From Candidatus Magasanikbacteria bacterium CG10_big_fil_rev_8_21_14_0_10_36_32 (lineage in GTDB: Bacteria; Patescibacteriota; Patescibacteriia; Magasanikbacterales; GWA2-37-8): 48,030 nucleotides of DNA. The stretch lies in NCBI GenBank assembly GCA_002778465.1, contig PFBV01000005.1, positions 71,534 through 119,563 of the forward strand, in the 5' to 3' direction. The notes beneath the pieces were generated by a model. It was not told the origin of the DNA and made no database searches. It worked only from the letters and a program-made list of their open reading frames with translations. The position numbers were made by a program, and so were the translations under genes. This document shows positions 1 to 48,030 of the stretch, one piece after another; position 1 is the first letter of the stretch; every line of letters starts with the position of its first letter.

Positions 1-234
1 TATTTGCATCAAGGTGGAAATGAAAATAAGCGACCGGAAAAAATAGTTTTAACCGGTGGCGCGGCTATGATGCCGTATTTAGCGGAATATTTAGAGGATA
101 CCTTTAAAATAAAATGTTATCTTGGCGATCCGTGGGCCAGAGTTGTCTATCAAGATAAATTAAAACCGGTTCTTAATGAAATTGGACCGAGAATGTCAGT
201 CGCTGTCGGATTGGCTTTGCGTAAATTGTCATAA
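1..234 (+). CDS. pilM: PilM-like type IV pilus assembly ATPase, C-terminal fragment
   Basis: The open frame enters from the left edge of the window and ends at a TAA, so only the last 77 residues are seen. The fragment has the actin-fold C-terminal features of PilM: a LTGGAAMMPYLAEYL stretch (nucleotide-binding GGxA turn) and a closing segment with SVAVGLALRKL. PilM is a cytoplasmic actin-like protein that recruits PilN to the inner-membrane alignment complex of type IV pili. The following receiver protein, pilin and prepilin peptidase fit a pilus block. The identification rests on the C-terminal motifs and on context. Confidence 0.8.
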   Translation, partial: YLHQGGNENKRPEKIVLTGGAAMMPYLAEYLEDTFKIKCYLGDPWARVVYQDKLKPVLNEIGPRMSVAVGLALRKLS

Positions 235-244
235 TTTTTTAATT

Positions 245-640
245 ATGCCAAGTAAAGAAAAAATAGACAAACCACACATTCTATTGATTGAAAGCGATGA
301 GTTTTTGGGCGGTATTTATGAAAAAAATTTGTTAATGGAAGATTTTAAAGTCACTCGGGCGATTAATGGTGAGCGGGGGTTAAAGTTGGCAGAAACCAAA
401 AAACCGGATTTGATACTATTAGCCGTATTATTGCCAAAAATTAACGGATTTGAAATTTTGGCGGAATTAAAAAAAGATAATGCAACTAAAAATATACCGG
501 TAGTTATGTTAACTAAGCTTGGTTCCAAAGAAGATGTTCAAAAAGGTGCGGTTTTGGGGGCGGCGGATTATTTGATTAAGGGACATTTTAGACCATCTGA
601 GCTTGTGGATAAAGTAAAAGTAATTTTGTCGTTTTTCTAA
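245..640 (+). CDS. Stand-alone receiver-domain protein lacking the phospho-acceptor Asp
   Basis: This 131-residue protein is a single CheY-like receiver domain with no output domain. The start is the ATG 10 bases after the pilM stop; an earlier in-frame ATG lies inside pilM and was rejected. The fold landmarks are clear: N-terminal HILLIESDEF, a PDLILLAVLLPKINGFE strand-loop, the switch Thr in VVMLT (T90) and the conserved Lys in YLIK (K112). The residue that should be the phosphorylated Asp is Ala (A60), and one acidic-pocket residue is Ser (S17). It therefore probably works as a phosphorylation-independent pseudo-receiver, perhaps as a partner of pilus proteins. That role is an inference from position. 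Confidence 0.85.
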   Translation: MPSKEKIDKPHILLIESDEFLGGIYEKNLLMEDFKVTRAINGERGLKLAETKKPDLILLAVLLPKINGFEILAELKKDNATKNIPVVMLTKLGSKEDVQKGAVLGAADYLIKGHFRPSELVDKVKVILSFF

Positions 641-654
641 ATGTGTGATATAAT
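626..654 (+). promoter_or_regulatory. Putative promoter of the pilin gene
   Basis: A TTGTCG box (4 of 6 matches to TTGACA), a 17-base spacer and a perfect TATAAT lie just upstream of the pilin SD. The -35 box overlaps the end of the receiver gene. Confidence 0.55.
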
Positions 655-696
655 AAGAAACAATTAAACAACTATCCAAGAAAGGGGGTGACAATT

Positions 697-1125
697 ATGA
701 ATAAAAAAGGTTTTACCTTGATTGAATTATTGGTGGTTATCGCCATTATTGGCTTGTTGTCAACTTTGGCAGTCGTGGCTTTAGGTTCAGCTCGTGAAAA
801 AGCTCGCGATTCAAAGCGTTTGTCAGATGTGAAACAAATGCAGACAGCTTTGGAACTTTATTTCACCGATTATAATACTTATCCGACTTCCACCGTGGCT
901 TCATTGGGTACAGGCAGTGCTTTGTGTTTAGGAAGCGAAGGTTGGGCAGCTACTTGTACAGGAAATCCTTATATGGGCTTAGTCCCGAAGGATCCGCAAG
1001 ACCCGACACAGGTTTATACCTATGAAGGTTCTGCTGCTACCGATTATACGATTACCGCAGTGTTAGAAGGTACAGTAAACGGCTTGACCGGAACTGTTAG
1101 CGCAACACCAAGTGGTATTCAATAA
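697..1125 (+). CDS. Type IV pilin-like prepilin (type II secretion/pilin family)
   Basis: The 142-residue protein begins MNKKG followed by [19 protein letters not shown], the class III signal: a short basic leader cut by prepilin peptidase between Gly5 and Phe6, with the Glu at mature position 5. The hydrophobic N-terminal helix continues into the amphipathic segment with [18 protein letters not shown], usual for minor or major pilins of this group. Two Cys near the middle may form a disulfide. The ATG at 697 is preferred over a GTG at 688 because the run AAAGGGGGTG (681-690) is a strong SD correctly spaced for 697. It has its own promoter, is followed by a terminator, and lies next to pilM and the prepilin peptidase. 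Confidence 0.92.
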
Positions 1126-1142
1126 TTTTTTGAAAATTATAT

Positions 1143-1178
1143 TTAAAAACTCCGCCGAAAGCGGGGTTTTTAAATTTG
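1143..1178 (+). terminator. Rho-independent terminator after the pilin gene
   Basis: A stem CTCCGC/GCGGGG with a CGAAA loop is flanked by an A run and a T run, 20 bases after the pilin stop. Confidence 0.85.
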
Positions 1179-1183
1179 ATAAT

Positions 1184-1220
1184 AAAAAAGCCCCGGCGAA
1201 ATTAATTTCGTCCGGGGCTT
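1184..1220 (-). terminator. Terminator of the minus-strand membrane gene
   Basis: A long hairpin with outer arms AGCCCCGG/CCGGGGCT and inner AT-rich pairing is followed, reading the minus strand, by TTTTTTATT. It probably also acts in the plus direction. Confidence 0.85.
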
Positions 1221-1228
1221 GATGTGTT

Positions 1229-1235
1229 AAAGAAC
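1229..1235 (-). promoter_or_regulatory. GTTCTTT box (boxA-like) in the 3' UTR
   Basis: On the minus strand the sequence reads TGTTCTTTAACAC between the stop codon of the 1240-1587 gene and its terminator. TGTTCTTTAACA is close to the boxA consensus TGCTCTTTAACA. The same heptamer flanks other small genes in the window. Confidence 0.5.
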
Positions 1236-1239
1236 AGTC

Positions 1240-1587
1240 CTACATAAACAAGTGGATGATGTAACCGAAGAGAAGAATTAGCAATGGTGTCACAAAAGGC
1301 TTGAGAATTAAAATTACTTTTTCGCTGGTGATTCGGTCTGTTTTTTTCTTGTCGTCGTTCTCGTCTTTTTCCTGATATGTCAGGTAACGGACAGTCAGAC
1401 TGATGCCGACGGCGGCGACAATGGACAGTTCTGGTAGGCCGAAGACCGGTACTATGAACCACCCCCACAGCATGCTCAGCACGAATCCGCTGATAATAGT
1501 ACCGAGAGCCAGAAGTAACACGACACCCAGAGCGCTGGCGAGAATTGTCAGAATGCAAACGAAAATCGTTGTCAATTTCTTAAACAT
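1240..1587 (-). CDS. Small multi-pass membrane protein of unknown function
   Basis: I do not recognise this 115-residue protein. It has two or three hydrophobic helices in residues 5-65, a highly charged segment (about 70-90, with ENDDKKKTDR) and a last helix at about 92-115, so it is probably an inner-membrane protein with a charged loop or tail. The start is supported by an AGGAG SD at ideal spacing, unlike most genes here. Codon choice is visibly richer in G and C than in neighbouring genes. It is a single-gene unit with a TTGACA-17-TATAAT promoter, a GTTCTTT box at the start of the transcript, another just after the stop codon, and a terminator. It belongs to the dispersed gene class described in the findings. 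Confidence 0.8.
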   Translation of the reverse strand: MFKKLTTIFVCILTILASALGVVLLLALGTIISGFVLSMLWGWFIVPVFGLPELSIVAAVGISLTVRYLTYQEKDENDDKKKTDRITSEKVILILKPFVTPLLILLFGYIIHLFM

Positions 1588-1637
1588 CTCTTTTCTCCTT
1601 GTTTTTGAGCCAATTTAATGGCCTTGGTTGATTTTTA

Positions 1638-1678
1638 AAAGAACGGAGTATTATAGCATATTTTGGGAGTTTTGTCAA
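1638..1678 (-). promoter_or_regulatory. Consensus promoter with boxA-like GTTCTTT at the transcript start
   Basis: Reading the minus strand: TTGACA (1673-1678), a 17-base spacer, TATAAT (1650-1655), then CGTTCTTTTAAAAAT with the heptamer at 1638-1644, about where transcription should begin. Both hexamers are perfect. Confidence 0.85.
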
Positions 1679-1700
1679 GAGTTTCCAAAAGCGAGTTTTT

Positions 1701-1728
1701 TTGCTTTTTATTCCAAAAATGATATAAT
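1701..1728 (+). promoter_or_regulatory. Putative promoter of the prepilin peptidase gene
   Basis: TTGCTT, a 16-base spacer and a perfect TATAAT lie 20 bases upstream of the start codon. The -35 box is weak. Confidence 0.45.
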
Positions 1729-1748
1729 TAGAGCAATAAAATATTATT

Positions 1749-4560
<2,812 letters not shown>

Positions 4561-4600
4561 TAAGATTGATAAAATAATTTTGATTTTTGAAACAGTATTT

Positions 4601-7135
4601 ATGTACATTCGTTGGTTTAAGGATCTAACATTAAAAGATTTGCCGTCCGTTGGCGGAAAGAATGCTTCTTTAGGTGAATTATATTCAAAATTAATTTCAA
4701 AGGGTATTAGAGTACCCAATGGTTTTGCTATCACCGCTGGAGCTTATCAGCATTTTATCAAAGCTAATAAATTAGATAAAAAAATAAAAGACGCTTTAAA
4801 AAAATTAGACGGTAAAAAAGTGAAAGCTTTATCCGCTGTTGGCAAAAAAATCAGAGAAATGATTTTGGCGGCTGATATGCCAAAAGAAATTGAAATACAA
4901 GTCGTGTCGGCTTATCATGATTTAGCAAAAAAAACGAAACGGCATGATTTAGATGTGGCGGTGCGCAGTAGCGCAACGGCTGAAGATTTGCCTGACGCCA
5001 GTTTTGCTGGACAACAGGAAACATATTTAAATGTTCGCGGAGAAAAAGAATTGTTGATGGCGGTAAAAAAATGTATGGCTTCACTTTGGACCGATCGGGC
5101 CATTTCTTATCGTGATGACAAAGACTTTGATCACATGGAAATATCATTGTCGGTTGGTATTCAAGAAATGATTCGTTCTGATTTGGGACAAAGCGGAGTA
5201 ATGTTTACTTTGGATACCGAATCAGGTTTTCGCGGTGTAGTTTTAATTAATGCCGCATATGGTTTAGGCGAATATGTGGTAAAGGGTCGGGTTGTACCAG
5301 ATCAATTTTATGTTTTTAAAGGAGGTTTGATGCAAAAAGGCTGTCGTCCAATTATTAGCCGACGAATTGGCTCAAAAGAAGTTAAATTGGTTTATAATAA
5401 AAAATGCGGAACTAAACAGTTGCCCGTGTCTCCGGTTGAACGGGAAAAATTTTGTATATCTGATGATGATGTGACGGTTTTAGCCAAGTGGGGTGTTTTA
5501 ATTGAACAACATTATGGACGTCCAATGGATATTGAATGGGCGAAAGATGGTTATACTGGTCAATTATTTATTGTGCAGGCTCGTTCAGAAACGGTTAAAT
5601 CGCAGGATAAAATTAATATTATTGAAACCTATAAATTATCTAAAAAAAGTGAGGTGTTATTAGAAGGTATAAGTGTTGGACAAAAAATCGGTGTCGGAAA
5701 AGTTAGAATTATTGAATCGCCCAATAAAATGAAACAATTTAAAAAAGGTGAAATTTTAGTTACTCGGTTAACTGATCCTGATTGGGAACCTATTATGCGC
5801 CAAGCCAGCGCTATTATTACCGAACAGGGCGGAAAAACTTCACATGCGGCTATTGTTAGTCGTGAATTGGGTACGCCTTGTATTGTTGGGGCTGAAAAAG
5901 CTCGTCAAATTTTAAAGAACGGAGAAACAGTTACTGTTTCGTGCGCTGAAGGAGAAATAGGATATATATATCGTGGAACGTTGCCGTTTGTGGTGGAAAA
6001 AACGGAATTAAAAAAAGTTGAAAAATTACATACCAAAATAATGATGAATGTTGGGGATCCGACCACAGCTTTTAATTTGGCAGCTATTCCAAATGACGGC
6101 GTAGGTTTGGCGCGTGAGGAATTTATATTTACCGATTTTATTAAAATTCATCCGATGGCTTTAGTTAATTATGCAAAAATTAAAGACAAGGAAGTTAAAG
6201 AAAAAATTGACACCATGACTATCGGTTATAAAGATAAAACCCAATTTTGCGTTGATAAATTAGCTGAAGGTATCGCATTTATCGCCGCCGCTTTTTCTCC
6301 GAATGACGTAATTGTCCGTTTGTCTGATTTTAAAACAAATGAGTATGCTTCATTAATTGGAGGTAAGGAATTTGAACCAAAAGAGGAAAATCCGATGATG
6401 GGTTGGCGTGGCGCGTCCAGATATTATGATCCAAAATATAAAATTGGTTTTGAAATTGAGTGTCGGGCGATTAAAAAATTACGTGAGGAATGGGGTTTAA
6501 AAAATGTTATTATAATGATTCCTTTTTGCCGCACACCGGAAGAGGGGAAGAAAGTTATTGCGATAATGAAAGAATTTGGCTTAGAACGTGGGAAAAATGG
6601 TTTACAAGTTTATGTAATGTGTGAGATTCCATCCAATGTGATTTTGGCGAAGGAATTTTCTGAAATTTTTGATGGTTTTAGTATTGGTTCAAATGATTTA
6701 ACTCAATTGACTTTGGGCGTTGATCGTGATTCATCGTTAGTTAGTCATATTTATGATGAAAATAATGAGGCGGTTAAATCATTAATTAGCAGAGTTATTA
6801 AAGTGGCACATAAATATGGACGGAAAGTTGGAATTTGCGGACAGGCGCCGAGTGATTATCCTGCTTTCGCTGAGTTTTTGGTACGTGAAGGGATTGATAG
6901 TATTTCTTTAAATCCTGATACTGTTTTAAAAACTCGTCAACGTATTGCCGAGATGGAACATAAGTTAGGGCGACGTGTGTTTAAAAAAATAGGCTCAACT
7001 TTAAAATCAAAAACATTTTTAGTTGTTAGTTTGGTTTGTTTGGCGACTGTAATTGGAGGATACTTTGCTCTACATGCTGACAATTTAGAAACAATGGAAT
7101 TTCAGCAATTGGCAGCTTTTGAACATTTGTGTTAG
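4601..7135 (+). CDS. ppsA: Phosphoenolpyruvate synthase with an added C-terminal membrane helix
   Basis: This enzyme makes PEP from pyruvate, ATP and water. The N-terminal ATP-grasp-like domain begins VGGKNASLGELY and has AVRSSATAEDLPDASFAGQQ. The phosphohistidine swivel motif GGKTSHAAIVSRELGTPC is intact. The C-terminal TIM-barrel domain has GSNDLTQLTLGVDRDS and the GICGQAPSDYP cysteine loop. The start at 4601 is the ATG giving the usual N-terminus; a TTG 21 bases upstream is possible. After the normal end (about residue 800) there is an extra tail with a hydrophobic helix (FLVVSLVCLATVIGGYFAL) and a short acidic end. This suggests membrane tethering, which is unusual for the family. Confidence 0.95.
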   Translation: MYIRWFKDLTLKDLPSVGGKNASLGELYSKLISKGIRVPNGFAITAGAYQHFIKANKLDKKIKDALKKLDGKKVKALSAVGKKIREMILAADMPKEIEIQVVSAYHDLAKKTKRHDLDVAVRSSATAEDLPDASFAGQQETYLNVRGEKELLMAVKKCMASLWTDRAISYRDDKDFDHMEISLSVGIQEMIRSDLGQSGVMFTLDTESGFRGVVLINAAYGLGEYVVKGRVVPDQFYVFKGGLMQKGCRPIISRRIGSKEVKLVYNKKCGTKQLPVSPVEREKFCISDDDVTVLAKWGVLIEQHYGRPMDIEWAKDGYTGQLFIVQARSETVKSQDKINIIETYKLSKKSEVLLEGISVGQKIGVGKVRIIESPNKMKQFKKGEILVTRLTDPDWEPIMRQASAIITEQGGKTSHAAIVSRELGTPCIVGAEKARQILKNGETVTVSCAEGEIGYIYRGTLPFVVEKTELKKVEKLHTKIMMNVGDPTTAFNLAAIPNDGVGLAREEFIFTDFIKIHPMALVNYAKIKDKEVKEKIDTMTIGYKDKTQFCVDKLAEGIAFIAAAFSPNDVIVRLSDFKTNEYASLIGGKEFEPKEENPMMGWRGASRYYDPKYKIGFEIECRAIKKLREEWGLKNVIIMIPFCRTPEEGKKVIAIMKEFGLERGKNGLQVYVMCEIPSNVILAKEFSEIFDGFSIGSNDLTQLTLGVDRDSSLVSHIYDENNEAVKSLISRVIKVAHKYGRKVGICGQAPSDYPAFAEFLVREGIDSISLNPDTVLKTRQRIAEMEHKLGRRVFKKIGSTLKSKTFLVVSLVCLATVIGGYFALHADNLETMEFQQLAAFEHLC

Positions 7136-7148
7136 TTTTATACAAAAT

Positions 7149-7178
7149 TGAAAACTCCCCAATATTGGGGAGTTTTTT
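7149..7178 (+). terminator. Terminator after ppsA
   Basis: The hairpin AAAACTCCCC/GGGGAGTTTT has a short AATATT loop and ends in a run of seven T. Confidence 0.9.
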
Positions 7179-7181
7179 TAA

Positions 7182-7207
7182 AAAAATGCCCCGTTGGATA
7201 ACGGGGC
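7182..7207 (-). terminator. Terminator of the Cys-rich small gene
   Basis: A stem GCCCCGTT/AACGGGGC with a GGAT tetraloop (as read on the plus strand) is followed on the minus strand by a run of T. Confidence 0.9.
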
Positions 7208-7209
7208 AG

Positions 7210-7216
7210 AAAGAAC
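7210..7216 (-). promoter_or_regulatory. GTTCTTT box abutting the terminator stem
   Basis: The minus strand reads CAGTTCTTTCTGCCCCG: the heptamer lies 22 bases after the stop codon and 2 bases before the terminator stem. Confidence 0.4.
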
Positions 7217-7238
7217 TGTGGAATGAACTATTTGTGGG

Positions 7239-7475
7239 TTAGCAACCGCCGCAACCGCCGCAGCCGTCATCGTCATCGCCGTGGTTGCACTTGCAGCCGT
7301 CACAGCCGTGATCGTTGAATTCCAGGGTTTTGCCGTCGGGCAGGCGTTTGATTTCACCATCTCTGATCAATTCTTCGAGAAATTGCTTGGCTTCGTCCTC
7401 GTCTATTTCATAACCCTGGACCAAGGCCTTAATGAAGTCTTCCTCGAGTATCTGAACAACTCTCTTTCCGCACAT
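7239..7475 (-). CDS. Small protein with an Asp/Cys/Gly-rich putative metal-binding tail
   Basis: I do not recognise this 78-residue protein. Residues 1-52 are helical and charged (ILEEDFIKALVQGYEIDEDE, then a KRLPDGKTLEF strand), somewhat like a small winged-helix or DUF-type domain. The tail from about residue 55 is HGCDGCKCNHGDDDDGCGG and ends in GGC, giving seven Cys, two His and a DDDD run in about 23 residues, which suggests metal binding. One more Cys is at position 2. The start is fixed by a GGAGG SD six bases upstream. It has its own promoter and terminator and GC-richer codons, as in the other members of the dispersed class, but I see no GTTCTTT box in its 5' leader. Confidence 0.8.
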   Translation of the reverse strand: MCGKRVVQILEEDFIKALVQGYEIDEDEAKQFLEELIRDGEIKRLPDGKTLEFNDHGCDGCKCNHGDDDDGCGGCGGC

Positions 7476-7528
7476 ACTTTCCTCCTTGGCTATTTGAGCA
7501 CTTATTTGCTCGGTAAATGATTAAAATA

Positions 7529-7557
7529 AAAATATCATATTATTTATATTTTGTCAA
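7529..7557 (-). promoter_or_regulatory. Promoter of the Cys-rich small gene
   Basis: On the minus strand: a perfect TTGACA, a 17-base spacer, then TATTTT. The leader of about 45 bases contains a small GAGC/GCTC inverted repeat before the SD. Confidence 0.65.
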
Positions 7558-7593
7558 CTATCACAAAAATAAAACATTTTATTCAACAACAAA

Positions 7594-7624
7594 CAAAAAA
7601 ACAGCACACATTGAGCTGTTTTTT
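7594..7624 (-). terminator. Terminator of tRNA-Asp
   Basis: Stem AACAGC/GCTGTT; on the minus strand it is followed by TTTTTTTGTTTG, about 20 bases past the tRNA 3' end. Confidence 0.8.
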
Positions 7625-7638
7625 CGCGAAATTCCTAG

Positions 7639-7712
7639 CGGGTCGGACGGGACTCGAACCCGCAACTTCCGCCGTGACAGGGCGGTGCTCTAACCAGTTG
7701 AACTACCGACCC
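7639..7712 (-). tRNA. tRNA-Asp (anticodon GTC)
   Basis: The cloverleaf is complete: acceptor GGGTCGG/CCGACCC, D arm GTTC...GAGC, anticodon stem CCGCC/GGCGG with loop CTGTCAC, T arm with GTTCGAGTC, discriminator G. The 3' CCA is not encoded (CTA follows). Confidence 0.97.
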
Positions 7713-7731
7713 AGATGGTAATTCGTATTAA

Positions 7732-7760
7732 ATTATAGAATAGAATTAAGGTTTTGTCAA
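7732..7760 (-). promoter_or_regulatory. Promoter of tRNA-Asp
   Basis: A perfect TTGACA, a 17-base spacer and a perfect TATAAT on the minus strand, about 20 bases upstream of the tRNA. Confidence 0.85.
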
Positions 7761-7770
7761 GAGATAAATC

Positions 7771-7853
7771 AAAAAGGCTCCGGGAGTGTTCGGCGAAAGA
7801 TCAGAATCAAAGGAGGGGGATGATTCTGCCAGACACCAAACACTCTCGGAGCC
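7771..7853 (-). terminator. Large hairpin after rplT: terminator or small structured RNA
   Basis: The outer stem pairs GGCTCCGAGAGTGTT with AACACTCCCGGAGCC (one G-U) on the minus strand and is followed by TTTTT, so it should terminate the infC-rpmI-rplT transcript. Inside it is a second hairpin AGAATCA/TGATTCT whose loop reads TCCCCCTCCTT, matching the anti-SD tail of 16S rRNA (CCTCCTTT when the next base is included). A TTGACA-17-TAATTT pair at 7877-7905 could also start a separate short RNA here, but this is weak. Confidence 0.75.
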
Positions 7854-7888
7854 ATTATTGTTAAGTTTGTACAATTAAATTAGCATGA

Positions 7889-8251
7889 TTAATTAATTTT
7901 GTCAACTTTTTTGACCGCTTCAACCAATTTGGTAAAAACCACTGGAAATTCTTTGGCTAATTGAGCCAAAATTTTTCTGTCTAAAGCAATATTCTTCTTT
8001 TTTAAAGCGTCAATAAATTTACTGTATGACATTCCGTGGTAACGGACGGCGGCATTAATATTTACTTGCCACAAAGCACGATTCAAGCGTTTTTTTGTTT
8101 TGCGTGAATTGAATGCGTGTTGTCCGGCTTTCATTTTTGCCGTTTTGGCCAATTTAATTTTTGATTTTCTTCCCCAACGAAAACCCTTAGTATGTTTCAA
8201 AATACCTCGGCGATGTTTGGCATGTTGCATTCCACCTTTAATCCTGGACAT
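7889..8251 (-). CDS. rplT: 50S ribosomal protein L20
   Basis: The 120-residue basic protein starts MSRIKGGMQHAKHRRGILK and contains the conserved KGFRWGRKSKIKLAK, the RKTKKRLNRALWQVNINAAVR helix region and SYSKFIDALKKKNIALDRK. It binds 23S rRNA early in large-subunit assembly and can repress its own operon in other bacteria. It is the last gene of infC-rpmI-rplT in the usual order and is followed by a large terminator-like hairpin. Confidence 0.98.
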   Translation of the reverse strand: MSRIKGGMQHAKHRRGILKHTKGFRWGRKSKIKLAKTAKMKAGQHAFNSRKTKKRLNRALWQVNINAAVRYHGMSYSKFIDALKKKNIALDRKILAQLAKEFPVVFTKLVEAVKKVDKIN

Positions 8252-8312
8252 AGTATGTGTTTGTTAATTTATAAGTTATTTACTATTCAGCTTTTAGGCT
8301 GTTTTAGTTTGT

Positions 8313-8507
8313 TTATTTTACAATATTATCTTTAACAAAATGATGCATAGTTTTGCTCATTGTCACGTCAGAACGTTTGTTGCGTCTAGTGTTGCCTGTT
8401 TCGCGGCTGTTAAAGTGGCCTTGTCCGGCGGTTTTTTTAATTACTTTGCCGGTTTTGGTTACTTTAAATCTTTTACTGATTGATTTTTTTGTTTTTAATT
8501 TACCCAT
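8313..8507 (-). CDS. rpmI: 50S ribosomal protein L35
   Basis: This 64-residue, very basic protein begins MGKLKTKKSISKRFKVTKTGK and has the HFNSRETGNTRRNKR core of L35. It lies between infC and rplT in the standard order. No long gap or terminator separates it from either neighbour. Confidence 0.97.
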   Translation of the reverse strand: MGKLKTKKSISKRFKVTKTGKVIKKTAGQGHFNSRETGNTRRNKRSDVTMSKTMHHFVKDNIVK

Positions 8508-8535
8508 AGTAAAATATTATTATATTTTTTTAAAA

Positions 8536-9084
8536 TTAATTTTTAGCAAAAGTGGCGGTAACGACATTGCCTTGTCGTTCAGGATCTTGTTCAAATCTGA
8601 TTGGCTGAATGGCAGAAATTTCATTTATAGCTTTTTTTAACATTTCCATAGCCAAAGCGCCTTGTTGCATTTCTCGTCCACGTAAAAACACTTCCATTTT
8701 TACTTTGTGTCCATTGTTTAAAAATTCTAATGCTTGATTTTTTCTTATTTCTAAATCATGTTGACCGATACGTAAAGATAATTTTACGCATTTAGTTTTG
8801 ATTACATGCTGATGCGCTTTTTTTAAGCGGTCAGCTTTTTCTTGTTGGTACTGATATTGTCCAAAATTCATTATTTTGGCGACAGGAGGATCGGCTTTTG
8901 GATTTATTTCTACTAAATCCATTTCTTGTTCACGAGCTAAACGGATAGCTTCACCTGTATTTAAAGTTCCCAGATGTTCTCCTTCGCTTCCCAAAACTAA
9001 AACAACAGGCGCTTTTATGCCTTCATTATAAACAAATTGTTTTTTTGGTTCAATTTTTGGACGTCTTCGTCTTGAAATTCTCAT
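8536..9084 (-). CDS. infC: Translation initiation factor IF-3
   Basis: At 182 residues this has normal IF-3 length. The N-domain shows FVYNEGIKAPVVLVL and LGTLNTGEAIRLAREQEMDLVEI, followed by PPVAKIMNFGQYQYQ and the linker. The C-domain shows KCVKLSLRIGQHDLEIRKNQA and KMEVFLRGREMQ. It prevents premature subunit joining and checks initiator tRNA. The start appears to be an ordinary ATG rather than the rare AUU/AUC start common in infC, so classical start-codon autoregulation is not evident. The gene begins only 15 bases after the mature tmRNA 3' end on the same strand, with no terminator between. Confidence 0.97.
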   Translation of the reverse strand: MRISRRRRPKIEPKKQFVYNEGIKAPVVLVLGSEGEHLGTLNTGEAIRLAREQEMDLVEINPKADPPVAKIMNFGQYQYQQEKADRLKKAHQHVIKTKCVKLSLRIGQHDLEIRKNQALEFLNNGHKVKMEVFLRGREMQQGALAMEMLKKAINEISAIQPIRFEQDPERQGNVVTATFAKN

Positions 9085-9099
9085 AATTATATATTTTTG

Positions 9100-9494
9100 T
9101 GGAAGTGGCGAGAGTTGAACTCGCGTCTAAAAAACCACAACCTTACCTTCTACATGCTTAGTCTTCTTATTTTTTTAACCGGGCAAATCAAAGAAAACGA
9201 AAGCTTGACCGGCGAGCCGGAGAATTGTCGTTTGTTTTATACCGGCGGATAAAACATTCCAAGCCCAATGGTTTGCGCCGCCTTCAGTTATTAGGCGTCA
9301 CTGAGACGACGGAAGCCGCTAAATTAAGCAGCTACAGGCGCGAAGCTGTAAGCCGGGCTAAAAGCACTGGCAAAAGCAGCTTTGGCCTTTGAAAATAAGT
9401 TGGCACTTATTAGTTGCCCCAACAATTAACGAGGACTGAGGCCTCCTCGGCATGCCAACAAAATCGTAATTTTCTATCGAAACCCATCACCCCC
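9100..9494 (-). ncRNA. ssrA: tmRNA (SsrA)
   Basis: The 5' end GGGGGTG pairs with CACTTCC at the 3' end (two G-U), and the T arm reads GACGCGAGTTCAACTCTCGCC. AGACTAAGCATGTAG near the 3' end matches bacterial tmRNA. Pseudoknot 1 (CGAGGA/TCCTCG plus GCCTCAG/TTGGGGC) is followed by an 11-base spacer AACTAATAAGT and the resume codon GCC at 9405, as in E. coli. From there the frame reads ANLFSKAKAAFASAF and stops at TAG, just after a T5 run. A hairpin placed like helix 5 (GCTGCT/AGCGGC) holds a TAA in its loop, preceded by codons for PVAA in another frame. CCA is not encoded. smpB lies immediately upstream. Confidence 0.95.
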
Positions 9495-9528
9495 AAATTA
9501 TGAAACTTGAAATTAGAAATACGATATT

Positions 9529-9978
9529 TTAAGCTCTATTTTTCAATGTGCGTCTTATTTCGCGTTCTGTATCCCGATTTTTTATAGTTTCCCGTTTATC
9601 ATATTGTTTTTTTCCGCGAGCAACAGCAATTTCTACTTTTATAAATCGGTTTTTAGTATACACCCGAAGGGGGACGATTGTCAAGCCCTGTTCTTGCGAT
9701 TTTTCGCGTAAATAATCAATTTCACGTTTGTGTAGAAGTAATCGCCGACTTTTAGTCGGTTCGTATTCTGGCAGGGGACCAGCTTGCTTATATGGGCTGA
9801 TATTCATATTAGTCAAAAAAGCGTTGTTTTTATGGAAAGTAACAAAGGTTCCTTTTAAACTGGCTTGACCATTTTTTACCGATTTTGTTTCTTGTCCGGA
9901 TAAAACAATACCGGCCTCCAGTTTTTCTAGGATTTCATAATCAAAAAATGCTTTTTTATTGTCGGCCAAATTATTCAT
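9529..9978 (-). CDS. smpB: SsrA-binding protein SmpB
   Basis: This 149-residue protein binds tmRNA and delivers it to stalled ribosomes. It has the OB-fold landmarks NKKAFFDYEILEKLEAGIVL, SGQETKSVKNGQASLKG and HKREIDYLREKSQEQGLTIVPLRVY. Its basic C-terminal tail has ARGKKQYDKRETIKNRD, which becomes helical in the ribosome. It ends 34 bases before ssrA on the same strand, so protein and RNA are probably made from one transcript. Confidence 0.97.
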   Translation of the reverse strand: MNNLADNKKAFFDYEILEKLEAGIVLSGQETKSVKNGQASLKGTFVTFHKNNAFLTNMNISPYKQAGPLPEYEPTKSRRLLLHKREIDYLREKSQEQGLTIVPLRVYTKNRFIKVEIAVARGKKQYDKRETIKNRDTEREIRRTLKNRA

Positions 9979-9988
9979 ATTAAAAGGT

Positions 9989-10017
9989 AATTTATCATAT
10001 TTTTATCGTAAAAGCAA
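9989..10017 (-). promoter_or_regulatory. Possible promoter of the smpB-ssrA-infC unit
   Basis: TTGCTT, a 17-base spacer and TAAATT on the minus strand, just upstream of smpB. Both boxes are imperfect. Confidence 0.35.
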
Positions 10018-10020
10018 TTG

Positions 10021-10049
10021 TTTACTTTTTTGATTATTTATGTTAAAAT
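10021..10049 (+). promoter_or_regulatory. Possible promoter of the 10129-12684 gene group
   Basis: TTTACT, a 17-base spacer and TAAAAT on the plus strand. Confidence 0.4.
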
Positions 10050-10128
10050 TATTTTAAAGTTTATAAGTGAATACGAATGAGTGAAATATAAAAATTTTGA
10101 TATTTCATTCCTGATCAAACAATTATAT

Positions 10129-10929
10129 ATGTCTGAAAAAACCAGAATAATTTCTTTTCATCCAAAATTAGCTGCCGTAATAGACGCTATTATTAACCTT
10201 ATTTTGTTGTACGGTTTACAAACTGTAAGTACATGGTGGGTGTTTGGTTTGTGGATAGTAGTTCGGCTGGTTTTGTGGGCGATGTTAATTCGTTTAGTTT
10301 ATTATCCGAAAGGCATTAGTAGACTGAGGCATTTTGCAGCTTTAGCTTTCTTTAGTTTAAGTATTATTATTGGTTTGATGATTTTTGCTGATTGGGTTTG
10401 GTCTTGGCGTCTATTGTCAGTTGTATTTATTATTTTTTCTGGCGTAAGTTTTTGGCTTTTGCCGGAAGGTGATTCCGGTTTGTCTTTTGTGTTAAAACCA
10501 TATCGTCGATGGTTGTTTTTGATGGATGTATTTGGTTTGGCCGGATTGTGGGGCGGACTTTATGCAATTTTATCATTTCAACTTTTTACTCAAGGCTGGT
10601 TTTGGTTGGAGGCAATTTTGGGCACGCTTATTTCAACCATCATTGCTTGTTGGTGGTGGAAGGAATATGATATTGAATTTTCACGGCGGTTTTGGTTGGG
10701 TGCATTATTATTAACAGTGTTGATTTTTGAGTTATCATGGATTGTTTGGCGTTGGCCTCTGGGTTATGTGATAAATGGAATGATGGTAGTTTGGTTTTGG
10801 TATAATTTGTGGCTGATTATCAGATTTAATTTAACAAAAGAAGGTGTTAATTGGAAGAAACAAACATGGTTTTTGGGATTTAATTTATTTTTCTTTATTT
10901 TATTTTTATTAATTATAAAATGGAAGTAA
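10129..10929 (+). CDS. Polytopic membrane protein of unknown function
   Basis: I do not recognise a family. With the start at 10129 (MSEKTRIISFHPK) it has 266 residues and about seven or eight hydrophobic helices, rich in Trp, separated by short basic loops such as RLVYYPKGISRLRH and KPYRRW. A GTG at 10081 would add 16 residues; no SD supports either start. The next gene begins one base after its stop, so it is likely co-expressed with the protease-like PDZ protein and perhaps the Wzz-like protein. A role in envelope or surface-polymer biology is inferred only from that position. Confidence 0.7.
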   Translation: MSEKTRIISFHPKLAAVIDAIINLILLYGLQTVSTWWVFGLWIVVRLVLWAMLIRLVYYPKGISRLRHFAALAFFSLSIIIGLMIFADWVWSWRLLSVVFIIFSGVSFWLLPEGDSGLSFVLKPYRRWLFLMDVFGLAGLWGGLYAILSFQLFTQGWFWLEAILGTLISTIIACWWWKEYDIEFSRRFWLGALLLTVLIFELSWIVWRWPLGYVINGMMVVWFWYNLWLIIRFNLTKEGVNWKKQTWFLGFNLFFFILFLLIIKWK

Positions 10930-10930
10930 T

Positions 10931-12034
10931 ATGATTCCTCCGCATTTACCAGCCCCATCAAGTAAAATTAAAAATCATGAGTTTTTGAAAAGGATGAAAT
11001 TTTTAGCGGTGATTATTGGTTTTGGTTTAATAACTGGCGGTGCAAGCGCCATGATGGTTTTTGGTTGGTTATGGCCTTATTATGGCAGTAGTAACGGTAT
11101 TGAGTATCAACAAACTGACAACAATGTAAATTTTACCCAACCTGATCCGATGATTTTTAAAGAGGTCGGAGAAAGAGTTTATTCGATTTTTTCAGAATTG
11201 TCATCTTTTGATCAAGTTAGTTATTTAAATCAAAAAAATAAAATGGGTGAGGCAGCGGCGGTCGGGTCGGATGGTTGGCTGGTGATGTTTTTAAAAGATA
11301 AAAAAACTTTTAATAATTATAAAAAATGGCGTGCTTTAAGTTATGATAATATTCTCTATAAAACCGATATCGCGCTTTATGATAATTATACCAGATTAGC
11401 TTATTTTAAAATTTCTTTAGCCAGTGTCACTAGTACCAGTGAACAAAGTGAATTACAAATGAAGGTGGTTGGATTTGCTGAAAATATAAATTCCGGTGAA
11501 AATTTAGAAGCGTTTGTTAATAATAATTGGCATAAAACTCAAGCAGGAGAATTATGGCGGGGAGTTTTTAGTGATATCCATTTAGATTCAGCAATTAATT
11601 ACGCTTATGATTTATCCGGTGGTTCGTTGAAACTGGGTACTTTGGTGATGAATGCCCGTGGGAGATTGGCTGGTTTTGTGGTTGAAAATAATCGTTTATT
11701 GCCATGTAGCGCTGTTACCAGAGTTTTGCCAAAAGTTTTAAATCAGAAGAAAATAATTTATCCGTCTTTTGGTGTAGCTGGTTGGTTTAGTGACGAACAG
11801 CCGATTATTTTAGCCGATAAAAATATTAGCGGATTTGCTGTATATGATGTTTGGTCAAGAAGTTCTATTTTGCAACGGGGTGATATTCTTTTAGAAATTA
11901 ATGGACAAACGGTTAAAGATGAGAATTTGTGGTATAATTTAGGTAACGATTTGGTACATTTGAAAATTTTGCGTCGCGGACAGACATTAGAGAAAGATGC
12001 GAAATTATTGTCGGCTGGTCCCTTGTCGTACTAA
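10931..12034 (+). CDS. HtrA-like trypsin-fold protein with PDZ domain, catalytic triad degenerate
   Basis: This 367-residue protein has a cytoplasmic N-terminus, one membrane helix (about 23-47), then an extracytoplasmic HtrA-like domain. The AVGSDGWLV strand (about 110-118) corresponds to the HtrA strand before the catalytic His, but the His-bearing segment is replaced by MFLKDKK. The strand before the catalytic Asp reads NYTRLAYFKI, with Arg where DLA is expected. The serine loop is partly kept as YDLSGGSLKLG (Ser229). A PDZ-like domain follows (about 280-360, GFAVYDVW...LQRGDILLEINGQTV). It is probably a pseudoprotease that binds peptides or scaffolds envelope proteins. Alignment was by eye. 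Confidence 0.75.
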   Translation: MIPPHLPAPSSKIKNHEFLKRMKFLAVIIGFGLITGGASAMMVFGWLWPYYGSSNGIEYQQTDNNVNFTQPDPMIFKEVGERVYSIFSELSSFDQVSYLNQKNKMGEAAAVGSDGWLVMFLKDKKTFNNYKKWRALSYDNILYKTDIALYDNYTRLAYFKISLASVTSTSEQSELQMKVVGFAENINSGENLEAFVNNNWHKTQAGELWRGVFSDIHLDSAINYAYDLSGGSLKLGTLVMNARGRLAGFVVENNRLLPCSAVTRVLPKVLNQKKIIYPSFGVAGWFSDEQPIILADKNISGFAVYDVWSRSSILQRGDILLEINGQTVKDENLWYNLGNDLVHLKILRRGQTLEKDAKLLSAGPLSY

Positions 12035-12069
12035 AATTTATAAGCTTATTAATTTATTAACTAAAATAT

Positions 12070-12684
12070 ATGTGGTCGGTTATTTTAAAAAAGTATAAAA
12101 TTATTGTTTTATTTTGTGTGGCCGGTGGAATGATGTTTGGATTATTGAGTTTATTGTTACCAAAACAGTATAGTGCCGAAAGTCAGCTGTATGTGATGAC
12201 TGATGGACGTGGTGGTATGGCGGAGGTGGTTTCAATTCAATCTGTTAAATATTTAACTAAAAGTTTAAAGTATTTAATTACTACATCTGATTTTTCTAAA
12301 AAAGTGATTGATGGTCCGGATGCTAATTTTGATCGTGAACGCTGGATTGGTTTGGATGAACGGACACAGCGTTATATGTGGAAGAGGAATGTTCAGCCTT
12401 GTTTAAAAGAAGGAACAGGTATAATTCGTTTAAAAGTTTATAGTGAAAACAAAGCCGACGCTTTGGTATTTTCACAAGCGGTGACCCAAACAGTCATTCA
12501 GAGAGGTTTTGAATATTTAGGTGAAGGAGTGGTGGTAAAAGTTGTTAGTGAATCAATAGTTTCCAAATGGCCGGCTCGGCCGTGTTATGGTTGTAATATA
12601 TTTCTAGGATTTTTGATTGGTGGTTTATTAAGTTTGGTTTGGATTATTCGCCGGCATTCAAAACGACATTTCTTTTTTAACTAA
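12070..12684 (+). CDS. Wzz/CpsC-type polysaccharide chain-length determinant-like membrane protein
   Basis: The 204-residue protein has an N-terminal helix (IIVLFCVAGGMMFGLLSLLLP), an extracytoplasmic middle with the QYSAESQLYV strand typical of the Wzz domain, and a C-terminal helix preceded by KWPARPCYGCN, resembling the Pro-rich region before TM2 in this family. No tyrosine kinase domain is attached. Such proteins set polymer length with Wzy-type polymerases or ligases; one is encoded at 41018 in this window. It is the last gene before a strong bidirectional terminator. Confidence 0.8.
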   Translation: MWSVILKKYKIIVLFCVAGGMMFGLLSLLLPKQYSAESQLYVMTDGRGGMAEVVSIQSVKYLTKSLKYLITTSDFSKKVIDGPDANFDRERWIGLDERTQRYMWKRNVQPCLKEGTGIIRLKVYSENKADALVFSQAVTQTVIQRGFEYLGEGVVVKVVSESIVSKWPARPCYGCNIFLGFLIGGLLSLVWIIRRHSKRHFFFN

Positions 12685-12710
12685 AAAAATAATTAAAAAA
12701 TCAAAAATTA

Positions 12711-12736
12711 AAAAACCCCGAACGAATCGGGGTTTT
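12711..12736. terminator. Bidirectional terminator
   Basis: AAAAACCCCGA/TCGGGGTTTTT with a short ACGAA-region loop lies between convergent genes ending at 12684 (+) and 12760 (-) and has T runs on both strands. Confidence 0.9.
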
Positions 12737-12742
12737 TGGTTT

Positions 12743-12749
12743 AAAGAAC
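12743..12749 (-). promoter_or_regulatory. GTTCTTT box in the 3' UTR
   Basis: The minus strand reads CCGTTCTTTAAACC 10 bases after the stop codon of the lipoprotein gene and before its terminator. Confidence 0.5.
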
Positions 12750-12759
12750 GGAAGTTAAT

Positions 12760-13581
12760 TTACTCGGCCAACTTGGCCATCTTTCGGAAAGCGAGCTTTT
12801 GCAGGTCGCTTCCGGCCGGTGCGAATTTATAGACCCATTTCCAGTCGTAGTAATCCTCGGCTGTCTGGGACATTTTGATTAGCACCATTTGGAAAGTTTT
12901 TTGACTGTTTTTGCCATCTTCGTAATATGTTTTTATGGCAATATCAAGCCAGTTGTCGAATGATGGGGTCAGTTTGTTCAGCTTCTCGAGCGCCAGCGGA
13001 CGGTAGTAAGTGTTGTCGGTGTCGCTTGGGGGTGACATTTTAAACACCCATGTCCAGTCGTCGGTGGTAACGGCTACATCCGACATTTGGTACAGTGAAG
13101 TGAAAAACATGTCTTCATCGTCGTAGCGTGAAGCAAGAGTTACATGGAACCAACTGTGAAAATCACCGGATACATCGGCCATATCAAACATTTTTAGTCT
13201 GGCGGCATTGGCCAGCGCGGTGTCATTCGTTCTGCTGGCGAGCAGATATGCTTCAATAAATTCGTCGGAGATAACTGCCAGACCGAACATTTTGTGAGCG
13301 ACGGTGTTTTCAAGGTCGCCACCCCAATTGGCGCAAATGCCGACTTGATCCCAGTCGTCAAACGATTTGGCCGTCTTGGCCATTTCCACAGCTGCGGCGT
13401 GTCTCACGGATTCGTTGCTACTGCTGTGGCAAATATTGTTGTAGTTTTCGAAATTTGCCGGCGGTTCATTGACTTCGACGGCGAGGTTATTTTCGCCGCC
13501 CAACGACGGATTGCATCCGTGGATCAGGAATGACATCATGAAAAAAACCAGAATGGTGAACATTACGTAAAAACGAGTCAT
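12760..13581 (-). CDS. Putative lipoprotein made of degenerate ~35-residue helical repeats
   Basis: This 273-residue protein starts with a hydrophobic signal (FYVMFTILVFFMMSFLIHGC); Cys23 could be lipidated, although the lipobox (LIHGC) is imperfect. After an acidic linker it consists of about six repeats of roughly 30-38 residues with a recurring pattern A-x2-KM-x2-LA-x3-DDW-x2-V; examples are AVEMAKTAKSFDDWDQV, YQMSDVAVTTDDWTWVFK and LIKMSQTAEDYYDWKWVYKF. This is consistent with an alpha-solenoid for protein binding. No family is recognised. It has an AAAGGAGG SD, GC-rich codons (33 G or C in one 60-base sample), its own promoter and flanking GTTCTTT boxes. Confidence 0.85.
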   Translation of the reverse strand: MTRFYVMFTILVFFMMSFLIHGCNPSLGGENNLAVEVNEPPANFENYNNICHSSSNESVRHAAAVEMAKTAKSFDDWDQVGICANWGGDLENTVAHKMFGLAVISDEFIEAYLLASRTNDTALANAARLKMFDMADVSGDFHSWFHVTLASRYDDEDMFFTSLYQMSDVAVTTDDWTWVFKMSPPSDTDNTYYRPLALEKLNKLTPSFDNWLDIAIKTYYEDGKNSQKTFQMVLIKMSQTAEDYYDWKWVYKFAPAGSDLQKLAFRKMAKLAE

Positions 13582-13627
13582 TATGACCTCCTTTTGGCTC
13601 CGCCTTTGTGGTGGATAGCCGATTGTT

Positions 13628-13670
13628 AAAGAACTTATGTTGATTATACGCTTTTTTTTTATTTTGTCAA
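13628..13670 (-). promoter_or_regulatory. Consensus promoter with boxA-like leader
   Basis: On the minus strand: TTGACA (13665-13670), a 16-base spacer, TATAAT (13643-13648), then AAGTTCTTTAACAATCGG with the heptamer at 13628-13634. CTTTAACAA is the core of bacterial rrn boxA. Confidence 0.8.
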
Positions 13671-13740
13671 TTGTTGACTGTATATAAAAACCTTTCGAAA
13701 AATTGGGAAGTGAGGTATTTAATATAAATTTAAGTTATGA

Positions 13741-14628
13741 TTATTTTCCTGTAAATAAACAGACGATTGTTTCGCCCAGTGGCCATTTTTTATGGTCAGC
13801 TTGAATTAAACCGGCCAAAGAAAGAATGCTGTTAGGAGAAGGGGAATCTTTTTGATTGGTTTTTTTGTAAATTTTAAGTGCTTCTTTTATTTCTTTATTA
13901 TTAACAACCCAGGCGTTGCCACGACTTTTTTTTGCGGCCTCGGTGACTGTTTTTGTTCGATGGGCGATTTTGTCTACAATCGCCGATGCTAAACTTAATG
14001 TTTTTACGGTTGGTCGAATTTTTTGTTCCATAGCGTCTGCCAACGGATGACAGGCGTCAGTTTGAACAATGTGAATTTGCGGATTAATTTTTAATTTTTT
14101 AAAACCACGGTAAAGTCCTTCGGCGGTCGTACCGCTTGAAGTCGGAATAAAAACAGCTGACAAATTTTTTATTGTTGCGAGTTCTTTTGCTAATTGTTCA
14201 TATCCGATTAATGAACTATTGTCTGTTGATTGGCGTAAATTTTTTGCCATTTTATTTTTTTCCATTTGAAATGCTTGTTGTTTCGGATTGTTAGTTTGTT
14301 TTAGAAAAATATTTTTGTCTAATAATTTTTTTATTATTTTTTTCTTTTCTAAATCTATCTTTTTACCGATAAAAATTGTTAAGGTTAGTTTATTCTTAGT
14401 TTTTTTATTGTATTTTTTTATCGATTGAGCGGCGGCAATGGCGGCGTTACCAGAAGATGAAATAACAAAATTACGCCAGCCGGATTTTATATGGTAGGCA
14501 ACCATTATTGGTAGGGAGCGTCCTTTGTGAGAACCTAATGGGTGTTTATCTTCTCGTTTGATATATAAATCAGCCTTTAATTTTAAAGTTTTTTTAAGTT
14601 TGTTGTTTTTTTCTTGGGGAGTTATCAT
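13741..14628 (-). CDS. PLP-dependent threonine synthase-like enzyme (fold type II)
   Basis: The 295-residue protein has the tryptophan-synthase-beta-superfamily pattern: IKREDKHPLGSHKGRS contains the PLP-binding Lys (SHKGR, compare SFKDR of threonine synthase), SSSGNAAIAAA is the substrate/PLP-binding Asn loop, and TSSGTTAEGLYRGFK is the phosphate-binding loop. It is shorter than canonical threonine synthase, so the exact reaction (threonine synthase, dehydratase or another beta-replacement) cannot be told. No other threonine biosynthesis gene is seen nearby. It is transcribed divergently from the LysW-like gene. Confidence 0.8.
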   Translation of the reverse strand: MITPQEKNNKLKKTLKLKADLYIKREDKHPLGSHKGRSLPIMVAYHIKSGWRNFVISSSGNAAIAAAQSIKKYNKKTKNKLTLTIFIGKKIDLEKKKIIKKLLDKNIFLKQTNNPKQQAFQMEKNKMAKNLRQSTDNSSLIGYEQLAKELATIKNLSAVFIPTSSGTTAEGLYRGFKKLKINPQIHIVQTDACHPLADAMEQKIRPTVKTLSLASAIVDKIAHRTKTVTEAAKKSRGNAWVVNNKEIKEALKIYKKTNQKDSPSPNSILSLAGLIQADHKKWPLGETIVCLFTGK

Positions 14629-14631
14629 AAC

Positions 14632-14660
14632 TTGACCTAATTTATATTTTATTCTATAAT
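14632..14660 (+). promoter_or_regulatory. Promoter of the small zinc-ribbon gene
   Basis: TTGACC, a 17-base spacer and a perfect TATAAT, 37 bases upstream of the ATG. It begins within a few bases of the divergent gene's start codon. Confidence 0.75.
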
Positions 14661-14697
14661 ACTTTCACTATTTAAGTAATATTTTAATATTAATTTT

Positions 14698-14862
14698 ATG
14701 AAATTGATTTGTCCAGAATGTAAAAATGAAGTTGGTTTATCTTCTTATCCTAATTTAGCTGAAAATCATGTGATTGAATGTAATTTTTGCGGTATTACTT
14801 TAATGGTTAAAAAAATTGAAAATGATATTGTTGAGGCAGAGGTGGTTGATGAAGGAAAATAG
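14698..14862 (+). CDS. Small LysW-like zinc-ribbon protein
   Basis: The 54-residue protein MKLICPECKNEVGLS... has two CxxC pairs (CPEC and CNFC) 22 residues apart, a strand-rich middle and an acidic C-terminus (EAEVVDEGK). This matches the size and zinc-ribbon layout of LysW-type amino-group carrier proteins and related small zinc proteins. The terminal Glu that LysW uses to carry substrate is not at the end (it ends GK), so carrier function is doubtful. It has its own promoter, and its stop codon directly abuts the convergent Mpl-like gene. It is short enough to be missed by automatic gene calling. Confidence 0.75.
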   Translation: MKLICPECKNEVGLSSYPNLAENHVIECNFCGITLMVKKIENDIVEAEVVDEGK

Positions 14863-16242
14863 TTAATTTATCAATGATTCTATCATTCCACGAAAACCAT
14901 GACTGCCGAGAAAAATTACCGCGTCATTTGAAGATAATTTTTCTTTTAAATAATTAATTAATTCTTTATCGTTTTCAATGTATTTAGTTGTTTGATTAGT
15001 TTGAGAGATAATTTTTGCCAATCTAGCGCCGTCCAAGACGGCGTTTTTGTTTTCCGTGTCAATTTTAATTTTTGTTAGACGGGGAATAATGACTTCATCG
15101 GCATTGTTGAAAGCATTATTATATTGTGGCGCGGCATTGATTTGGCGGTTGCCGGTATTTGGTTCAAAAATGGCATAAATTTTTCCGGTAAATATTTTTT
15201 TTAAAGTAGATAAAGCCGATTTCGCTTTAGTTGGGGAGTGGGCAATGTCGTCAAAAATAAATGCGCCGTTAATTTCGCCTCGTTTTTCTAAACGGCGTTT
15301 AATTCCTTTAAATTCGGCGATAGCTTCAATAATCAATTCTGGTTGAATTCCAATTTCTTTGGCCATGGCGAAAACGCCGCAAATATTTTCCGCCATATAT
15401 TCGCCAAGCATGGGAGATTTTATTGAGTAAATTTCGAGGTTATGTTTAATTTTAAATTGAATGCCATTTTTATTCATTAAAATATTGTTGTAGCAGTAGT
15501 CGTTTTTATCTGTTTTTCCGTATGTTTTTAGTGGCGCAACCGGTTTATTTAAAGACAAAAGTTTTTGAATATTTTGGTCGTCAGTACAGGTTACCACAAT
15601 TCCAGACGGTGGAATCATGGCTAATAATTTTTCAAATGCTTCGTAATAACTTTTTTCAGTTGGATATACATCTAAATGATCCCATGATAATCCAGTTAAA
15701 AGAAGATGTGTTGGTTTATAAGAGAAAAATTTAGCGTTTAAATTATCTTGGCTGGTTTTATATTCATCACCTTCCATTATTGACCAGTCACCGCCATCAT
15801 CGCCGGCACTAATTGATAAGTTGGTACATAAACCGCCGAACATATAAGCTGGTTTGAAATTGGCTTTGATTAAAATCCATGATAATAAAGCGGCGGTGGA
15901 TGTTTTTCCATAAGTGCCAGCACAAACAATAGAATTTTTTCTTATTAGATTTTGTGATATAAGTTCCGGATATGAGAGGTGAGGAATTTTTTCATTGTTG
16001 ACCTTTAGCCGTTCGGGATTTTCTGAGCCGGCCACATTTCCAACTACGACTAAATCCGGCGTTCTCATTTTTTCAGGATGCCAGCCGGGATAAAATTCAA
16101 TTTTATGTTCTTGCAGATGTGTTGAAATTGGTGGATAAAATCCAACATCAGAGCCGGTCACTTTCCAACCCTTTTTTTTCCAGAGTATAGCCAGCGCGCT
16201 CATTCCTACGCCGCAGATTCCGATGAAGTGAATGTGTTTCAT
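14863..16242 (-). CDS. Mur ligase of the Mpl/MurC type
   Basis: This 459-residue three-domain Mur ligase has an N-terminal Rossmann domain with HIHFIGICGVGMSAL and TGSDVGFYPPISTHLQE, the latter typical of Mpl (UDP-MurNAc:tripeptide ligase). The ATP site is GTYGKTST (residues 109-116), with Tyr where GTHGKT has His. The EGDEY motif, DHLDVY and the C-terminal FDDIAHSPTKAKSAL and FEPNTGNRQ follow. Mpl recycles murein tripeptide in proteobacteria; here the enzyme might serve as the cell's MurC or in recycling. The two cannot be separated by eye. It is the last gene of the minus-strand envelope unit. Confidence 0.85.
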   Translation of the reverse strand: MKHIHFIGICGVGMSALAILWKKKGWKVTGSDVGFYPPISTHLQEHKIEFYPGWHPEKMRTPDLVVVGNVAGSENPERLKVNNEKIPHLSYPELISQNLIRKNSIVCAGTYGKTSTAALLSWILIKANFKPAYMFGGLCTNLSISAGDDGGDWSIMEGDEYKTSQDNLNAKFFSYKPTHLLLTGLSWDHLDVYPTEKSYYEAFEKLLAMIPPSGIVVTCTDDQNIQKLLSLNKPVAPLKTYGKTDKNDYCYNNILMNKNGIQFKIKHNLEIYSIKSPMLGEYMAENICGVFAMAKEIGIQPELIIEAIAEFKGIKRRLEKRGEINGAFIFDDIAHSPTKAKSALSTLKKIFTGKIYAIFEPNTGNRQINAAPQYNNAFNNADEVIIPRLTKIKIDTENKNAVLDGARLAKIISQTNQTTKYIENDKELINYLKEKLSSNDAVIFLGSHGFRGMIESLIN

Positions 16243-16257
16243 AAATAAATCAGTTGT

Positions 16258-16905
16258 TTATTTTAAAACATTTTTTAACTCATCAATATCCGTCTGCCAA
16301 TTTTTTTTATCAAACCATTCAAATCCGTTGAATTGGGTTTTGTAAATTGCTGCTGAATCTTTTGCACTGCCAAGGCAAACGAATTTTTTTCCATTTTCTT
16401 TCGCCCAGACAATTGCCTTGGTCATCATGCCGATTCCCAAATTGGCAATGTTGGCTTCCAAATCATAAAAAGGATAAGTGTAATGCAAACAATCGGCGCC
16501 GGCATAGCAGATGCAATAGCCAACAATTTTTTCATTGATTGAATATTTTAAAAGCAAATTGAAATTACTTTCTTCGGTCAAAAGTTCTTTAATTTTGTTG
16601 GCGGAAAAAGTTTTTTCGCCGAATTTGGCGGAATAATAATCATGTCCGAGTTTGTGTATCCGCCAGTCATAATCCGGATGGGGGAGTTTGATGATTTCCA
16701 TTTTAACATCTTCAGTTTTCCGCAATACCCGGCGGTTTTCGCTGGACAATTCAAAATCATTTAAATTAATCCGGACGCTCCGGGTCTGGTTCATTATTCC
16801 TTTTCCCACACGTGTAAAAACATAGCCATGTTCATACATATCATTGACATTTTTTTCAGAAAAATCATTTATTATTTTTTTGTTCCAAGATAAATAATTG
16901 CTCAT
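16258..16905 (-). CDS. Arginyl/leucyl-tRNA-protein transferase-like (GNAT-fold) acyltransferase
   Basis: The 215-residue protein has segments reminiscent of the Ate1/Bpt family: ELSSENRRVLRKTEDVKM resembles the RRSQRRVLRRN motif, and the C-terminal half (YPFYDLEANIANLGIGMMT...VCLGSAKDSAAIYKTQF) resembles the transferase region that ends in YKxQF. The N-terminal Cys cluster of Bpt/Ate1 is absent. The fold is GNAT-like and shared with FemXAB enzymes that build peptidoglycan bridges. Its place between mraY and an Mpl-like ligase makes aminoacylation of a wall precursor a possible role, but an N-degron function is equally open. Confidence 0.65.
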   Translation of the reverse strand: MSNYLSWNKKIINDFSEKNVNDMYEHGYVFTRVGKGIMNQTRSVRINLNDFELSSENRRVLRKTEDVKMEIIKLPHPDYDWRIHKLGHDYYSAKFGEKTFSANKIKELLTEESNFNLLLKYSINEKIVGYCICYAGADCLHYTYPFYDLEANIANLGIGMMTKAIVWAKENGKKFVCLGSAKDSAAIYKTQFNGFEWFDKKNWQTDIDELKNVLK

Positions 16906-16911
16906 ATTAAA

Positions 16912-18045
16912 TTAATGGAAGGATAGCCATACGGCGACAAAAACAAAAAAAGCATGAATTAACCAAAAACGCATAACAATTTTTTCTTCACTCCAACCGT
17001 GAAATTCAAAATGATGATGTAGCGGAGCCATCTTGAAAAATCGACGACCAAACACGCGGCGGAAAAAAACTTGAATGACAACTGAAAAAGCTTCTAAATA
17101 AAAAATAAAACCAATAATAGGAAGCAGTATAGTTTTGTTGATAGCAATAACATTAATAGCCAACAAAGCACCTAAACCTAGCGAGCCGACATCTCCCATC
17201 TGAAAACGCGCCGGTTTAATGTTAAAATATGTATAAGCAATTAAAGTGCCAACTACAGTGGCGTTTAATAGAGTAAAAGCAACTCGTCCCTCAATCCAAC
17301 TGATAAGTGTTAATCCTAAGAATGTGAACAATAAAGAACCACCAGCCAAACCATCTAGTCCGTCGGCAATATTAACCGCATTGGCTGTAAACATAACTAA
17401 TAGAATAACCAGCGGAATAATTAGCCAGCCGAGATTTATTTGACCATCATACGGAACCCACAAAGAACGCCAATCGCCTCCGAGTTTTGCATAAATCCAC
17501 CAAGCAGTGACACTTCCCGCCAAGAGTTGAAAAAATAATTTTTCATGGACCAAAACGCCGCGGCCAGGATGAGAACCAAAAGCCCCAATAAAATTTTTTA
17601 AATAAGTTAATGGTAAAGTTATTTTATACCACAAACGGGTTTGCCAAGATTTATGAATACGCATTAAAGTTTTTACATGTTCTATGGAACGAAATCGTCT
17701 TTTTTTGCCAAAAATATTAAGCAAATCGTCAGCTGCTCCCAACATAGCGGAAATTCCCATTACACCGATTGGTACAAAAGTATATTTTCTTTCCCAGTTA
17801 AAAATTAAAGTTATGATGGTAACAACAAAAATTACCAATATTCCACCCATGATAGGCGTACCTATTTTTGAAGAACGTTCACTGCTACGCAGAGTGAAAT
17901 CAAATTCGTTGCGTCGTGTAATATTAAGTTTGTATAGTAGTTTAATTAGTAAAGGAGCTAAAACAAAAGAACCGACAGTTGCGGACAATAGATAAATCAT
18001 AGCTTGTTCAAGTAGTTCCGGAGAAAATGGTTCACAAGACATCAT
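16912..18045 (-). CDS. mraY: Phospho-N-acetylmuramoyl-pentapeptide transferase MraY
   Basis: This polytopic enzyme of 377 residues transfers phospho-MurNAc-pentapeptide to undecaprenyl phosphate, forming lipid I. The family motifs are present: SKIGTPIMGG, the LGAADDLLNI aspartates, TANAVNIADGLDGLAGG, FQMGDVGSLGLGALL and the MAPLHHHFE histidine loop near the end. About ten hydrophobic helices are visible. It is close to the downstream GNAT-like gene (6 bases) and the upstream NlpC-like gene (9 bases), so one transcript is likely. Confidence 0.96.
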   Translation of the reverse strand: MMSCEPFSPELLEQAMIYLLSATVGSFVLAPLLIKLLYKLNITRRNEFDFTLRSSERSSKIGTPIMGGILVIFVVTIITLIFNWERKYTFVPIGVMGISAMLGAADDLLNIFGKKRRFRSIEHVKTLMRIHKSWQTRLWYKITLPLTYLKNFIGAFGSHPGRGVLVHEKLFFQLLAGSVTAWWIYAKLGGDWRSLWVPYDGQINLGWLIIPLVILLVMFTANAVNIADGLDGLAGGSLLFTFLGLTLISWIEGRVAFTLLNATVVGTLIAYTYFNIKPARFQMGDVGSLGLGALLAINVIAINKTILLPIIGFIFYLEAFSVVIQVFFRRVFGRRFFKMAPLHHHFEFHGWSEEKIVMRFWLIHAFFVFVAVWLSFH

Positions 18046-18054
18046 AATATTTTT

Positions 18055-18873
18055 TTAAAGTTTAATTCTCCTGATTTCCAGTGTTTTCGCGTTTTTAGCT
18101 TCCAAAAAAGTTTCGTTAGCAATACCTGTTTGATTTTTTTCCAGCCATTGCTGTTCTAATAAATTTTTGGTTGGATTATTAATGATAATTTCTCCGCGTG
18201 TTATTCCGTGTCCATATTGTCCTTCACTTGACCATGCTCGGCTGTGGACATACCTTATTGTTTGTCCGTCGTTGTCGGTAATCAATAAAATGTGATTGCG
18301 GTTAAGTTTTGGACCAGTTTCCATCATTATTATTAAATCTGCCGGCATTATTTTTTGCCAATCAGTATTTTGTGTACCGTTGGCGATTAAAATTGTGTTG
18401 GAATCTTGAGAATAAGTTAACACTGACATATTTTCAATTGGCCGCAAATGATTAATTAATCGTCGAAAAAAGTTTTTATTTTCAAAATTGAAATGTCTGG
18501 CCAAATTAAAATTATTTGTTTCTTTAAAATGATTAATTAAAACATGACTGACAAATCCGGCGCAATCAATCCCCAGATTATTGTCAATCAAAAATCGTCT
18601 AATGCATTCGGTTACCGTTGCTGTTTCATTTTCTCCCCCCAAATGGCAATGTCCTGTATGATCAAAAATATCTTTGTGGTATTGAATTGAAAGTATTTTT
18701 GCTTCTTCAACAATTTCTTTTGGCGAACCGCGACCAATCAATCCACGAAGTTGTCCGCGACGATTAATGCGGGCATTATTAAAATAAGGACAACGTACGC
18801 CTTTAAGATCATCAAATGGCAGGTTAAAAAATTCATCAATTTTTTGTTCAGCTGCAGGTGAGAGCATATTCAT
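18055..18873 (-). CDS. Putative NlpC/P60-like cysteine hydrolase
   Basis: The 272-residue protein contains NNLGIDCAGFVSHVLINHF, matching the catalytic-Cys helix of NlpC/P60 (DCSGFV type), then LNRNHILLITDNDG with the likely catalytic His, and IRYVHSRAWSSEGQYGHG, with His-Ser that could supply the third polar residue. There is no signal peptide or membrane helix, so it probably acts in the cytoplasm, for example on wall precursors or recycled peptides. The fold assignment comes from motif order only. It lies between the ATP-grasp gene and mraY. Confidence 0.65.
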   Translation of the reverse strand: MNMLSPAAEQKIDEFFNLPFDDLKGVRCPYFNNARINRRGQLRGLIGRGSPKEIVEEAKILSIQYHKDIFDHTGHCHLGGENETATVTECIRRFLIDNNLGIDCAGFVSHVLINHFKETNNFNLARHFNFENKNFFRRLINHLRPIENMSVLTYSQDSNTILIANGTQNTDWQKIMPADLIIMMETGPKLNRNHILLITDNDGQTIRYVHSRAWSSEGQYGHGITRGEIIINNPTKNLLEQQWLEKNQTGIANETFLEAKNAKTLEIRRIKL

Positions 18874-18915
18874 TTAAAGTTTACCTTATGATTTTAGATG
18901 ATAAACAGATTTTTT

Positions 18916-20145
18916 TCAATATTTTAAGGTTTTTATAAATTTTATCAGTTTTAAACCGCAATCATTAAATGTTTTGTGTTTTGACATAATTCCTTGGTCA
19001 GTCTGTATGCGTAAAAGGTCAGAATCGATTTTTTCATTTTGATATTGGATAAAATTGAAATTATTTTTTTTATTTATTTTTATTTTAGGTAAATGGTATA
19101 TATCGGCCGTAACGCGTTGAATTATTTGCGCGCCGTTGTTTATTTTTATCAGTTTTAAACCGTTTGAATTTAAATTTAATAAACTGGATAAATGCGCATC
19201 AAAAACAGTGATTGATTGTTTTTTGTCACGAACTCTTTGTTGCAATTGAGATTCGTAAGTAGTACTAGCTGGTTGGCGAGCATTAATTTCTATTAGATAA
19301 AGCCGTCCCGTTTTTGTTTCTAAGACAGCATCAATTCCGTATAATCCACGCCAACCATCTTTGGATAATTTTTTCCCAACTTCAATAGCTATTTTTTTAT
19401 ATTGTTTAATTTGCGCAGGTGTTAAAATTTTATCTGGCAAAAACCAGTCATTTCCCACTGTGGCAAATTTATTGTCAGTAAATGGTTTGAGGCCAGTGAT
19501 TTGATAATTGATATTTCCGGTCATTATTTTTTTGTTCCAGACGATGTTATTATTGGTAAACATTGGACCGTCAATAAATTTGCTCAGCCGCGCTTCTCGT
19601 TCGGGAAATTGTTTTTTAATTTTTGATAATTGGCGCGAGGAAGTGATTAAAATAGTTCCGCTGCCGGTATGAGAACGATTATATTGCAGAATGAATTTTG
19701 TTCCGGTCCAAGTAACATTTTTTAATTTGTCAATTTTTATTAATGGCAGGAATTTTTTTAAACTACCCAGCCAAAGTACTTGAGATATTTTTTCTTCTAC
19801 TTGAGCGGCCAGTATAGCTGGAGGGTTGAGTAATTGCCACTTGTGTTCTAAACAAATATTTTCAATTTGTATTGTGTTTTTAAAAACCATAACATAATCA
19901 CCGGCGGATATGTTTTCAGCCGTTTGCGGATGGGCGAGCATTTCGCGCGTATCTAGTGTTTTTTTTTCGCTAATCAAAATAATCCGCTTGTTTGTTTTGG
20001 CTATTTTTCGGGCAAAGCCGGTGGCGTTTGTTATGATAAAATAATCGGGTTGGTTTTGTTCCATTCCGAGGGCTCTTTCTAAATCACGGCAGATATAAAA
20101 AATCCGCCTTTTTTTTGCTTTTTTATGCGGGTTGTTTGCTTTCAT
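18916..20145 (-). CDS. ATP-grasp ligase-like protein
   Basis: The 409-residue protein has a C-terminal ATP-grasp half: TKFILQYNRSHTGSGTILI (ATP-binding Lys/Gly loop region), WRGLYGIDAVLETKTGRLYLIEINARQPAS with the Mg-binding Glu and Asn (EIN), and a tail with FDAHLSSLLNLN. The N-terminal half (FYICRDLERALG...) is a Rossmann-like preATP-grasp domain. Such enzymes join a carboxylate to an amine through an acylphosphate. The substrate is unknown. As first gene of the minus-strand unit with NlpC-like, mraY, GNAT-like and Mpl-like genes, a wall-peptide modification is a reasonable guess. Confidence 0.8.
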   Translation of the reverse strand: MKANNPHKKAKKRRIFYICRDLERALGMEQNQPDYFIITNATGFARKIAKTNKRIILISEKKTLDTREMLAHPQTAENISAGDYVMVFKNTIQIENICLEHKWQLLNPPAILAAQVEEKISQVLWLGSLKKFLPLIKIDKLKNVTWTGTKFILQYNRSHTGSGTILITSSRQLSKIKKQFPEREARLSKFIDGPMFTNNNIVWNKKIMTGNINYQITGLKPFTDNKFATVGNDWFLPDKILTPAQIKQYKKIAIEVGKKLSKDGWRGLYGIDAVLETKTGRLYLIEINARQPASTTYESQLQQRVRDKKQSITVFDAHLSSLLNLNSNGLKLIKINNGAQIIQRVTADIYHLPKIKINKKNNFNFIQYQNEKIDSDLLRIQTDQGIMSKHKTFNDCGLKLIKFIKTLKY

Positions 20146-20164
20146 AAACTTTTTACTTTATAAT
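20136..20164 (+). promoter_or_regulatory. Promoter of murB
   Basis: TTGCTT, a 17-base spacer and a perfect TATAAT. It overlaps the first codons of the divergent ATP-grasp gene. Confidence 0.55.
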
Positions 20165-20166
20165 GA

Positions 20167-20195
20167 ATAATAACGGAAAAAAAGGATTTTGACAA
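20167..20195 (-). promoter_or_regulatory. Promoter of the minus-strand envelope unit
   Basis: TTGTCA, a 17-base spacer and TATTAT on the minus strand (5 of 6 each). It is interleaved with the divergent murB promoter, so the two may interfere with each other. Confidence 0.55.
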
Positions 20196-20197
20196 GT

Positions 20198-21139
20198 ATG
20201 AATTTATTACATCAAGAGCTTAAAAAATACGGTTCGGTTAAAACCAATGTGTTGTTGTCTAGACACACTACTTTTAAAATCGGCGGTCCGGCCGAGTTTT
20301 TGGTGACCGTTGATGATAATGATAAATTGGCAGGTTTGTTGGTTTTTTTACAAGCCGAAGGTGTTGAATATTTTGTGTTAGGTGGTGGTTCGAATGTATT
20401 ATTTCCTGACGATGGTTTAAGGGGGGTAGTTGTTAAAATTTCCAGTGGAAAGATGAGGGTTGATGACCAGATAATTGAAGCTGATGCCGGTGTTAGTTTG
20501 ACTGATGCAGTCAATTTGGCAACTAAAAATTCTTTGTCCGGTTTGGAATGGGCAGCCGGAATACCCGGCACAATCGGCGGGGCAGTTCGTGGTAATTCTG
20601 GAGCGATGGGTCAGTGCATGAGCGATAGTATTGTTAAGGTTTTGGTGTGGCAAGATGGAGAGATAAAAGAATTTTTAAAAGAAGAATGCGGATTTTGCTA
20701 TCGGGGCAGCCTTTTTAAAGATACGGCCGGGATGGTTGTCCTGAAAGTCTGGTTAAAATTAGCGTCCGGACAGGCCGGCGCGATTTTGAAAACAATTCAG
20801 GGTTATTTGGAACAACGGCAGGGAAAATTTCCGCCGTTTCCTTCGGCCGGAAGTTTTTTTAAAAATTTAAAAATTGATGAATGGCCGGGAAAAATTGAAG
20901 ATTTACCGGAAATGTTTCAAACTCGCGGGATGATTCCGACTGGATGGTTGATTGACGGTTTGGATTTGCGCGGGTTTAAAATCGGTGGTGGTGGAGTATC
21001 ACAGGAACATGGAAATTTTTTGGTTAATTTTGGCGGTGCTACCCAGGCAGACATTTTGTCGGTGGTTGATGAGGTGCAGAAAAAAGTGTACAATAAGTAT
21101 GGTGTGACAATCGAACCAGAAGTGGAAATTATACATTAA
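20198..21139 (+). CDS. murB: UDP-N-acetylenolpyruvoylglucosamine reductase MurB
   Basis: The 313-residue FAD enzyme reduces enolpyruvyl-UDP-GlcNAc to UDP-MurNAc. It shows HTTFKIGGPAEFLV, the FAD-binding GGGSNVLFPDDGLRG and GLEWAAGIPGTIGGAVRGNSGA, the catalytic Ser in PSAGSFFKN, and the C-terminal IEPEVEIIH with a conserved Glu. The short loops indicate a type II MurB. The ATG at 20198 is chosen because AAAGGA lies 12-16 bases upstream and the N-terminus aligns; a TTG at 20189 is less likely. It heads a plus-strand run with hpf and an LtaS-like gene. Confidence 0.97.
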   Translation: MNLLHQELKKYGSVKTNVLLSRHTTFKIGGPAEFLVTVDDNDKLAGLLVFLQAEGVEYFVLGGGSNVLFPDDGLRGVVVKISSGKMRVDDQIIEADAGVSLTDAVNLATKNSLSGLEWAAGIPGTIGGAVRGNSGAMGQCMSDSIVKVLVWQDGEIKEFLKEECGFCYRGSLFKDTAGMVVLKVWLKLASGQAGAILKTIQGYLEQRQGKFPPFPSAGSFFKNLKIDEWPGKIEDLPEMFQTRGMIPTGWLIDGLDLRGFKIGGGGVSQEHGNFLVNFGGATQADILSVVDEVQKKVYNKYGVTIEPEVEIIH

Positions 21140-21162
21140 AATTAAAAAAATTTTTATTTAAT

Positions 21163-21525
21163 ATGGTAAATATGAATATAATCATTACTGGTCGCGGTAT
21201 AGAGCTCACTGAGCCTATCAAAGAGTATATTGAAAAGAAAATCGGCGGATTGGATAAATTTTATGACCGGGTTATAAAAGCTGAGGTGAAGGTTGGTAAA
21301 CAAAGTCAGCATCATTTAAAAGGAGATATTTTTGTTGCGGAATGTAAATTGGATGTGCCTGGAGTTGATCCTTTCGCTTCAGTTAATGAAAAAAATTTAT
21401 ATAAAGCGATTGATAAACTTCGTGATTATTTAGAAAATGAGTTAAAAAAACACAAAGTAAAACAGCGTGAAAAAACAAAAAAAGCTAAACGTGTCGTTCG
21501 ACAATATAAAGCATATCAAGATTAA
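21163..21525 (+). CDS. hpf: Ribosome hibernation promoting factor, short form
   Basis: The 120-residue protein has the sigma-54-modulation/HPF fold: MNIIITGRGIELTEPIKEYIEKKI, KAEVKVGKQSQHHLKGDIFVAECKL and FASVNEKNLYKAIDKLRDYLENEL. Instead of the dimerising C-terminal domain of long HPF it ends in a basic Lys-rich tail. It binds the 30S decoding region and inactivates ribosomes in slow growth. Start at 21163 (MVNMN) or at the second ATG, 21172. Confidence 0.93.
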   Translation: MVNMNIIITGRGIELTEPIKEYIEKKIGGLDKFYDRVIKAEVKVGKQSQHHLKGDIFVAECKLDVPGVDPFASVNEKNLYKAIDKLRDYLENELKKHKVKQREKTKKAKRVVRQYKAYQD

Positions 21526-21535
21526 AAAATTTTTG

Positions 21536-23812
21536 ATGTTTGAATTGCTAAAAAAAATATATAAAAAAGTTCAGCCCATTGTCCTTCCACTAATGGGCTC
21601 TTTTTTCATCGCCGCTGGTTGGGATTGGTATCACGTGGCGTATCGACCGCATTGGCGTTGGGGGCTAATTTTTTTTCTGACTTTGTTTGGAATTTTTGTT
21701 GGTTATTGGTTTTTTAAAAAGATATACCGTTATTTGACGGAAAAGTTTGGTCGGCATGCTTTTTGGAGAAGCAATTATTTTTTTGTTTTTCTTGATCAGT
21801 TATTTTTTATTTTTTCTTTAGTTTTTTTAATATTTTTCAGCCGCTACGAATTATTAAGTTTTGTTTATTTTTTCGCCGTTCTCGGATTATTATTTTGGAG
21901 AATGGATAAATTTTTGACTTCACATCCGTTGGCGGAAAATTGGCGTAAAATTAATCGTTTAATTTTTTCTTTAGCCGGTTTTATTTTTTTGTTGAATGGA
22001 TTTTTTCAATATTTCGCCTATTTTTATTACATTTTAGATTCCAATATAAAATTTTATAATATTGTTTTATTTCGCGCTTGGGCGGTAACAATGTTTTGGT
22101 TGTTTTGTTTTTCTTTAGCCAGTTTGATTTATTTACGTTTTAATGGTCGCGGGCGTTATGCAATCCCTGTTTTTTTAACGGTGATTTTTTTGGTGGCGAT
22201 TTTTATAGGATTGGTTAATTCAGCTACTCTGTATCATTCAAGTTTGTATTTGAATCCGATAGTTTGGGAACATGCCAGTGGTTCAGGATTTTTTGTATTT
22301 TATAAAACAGCCGTTGTGTTGGCATTGTTATTTTTGTTAGTTGCTGTTTTATCAATTTTATTTTTTCGTCGATATTTTAAAGCCCAGCGTTTGTTCGCTA
22401 AAAGTTATTGGTATTATTACAATCTCGCCATTATTCTGGTGGCGGCGATGTCTTTTGTTACTGTTGCTTCGTTGCGCAATACGCCGGAAGCAATGATTAT
22501 CAAATCATTTTACAGATATTTTAAAGGTCAAACCGCGCAAGTGGAATTGTCTTCGGCTTTATCTGCCAAGCTGGAACGGTTCGGTTTAAAATATAATCTG
22601 AATGAATTTTATATCAGCAAAAAAGATAAAGTTTATTCTCAGGAAAAAATTTTATTGCCGGAAAAGTTTTCCAATCAAAAACCGAATGTTATTATCGTAT
22701 TTTTGGAATCTTTTTCTTCACGTTTGACCGATGTTTACAATTCCCGTCTGGTCGGTTTGACACCCGGACTTGGACAAATGGCCTCTGATTCACAGACGAC
22801 TATTTTTCATAATTTATACAATCCTTCCACCCCGACTGTCACCGGTTTAATGGCGGAATTGTGTTCTTTTTTGCCGCCGACCGGTCATAATGAAATTGAA
22901 CAGGAAAAACATTTACAGGGCCACCATCTGCTTTGTTTACCTAGAATTTTAAATGAAAATGGTTATAATTATAATTTGTATATTACCGCCGTAGAAAAGG
23001 AATTTGCCAATAAGGGTAAAATTATTGAAAGTATGGGTATAGAGAATTTTTGGGGAACAAAAGAATTGGCAAAAAAAATAGATGGACAGCCTTTGGCTTG
23101 GGGGTATTCTGATCATCAGATGTTTCCGGTGTTTTTTGACCAAATTCAAAATTTATCACCTGAAGAAAAACCTTTTTTAGTCATGATTTCTACCATAGAC
23201 ACTCATCCGCCGTTTGATTTGGTTAAAGATGTGATGCCATATCAAGACGGCGCGAATAATTTGTTGAATTCTATTCATACCACCGACGATGCTTTTGGAA
23301 AATTTTGGGATGAATTTGTTAAAAGTGAATTTTATCAAAATACGATTGTAATTGCTGTTGCTGATCATGCTGTTTTTCCAACTGCTTACACCAAAGATTA
23401 TTTTCCGCAAGAAACCGGCAAGATGAATTTTTATGACGAGTTGGCTTTTATGATGTATGTGCCGGAAAATATTTTGTCCAAGACTGTTTCTACATATTCT
23501 TCAGGTTTAGATTTGACACCGACAATTTTACAGATGCTTAATATTAATATTTCCAATTCTTTTGAAGGTCATTCCATTTTTGACGACAGGGAGCAATATC
23601 CTAATTTGCTTGGTATGCATGAATTTGGTTTGTATATCAATCAGTTGGATGAGAACGGAAAACGAATAATTGATTATACCGTGCCGAATGATTTAGATTG
23701 CAATAAAAATATTTCAATTAACACTTCAAGTCCGCTGACTCTGTGCGAATTTTTGGATTTTTATCAGTGGAAACGGCAGATGTTTGAGCAGGGGAGATCA
23801 TGGTATAAATAA
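21536..23812 (+). CDS. LtaS-like phosphoglycerol transferase / sulfatase-family membrane enzyme
   Basis: The 758-residue protein has an N-terminal membrane part of about eight to ten hydrophobic segments (residues 15-340) and an extracellular alkaline-phosphatase-fold domain from about 380: NVIIVFLESFSS with the metal-binding Glu, NPSTPTVTGLMAEL where the nucleophilic Thr is expected, MISTIDTHPPF with the His, and VIAVADHA with metal-binding Asp-His. The architecture matches lipoteichoic acid synthases and opgB/MdoB-like phosphoglycerol transferases. The substrate may be a different polar headgroup. The ATG at 21536 avoids overlap with hpf. It is followed by a terminator. Confidence 0.85.
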   Translation: MFELLKKIYKKVQPIVLPLMGSFFIAAGWDWYHVAYRPHWRWGLIFFLTLFGIFVGYWFFKKIYRYLTEKFGRHAFWRSNYFFVFLDQLFFIFSLVFLIFFSRYELLSFVYFFAVLGLLFWRMDKFLTSHPLAENWRKINRLIFSLAGFIFLLNGFFQYFAYFYYILDSNIKFYNIVLFRAWAVTMFWLFCFSLASLIYLRFNGRGRYAIPVFLTVIFLVAIFIGLVNSATLYHSSLYLNPIVWEHASGSGFFVFYKTAVVLALLFLLVAVLSILFFRRYFKAQRLFAKSYWYYYNLAIILVAAMSFVTVASLRNTPEAMIIKSFYRYFKGQTAQVELSSALSAKLERFGLKYNLNEFYISKKDKVYSQEKILLPEKFSNQKPNVIIVFLESFSSRLTDVYNSRLVGLTPGLGQMASDSQTTIFHNLYNPSTPTVTGLMAELCSFLPPTGHNEIEQEKHLQGHHLLCLPRILNENGYNYNLYITAVEKEFANKGKIIESMGIENFWGTKELAKKIDGQPLAWGYSDHQMFPVFFDQIQNLSPEEKPFLVMISTIDTHPPFDLVKDVMPYQDGANNLLNSIHTTDDAFGKFWDEFVKSEFYQNTIVIAVADHAVFPTAYTKDYFPQETGKMNFYDELAFMMYVPENILSKTVSTYSSGLDLTPTILQMLNINISNSFEGHSIFDDREQYPNLLGMHEFGLYINQLDENGKRIIDYTVPNDLDCNKNISINTSSPLTLCEFLDFYQWKRQMFEQGRSWYK

Positions 23813-23829
23813 ATAAGTTTTAAAAGCAG

Positions 23830-23852
23830 AAAAAGGCCGATTTGGTCTTTTT
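23830..23852 (+). terminator. Terminator after the LtaS-like gene
   Basis: AAAAAGGCC/GGTCTTTTT (one G-T) with a five-base loop and a T-rich tail, 18 bases past the stop codon. Confidence 0.75.
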
Positions 23853-23883
23853 TGTTTTGTTTAATTTTAGCCAAATTAAACCC

Positions 23884-23924
23884 TTGACAAAACCCTTTAT
23901 TTATGATATAATAATTCGTTCTTT
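23884..23924 (+). promoter_or_regulatory. Consensus promoter with boxA-like GTTCTTT at the transcript start
   Basis: Perfect TTGACA (23884-23889), a 17-base spacer, perfect TATAAT (23907-23912), then TTCGTTCTTTAAAAAAAC with the heptamer at 23918-23924. Confidence 0.85.
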
Positions 23925-23940
23925 AAAAAAACAAACAAGT

Positions 23941-23955
23941 CCTGTTAAAAACAGG
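23941..23955 (+). repeat. Short hairpin in the leader
   Basis: CCTGTT-AAA-AACAGG is a perfect inverted repeat between the boxA-like motif and the SD of the following gene; it could affect initiation. Confidence 0.6.
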
Positions 23956-23974
23956 TAAAACAATGGAGAAAAAA

Positions 23975-24397
23975 ATGACAAACACTCGGAGAATATCTCT
24001 GATCCTGCGTTGGTCGGTTTTGACCACCATCATCGTCGGTCTGTTTTGGATCGTCATGTGGATAGTCACTGGCGAGATGCCGACGGTGGATAAGATTCAA
24101 CTGACTACGGAGTCAGTTGTGATGCTGCCCTTCGCTATTCCGCGTCTCTGCGACGCACTGTTCGTCGGTATCGTAGTCGCTGCCCACATCGCCATGTTTA
24201 CGTCTAAAATCGTGAACAAACAGAATGATAGTGGCGTTGTTGTTGGATTGAAAGCCGGACTGAGCACTGGACTGGGTGTCGGATTGATTGCTGGAATGAC
24301 TTTGGGACTGTTCTTCGGACTGGTCGCTGGAATATTGGTCGGACTGTTCTACGGGTTGATTTTCTTGATCAAAAAGATATTTTCACATTCTCTCTGA
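23975..24397 (+). CDS. Small membrane protein with a glycine-zipper region
   Basis: The 140-residue protein has two N-terminal hydrophobic helices (about 10-32 and 45-75) and a C-terminal region with Gly repeated every few residues (GLKAGLSTGLGVGLIAGMTL and further), a glycine-zipper pattern seen in membrane-packing or pore-forming peptides. No family is recognised. I place the start at 23975 (MTNTRR) because GGAGAAAAAA precedes it exactly as in the other small genes; an ATG at 23963 would itself contain that SD. It has GC-rich codons and its own promoter, a GTTCTTT box on each side and a terminator, so it is a full member of the dispersed class. Confidence 0.8.
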   Translation: MTNTRRISLILRWSVLTTIIVGLFWIVMWIVTGEMPTVDKIQLTTESVVMLPFAIPRLCDALFVGIVVAAHIAMFTSKIVNKQNDSGVVVGLKAGLSTGLGVGLIAGMTLGLFFGLVAGILVGLFYGLIFLIKKIFSHSL

Positions 24398-24446
24398 TGA
24401 TATATTGTTCGCTATCTGATGGTCAGCGACTGTAAGTAAACCAACC

Positions 24447-24453
24447 GTTCTTT
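24447..24453 (+). promoter_or_regulatory. GTTCTTT box in the 3' UTR
   Basis: CCGTTCTTTCCCACC lies 50 bases after the stop codon and upstream of the terminator, on the sense strand. Confidence 0.4.
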
Positions 24454-24455
24454 CC

Positions 24456-24490
24456 CACCTACCTGCCGGTAGGCAGGCCTGCCTGTTCAG
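24456..24490. repeat. Palindromic GC-rich repeat unit
   Basis: CCTACC...GGTAGG and the perfect palindrome AGGCAGGCCTGCCT are joined in one compact block resembling REP-like elements. Only one copy is seen in this window. Confidence 0.55.
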
Positions 24491-24496
24491 TACAAA

Positions 24497-24527
24497 CCGC
24501 CCCGCGTAAAACGCGGGGCTTTTTTTA
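24497..24527 (+). terminator. Terminator of the glycine-zipper gene
   Basis: CCCCGCG/CGCGGGG stem with TAAAA loop followed by CTTTTTTT. Confidence 0.92.
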
Positions 24528-24638
24528 TTTAAAATTTATGATATAATTACACGTAGATAATACAAGAGGGCAAACCCATTTTATCTGCATTTCGTTTACT
24601 TAATTTGATAATAGAATAATCATCTATCTAATTTTTTT

Positions 24639-26897
24639 ATGTCTAAAAAATACAATATTTTTGAAGAAGAAATTTTGCAAAATTTACGCAAGGCTGAGCC
24701 GGAACGATTTAAAACCGGCATGGTCGGCGGGGGAGAATATTTTAATTTGCAGGGGTTAGATTTGGAACCGCCAGTTGGTGTTGATATTAAAAAAATGGAA
24801 CAATTGGCGAAAATTATGCGCGCGTTGATTTTTATTGCTGTGGAAGCCGGCCAATCAGGACATCCGGGTGGTAGTAGTTCCAAAGTAGAACAATTTTTAG
24901 CTATGACTTTGGGTGGAGTAATGGCTTTTGATCCGATTTGTCCAAAACATCCTGGCCGTGACCGTGTGGTCTGGAGCGCTGGACATTGTACACCTGCTTT
25001 GTATGGCGGGTTAGCTTTATTTTATGAATCATTGCGTCGCACAGGACGACAATTCGCTCCAGCAGTAGTGAAGCCGGTTATGCCTGAAGATTTAATTCGT
25101 TTTCGTCACATTGATGGTCCGCAAGGTCATATTGAAAGTTATTATCCGTTGGCGGATACTTGCACTGGTCCGTCAGGACATGGTTTGTCCGCCGCTTTAG
25201 GTATGGCTTTGTCGCATAAATCCAGCGGATTAAATACTAAAGTTTGGGTTTTGATGGGTGATGCTGAGACAGAGGAAGGAATGAGTTATGAAGCTCGCAA
25301 TATTGCCGCGGCCACCGGACAAAATAATTTAATTGTCAGTTTGGATTATAATCATTTTGGTATTGACGGTCCGATTGAAGAAGCGGTAGCTTCGCCTTAT
25401 TTAAATCATTGGTTGGGGATGGGTTGGAATGTAATTGAAGTGGACGGTCATAATTTTTCTGAACTAATTTCAGCTTATCGTTTGGCATCGCGAGGAATAG
25501 GCAGAAATAATTTGCCGACCGTTATTTTGGCACACACTATAAAAGGAAAATGTTATGGTGTTAAAGAAAATTCAGCCGGTTCACACGGTTCTCCAGCCAA
25601 ACATGAAGATTATGTTGAATTAATGAATAAAATGGGTTTTGACATTGAAGGCAAGGCAGGCAATGTCGCTTTGGATATAGAAAAAGTTTTGGAAGATTTG
25701 TCTGATGATAGCGCAAAATATGTTGTTGAACAATTAGAAGAGGATGCTAAACGAATTGTTCCTGAAGGACAAGCAATGGAAGAAATTAAAAAAGCGTTGA
25801 AGGGTCGTCCTATTGTTGATCCAATGTCAATTAAACGTCCGGAAAACTTGCCGGCGGAATTGATATTTGAAGAAGGTTCGTCTGTGTCTACTCGCAAAGC
25901 TACGGAAGCTTGGTTTAAATGGATGATGCAACAAACTACTTTTTTTTATGTTGGCACCGGAGATTTAAGTAAATCTATTTTAACCGCCGAGGCTGAAAAT
26001 GTTTACGGATTAATCAGTCGACAAAATCCGTTTGGTCGGGGAATTCGTTTTGGTATTGCTGAACAAAATATGGCGATGATGTCTGCCGCTTTGACTCAGG
26101 ATATTTTACCTGGTGGTTATCATCCTATTTCCGCTTTTGGTTCGTACGCCGTTTTTACTTCAATGATGAGTAATTGCGTTCGTCTAGCTTTAATCAGCAA
26201 TCATTTGAATCCTGACCACCGTGGATTTTTTATTATGATAGCGGCTCATGATGGTCCGGAAACAGGAGAGGACGGTCCGACCCACCAAGGTTTGTACTGG
26301 ATGAGTATGTTTAATGCTTATCCGGGTATTAAAGTTTATAAGCCGTTCGACGCCAATGAAGCAATTGAAATGATGTTTTATGCTTTGGAAAAAGGCGAAC
26401 CAATTGCGCTGTCTTTAGTCCGCTCTAACACGCCGGTTTTAAAAAGAGAAGAGGATGTTCCACTGGCCAACGAAGCTGTTAACGGCGCTTATGTTTATAA
26501 GAAATTTAAAAACAATGGTAAACAAAAAATTGTTTTGGCGATTTCTGGTATACAGGTTTTAATGAATGTTTTAGAAACAATGCCTGAATTGGAAGCTAAA
26601 AATATGGATGTTAAAATTATTAATGTCACTTCGCCGGAATTATTTGAAGATTTGTGCCGTCGCGATCCGAAAAAAGCCTTAGAAATTTTACCTGATGAAG
26701 AACGTGCATTGGTGGTGGCTTTGCATAATGGTTGGCAAGGGTTTTTGTATCCGTTTTTATTACCGCCGGATTATGCCGGAAAAAATATCAGTATTAATCA
26801 ATTTTTACGGTCGGGAAGTATTAAAGAAGTTTATGAATATGCCCAAATGACGCCGCAGGATTTATTGCGGAAAATTAGTCGGGCGATTAATCATTAA
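24639..26897 (+). CDS. tkt: Transketolase
   Basis: The single 752-residue chain holds both halves of a thiamine-diphosphate transketolase, which moves two-carbon units in the pentose phosphate pathway. The N-terminal half has EAGQSGHPGGSSS, the WSAGHCTPALYGGLAL region and the ThDP motif GDAETEEGMSYEARNIAAATG ending in the Asn of VSLDYNHFGIDG. The C-terminal pyrimidine domain has RFGIAEQNMAMMSAAL with the catalytic Glu, then HDGPETGEDGPTHQGL. It is longer than typical Tkt because of an N-terminal extension of about 50 residues. The next gene starts 4 bases later. Confidence 0.92.
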   Translation: MSKKYNIFEEEILQNLRKAEPERFKTGMVGGGEYFNLQGLDLEPPVGVDIKKMEQLAKIMRALIFIAVEAGQSGHPGGSSSKVEQFLAMTLGGVMAFDPICPKHPGRDRVVWSAGHCTPALYGGLALFYESLRRTGRQFAPAVVKPVMPEDLIRFRHIDGPQGHIESYYPLADTCTGPSGHGLSAALGMALSHKSSGLNTKVWVLMGDAETEEGMSYEARNIAAATGQNNLIVSLDYNHFGIDGPIEEAVASPYLNHWLGMGWNVIEVDGHNFSELISAYRLASRGIGRNNLPTVILAHTIKGKCYGVKENSAGSHGSPAKHEDYVELMNKMGFDIEGKAGNVALDIEKVLEDLSDDSAKYVVEQLEEDAKRIVPEGQAMEEIKKALKGRPIVDPMSIKRPENLPAELIFEEGSSVSTRKATEAWFKWMMQQTTFFYVGTGDLSKSILTAEAENVYGLISRQNPFGRGIRFGIAEQNMAMMSAALTQDILPGGYHPISAFGSYAVFTSMMSNCVRLALISNHLNPDHRGFFIMIAAHDGPETGEDGPTHQGLYWMSMFNAYPGIKVYKPFDANEAIEMMFYALEKGEPIALSLVRSNTPVLKREEDVPLANEAVNGAYVYKKFKNNGKQKIVLAISGIQVLMNVLETMPELEAKNMDVKIINVTSPELFEDLCRRDPKKALEILPDEERALVVALHNGWQGFLYPFLLPPDYAGKNISINQFLRSGSIKEVYEYAQMTPQDLLRKISRAINH

Positions 26898-26901
26898 TTT
26901 T

Positions 26902-28314
26902 ATGTCTATACCAATGTTAAAAATTTTACAGGATAAAAAATTGACGCCGTTGGTGGATATTAATCCAGACTTGGATAATTTAGGCACAGAATCGGCTTTT
27001 AGTTTTGGAGCTGAAGTGTTGGCGTTAGAAAAAGAAAAAAAGTTTCCGCAAATTTATAAATTTCATATTGGAGATACTGGCCCGACTACTCCGGAACCAA
27101 TTATTGAAACAGCGGTTAAAGCGTTGAAAAACAAACAGACTAAGTATGGACATTTTCTCGGTTTTCCGCAGGTGAGAGAAAATATTGCTCGTCATGTTTC
27201 CGAATTGTCTGGTGTGGAAATAAAAATTGAAAATGTGATGTTGGAACCGGGCGGTAAACCGGCAATTGAATTGGCATTGCAGGCATTAGTCGGACATGAC
27301 GATTATGTTGTGGGGCAAAATCCCGGTTTTCCAATTTATGAATCATTGGCTGGATTTTATACTAGAGGAAAATATATTCCATGGTTAGCAGGTTACAGTG
27401 TCGCCAATAAAGCCGTACTGGAATTTAGAGTAGAAGATTTGGAAGAAATTATGAAATCAGGAAAAAAAGTAAAATTGTTGATTATTAATACTCCACAAAA
27501 TCCGACCGGAATGGTTTTGTCCGAGGATAAATTGTCCGCCATTGCCGAATTGGCAAAAAAATATAAATTTATGGTTTTATTTGATGATATTTATGACCGG
27601 ATACTTTTTGGAGGTAAAAAACATGTTAGCCTATTGTCGTTTCCTGGTATGCTTGATTACACCATAAATTTAAGCGGTTATTCCAAAAATTATGCTATGA
27701 CTGGTTGGCGATTGGGTTATGTTGTTGCGCCGGCTTGGTTGATAGAAATTTTTGGCCGACTAGCTGTTAATAAATGGAGTTGTGTTAGCAGGGTGAATCA
27801 AATCGTGGCTGGTGCTATTTTTGGCGATGTGGAATTGGATGGTGTTAAATATGAAAGTTTAAAGGAAAAGCTGGATCCATTGGTGGAAAAAGATGTAGCT
27901 GAGTATGAACACAAAGGAAAATTTTTAGTTGAAACCTTGCGTTTATTGGAACCGTATGTGGTGCCAAATGAAGTGGAAGGGGCTTTTTATGATTTTCCGA
28001 ATATCCACGCGGTATTGGAATTGCCATATGTTAAAAATGAATTGAAAATTAGTTCAGATAAAGATTTTTCCAGATGGCTTCTCTATGAAAAAGGTTTTGC
28101 TGCTTTACCTGGCGGAGATTTCGGACAAGCCGGTCGTGGACATTTACGATTGTCTTACGCTGAAGACAGAAATAAACATATTATTCCTGGCGTAAAACAT
28201 TTCGTGAATATTGTATTAGAATTGATTGAAAAATCCGGATTAAAATCGCCGCTGACGGTCATTGAAGCTGAGAAACGGATTGAAGAATTAACGGATAAAT
28301 ATTTTCAAGATTAA
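26902..28314 (+). CDS. Class I/II PLP aminotransferase
   Basis: The 470-residue fold type I aminotransferase has LEPGGKPAIELALQAL, the INTPQNPTGMVLS motif with the conserved Asn-Pro, FDDIYDRILF with the pyridine-binding Asp and Tyr, and the PLP-binding Lys in SGYSKNYAMTGWRLGY. The C-terminal Arg that binds the substrate carboxylate is probably in GRGHLRLSYA. Substrate specificity (aspartate, aromatic or alanine) is not evident. It may be translated together with transketolase (4-base gap) and the P-type ATPase. Confidence 0.9.
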   Translation: MSIPMLKILQDKKLTPLVDINPDLDNLGTESAFSFGAEVLALEKEKKFPQIYKFHIGDTGPTTPEPIIETAVKALKNKQTKYGHFLGFPQVRENIARHVSELSGVEIKIENVMLEPGGKPAIELALQALVGHDDYVVGQNPGFPIYESLAGFYTRGKYIPWLAGYSVANKAVLEFRVEDLEEIMKSGKKVKLLIINTPQNPTGMVLSEDKLSAIAELAKKYKFMVLFDDIYDRILFGGKKHVSLLSFPGMLDYTINLSGYSKNYAMTGWRLGYVVAPAWLIEIFGRLAVNKWSCVSRVNQIVAGAIFGDVELDGVKYESLKEKLDPLVEKDVAEYEHKGKFLVETLRLLEPYVVPNEVEGAFYDFPNIHAVLELPYVKNELKISSDKDFSRWLLYEKGFAALPGGDFGQAGRGHLRLSYAEDRNKHIIPGVKHFVNIVLELIEKSGLKSPLTVIEAEKRIEELTDKYFQD

Positions 28315-28329
28315 TGATTGATAATTTTT

Positions 28330-30846
28330 ATGGCAGTAAATTTAATTTCTGAAATTGTTGATGATCGCCACCGTTATCGCGGTTTATCTTCAGCGGAAGC
28401 GGAGACTCGTCTTAAAAAATTCGGTTATAATTTTCGGAAAAAATCCCGGAAATTTATTTGGTTAAAAAGATGGGGACGGATTTTTTCTGAACCGATGATG
28501 ATGTTAATAATGGCCACGGCTCTTCTTTATTATATTATTGGTGAAAAAGTGGAAGCGACAATTTTTATTTTATCAATTGTGCCAATCGGTTTTATCCAAT
28601 ATTTTCAGGAGAAAAGAACGGATACGGCTGTTGCGCTTTTGGATAGTATGATGGTCGAACAATGCAAGGTGTTTCGTGATGGAAATTTAATTACCATTGA
28701 TATAAAAAATTTGGCGCCTGGTGATTTAGTTTATTTGACCGCTGGAGATAAAATTCCGGCTGACGGATATTTGTTGAATAGTTCCGGTTTATCAATCGAT
28801 GAATCCTTGATGACCGGAGAATCAATGCCTGTAATTAAAGAACAAGTACCTAAAGATGTTAATTTAATTAAAAATGAACATTCTTTAAAACAAGGTACGA
28901 TGATTGTGCAAGGCGAAGGAACAATGTTGGTAGAATTAACAGGAGAAAAAACAGAATATGGTCAGCTTGGTTCATTGTTGGAAAAAATTAAAAAAAATGA
29001 CACGCCATTGCAGAAAAAAATAAATCGTTTGGTAAAAGGGGTTGCTTTAGTGGCAATTTTTACCGTGGTGGTGGTTGGTGGAATATTAACATATATTCAT
29101 GGCTGGAAAGAAGGAATTTTAAGCGCTTTAACCATGGCCATGTCTCTTATACCGGAGGAGTTTCCTGTGGTATTTAGTGTTTTTCTAATTATGGGTGTGT
29201 GGCGGATGGCTAAGAAAAATGCTTTAGTAAGAGAAATGACTACTGTGGAAACATTAAGTTCAGCCACAATAATTTGTACTGATAAAACAGGCACATTAAC
29301 AGAGGGTAGAATGACTTTGCAAAAAATTTATTACAATGGAAGAATTTTTGATTTAAAAAAAGTTTTGCCGCCGGAGAATGAATCATTATATTTTTTTACC
29401 AATGCTTTATTGTCTTTGGAAAAAATTGCCACTGATCCGATTGAAATTGAGGTACAACGCTATGCTGATTCGGTTTTAAATATAAAAACAAATGATTTTT
29501 TTGAACAGTATGAATTATTGAATGATAGTCCGTTTGACGCGAATACAAAAATGGTACATCATGTTTGGCAAAATAAAAATAATAAAGAAATAGGTCAATA
29601 TTCAGTTGGAGCGCCAGAATCTATTTTTAATGCCTCTAATTTATCAGCCGATGAACGCTTGGCCATAGTAAAAATTTATGAAAGTTTGGCCGAGGACGGT
29701 TATCGGGTGGTGGCTTTGGCTAGAAAAGATAATTTGCGTGGAGAGGAAATTGTGTTGAGTGATTTAAAATTTATCGGATTGTTGGCCATGAGTGATCCTC
29801 CGCGTCAGGAAATTTCTGATTCAATTAAAATTTGTCAGGAAGCAGGTGTCCGTGTGATTATGGTGACAGGTGATAATTCTTTAACGGCCCATACCATTGC
29901 TTCTCAAATAAAATTAAAGCATAATGATAAAATTATTACCGGTGCCGAATTGGACAAAATTTCCCCGTCCGCTTTAAAAAGAATAGTTGCTACCCATGAT
30001 ATTTTTGCTCGAGTTAGACCGGAACATAAATATCTTATTGTGGAAGCTTTGCAAAATAATGGAGAAGTGGTAGCGATGACCGGTGATGGTGTCAATGATG
30101 CTTTGGCTTTGCGTAAGGCGGATATTGGAATCGCGATGGGTTTGAGAGGTACTGAAGTAGCAAGAGCTGCCGCAGGTATGGTTTTGACCGATGATAATTT
30201 TTCTACCATTGTTCAGGCAATTCGCGAGGGGAGACGAATTTATTATAATTTACAACAAGCTTTTGTTTTTCTTTTGTCTTTTCATTTGCCGATTATTGGC
30301 TTAGCTATTTTGCCATCGTTGTTTGGACAGCCATTGATGTTTTTGCCAATCCATATTATATTTTTGGAATTGATTTGTGATCCGGCCTCAGTTTTGGGTT
30401 TTGAAAAAGAACGTCCGGCGCGCAATATTATGAAAGAACCGCCGCGACCAGCAAACGAACCGTTGATAAATCCGAGATTGTGGAAACAAATCATTATTCA
30501 AGCGGTAAGTATTTTTTTGGTCAGTTTCGGTTTTTATTATTATTTTGGTTTTAGATTAAATGATTTGGAATTAGGTAGAACATGGGCATTTGGCGCATTG
30601 ATTGTTTCACAAACCTTGCTGATTATTTTAACGCGTGAATGGCAACAGATTAAAAGTAATCGTTGGTTGTTGGGAATAGCTTTCTTGACTTTAGTCGGTT
30701 TAACTTTGATTTTATTTGTTCCTGTGTTGCGGAATGTTTTCCATTTAGTGCCGATTTCGTGGCCGATGTATGGGATAATGTCAGGAGTGGCTTTATTTAT
30801 GATGTTATTTACCAGTTTATTTGTGATTAAAAGAAGACATATATAA
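28330..30846 (+). CDS. P-type cation-transporting ATPase (P2-like)
   Basis: The 838-residue ion pump has all catalytic landmarks: MTGES in the actuator domain, phosphorylated Asp in CTDKTGTLTEG, the hinge TGDGVNDALALRKADIGIAMG, and the membrane motif SLIPEEFPVVFSVF (PEEFP in helix 4). Helix 4 of Ca2+/Mg2+ P2-type pumps carries PEGL or similar, so the ion may be Ca2+, Mg2+ or other. Nucleotide-domain residues SVGAPESIF and DPPRQEI are normal. The C-terminal membrane block (FLELICDPASVLGFEKERP) is complete. The ATG at 28330 is chosen rather than an upstream TTG at 28318. Confidence 0.93.
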   Translation: MAVNLISEIVDDRHRYRGLSSAEAETRLKKFGYNFRKKSRKFIWLKRWGRIFSEPMMMLIMATALLYYIIGEKVEATIFILSIVPIGFIQYFQEKRTDTAVALLDSMMVEQCKVFRDGNLITIDIKNLAPGDLVYLTAGDKIPADGYLLNSSGLSIDESLMTGESMPVIKEQVPKDVNLIKNEHSLKQGTMIVQGEGTMLVELTGEKTEYGQLGSLLEKIKKNDTPLQKKINRLVKGVALVAIFTVVVVGGILTYIHGWKEGILSALTMAMSLIPEEFPVVFSVFLIMGVWRMAKKNALVREMTTVETLSSATIICTDKTGTLTEGRMTLQKIYYNGRIFDLKKVLPPENESLYFFTNALLSLEKIATDPIEIEVQRYADSVLNIKTNDFFEQYELLNDSPFDANTKMVHHVWQNKNNKEIGQYSVGAPESIFNASNLSADERLAIVKIYESLAEDGYRVVALARKDNLRGEEIVLSDLKFIGLLAMSDPPRQEISDSIKICQEAGVRVIMVTGDNSLTAHTIASQIKLKHNDKIITGAELDKISPSALKRIVATHDIFARVRPEHKYLIVEALQNNGEVVAMTGDGVNDALALRKADIGIAMGLRGTEVARAAAGMVLTDDNFSTIVQAIREGRRIYYNLQQAFVFLLSFHLPIIGLAILPSLFGQPLMFLPIHIIFLELICDPASVLGFEKERPARNIMKEPPRPANEPLINPRLWKQIIIQAVSIFLVSFGFYYYFGFRLNDLELGRTWAFGALIVSQTLLIILTREWQQIKSNRWLLGIAFLTLVGLTLILFVPVLRNVFHLVPISWPMYGIMSGVALFMMLFTSLFVIKRRHI

Positions 30847-30850
30847 AAAT

Positions 30851-31894
30851 ATGACCGAATCGCTGGAAAAAATTTTAGCTGGTGAAAAAAAATACCGTTT
30901 GAAACAAATCGAAGCGGCAAAATTTGATCCGCGGATTAATAATTTTTCAGAAATTTCTACTTTATCAAAAGAGTTGAGAGAAAAATTAAAATCAGTGCCA
31001 TGGTTATCGGTAAAATTAGCTGTTTTACAGGAAAGTCGGATAGATAATACTAAAAAAGCAATTTTGGAGTTATCCGATGGAATGGTGGCGGAAACTGTTT
31101 TGATGGGGAGGAAAATGAAAAAGAAAATTAAAAATGCCGAGGAAAGATATACCATATGCGTGTCGTCTCAGGTTGGTTGCGCTATGGGTTGCAGTTTTTG
31201 CGCTACAGGAATAGGAGGGTTTAAAAGAAATTTGTCTGCTGAAGAAATAATTGATCAGTTTAGATTTTGGCAACGGTGGCTTTGTGTTAAAAATGGAAAA
31301 ATAGATAATGTTGTTTTTATGGGGCAAGGTGAGCCGCTATTAAATTATGACGAAGTAAAACAAGCTATTATTATTTTATTAAAAAATACTGAGATAGGAC
31401 CGACAAAAATTACTTTATCTACCGCTGGCATTATGTCTAGTATGGAAAAAATTTTAACAGATATAGATTTCCCCCCCGTTCGTGTCGCCATTTCGTTGCA
31501 TAGCGCTGTAAATGAAACAAGAAAAAAAATAATGCCATCGCACCAAAATAATTTCTTTGAATTTTTGCCGATTTGGGCAAAAAAATACCACGAAAAATTT
31601 TCCAGCCGGACACATTTTTTGGGATTGGAATATCTTTTGTTGGATAGTATTAATGATGATGAGAAACATTTAAAAGTTTTTATTAAATTAGCTTCAAAAG
31701 TGGGGCGAGTGAGAATTAATTTAATTCCTTATAATGCGGTTGGTGGTTCGTTGCGCGGTTCTAAAGAAGAGGTAATCAAACATTGGCATAATATTTTGAT
31801 GAAAAGTGGTTTTACTACCACCATTCGTCACTCACAAGGAGCTGATATTGACGCTGCTTGTGGACAGTTGGCAAATAAAATGGCAAATTGTTAA
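30851..31894 (+). CDS. rlmN: 23S rRNA (adenine-2503-C2)-methyltransferase RlmN
   Basis: This radical-SAM methylase of 347 residues has the CxxxCxxC cluster in SSQVGCAMGCSFCATGIGG, the NVVFMGQGEPLLNYDEV motif, STAGIMSSMEKI, and the C-terminal methyl-accepting Cys in ADIDAACGQL. It methylates A2503 of 23S rRNA (and A37 of some tRNAs). It starts 4 bases after the ATPase stop and ends 1 base before the PBP start codon. Confidence 0.96.
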   Translation: MTESLEKILAGEKKYRLKQIEAAKFDPRINNFSEISTLSKELREKLKSVPWLSVKLAVLQESRIDNTKKAILELSDGMVAETVLMGRKMKKKIKNAEERYTICVSSQVGCAMGCSFCATGIGGFKRNLSAEEIIDQFRFWQRWLCVKNGKIDNVVFMGQGEPLLNYDEVKQAIIILLKNTEIGPTKITLSTAGIMSSMEKILTDIDFPPVRVAISLHSAVNETRKKIMPSHQNNFFEFLPIWAKKYHEKFSSRTHFLGLEYLLLDSINDDEKHLKVFIKLASKVGRVRINLIPYNAVGGSLRGSKEEVIKHWHNILMKSGFTTTIRHSQGADIDAACGQLANKMANC

Positions 31895-31895
31895 T

Positions 31896-33629
31896 ATGTT
31901 AAAATATACAGTTGAAAATAAATTTAAAGAATTAAGTTGGTTATCCGGATTGTTTTTGGTTTTAGCATTATTGATTATTGGTCGGCTTTTTGTTATACAA
32001 ATAATGCAGCGTGATTATTATGCCACTATGGCTTTGGATACCCATGAAATTTATCAAAAATTACATCCGACACGAGGGCAGATTTATTTTCAGGATTCTA
32101 GAACAGGAATTGAATACCCGGCGGCGGTTAATCGTCAATATTATCAAATTTTTGTTGTTCCATCAGAAATTAAACTTGAAGATGTAGCTAGTTCCACTCA
32201 AATTTTAATGGATATTTTACAGTTGCCGGAGGATAAAAAAGATGATTTGATTAAAAAATTAAGCAAAGAAAATGATCCTTATGAATTGGTGGCTAAAAAA
32301 ATTACTGAAGAAAAGATGACTGAAGTAATGGCAGTTGGAATGAAAGGTGTTTATCAGATACCGGAGATATACCGTTACTATCCTGAAGATAATTGGAGTG
32401 CGGGTGTATTGGGATTTTGTTCAATGGATACTGAAGAAAACTTGACTGGCAATTATGGAGTTGAAGGATATTGGAATAAAATTTTATCTGGACAAAGCGG
32501 ATTTTTATTTGGTGAACGCGCGGCGCGCGGTGGCTGGATTTCGTTGGCCGGCATGACATCAATGGCGGCAGAAAATGGTGCTGATTTGGTTTTGACAATT
32601 GATAGAGCGCTGCAATATCAAGCTTGTTCCAGATTAAAAAAAGGAATGGAGGAATATGGGGCGATAAATGGTTCGCTGGTTATGCTTGATCCAAACAATG
32701 GCGCAATTTTAGCAATGTGTAGTGTTCCTGATTATGATCCTAACAATTATTCAAAAGTTGATGATTTAAGTGTTTATAATAATACGGCGATTTTTACTCC
32801 ATATGAACCGGGTTCTGTATTTAAACCGGTCGTTATGTCTATTGCTTTGGATTTAAATTTAATTAACCCAAACACAACTTATAATGATCCTTGTTCACGT
32901 CAATTTGGACCATATACTATTCACAATGCGTCAGAAAAGTGTTATGGTAATGGCGTTACTATGACGCAAGTTCTTGAAAATTCAATAAATACGGGGATGA
33001 TTTGGGTGGAAGAAAAAATTGAGCGTAAGATTTTGAAAGAGTATATTGAAAAATTTGGTTTTGGAGAAAAAATTGGTGTGCCTTTGGACATGGAAATGCC
33101 TGGCAATATTTTGTCTTTAAATGATAAATCACCGATTTATGCCGCTCAAGCATCATTTGGACAAGGTCTAACAGTGACTCCGTTGCAGTTGGCGCAAGCA
33201 TATTCTGTTTTTGCCAATCAAGGTAAAATGTATCAGCCACAATTGGTTAAAGAAATACGTTACACAGATGGTCGGCGTGAAAAAATAGATCCGAAACTTA
33301 TTGGGCAGATTATTTCTCCGAGAACTGCCAAAATGATTGGTGCCATGCTGACTTCTGTAGTTGAAAAAACTTATTGGAGAACGGTTAAATTAGATAAATA
33401 TTATGTAGCCGGAAAAACCGGTACGGCGCAGATTCCCGGTTTGGGTGGATACAAAGAAGAAACTAATCATACTTTTGGCGGTTTTGCTCCAGCCACTAAT
33501 CCTAAATTTGTTATTGTAATAAAATTTGAAGCACCGGAACGGCAATGGGCGGAATCAACCACCGCCGCTATTTTTAAAGATTTGGCGCAATTCGCTTTGA
33601 ATTATTACGGGGTAAAAGGAGACAGATAA
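31896..33629 (+). CDS. Penicillin-binding transpeptidase (FtsI/PBP2 class)
   Basis: The 577-residue protein has one N-terminal membrane helix (SGLFLVLALLIIGRLFVIQI), a dimerisation-like domain starting RGQIYFQD and the transpeptidase domain. Active-site motifs are present: SVFK (SxxK) after YEPG, SIN in NSINTGMIW (SxN), and KTGTAQ (KTG). It cross-links peptidoglycan for division or elongation. I chose the ATG 1 base after the rlmN stop; a longer frame overlapping rlmN was rejected. murF follows 31 bases later. Confidence 0.95.
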   Translation: MLKYTVENKFKELSWLSGLFLVLALLIIGRLFVIQIMQRDYYATMALDTHEIYQKLHPTRGQIYFQDSRTGIEYPAAVNRQYYQIFVVPSEIKLEDVASSTQILMDILQLPEDKKDDLIKKLSKENDPYELVAKKITEEKMTEVMAVGMKGVYQIPEIYRYYPEDNWSAGVLGFCSMDTEENLTGNYGVEGYWNKILSGQSGFLFGERAARGGWISLAGMTSMAAENGADLVLTIDRALQYQACSRLKKGMEEYGAINGSLVMLDPNNGAILAMCSVPDYDPNNYSKVDDLSVYNNTAIFTPYEPGSVFKPVVMSIALDLNLINPNTTYNDPCSRQFGPYTIHNASEKCYGNGVTMTQVLENSINTGMIWVEEKIERKILKEYIEKFGFGEKIGVPLDMEMPGNILSLNDKSPIYAAQASFGQGLTVTPLQLAQAYSVFANQGKMYQPQLVKEIRYTDGRREKIDPKLIGQIISPRTAKMIGAMLTSVVEKTYWRTVKLDKYYVAGKTGTAQIPGLGGYKEETNHTFGGFAPATNPKFVIVIKFEAPERQWAESTTAAIFKDLAQFALNYYGVKGDR

Positions 33630-33660
33630 AAAAAATTAAAATATAAAAATTAAATAATTT

Positions 33661-34953
33661 ATGTTTATATCTATTTTACAATCAATACTTCGAGTTTTGG
33701 CTAAAACCATACTTAAGAAATATCATCCTGATGTCGTGGGCATTACAGGGTCAATCGGAAAATCTTCCACCAAAGAAGCAATAGCGGTGGTTTTACAAAC
33801 AAAATTTGATGTTCGAGCCAGTTCAAAAAATTATAATAATCAAATTGGTTTACCTTTGACCGTTATTGGTGTGGAAAAAACACCCGGTAAATCTTTGTTG
33901 GGTTGGTTGATGGTTTTTAGTAAGGCTTTAAAATTGATATTTTGTCGTGATTGTAATTATCCTGAAATTTTAGTGTTAGAGATGGGGGCTGATCGTCCTG
34001 GTGATATACAATATTTGGTAGATATTGCGCCTTGTAAAGTAGGTGTGTTGACTTATATTTCACATGTTCATACTGAATTTTTTAAAACAATAAAAAAAAT
34101 TGCTCAAGAGAAAAGAACAATTTTATCGCATTTGAACGAAGATGATTTTGCTGTAGTTAATTTTGACAATGATTTGGTTGTGCAAAATTCTAAAAATAAA
34201 GCCGAAACATTAACTTATGGTTTTAAAGAGGGGGCTGATTTTCAAGCGACCGATGTCAATATAATAATTGATCCGAATACCGGTTGGCCCACAGGACTTA
34301 ATTTTAAAGTTACACATGACGGAAGTTTTATTCCGGTTTTTATGTCTGGTGTAATGGCCGAACATTTAATTCCGACTTTTTTAGCCGGATTGGCGGTTGG
34401 ACATATTTTTGGGGTTAATCTGGTGGAAGCGGTTGATTCTTTACGTAAATTAAATCCGTTGCCGGGACATATGCGGATTATCTCTGGCATTAAAAATACT
34501 GTAATTATTGATGATACATATAATTCCAGTCCTGAACCGACAAAATCAGCTCTATCAACTTTGTCGCGGATTAAAATTAAAACTGGCGCGGAACGTTATG
34601 CGATTTTAGGAGATATGTTGGAACTTGGACAAGAAACAGAATTTGCTCATCGGCAAATTGGTTTTAAAGTGGCTGAATTAGGTATTGATGTTTTAATTAC
34701 TATTGGTGAAGCATCAAAACATACTGCCGAAGCGGCAAGAGAAGCGGGAATGGATGAACATAAAGTTGTGATGTTTGAAAATATTGAATCCGCTGGGAGA
34801 TTTTTACAAGAAGTATTAGAAGAAGGGGATGCTGTTTTAATCAAAGGGTCGCAAAGTATAAGAATGGAAAAAATTGTCAAGGAAATTATGTCAGAACCTT
34901 TGCGTGCTAAAGAATTATTGGCTCGTCAGGATTCTGATTGGATGAAGAAATAG
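33661..34953 (+). CDS. murF: UDP-N-acetylmuramoyl-tripeptide-D-alanyl-D-alanine ligase MurF
   Basis: At 430 residues this is a standard-size Mur ligase. The ATP loop is GITGSIGKSSTKEAI, the LVLEMGADRPGDIQ and VLTYISHVHTEFF motifs follow, the central domain ends in LNPLPGHMRI, and the C-terminal domain has IIDDTYNSSPEPTKSAL and AILGDMLELG, which are diagnostic of MurF. It adds D-Ala-D-Ala to complete the precursor pentapeptide. It ends a run of wall and RNA-modification genes at a strong hairpin. Confidence 0.95.
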   Translation: MFISILQSILRVLAKTILKKYHPDVVGITGSIGKSSTKEAIAVVLQTKFDVRASSKNYNNQIGLPLTVIGVEKTPGKSLLGWLMVFSKALKLIFCRDCNYPEILVLEMGADRPGDIQYLVDIAPCKVGVLTYISHVHTEFFKTIKKIAQEKRTILSHLNEDDFAVVNFDNDLVVQNSKNKAETLTYGFKEGADFQATDVNIIIDPNTGWPTGLNFKVTHDGSFIPVFMSGVMAEHLIPTFLAGLAVGHIFGVNLVEAVDSLRKLNPLPGHMRIISGIKNTVIIDDTYNSSPEPTKSALSTLSRIKIKTGAERYAILGDMLELGQETEFAHRQIGFKVAELGIDVLITIGEASKHTAEAAREAGMDEHKVVMFENIESAGRFLQEVLEEGDAVLIKGSQSIRMEKIVKEIMSEPLRAKELLARQDSDWMKK

Positions 34954-34960
34954 AGAATTT

Positions 34961-35001
34961 ATAAAATAAAAAATCCACCAAAGATGGATTTTTTATTTTA
35001 T
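34961..35001. terminator. Bidirectional terminator between murF and the Memo-AMMECR1 gene
   Basis: A perfect 17-base-pair inverted repeat (ATAAAATAAAAAATCCA and its complement) with a 7-base loop sits between two convergent genes. Confidence 0.9.
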
Positions 35002-35016
35002 AAAAGTTAAAAACAG

Positions 35017-36558
35017 TTATTTTTCCGCAAATACTTGAGCAGTGAAGATATAAATTTCTGACGAACTATCTTGCCAGCAATTTTTAGGCAAGCCGGCTTT
35101 TTCAACGCATAAATTATTTAGAAAAGTTTCTTTATCCCAGTTCATTTCTGTTGCTACTTGAGGCAGGAAAACGCCGCTTTGACGGCCTTTTTTAATATAA
35201 ACGCCATGAGTACCTATTTCAATGGAATCGGCGTTGTTAATTTGTTTCATCGGAGAAAGAACAGAAATTTCAATGGTAATGAGATTTAATTCATTGATTT
35301 GTAATGGTTCAAAGCGCGTATCGTTAAACGCGGAGGATAAAGCCATATTTTTTATAACATCAGCTAATATGATGTCGGGTTCAAAGATGCCAATGCAGCC
35401 GCGCAACTGACCATCTTTTTTAAGAGTTACAAAAGCGCCACGTTGTTGGTTAAAAATTTTCGGAAGTTTTTGTATATCCGGTTGATATTCTTGTTTATTA
35501 AAAGCCATCACTAAAGATTGGCGAGCAATATCCAATGCCAATTTTTGTTCATTGGAATTTAATTCAGCAGTAATAGTTTGGTTTATCATATTATAATCGT
35601 TAAAAATAATTGAGGCGTATCCAACCGTTTGATTTTTTGAATCAGGCGCGTAGTCACCGCTGTTGGCATATTTTAATAATTGGCCGTTCCAATTTAATTT
35701 TTTAACCAGCTCTAATCCGGAAGCGATTGGTTGTTGACCGCAGGCTAGGGTGGCGACTTGCGGACGGTTCAATTCGGTTAACTCAGTAATTTTATTTTGG
35801 AATTTATTCGCGTCGCCAGTCAGAATTGCTTTAATTGTTTCGTTGTCTAAATAATTAGCGTCTTCATAAGTCGGATAATGAGATAAGTCAGAACTGATAA
35901 TAATTAAAGTTTTATTATCTATTGTTTTAGCCAAAATATCAGCTAATGCGTTGGCTGATTCAGATTGTTCGTTGCCGAATAACAGGGGAACGATTTTTGT
36001 TTCGGAACCAAGCGTTTTTATTATAAATGGAACAATCACTTCCAATGAATGTTCCGGTGTGTGTGGTTTTTTGTCGGAAAAAACAATGGAAGTTTTTTTT
36101 AATTGCTCAATAAATATTTGATCAACTTTTATTTTTCCGAGCGGTGAATTCCAACTGTCATGCGTATCGGCGGCCACGCCGTCAAATTGAATATTATGAC
36201 TTTGTCCAATTAAAATAACTCGGTCGTATTTATTTTCTCCAAGATTTTTAAAAGCGTAAGCAGTCACTTGTCCGGAATAGTCATATCCGGCGTGGGGAAC
36301 AATTATCATTTTTGGCGTACCCGAAGTGGTAGTTGTTTCCGCTTGGGACAAAAAATCATTGATTTGATTATTTAATTCGTTTTGATTATTGGAATAATAT
36401 TTTCCGGCGGCAATTGGTTCACGAATATTTTTTGGTGTGGTTGTTGAGGAAGTTGATTGTGGCAAAATAACTGATTGGTTAGTTTTGTAAATAAAAAAAC
36501 AGGCGGCGATGATTCCCACTGAAATCAAAATAAAAATTAGAAATAGTTTAACTGACAT
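35017..36558 (-). CDS. Membrane-anchored fusion of Memo (AmmeMemoRadiSam B) and AMMECR1 (A) domains
   Basis: The 513-residue protein begins with one hydrophobic helix (about 4-25) followed by a Ser/Thr-rich linker, suggesting export with an N-terminal anchor. Residues about 50-320 are a Memo domain: PHAGYDYSGQVTAYAF, LIGQSHNI, PEHSLEVIVPFI, SSDLSHYPT and the Cys in TLACGQQPIAS. Residues about 335-513 are AMMECR1: RGAFVTLKKDGQLRGCIGIFEP, SSAFNDTRF and FLPQVATEMNWDKETFL. Together with a radical-SAM protein these form the AmmeMemoRadiSam group, whose chemistry is still poorly defined. No such radical-SAM gene is in the window. The apparent extracytoplasmic location is unusual. Confidence 0.9.
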   Translation of the reverse strand: MSVKLFLIFILISVGIIAACFFIYKTNQSVILPQSTSSTTTPKNIREPIAAGKYYSNNQNELNNQINDFLSQAETTTTSGTPKMIIVPHAGYDYSGQVTAYAFKNLGENKYDRVILIGQSHNIQFDGVAADTHDSWNSPLGKIKVDQIFIEQLKKTSIVFSDKKPHTPEHSLEVIVPFIIKTLGSETKIVPLLFGNEQSESANALADILAKTIDNKTLIIISSDLSHYPTYEDANYLDNETIKAILTGDANKFQNKITELTELNRPQVATLACGQQPIASGLELVKKLNWNGQLLKYANSGDYAPDSKNQTVGYASIIFNDYNMINQTITAELNSNEQKLALDIARQSLVMAFNKQEYQPDIQKLPKIFNQQRGAFVTLKKDGQLRGCIGIFEPDIILADVIKNMALSSAFNDTRFEPLQINELNLITIEISVLSPMKQINNADSIEIGTHGVYIKKGRQSGVFLPQVATEMNWDKETFLNNLCVEKAGLPKNCWQDSSSEIYIFTAQVFAEK

Positions 36559-36600
36559 ATTATATGTATGTCATTTTATCAAAAAAATAGTTAGGTGTAA

Positions 36601-36641
36601 AACAAAAACACCCGGCACAAGCCGAGTGTTTTTGTTTTTGT
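36601..36641. terminator. Terminator between HU and the preceding region
   Basis: AAACAAAAACAC and its complement flank a CGGC/GCCG stem with an ACAA loop; T runs occur on both strands. It serves the HU gene (minus strand). Confidence 0.85.
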
Positions 36642-36651
36642 GGATTTGAAA

Positions 36652-36933
36652 TTACAATACTGCTTCTTTTGCAGCTTTGGCGACGCGGAATTTAACCACG
36701 GTTTTCGCCGGAATCTGAATGGTCGCTCCAGTAGCCGGATTTCGGCCGGTGCGGGCGGCTCGGTTCATTTTAACCAATTTACCCAAACCTGGGACAACGA
36801 ATACGCCGTTTGTTTTGACTTCTTTATAAGCCATTTCCACCATGGCGTCTACGAAGCCAACGACGTCTTTTTTGCTAAGGCCTGTTTTTTCCGCTAAGGC
36901 GGATAACAGGGCGGACTTAGTCATGCCTGCCAT
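36652..36933 (-). CDS. HU-family DNA-binding protein
   Basis: The 93-residue protein MAGMTKSALLSALAEKTGL... has the HU/IHF dimer core (KKDVVGFVDAMVEMAYKEV), the VPGLGKLVKMNRAARTGRNPATG DNA-binding arm with the conserved RNP motif, and the C-terminal VKFRVAKAAKEAV. It bends and compacts DNA. An upstream frame extension was rejected because the promoter at 36974-37002 lies inside it. Confidence 0.95.
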   Translation of the reverse strand: MAGMTKSALLSALAEKTGLSKKDVVGFVDAMVEMAYKEVKTNGVFVVPGLGKLVKMNRAARTGRNPATGATIQIPAKTVVKFRVAKAAKEAVL

Positions 36934-36973
36934 AAAAATTAAATTAAGAATAAATATTATATTTGTTGGATAT

Positions 36974-37002
36974 ATTATACAGCCTATTGAAAAAAGATGC
37001 AA
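36974..37002 (-). promoter_or_regulatory. Promoter of the HU gene
   Basis: TTGCAT, a 17-base spacer and a perfect TATAAT on the minus strand. Confidence 0.7.
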
Positions 37003-37027
37003 ATATCCAGCTATCCACAAGTGGATA

Positions 37028-37059
37028 AAAATAAAAAGAGGATAGATTTTGTCTATCCT
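37028..37059 (-). terminator. Terminator of the tRNA-Glu / 37078-37470 transcript
   Basis: Perfect 8-bp stem AGGATAGA/TCTATCCT followed on the minus strand by CTTTTTATTTTTATC. Confidence 0.88.
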
Positions 37060-37067
37060 CAAGAGAG

Positions 37068-37074
37068 AAAGAAC
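37068..37074 (-). promoter_or_regulatory. GTTCTTT box in the 3' UTR
   Basis: The minus strand reads ATCCGTTCTTTCTCTC, three bases after the stop codon and before the terminator. Confidence 0.45.
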
Positions 37075-37077
37075 GGA

Positions 37078-37470
37078 TTACCGGATGTGTTCAACAAGCA
37101 GTCCCAGATCGCCGGGCATATAAGTGTGATTGATGTAATCAACTAGCAAAGCGTCCAGCGCATCTTGATCAAGAGTTGTTTTGCCGTAGGCGGGATTTTT
37201 CCGTTTGGAGCGCTGAATATTTGCGGCCGCGTTTGGCGCCCAATTCCAAATATCTTTCCAGAGCCGGCGTTTGACTTTTTTTAGTTTTTCGGCGCTGGAT
37301 TTTGAAACAACAAAACAAGTTGAGAGGAATAAAATTGCCAGTTCTCTGGCCATATTCTCGTCAATTATATCATCGCCCCAGACCTTTAAAAAATTTTTCG
37401 CGTGAATTGATTTGCGAAAATGCTTCGCCTCTGTCTCAAGAATTTTGGCCATTTCTCCGTTTGTAATCAC
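37078..37470 (-). CDS. Hypothetical basic helical protein, co-transcribed with tRNA-Glu
   Basis: No family is recognised for this 130-residue protein. It is mainly helical, with a hydrophobic centre (ARELAILFLSTCFVVS), a strongly basic stretch (SAEKLKKVKRRLWKDIWNW) and a C-terminal acidic-hydrophobic part (DQDALDALLVDYINHTY). The GTG at 37470 is chosen because AGGAGG lies at proper spacing upstream; reading further upstream would run into the tRNA. GC-rich codons (29 G or C in the 60 bases 37081-37140, against 15 in a 60-base sample of murF) mark it as a member of the dispersed class. It shares the tRNA-Glu promoter. Confidence 0.75.
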   Translation of the reverse strand: MITNGEMAKILETEAKHFRKSIHAKNFLKVWGDDIIDENMARELAILFLSTCFVVSKSSAEKLKKVKRRLWKDIWNWAPNAAANIQRSKRKNPAYGKTTLDQDALDALLVDYINHTYMPGDLGLLVEHIR

Positions 37471-37491
37471 TTGTTCCTCCTGTTTGTTGTT

Positions 37492-37498
37492 AAAGAAC
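37492..37498 (-). promoter_or_regulatory. boxA-like GTTCTTTAACAAC between tRNA-Glu and the next gene
   Basis: The minus strand reads AAGTTCTTTAACAACAAAC, seven bases after the tRNA 3' end and about 21 bases before the start codon, upstream of the AGGAGG SD. Confidence 0.55.
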
Positions 37499-37505
37499 TT
37501 TTTTT

Positions 37506-37580
37506 TGGTACCGCCAAGGGGAATCGAACCCCTATAACAAGCTTGAGAAGCTTGTGTCCTAACCGTTAGACGATGGCGGC
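37506..37580 (-). tRNA. tRNA-Glu (anticodon CTC)
   Basis: Acceptor GCCGCCA/TGGCGGT (one G-U), D arm GTCT...GGAC, anticodon stem CAAGC/GCTTG with loop TTCTCAA, T arm AGGGG/CCCCT with TTCGATT; discriminator A and an encoded CCA follow. Confidence 0.95.
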
Positions 37581-37594
37581 GATAAACAAATTTC

Positions 37595-37623
37595 ATTTTA
37601 GCAGAAAATTTTTGTTAAGTCAA
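37595..37623 (-). promoter_or_regulatory. Promoter of tRNA-Glu
   Basis: TTGACT, a 17-base spacer and TAAAAT on the minus strand, about 15 bases before the tRNA. Confidence 0.8.
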
Positions 37624-37632
37624 CATAAGATA

Positions 37633-37669
37633 TGTAAATAAAATGACCACCCCGATAAACGAGATGGTC
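37633..37669 (-). terminator. Terminator after the 37722-38012 gene
   Basis: On the minus strand GACCATC pairs with GGTGGTC (one U-G) and is followed by ATTTTATTT. A second small CCGG hairpin lies just upstream at about 37681-37696. Confidence 0.7.
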
Positions 37670-37721
37670 GTAGAATAGAAACCGGTTTTTGTCCGGCTAT
37701 GAACAGCAGATGTAGAATTTT

Positions 37722-38012
37722 TTAGAGCAAGTTGCTCTGGTCGATGTTGTTATACAATTTTGTGACATCTTCATCAGTGATAGATCCTGTTCTTATCAGA
37801 AAGTTCACCGTGATGTATCCGCCGTTTTTTGTTTCGAACGGATCGGATTTTATTTCGTTTGACTCCAAGCCGTCGTTGTAATATTCAACACCCTCACAAT
37901 TAGGCATGTCATCCGTATAATTTTCGTGATAATAAACAATGTGTCCATGATATTCAGCTGTGATATTGGGGTCGTCGAAATCGTGTCGGCTTTCTATGAT
38001 GAATCTGGCCAT
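37722..38012 (-). CDS. Hypothetical acidic protein
   Basis: The 96-residue protein starts MARFIIESRHDFDDPNITAEY and looks like a small alpha/beta domain with alternating strands (GHIVYYHENY, GGYITVNFLIR) and a short C-terminal helix. No family is recognised. The ATG follows AATAGGAGATAAAAAA, a clear SD. It is preceded by one copy of the duplicated leader element, including a GTTCTTT box, and no separate promoter is obvious, so it may be read from the promoter at 38539-38567 together with the small membrane gene. Codon composition is GC-richer than in the surrounding genome. Confidence 0.75.
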   Translation of the reverse strand: MARFIIESRHDFDDPNITAEYHGHIVYYHENYTDDMPNCEGVEYYNDGLESNEIKSDPFETKNGGYITVNFLIRTGSITDEDVTKLYNNIDQSNLL

Positions 38013-38047
38013 TTTTTTATCTCCTATTGCATTTAAGGTTTATATTT

Positions 38048-38103
38048 AAAGAACGTTTGTTTTTCTACCCTTGTTTCAACTCGGAACTAGTTCCGAGTTG
38101 AAA
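38048..38103 (-). repeat. Duplicated leader element, copy A
   Basis: About 56 bases nearly identical to 38408-38463. On the minus strand it contains a hairpin CAACTCGGAA/TTCCGAGTTG (part of a perfect 30-base palindrome), then CAAGGGTAGAAAAACAAACG and the GTTCTTT box, then the SD and start of the 37722-38012 gene. Confidence 0.85.
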
Positions 38104-38109
38104 AGGGGT

Positions 38110-38134
38110 GGCGAACTTGGTAAGCGTGTTCGCC
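38110..38134 (-). repeat. Hairpin between the two small genes
   Basis: Perfect 7-bp inverted repeat GGCGAAC/GTTCGCC with an 11-base loop, just upstream of leader copy A in the transcript direction. No T run follows directly, so termination there is uncertain. Confidence 0.6.
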
Positions 38135-38178
38135 GGAGACGTTGGGAGGAGAGTTGAATGTCAGCAGGGGGGGTCGAG

Positions 38179-38277
38179 CTAGGCGACGATGCAGACCACG
38201 GTTATGATCAGGAACGCTGTGCTGACGATCATGGCCACCTGTTTAACGGTCAGCTTTTTCGTCTGATAGAATACCAT
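38179..38277 (-). other. Second half of a split small membrane gene, in the -1 frame
   Basis: From an ATG at 38277 this frame reads MVFYQTKKLTVKQVAMIVST and on through a hydrophobic helix ending VVCIVA before a TAG (32 residues). It overlaps the 38250-38390 gene by 28 bases. No SD is seen for it. It most resembles the missing second membrane helix of that gene, either broken off by a frame change or reached by ribosomal slippage at CGAAAAAGC. Confidence 0.5.
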
Positions 38278-38390
38278 ACGGCCTTCATCAACGAATATAG
38301 ACCCATGCCAATCATGCCCAAAACGATGCCTGCCGAAACGAACAGAAGCATTAGTATTAGTGGACCGCATTCTACGAAAAACTCGTACAT
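38250..38390 (-). CDS. Small membrane protein, 46 residues, possibly truncated by a frameshift
   Basis: The ATG follows AAAAAGGAGAAAAAA, the same SD form as in the other small genes. The product MYEFFVECGPLILMLLFVSA... has one strong membrane helix (about 10-34) and a basic end (WYSIRRKS). In the next frame, immediately downstream, lies KKLTVKQVAMIVSTAFLI, a second plausible helix. A one-base change in the A5 run near 38256-38260 would make a 70-residue two-helix protein spanning 38179-38390. A longer frame at 38179-38370 starting MRSTNTNAS has no SD and is not the real start. Confidence 0.6.
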   Translation of the reverse strand: MYEFFVECGPLILMLLFVSAGIVLGMIGMGLYSLMKAVWYSIRRKS

Positions 38391-38407
38391 TTTTTTCTCC
38401 TTTTTGA

Positions 38408-38463
38408 AAAGAACGTTTATTTTTCTATCCTTGTTTCAACCCGGAAGTAATTTCGGGTTGAAA
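38408..38463 (-). repeat. Duplicated leader element, copy B
   Basis: The hairpin CAACCCG/CGGGTTG corresponds to CAACTCG/CGAGTTG in copy A: one pair has changed from T-A to C-G, keeping the stem. The following bases CAAGGATAGAAAAATAAACG and the GTTCTTT box match copy A. It lies in the leader of the 38250-38390 gene. Confidence 0.85.
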
Positions 38464-38538
38464 AATTTAAGTAAATTTTTAAATTGCTGGGTTGCTCACA
38501 TGTTGGAAAATAACTTTTCCATTTATTCGCAACTGAGA

Positions 38539-38567
38539 ATTATAACATATTTTGTGGATTTTGTCAA
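38539..38567 (-). promoter_or_regulatory. Consensus promoter of the two-gene leader-element unit
   Basis: Perfect TTGACA, a 17-base spacer and perfect TATAAT on the minus strand. The leader to the first start codon is about 140 bases and contains copy B. Confidence 0.85.
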
Positions 38568-38603
38568 GAGTATTATTTGGCTAATATAAGATAAAATAAA
38601 AAC

Positions 38604-38633
38604 TTGACTTTTACGTATTTTCACGATTATAAT
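38604..38633 (+). promoter_or_regulatory. Promoter of rarA
   Basis: TTGACT, an 18-base spacer and a perfect TATAAT, 28 bases before the start codon. Confidence 0.75.
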
Positions 38634-38661
38634 ATATCAAAATGATTATAAGCATGGATAT

Positions 38662-39912
38662 ATGGCATTTATTAAAAATCAAACAACAAATCAAACCGCT
38701 CCGCTAGCCGAAAGAATGAGACCGGTTAATTTTGAGCAATTTTTTGGGCAGGAAGATGTGGTTGGAAGCGGAAAAATTTTGCGGAAATTGATTGAGAATG
38801 ATGATTTAGCCTCGTTGATTTTTTGGGGTCCGCCAGGTGTTGGTAAAACCACTTTAGCGCGGATTATCGCCGAACAGTCAAAAGCTGAATTTTGTGGTTT
38901 GTCGGCGGTGATGAGTGGAAAGGAAGAATTGAAAAAAATTATTGGACAGGCCAGAGAATTATTAAAGACATCCGGCCGACGGATGATTTTGTTTATTGAC
39001 GAAATTCATCGATGGAACAAAGTTCAGCAGGACGCTTTATTGCCTTATGTTGAAAATGGGGAAATAATTTTAATCGGAGCGACCACTGAAAATCCGTCGT
39101 TTGAAATCATTGGGGCTTTATTATCGCGTTCGCGGGTTTTTATTTTACGGCATTTATCCGAAGAAGATTTAATAAAAATAATTAAACAAGCGTTGGTTGA
39201 TCCGGAACGCGGTTTTGGAAATTTTAAAATAAACATTGCCGACGAAACAATCGGTTTGTTGTCTGAATTGGCCGGCGGTGACGCCAGGACGGCTTTGAAT
39301 GGTTTGGAATTGGCGATTAAAGTAAAAAGTAAAAATAATAAGACTAATATTCAAATTTCCAGTGAAGATATTAAAGAAGCTTTACAGCGGACACATTTGG
39401 TTTTTGATAAAAAAGGGGAAGAATTTTATAATTTAATTTCTGCTTTACACAAATCAATGCGAGGCAGTGATCCGAACGCCGTTTTATACTGGCTGGCACG
39501 GATGTTGGAAGGTGGAGCTGATCCGCTTTATGTCGCTCGTCGGGTTTTAAGATTTGCCAGTGAAGATATTGGCATGGCTAATAGCGAAGCAATGATTCAG
39601 GCTAATGCCGCTTATGACGCCTGTCATAAAATTGGTTTTCCGGAATGCACCGTTCATTTGGCGCAGGCGGTTGTTTATTGCGCTAAGTCACAGAAATCAA
39701 ACTTACTTTATCGCGCTTATAATGCCGCCGCCGAGGATGCCAAAAACACCTCTCATTTGGGAGTGCCAATTCATTTGCGAAATGCGCCGACTAAGTTTAT
39801 GAAAAATATTGGTTATGGAAAAGATTATAAATATAACCCTGAATACGATGAACCTGTTGTGCAGGATTATTTACCGGAGCAGTTAAAAAATAGAAATTAT
39901 CTAAAAAAATAA
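38662..39912 (+). CDS. rarA: Replication-associated recombination ATPase RarA/MgsA
   Basis: This AAA+ clamp-loader-like ATPase of 416 residues acts at stalled forks. It has LAERMRPVNFEQFFGQEDVVG, Walker A GPPGVGKTT, Walker B FIDEIHRWNKVQQDALLP (family form is usually DEIHRFNK), sensor GATTENPSFEI and the arginine-finger region LLSRSRVFIL. The C-terminal helical domain has HKSMRGSDPNAVLYWLARML and EGGADPLYVARR, diagnostic of RarA. It is followed 1 base later by queH. Confidence 0.97.
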   Translation: MAFIKNQTTNQTAPLAERMRPVNFEQFFGQEDVVGSGKILRKLIENDDLASLIFWGPPGVGKTTLARIIAEQSKAEFCGLSAVMSGKEELKKIIGQARELLKTSGRRMILFIDEIHRWNKVQQDALLPYVENGEIILIGATTENPSFEIIGALLSRSRVFILRHLSEEDLIKIIKQALVDPERGFGNFKINIADETIGLLSELAGGDARTALNGLELAIKVKSKNNKTNIQISSEDIKEALQRTHLVFDKKGEEFYNLISALHKSMRGSDPNAVLYWLARMLEGGADPLYVARRVLRFASEDIGMANSEAMIQANAAYDACHKIGFPECTVHLAQAVVYCAKSQKSNLLYRAYNAAAEDAKNTSHLGVPIHLRNAPTKFMKNIGYGKDYKYNPEYDEPVVQDYLPEQLKNRNYLKK

Positions 39913-39913
39913 T

Positions 39914-40444
39914 ATGAAAAAATTATTATTACATACTTGTTGCGCGCCATGCAGTATTGCCATAATTGACGAAATGAAAAATCAGTTTCAGCTGACGGTA
40001 TTTTTTTATAACCCGAATATTTTTCCGGAAGATGAATATTTGAAAAGAAAAGCTGAGGTGATTAAAATTTGCCAAGAGTGGGGAGTGTCAATGATAGATA
40101 TGGATTACGAAACGGATAAATGGAATCAATCAGTGATTGGTTTGGAAACAGAACCGGAATCAGGTGTTCGTTGTTTGACTTGTTTCCAATTTCGTTTGAC
40201 TCGAACAGCTGAATATGCCAAACAAAATAATTTTGGTTATTTTGCAACCAGTTTAACTATGGGTCGTAATAAAAAAGCTGAAGTTATAAATCCAATCGGG
40301 TTAGCTTTGGCAGAAAAATTAGGTGTTATATTTTACGCGGAGGATTGGAAGAAAAATGGCCGGCAGGAAAAAGGTAGACAATTAACAGTAGAAAAAAAAA
40401 TTTATCGGCAAAGTTATTGCGGTTGCCTATTTTCTATAAAATAA
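39914..40444 (+). CDS. queH: Epoxyqueuosine reductase QueH
   Basis: The 176-residue protein has the QueH pattern: HTCCAPCS with paired Cys, FFYNPNIFPEDEYLKRK, GVRCLTCFQFRLTRTAEYA and the C-terminal YCGC. It reduces epoxyqueuosine to queuosine in tRNA, using an Fe-S cluster on the conserved Cys residues. This replaces QueG in organisms that lack B12-dependent enzymes. Its last 11 bases overlap the convergent tsaE gene. Confidence 0.94.
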   Translation: MKKLLLHTCCAPCSIAIIDEMKNQFQLTVFFYNPNIFPEDEYLKRKAEVIKICQEWGVSMIDMDYETDKWNQSVIGLETEPESGVRCLTCFQFRLTRTAEYAKQNNFGYFATSLTMGRNKKAEVINPIGLALAEKLGVIFYAEDWKKNGRQEKGRQLTVEKKIYRQSYCGCLFSIK

Positions 40445-40877
40445 TTTTTCGTCCGCCATTTGATAAATGTTTAATTGTCACTGAGACAATTTTTTTATTT
40501 TTAAGAAGTTTTTTTATTTTTTCTGGCCATTCAATAACACAAATCGTGTCTGGTTTACTAAGATAATCTTCTGCGCCAATGTCAATCAATTCTTGCTCAT
40601 TGTTCAATCGGTATGTATCAATATGAACGAAAGTTTTTGTGTTTTTGTGTTTTGATATTTTCGTGTCATATACTCGCATTAGCGCAAAAGTCGGGCTGGT
40701 AATTTCTTTTTTAATATTGAAGCCGCGCGCTAAACCTTTAACTAAAGTTGTTTTGCCGGCGCCCAAATTTCCCGTTAAACATAAAATATCACCGCTTTTT
40801 AGACGATCGGATAGATTTTGTCCGATTTTTTCCATTTCTTTATCGGTTTTTGCCGTTAATTCCATATTTTTAAACAT
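40434..40877 (-). CDS. tsaE: tRNA threonylcarbamoyladenosine biosynthesis ATPase TsaE
   Basis: This ATPase of 147 residues has Walker A GNLGAGKTTLVKGLARG, the switch SPTFALMRVY, FVHIDTYRL with the Asp/Tyr, and the CVIEWPEKI motif. It regulates TsaD/TsaB in adding t6A to tRNA. The start at 40877 gives MFKNMEL; a second ATG at 40865 is possible. Promoter and neighbours make it a single-gene unit convergent with queH. Confidence 0.95.
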   Translation of the reverse strand: MFKNMELTAKTDKEMEKIGQNLSDRLKSGDILCLTGNLGAGKTTLVKGLARGFNIKKEITSPTFALMRVYDTKISKHKNTKTFVHIDTYRLNNEQELIDIGAEDYLSKPDTICVIEWPEKIKKLLKNKKIVSVTIKHLSNGGRKIIL

Positions 40878-40897
40878 AAGTGAAATTTATAGGACGT

Positions 40898-40926
40898 ATT
40901 ATAGTAATTTAACCGTAAAGTGTCAA
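40898..40926 (-). promoter_or_regulatory. Promoter of tsaE
   Basis: Perfect TTGACA, a 17-base spacer and perfect TATAAT on the minus strand, about 21 bases upstream of the start codon. Confidence 0.85.
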
Positions 40927-40947
40927 TAAATAACCGTTATTTGAGTT

Positions 40948-40976
40948 TTGACATTTTTGGATCATTTCTTTATAAT
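40948..40976 (+). promoter_or_regulatory. Promoter of the surface polysaccharide operon
   Basis: Perfect TTGACA, a 17-base spacer and perfect TATAAT, 41 bases before the first gene; back-to-back with the tsaE promoter. Confidence 0.85.
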
Positions 40977-41017
40977 ATTAACACTTGTTAAAACAGTTTA
41001 AATAATCCAATAAATTT

Positions 41018-43081
41018 ATGAAAAGAAAATTAGAATGGTTAATTAAGATTTTAATCTATAGCACTTTCTTTATTCCGCTGGTAGTAATACCAGGTTCTTT
41101 TATTTTTCCATTTATCGTTCCAAAAATTTTATTATTTAGAACATTAGTTACCATAATGTTGGCGGCTTTTGTTATACTTTTATTTATTAATTGGAATGAG
41201 TATAAACTAAAATTTACACCAATCACAGTTGCTTTGTTTATTTTTTTATTGAGTTTTATTATTTCAACTTTTATTGGCGTTGATCCTTATCATAGTTTTT
41301 GGGATAACCACGAAAGAATGCTGGGTTTGTTTACGATATTTCATTTTATCGCTTATTATTATTTGTGCAGTACCGTTTTTAAAAATTGGACAGAATGGAA
41401 ATGGGCATTGCGATTTTTTTTATTGGCCGGCAGTTTAGTAATGTTTATTGGTGCATTACAGGTTGGCAGCCCTCAATTATTGTTAAATGGCGGAGCGGAA
41501 CGTGTTTCCAGCACACTAGGAAATTCAATTTATGTGGGAGGTTACGCTTTGTTTTTGATTTTTACGGCCACCTTGCTGATTGTCAAGGAAAAAAATAATT
41601 TTTGGCGCGGAACTGAGATATTGGTGATGGTTTTAGCTTTTTTGAATATCTTTTTTAGCGGTTCCCGCGGCGCATTTTTAGGTTTATGTGTCGGTGCAGT
41701 TGTGGCTTTAGCTGTTTATGTATTGGTTTTAAAACAATATAAAAAAATTAGATTCACCATTGCTGGATTATTAGGTTTATCTGTGGTTATATTATCTTTA
41801 TTTTATACTTTTCGCCAAACTCAATTTGTTCAAAATATTCCTGCTTTAGGACGAACAGTTAATACAACATGGTCGGTTTTAACCGCTACTGCTCGTTGGA
41901 AAGCGTGGGAAGTGGGCATTAAAGGATGGAACGCTCGTCCGGTTTTTGGTTGGGGGCCGAATAATTATTTTTATGTGTTTAATCAACTTTATAATCCCCA
42001 TATGTTGGATCATAATTGGGGAGAAACCTGGTTTGATAATGCTCATAATATTTTAATAAATACAATGACCGTACAAGGAACTGTCGGTATTTTGTCTTAC
42101 CTTGCTATTTTTATTATAGCTATTATTTCTTTGGTTGGCGCGTTTAGAGCGGGACAGGTTGATTATCATATTTTTATTATCGGTGGCGGTTTTCTTGTGG
42201 CGCATTTGGTTCAAAATGTAACAGTGTTTGAAAATCCAACCTCATATCTTTATTTTATGTTTTGGCTGGCCATGATTAATCGTCTGACATCAGCAAATAA
42301 AGAAAACGCATTATCTGATCAACGTATACAAATCAAAAATAAAAATGAGCAGGCTGCAAATAAGCAAGTTGGTCCGGGATTGTGCTTAACGGTCGGAATA
42401 ATTTCATTTATCTGTATTTTATTATTTGATTTACAGCCGGCGCGAGCTAATAATTTAGCTTTGCAAGCAATTAAAAAATTAAATAGTAATCCACCACAGG
42501 CAGTTCCTTTAATGAAAGAAGCTTTAGCTTTTAATTCGCCGCATATTGATGATATTCGAAGTGATATCGCGCGTACTTCTTTGCAAGTGGCTAATAATTT
42601 TAATCAACAATTAGGTTTGCAAATGACAAAAGAAATATTGGATTTAGCTTATAATAATTTAAAAAAGAATTTAGATTTACATCCGCGAGATATTCGTAAT
42701 CAGATTACTTTGGCTAGTATGGATGAATTTAGGGCTCGTTTTTACAATGATGTGCAATATCTTGTTTCTGCAGAGAATCTTCTTGAAGATGCGTTATCAT
42801 ATTCTCCCACTCGACAACAAGTTTTGTATTCATTAGCATCTTTAAAAATGGATATCAATAAACCGCAAGAGGCCATTAGATTACTGGAGCAGGCCATTAA
42901 TGACAACGCAAATATCGGAGAAAGCTATTGGCGATTGGCTTATGTTTATCAGTCATTAAATGATATGCAAAAAGCCAGAGAAATTTTAGATTTAGGAAAG
43001 GATAATAATGCTTTTTTTAGTGACAATGATAAAAATATAATCGCTCAATATTTATCTCCAGTTTTAAACGAAACCAAGTAA
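41018..43081 (+). CDS. O-antigen ligase/Wzy-like polymerase with C-terminal TPR region
   Basis: The 687-residue protein has about ten to twelve membrane helices in residues 10-440 and the Wzy_C/O-antigen-ligase signature: FFSGSRGAFLGL, GWGPNNYFYVFNQ and WFDNAHNILINTMTVQGTVG with the conserved His. After a last helix at about 450-470 the C-terminal 215 residues are helical repeats resembling TPRs (SPTRQQVLYSLASLKMDINK, EAIRLLEQAINDN, SYWRLAYVYQSLN). Such proteins polymerise glycan repeats or transfer them to a carrier or protein. The TPR part faces the outside or the cytoplasm depending on helix count, which I cannot fix by eye. Confidence 0.87.
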   Translation: MKRKLEWLIKILIYSTFFIPLVVIPGSFIFPFIVPKILLFRTLVTIMLAAFVILLFINWNEYKLKFTPITVALFIFLLSFIISTFIGVDPYHSFWDNHERMLGLFTIFHFIAYYYLCSTVFKNWTEWKWALRFFLLAGSLVMFIGALQVGSPQLLLNGGAERVSSTLGNSIYVGGYALFLIFTATLLIVKEKNNFWRGTEILVMVLAFLNIFFSGSRGAFLGLCVGAVVALAVYVLVLKQYKKIRFTIAGLLGLSVVILSLFYTFRQTQFVQNIPALGRTVNTTWSVLTATARWKAWEVGIKGWNARPVFGWGPNNYFYVFNQLYNPHMLDHNWGETWFDNAHNILINTMTVQGTVGILSYLAIFIIAIISLVGAFRAGQVDYHIFIIGGGFLVAHLVQNVTVFENPTSYLYFMFWLAMINRLTSANKENALSDQRIQIKNKNEQAANKQVGPGLCLTVGIISFICILLFDLQPARANNLALQAIKKLNSNPPQAVPLMKEALAFNSPHIDDIRSDIARTSLQVANNFNQQLGLQMTKEILDLAYNNLKKNLDLHPRDIRNQITLASMDEFRARFYNDVQYLVSAENLLEDALSYSPTRQQVLYSLASLKMDINKPQEAIRLLEQAINDNANIGESYWRLAYVYQSLNDMQKAREILDLGKDNNAFFSDNDKNIIAQYLSPVLNETK

Positions 43082-43123
43082 TTATTTTGTGAGTTGTAGA
43101 TAAATTTTTTTAATCAGAAAAAA

Positions 43124-44539
43124 ATGAATAAGCTGCAAATTAAAGAATATTTTAATAAGATATCCAACGAGCGTGACAAATGGCGTCGTCGCAATTCTTA
43201 TTATCATAAAGATATCCAATTTTTATTAAGTTTTTTAATCCCGAGACAGAGCAAGGTATTAGACGTTGGTTGTTCTACGGGAGATGTTTTGGCGTCAATA
43301 CATACAAATGTTGGCAAAGGCATTGATTTTAGTCCGGCTATGGTGGCAGTAGCCAAAAGCAAATATCCTAGTTTGAATTTTGAAGTAATGGATGTGGAAA
43401 ATTTAGAATTGAATGAAAAATATGATTATATTATTTTATCTGACGTTATCGGTTTTTTGAATGATGTACAGGGGACTTTTCAAGGATTACACAAAGTATC
43501 CCACAATAAAACAAAAGTTATCATCACTTGTTGCAGTCAATTTTGGGAACCGGCTTTAAAATTATTTGGAAAATTACATTTGAAAATGCGTCAGCCGATA
43601 CAAAATTGGTTATCCAGAGGCGACATAGAAAATATCCTTTATTTAGCTGGTTTTGAAGTCATAAAAAAAGGTGAGCGATTATTGTGTCCAAAGTATATTC
43701 CGTTGATTTCCACTTTTTTAAATAATGTTGTAGCAAAATTGCCGCTGATTAGAAGATTGTGTCTAGTTAATTATTTTATCGCTCGTCCGAAAACGGGTAA
43801 TCAAATTACGTCAATTCCGGCAGCGACAGTTTCAGTAATAATTCCCGCACGTAATGAAAAAGGAAACATAGAAGATGCTATTAAACGCGTACCTAAAATG
43901 GGTGAGCATACTGAAATTGTGTTTGTGGAAGGTCATTCCACTGATGAAACTTTACAGGAAATGGAAAGGGTGAAAATAGCTTATCCTAATGTTGATATAA
44001 AAATTTTAGTACAAGACGGAAAAGGCAAGGGTGATGCTGTACGTAAAGGTTTTGATGCGGCTTGCGGTGATATTTTGATGATATTAGACGCGGATTTAAC
44101 GGTTCGTCCGGAGGAGTTACCTAAATTTTATCAGGCCATTACTAATGGGGCGGGGGAATTTATTAATGGTTCACGATTGGTTTATCAGCTTGAAAATGAT
44201 TCAATGCGAACTTTGAATATAGCCGGGAATAAATTTTTTAGTCTAATGTTTAGTTGGTTGTTAGATCAGCGAATTAAAGACACCTTATGTGGAACAAAAG
44301 TTTTACGAAAGGAAAATTATGAAAAAATTAAAAAAGGACGGGAATTTTTCGGAGACTTTGATCCGTTTGGTGATTTTGATTTATTATTCGGCGCGGCCAA
44401 ATTAAATCTCAAGATTATTGATTTACCAATAAGATATCAAGCGAGAAGTTATGGTATTACTAATATTTCAAGATTTAAGCACGGTTGGTTGTTGTTAAAG
44501 ATGGTTTTATTTGCCATGAGAAAAATTAAATTTGTTTGA
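43124..44539 (+). CDS. SAM methyltransferase - family 2 glycosyltransferase fusion
   Basis: Residues about 1-200 of 471 are a class I methyltransferase: VLDVGCSTGDVLASI (SAM-binding motif I), GIDFSPAMVAVAKSKYP and DYIILSDVIGFLND. Residues about 230-471 are a GT-A glycosyltransferase: VSVIIPARNEKGNIEDAI, EIVFVEGHSTDETL, GKGDAVRKGFDAACGD and ILDADLTV (the DxD metal site), with a C-terminal SFKHGWLLLKM-like end resembling dolichol-phosphate-mannose-synthase-type enzymes. One chain may thus link glycan transfer and methylation of the sugar or lipid acceptor. No frameshift is visible at the junction. Confidence 0.9.
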   Translation: MNKLQIKEYFNKISNERDKWRRRNSYYHKDIQFLLSFLIPRQSKVLDVGCSTGDVLASIHTNVGKGIDFSPAMVAVAKSKYPSLNFEVMDVENLELNEKYDYIILSDVIGFLNDVQGTFQGLHKVSHNKTKVIITCCSQFWEPALKLFGKLHLKMRQPIQNWLSRGDIENILYLAGFEVIKKGERLLCPKYIPLISTFLNNVVAKLPLIRRLCLVNYFIARPKTGNQITSIPAATVSVIIPARNEKGNIEDAIKRVPKMGEHTEIVFVEGHSTDETLQEMERVKIAYPNVDIKILVQDGKGKGDAVRKGFDAACGDILMILDADLTVRPEELPKFYQAITNGAGEFINGSRLVYQLENDSMRTLNIAGNKFFSLMFSWLLDQRIKDTLCGTKVLRKENYEKIKKGREFFGDFDPFGDFDLLFGAAKLNLKIIDLPIRYQARSYGITNISRFKHGWLLLKMVLFAMRKIKFV

Positions 44540-44571
44540 TTATAAATAGTTTATAAATTATTTTTTTAAAT

Positions 44572-45591
44572 ATGCTTAAAGCATTAATCACAGGAATTAC
44601 AGGTCAAGATGGTTCATATTTAGCGGAATTTTTATTGGACAAAGGATATGAAGTACATGGAATAATTCGCCGATCCAGTACTTTTAATACTTCGCGCATT
44701 GGTCATCTTTATCAAGATCCACATGTTAACGGGGTAAAGCTGTTTTTACATTACGGCGATCTTACTGATGCGAGTAATTTAAATCGTATTTTGGAAAAAA
44801 CCAGACCGGATGAAATATACAATCTTGGTGCCCAGAGTCATGTTAAGGTCAGTTTTGATTTACCGGAATATACCGCTGACACTGTCGCTATTGGAACATT
44901 GAGAATTTTAGATGCGATTCGTGAAACTGGATTGAAAGTAAAATTTTATCAGGCCGGTTCATCAGAGATGTTTGGTAAAGTTAAAGAAACTTCACAAACA
45001 GAAATTACTCCCTTTAATCCGTGTAGTCCCTATGGTTGTGCCAAGGTTTTTGCTCATCAGTTAGCTGTAAATTACCGAGATTCATACGGTATGTTTATTT
45101 GTAATGGAATTCTTTTTAATCATGAATCACCACGTCGTGGCGGTACATTTGTGACTAAAAAAATAACCGCCGGTTTAGCTGCTATAAAATCAGGTGAGCA
45201 AGAAAAATTATACTTGGGAAATTTGGAAGCTAAACGAGATTGGGGTTATTCAAAAGATTATGTAGAAGCGATGTGGAAAATGCTCCAACAGGAAACCCCG
45301 GATGATTATGTGATTGCCACAGGGGAAACCCGCACTGTGCGGGAATTTGTTGAAGAAGCGGCTAAATATTTTGGTTTTGATATTGTTTGGCAAGGAAACG
45401 GAATGAACGAAAAAGGTGTTGATAAAAATACGGGAAAAACGATTATTGAAATTGATGAAAGATATTTTCGTCCGACTGAAGTAGATTTACTTCTTGGTGA
45501 TGCTACCAAAGCTAAAAAGATTCTCGGTTGGGAACCAAAAGTTAAATTTAAAGAGTTGGTAAAAATAATGTGCCAGGCCGAAGAAAAATAA
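44572..45591 (+). CDS. gmd: GDP-mannose 4,6-dehydratase
   Basis: This short-chain dehydrogenase of 339 residues has [19 protein letters not shown] (NAD(P) Gly-rich loop), [14 protein letters not shown] (dinucleotide-binding), [37 protein letters not shown], the YGCAK catalytic Tyr-Lys, and [20 protein letters not shown], all typical of Gmd. It produces GDP-4-keto-6-deoxymannose, the substrate of the GDP-fucose synthase encoded at 46382. Confidence 0.97.
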
Positions 45592-45603
45592 AAGTAGTTG
45601 TTT

Positions 45604-46362
45604 ATGAAGAAAGAAAATTTTTCCGACCTTTCTATTTATACGACCACATTATACAAGGAAGATAAAGTTTCCAAATTAAGGCAGAAATTAGCTGCAAGAT
45701 TTTTAGAAAACGCGGCTAATCTTGGTGTAAGGTGTATAATTGTGGATGGCGGTTCCAATGAAAAATTTTTAAATAAAGTCCACTCTTATAAAAATGTTGA
45801 ATTGGTAATTATACCTAAATTAAAAATGGGCATTAGCAGAAGGAAAGCTTTAAAATTAGCGGTAAACAGATCAGATACTTCTTATTTTTTATGGTCTGAA
45901 CCGGAAAAGTATGATTTAATAAGGCCGATTTCTTTGAAAAAAATGATTTGGAAATTAAGAAAAAATACGGCGGATATAGTGGTACCTAGAAGGTTAAGTA
46001 AAAATTCTTATCCAAAATTACAGGCTCAACTTGAAACAAAAGCTAATGCGAAAGCAAAAGAATTAATGGGGGATAATTTTAAATTAAAAGGGGAATTGGA
46101 TTTGTGGTTTGGACCAAAAATGTTTAACAGAACCGGTGCTAATTTTTTTTTAAATTACAAAGGAAGACTTGATAAGTGGGATGTCATTATTAAGCCAGTA
46201 ATTTTAGCTTTTCAGAAAGGAAAAAGAATTTGTTCAGTAGATGTTGATTATACTCATGATATTTTACAAAGTTCCGCCGAAACAGGTGATAAATCAATGG
46301 AAACAAAAAGATTAGAGCAGTACATGATGATTTTAGCAGAGTTAGAAAATAAATTTAAATAA
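45604..46362 (+). CDS. Putative glycosyltransferase (GT-A fold)
   Basis: The 252-residue protein begins [18 protein letters not shown] and contains [17 protein letters not shown], resembling the nucleotide-sugar strand of family 2 glycosyltransferases (VDGGSxD). The middle [13 protein letters not shown] would correspond to the metal-site region, but a clear DxD is not visible. The C-terminal half ([34 protein letters not shown]) fits the acceptor side. The start at 45604 is the first ATG; a TTG at 45598 is possible. It lies between gmd and fcl, so it may use GDP-fucose or GDP-mannose; this is an inference. Confidence 0.6.
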
Positions 46363-46381
46363 AATATAATTCATAAACAGT

Positions 46382-47338
46382 ATGGAGAAAAACGCTAAAG
46401 TTTATGTTGCTGGACATACCGGGCTTGTTGGTTCGGCTATAGTTAGAATTTTACAGTCACAGGGATATACAAATATTATTTTTCGGACCTTTGTTGAATT
46501 AGATTTAACCAATCAGCAAGCAACAGCTGATTTTTTTATGGCGGAAAAACCAGAATATGTTTTTTTAGCAGCAGCCAAAGTTGGCGGAATATTGGCAAAT
46601 AGTATTTATCCGGCAGAATTTATTTATCAAAATTTGCAAATTCAAAACAATATTATTCATTCGGCTTATTTAAACGGGACTAAGAAATTATTATTTTTAG
46701 GATCATCCTGTATTTATCCAAAAAATTGTCCTCAGCCGATTAAAGAAGAATATTTATTGACTGATATATTGGAATCGACTAATGAACCATACGCCATCGC
46801 TAAAATTGCTGGAATAAAAATGTGTCAAAGTTATAATCGTCAGTACGAAACTAATTTTATTGCTGTCATGCCGACTAATTTGTATGGTATTAAAGATAAT
46901 TTTGATTTAAAAAACTCTCATGTTTTACCAGCCATGATTCGTAAATTTCATGAAGCGAAAGTAAAAGGGGAAAACGAAGTTGTTTTGTGGGGTACCGGTG
47001 CGCCATTACGAGAATTTTTATGCGTTGATGATATGGCTGAAGGTTGTATTTTTTTGATGAATCATTTCAATCCGACTAAAGAACAAAATGAAAAAGGAGA
47101 AATTTTTATGAATTTAGGTACTGGCGAAGATTTGACCATTAAGAATTTGGCGGAAAAAGTTCAGCAGGCAGTTGGTTTTGAAGGTAAAATAGTTTGGGAT
47201 GATTCAAAACCAGATGGAACAGCAAGAAAGTTATTAAATGTTGACAGAATAAGGCAGTTGGGATGGAAACATAAAATTGATTTAGATGAGGGGATTAGAG
47301 TGGCATACAGATGGTTTACTGATAATTATAAACGATAA
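46382..47338 (+). CDS. fcl: GDP-L-fucose synthase
   Basis: This 318-residue SDR has [42 protein letters not shown], the [23 protein letters not shown] motif, catalytic Tyr-Lys in [22 protein letters not shown], and [12 protein letters not shown], all diagnostic of GDP-4-keto-6-deoxymannose epimerase/reductase (GMER/WcaG). With gmd it makes GDP-L-fucose for the surface glycan. A terminator follows. Confidence 0.97.
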
Positions 47339-47356
47339 GACCCTTCTTAATTGGTT

Positions 47357-47392
47357 TAAAACACTGAAAATATTGGTTTTTCAGTGTTTTTT
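47357..47392 (+). terminator. Terminator after fcl
   Basis: ACACTGAAAA/TTTTCAGTGT stem with a short loop, followed by TTTTTTG. Confidence 0.85.
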
Positions 47393-47414
47393 GTGGATAA
47401 CTTTTTGATACCGC

Positions 47415-47444
47415 TTGACACCTAATGATACCTTGATATATAAT
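47415..47444 (+). promoter_or_regulatory. Promoter of the sugar-epimerase genes
   Basis: Perfect TTGACA, an 18-base spacer and perfect TATAAT, about 45 bases before the start codon. Confidence 0.8.
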
Positions 47445-47489
47445 ATGGAATAGTTTTTATTACTTAAACTTAATTTGTAAAAATAAAAT

Positions 47490-47939
47490 ATGATTCAAGA
47501 TGTTATCGTAAAACCGTTAAAAAAAATAGTTGATGAACGCGGTTGTATTATGCACATGCTAAAAGCTACCGATCCTGAATTTAAACAGTTTGGAGAAATA
47601 TATTTTTCCACGGTTTACCCGGGAGTAATCAAAGGTTGGCATTTTCATGAAACAATGACTTTAAATTATGCTGTGATAAAAGGAAATATCAAATTAGTTC
47701 TTTTTGATCAGCGCGAAAATTCACAGACTAAAGGTGAAGTACAAGAGATATTTTTGGGAGATAAAAATTATTGTTTAGTTACTGTTCCGCCGGGAATTTG
47801 GAATGGTTTTAAAGGGATTGGTTTAGAAGAAGCTATTGTGGCCAATTGTGCAACTCATCCCCACGATCCGTTAGAAATAAAAAGGGTAGATACATTTACC
47901 GACCAAATTCCTTATGATTGGAACATAAAATATGAATAA
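47490..47939 (+). CDS. dTDP-4-dehydrorhamnose 3,5-epimerase-like cupin
   Basis: The 149-residue protein has the RmlC jelly-roll pattern: IVDERGCIMHMLK, VYPGVIKGWHFHETMT with the catalytic-type His pair region, KLVLFDQRENSQTKGE and TVPPGIWNGFKGIG, followed by IVANCATHPHDP. It is shorter than true RmlC and may act on another nucleotide sugar (dTDP- or CDP-linked). It overlaps the following epimerase gene by 8 bases, so the two are translated together. Confidence 0.88.
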   Translation: MIQDVIVKPLKKIVDERGCIMHMLKATDPEFKQFGEIYFSTVYPGVIKGWHFHETMTLNYAVIKGNIKLVLFDQRENSQTKGEVQEIFLGDKNYCLVTVPPGIWNGFKGIGLEEAIVANCATHPHDPLEIKRVDTFTDQIPYDWNIKYE

Positions 47940-48030
47940 AAAAGTTTTTATTACCGGTTCTGGCGGTTTTGTTGGAAAAAATTTATATAAGTTAGCCAAG
48001 GAGAGCGCTTTTGATGTGTATGGAGTTGAT
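47932..48030 (+). CDS. NAD-dependent sugar epimerase/dehydratase, N-terminal fragment
   Basis: The first 33 residues, MNKKVFITGSGGFVGKNLYK..., carry the Gly-rich NAD(P) loop GSGGFVGKNL and the dinucleotide-binding strand ending VYGVD. The gene runs off the right edge. Its start overlaps the stop of the RmlC-like gene. The substrate cannot be told from this piece. Confidence 0.8.
   Translation, partial: MNKKVFITGSGGFVGKNLYKLAKESAFDVYGVD

Follow-up and report, generated by a model that had tools for sequence, protein, structure and literature searches.

A duplicated hairpin-linker-box element, probably a boxA-like leader signal, precedes two small genes of a Candidatus Magasanikbacteria bacterium

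Why does the same short, hairpin-bearing sequence stand in front of two adjacent small genes in a Candidatus Magasanikbacteria genome, and does its hairpin act as a conserved RNA? The original prediction described a structured 5′ UTR regulator conserved under selection. Here, we analyzed this locus within a window of 48,030 nt, the whole stretch of DNA under study, which belongs to an 880-kb genome that is 97% complete; coordinates refer to this window unless a locus name is given. The element is probably a leader signal of a boxA-like kind.

The repeated element and its transcription unit

The repeat measures 57 nt (about 56 in the original prediction) and occurs in the minus-strand sense as copy A (38048–38104) and copy B (38408–38464), which are 88% identical. 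Each copy consists of a hairpin, TTTCAACYCG...CGRGTTGAAA, followed by a 19-nt linker (CAAGGRTAGAAAAAYAAAC) and a GTTCTTT box. The hairpin foot and the GTTCTTT box form the two ends of the repeat, beyond which the sequences are unrelated except for a generic ribosome-binding site. From alignment and folding, the copy B hairpin (38434–38463) has 10 bp with an A-C mismatch and two further A-U pairs, and the copy A hairpin (38074–38103) is a perfect 30-nt palindrome. The linkers are CAAGGATAGAAAAATAAAC in copy B (38415–38433) and CAAGGGTAGAAAAACAAAC in copy A (38055–38073). Both boxes, at 38408–38414 in copy B and 38048–38054 in copy A (GTTCTTTAAA), are termed boxA-like here on the basis of alignment and 7-mer enrichment and, for copy B, the published consensus (PMC5725501). 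The 30-nt hairpins of the two copies have folding energies of −17.0 and −13.0 kcal/mol, with z scores of −7.0 and −4.5, and no shuffled sequence was as good. Neither copy is listed as an intrinsic terminator, and no T-run follows the stem on the sense strand, in keeping with the expectation that these are not simple terminators.

The order of the minus-strand unit is promoter, a second element that we call K (38477–38535), copy B, Shine-Dalgarno (SD) sequence, gene 1, an overlapping 32-aa ORF, a C-rich spacer, copy A, SD, gene 2, and terminator. The promoter (38539–38567), of the sigma-70 type, is TTGACA-17-TATAAT with a TG before the −10 and matches the consensus at 12 of 12 positions. Because this single perfect promoter is present and no promoter-like site was found on the minus strand between genes 1 and 2, we assign both genes to one unit driven by it. 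Copy B precedes the ribosome-binding site of gene 1 (AAGGAG, 38397–38402), which encodes a 46-aa hydrophobic protein (38250–38390). Copy A precedes that of gene 2 (AGGAG, 38021–38025), which encodes a 96-aa orphan protein (37722–38012) with no relatives among viral contigs or species genomes. Neither product yielded a Pfam family or a convincing relative, the sole match being a weak, holin-like one for gene 1 (E 0.014). A terminator scan places the intrinsic terminator of the unit at 37645–37669.

A possible 32-aa hydrophobic ORF (MVFYQTKKLTVKQVAMIVSTAFLIITVVCIVA; 38179–38277, minus strand), putatively coding, overlaps, in a different reading frame, the last part of gene 1 near CGAAAAAGC, and this overlap could reflect translational coupling or a frameshift. 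The spacer (38105–38183) is C-rich, G-poor, and rut-like, and a scan of both strands shows that no other 78-nt stretch in the window has a greater excess of C over G. Such a composition is typical of Rho loading sites. Elsewhere in the window, a single protein with fused Memo and AMMECR1 domains is encoded at 35017–36558 (minus strand).

The GTTCTTT box is enriched in leaders and trailers of this genome

The GTTCTTT box is the part of the element with the strongest statistical weight. We counted 7-mers in a 248-kb sample of the genome, with expectations from base composition and genes taken as simple ORF calls. GTTCTTT occurs 20 times in 5′ leaders against 2.1 expected, making it the fourth most enriched 7-mer there (the first being the −35 sequence TTGACAA), and 19 times within 60 nt after stop codons against 1.2 expected, where it ranks sixth. 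Leader boxes mostly lie about 5–9 nt past a −10-like hexamer, thus at the transcription start or close by, and are followed by NAAA, often in the form GTTCTTTAANA. Exact GTTCTTTAANA occurs 27 times in the genome versus 14 for reversed controls, and GTTCTTTAACAA occurs 10 times versus 1 for its control; about 17 of the 27 follow closely on a −10-like sequence and have an SD-led gene downstream. The trailer box falls between stop codon and terminator hairpin, its next bases are mostly pyrimidines, and some trailers carry the GCTCTTTAA form. Across 608 kb, a trailer box follows 16 of the 50 genes with a leader box and 22 of the 562 others (p 2e-9), an odds ratio of 11.6 that is approximate, as some intergenic gaps count both as a trailer and as the next leader.

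In the window, boxes that bracket transcription units, at the transcript start or in the gap between stop codon and terminator, are found at positions 1235, 1644, 7216, 12749, 13634, 23918, 24447, 37074, and 37498, and the same bracketing is seen in the whole-genome sample. In the region 37450–37580 (minus strand), GTTCTTTAACAA, an SD, and an ORF starting with GTG come after a tRNA gene, at a distance of about 10 nt or less, and a trailer box lies at 37074; the tRNA and this ORF are possibly transcribed as one tRNA-mRNA transcript carrying the same box. Another hairpin leader motif, GCGAAGTGAGTGAAATAAAAAC..GTTTTTATTTCCGAACGAGCGCAGATAA, stands between promoter and box in L022 (1390–1500) and in C4 near 188169 (L119).

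Enrichment of the box is little or none in four sampled members of the family, so its use looks recent or lineage-specific. We found no reports of this box in such bacteria in the openly accessible literature. The boxes of copies A and B lie inside the unit, over 100 nt away from its only promoter, unlike most leader boxes, and of about 40 box leaders only these two have the hairpin described here ahead of the box.

Comparison with boxA and the ribosomal RNA leader

In the rRNA antitermination leaders of Escherichia coli (rrn), the order is boxB-boxA, that is, a hairpin, then a linker, then boxA. Our element shares this order, and differs in standing before small protein genes, in an unrelated hairpin sequence, and in being duplicated within one operon. 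The 16S leader of the same genome also has the order of the element: a hairpin, TAAGGTGTAGAAAG.., and GTACTTTGACAA (in full, TAAGGTGTAGAAAGTTAGAAAGAAA then GTACTTTGACAACA), to be compared with hairpin, CAAGGGTAGAAAAA.., and GTTCTTTAAA, with partial similarity of its linker to CAAGGGTAGAAAAACAAAC. Two features of the rRNA leaders speak against a boxA reading of the element. The genome's own rRNA box, GTACTTTGACA (RNA form GUACUUUGACAAC), has two differences from GTTCTTTAACA, and the rRNA-like linker motif is absent from the rRNA leaders of most relatives. In the family, a conserved hairpin, GAAAAAAGAGYAAY..GRTTYCTCTTTTTTC, lies upstream of 16S (L077; rRNA leaders L085–L109), and a terminator-like hairpin follows 16S in this genome.

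Few Nus-factor targets are known beyond rRNA and phages: putative sites number a handful per genome at most. The boxA consensus for NusB-S10 is GYTCTTTAANA (PMC5725501). The leader form GTTCTTTAANA fits it and other leaders of the genome match it fully, while the boxes of copies A (GTTCTTTAAAT) and B (GTTCTTTTCAA) agree with the boxA core and not with every position. As in rRNA leaders and the suhB leader (PMC5725501), the box (GTTCTTTAA) fits GYTCTTTAANA and is located in the leader, in some cases with just a few nt to the SD, and NusB is encoded in the genome (PF01029, E 7.9e-39). For gamma-proteobacteria, the published counts are 0–7 putative boxA sites per genome at distances of up to 50 bp from a gene start (PMC5725501), whereas the box occurs here in several dozen mRNA leaders of one small genome. 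It also differs from known boxA in occurring in 3′ trailers and in the divergent rRNA box, and NusB binding is putative.

The reading that we prefer, at a probability of roughly 40%, is by analogy with the rRNA leader: a hairpin-linker-boxA leader that would act through Nus factors on the nascent message. The 57-nt unit would then be a composite leader signal ahead of each gene's ribosome-binding site, made of hairpin, 19-nt A-rich linker, and boxA-like GUUCUUU. We infer that the box (RNA GUUCUUUAA / GUUCUUUAACAA) would be a recognition site, most likely for NusB-S10 on nascent RNA; the hairpin would sit upstream of it as in rRNA leaders, in whatever role it may have. Copy B would load a Nus complex ahead of gene 1 and take the polymerase across the untranslated, C-rich spacer, and the complex would be loaded again at copy A, ahead of gene 2. 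It may in addition restrain the initiation of translation, an effect known from suhB in E. coli (PMC5725501). The antitermination version requires Rho and the translational one does not. As the 608 kb read of 880 kb (69% of the genome) showed no Rho P-loop motif, Rho antitermination may be irrelevant here. Neither version explains the trailer boxes, and these boxes, the weak or absent enrichment in the four family members, and the rarity of this hairpin among box leaders count against a boxA reading.

A broader version, which we hold to be possible at clearly lower odds, is that the boxA-like box is a general message mark. Many transcripts would have GUUCUUUNAAA at their start and a second box between stop codon and terminator, the hairpin-linker-box unit would install this mark inside an operon, and dozens of mRNAs, not rRNA, would be the targets of a Nus complex or another reader.

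The internal position of the two boxes also bears on an explanation clearly less probable than the preferred one, in which the hairpin is an mRNA processing or stabilizing structure. An endonuclease cut nearby would give gene 1 and gene 2 messages that start near GUUCUUU, as do other messages of the genome that are transcribed from there, and so mimic a primary 5′ end inside the operon. Most leader boxes lie at the message 5′ end, both boxes here are internal, only here does this hairpin stand ahead of the box, and both copies have stable hairpins, all of which would suit processing. Against it, leaders bearing element K also have internal boxes without this hairpin.

Covariation between the two copies

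Copies A and B differ at seven positions in their alignment (A1): two form one compensatory exchange, one breaks a pair, two are in the loop, and two are in the linker. The exchange, T-A to C-G (U-A to C-G in RNA) at columns 9/24, keeps the stem as originally described. That description omitted the two loop differences and a third stem change, G to A at column 12, which turns a G-C pair into an A-C mismatch in copy B. In simulations without selection, seven random substitutions gave at least one compensatory exchange with a probability of 0.08–0.09, and an exchange together with at most one broken pair with a probability of 0.03–0.05. The stem and the rest of the element changed at similar rates (3 of 26 versus 4 of 31 positions). 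Furthermore, template switching in inverted repeats can carry a substitution over from one arm into its partner. Since a single exchange has a chance of about 8–9% without selection and template switching is possible, the covariation, which amounts to one pair in two copies, is only suggestive and no proof of RNA selection. A conserved structured RNA family would show several compensatory pairs across independent copies; here there is one pair in two copies, with another pair broken, and conservation of the hairpin at the RNA level is unproven.

Both copies lie in one transcription unit and may descend from a local duplication. About as probable as processing is that nothing more took place: one gene gained the other's leader by local duplication, without RNA-level selection, and template switching in the inverted repeat, which changes both arms in a single event, produced the perfect palindrome and the paired exchange. 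The confinement of the two copies to one unit, the odds of a chance exchange, and the even rate of change all agree with this. It accounts less well for repeat boundaries that coincide exactly with the hairpin foot and the end of the box between unrelated flanks, for the stability that both hairpins still have, and for the genome-wide enrichment of the box in leaders.

The perfect palindrome of copy A could also be a 30-bp DNA operator bound by a dimeric regulator, which we consider improbable. Copy A has no nearby sense-strand promoter, and copy B lies about 75–105 nt downstream of the −10; the half-sites of a dimer need not change together; the symmetry is broken at the center of copy B; and the linker and box are conserved asymmetrically. 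We also considered an antisense reading, as the copy B stem pairs slightly better on the plus strand, and rejected it because the linker and box are oriented toward the genes on the sense strand.

Search for further copies

The element occurs exactly twice in its own 880-kb genome, both times in this unit. The relatives searched come from outside the species and genus of the source organism. BLAST of the element against 144 relatives gave chance-level matches only. No clear third copy came up in the own genome or in these relatives, nor among viral contigs and about 85,000 species genomes, in both of which the exact linker-box pattern was likewise not found. A covariance model of the two copies (R1), run on 86 genomes of the order, yielded two weak candidates, G014 (E 1.3e-4) and G050 (E 0.003), with rough, per-genome E-values such that neither is secure after counting 86 genomes. 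The G014 candidate has no evident SD-led gene in the sense direction. The G050 candidate has the same architecture, with the hairpin abutting AAGGGTAGAAGTGTGAATGGTCTTTCAAATTATGGAGG, then ATG. A pattern search of 381 genomes of the class returned the own two copies and six foreign matches, and G050 alone of the six has an abutting hairpin. Given the number of genomes searched, G050 is a lead, not proof, and as a lead it would support the hairpin-boxA reading.

The original prediction is thus partly supported: it holds as to a stable-hairpin leader unit, not a terminator, before SD-led small genes, with a strongly enriched GTTCTTT. Its claim of selection as RNA is not supported, given one covarying pair (p about 0.08), a stem changed as often as the rest, and no clear third copy.

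Rfam searches at gathering and relaxed thresholds placed no family at the element. That it is freshwater-2 (RF02980) or another known cis-regulatory RNA is very improbable: freshwater-2 likewise has two hairpins followed by an SD and ATG, and copy B gave a full-length match, but at 24.6 bits this is sub-threshold and half the gathering score of 49.9, much of the agreement lies in the ribosome-binding site, there is no common conserved core, similar weak matches occur in many relatives and two control genomes, and copy A has no match.

Element K

Element K, at the transcript start in the gene 1 leader, is a hairpin with a tandem GA internal loop, defined by a covariance model (R2), folding, and a family alignment. 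Its consensus is ATAATTAC TA GGGGT GA ..hairpin.. GA AGCCC GAC GTAATT TCAAGCTTCGCTTATAAT. The R2 model, built from nine own-genome copies, finds 11 copies in this genome and, at E-values up to 0.05, has hits in 16 of the 86 order genomes, from 11 genera, the weakest hits being doubtful. An alignment of 30 copies shows rich covariation in two stems around a tandem GA loop that is almost invariant: stem 1 occurs as AATCGC/GCGATT, AATTAC/GTAATT, and AATGGC/GCCATT, and stem 2 as GTTGT/GCAAC, GGTGC/GCACC, and GGGCT/AGCCC. K is dispersed and sometimes tandem; it lies here between promoter and box, and in relatives it often abuts start codons on either strand. Besides the window copy, loci are listed in L015, L017, L038, L039, L041, L112, and L157–L184, and no Rfam match was found at the five loci scanned. 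K is a better candidate for a conserved RNA than the 57-nt repeat.

Implications

If a boxA-like box does mark both ends of several dozen messages in this genome, the Nus machinery or another reader of the box would be able to serve as a general means of mRNA control in a reduced bacterium. The duplicated hairpin-box unit would be a compact, testable instance of such box-based control.
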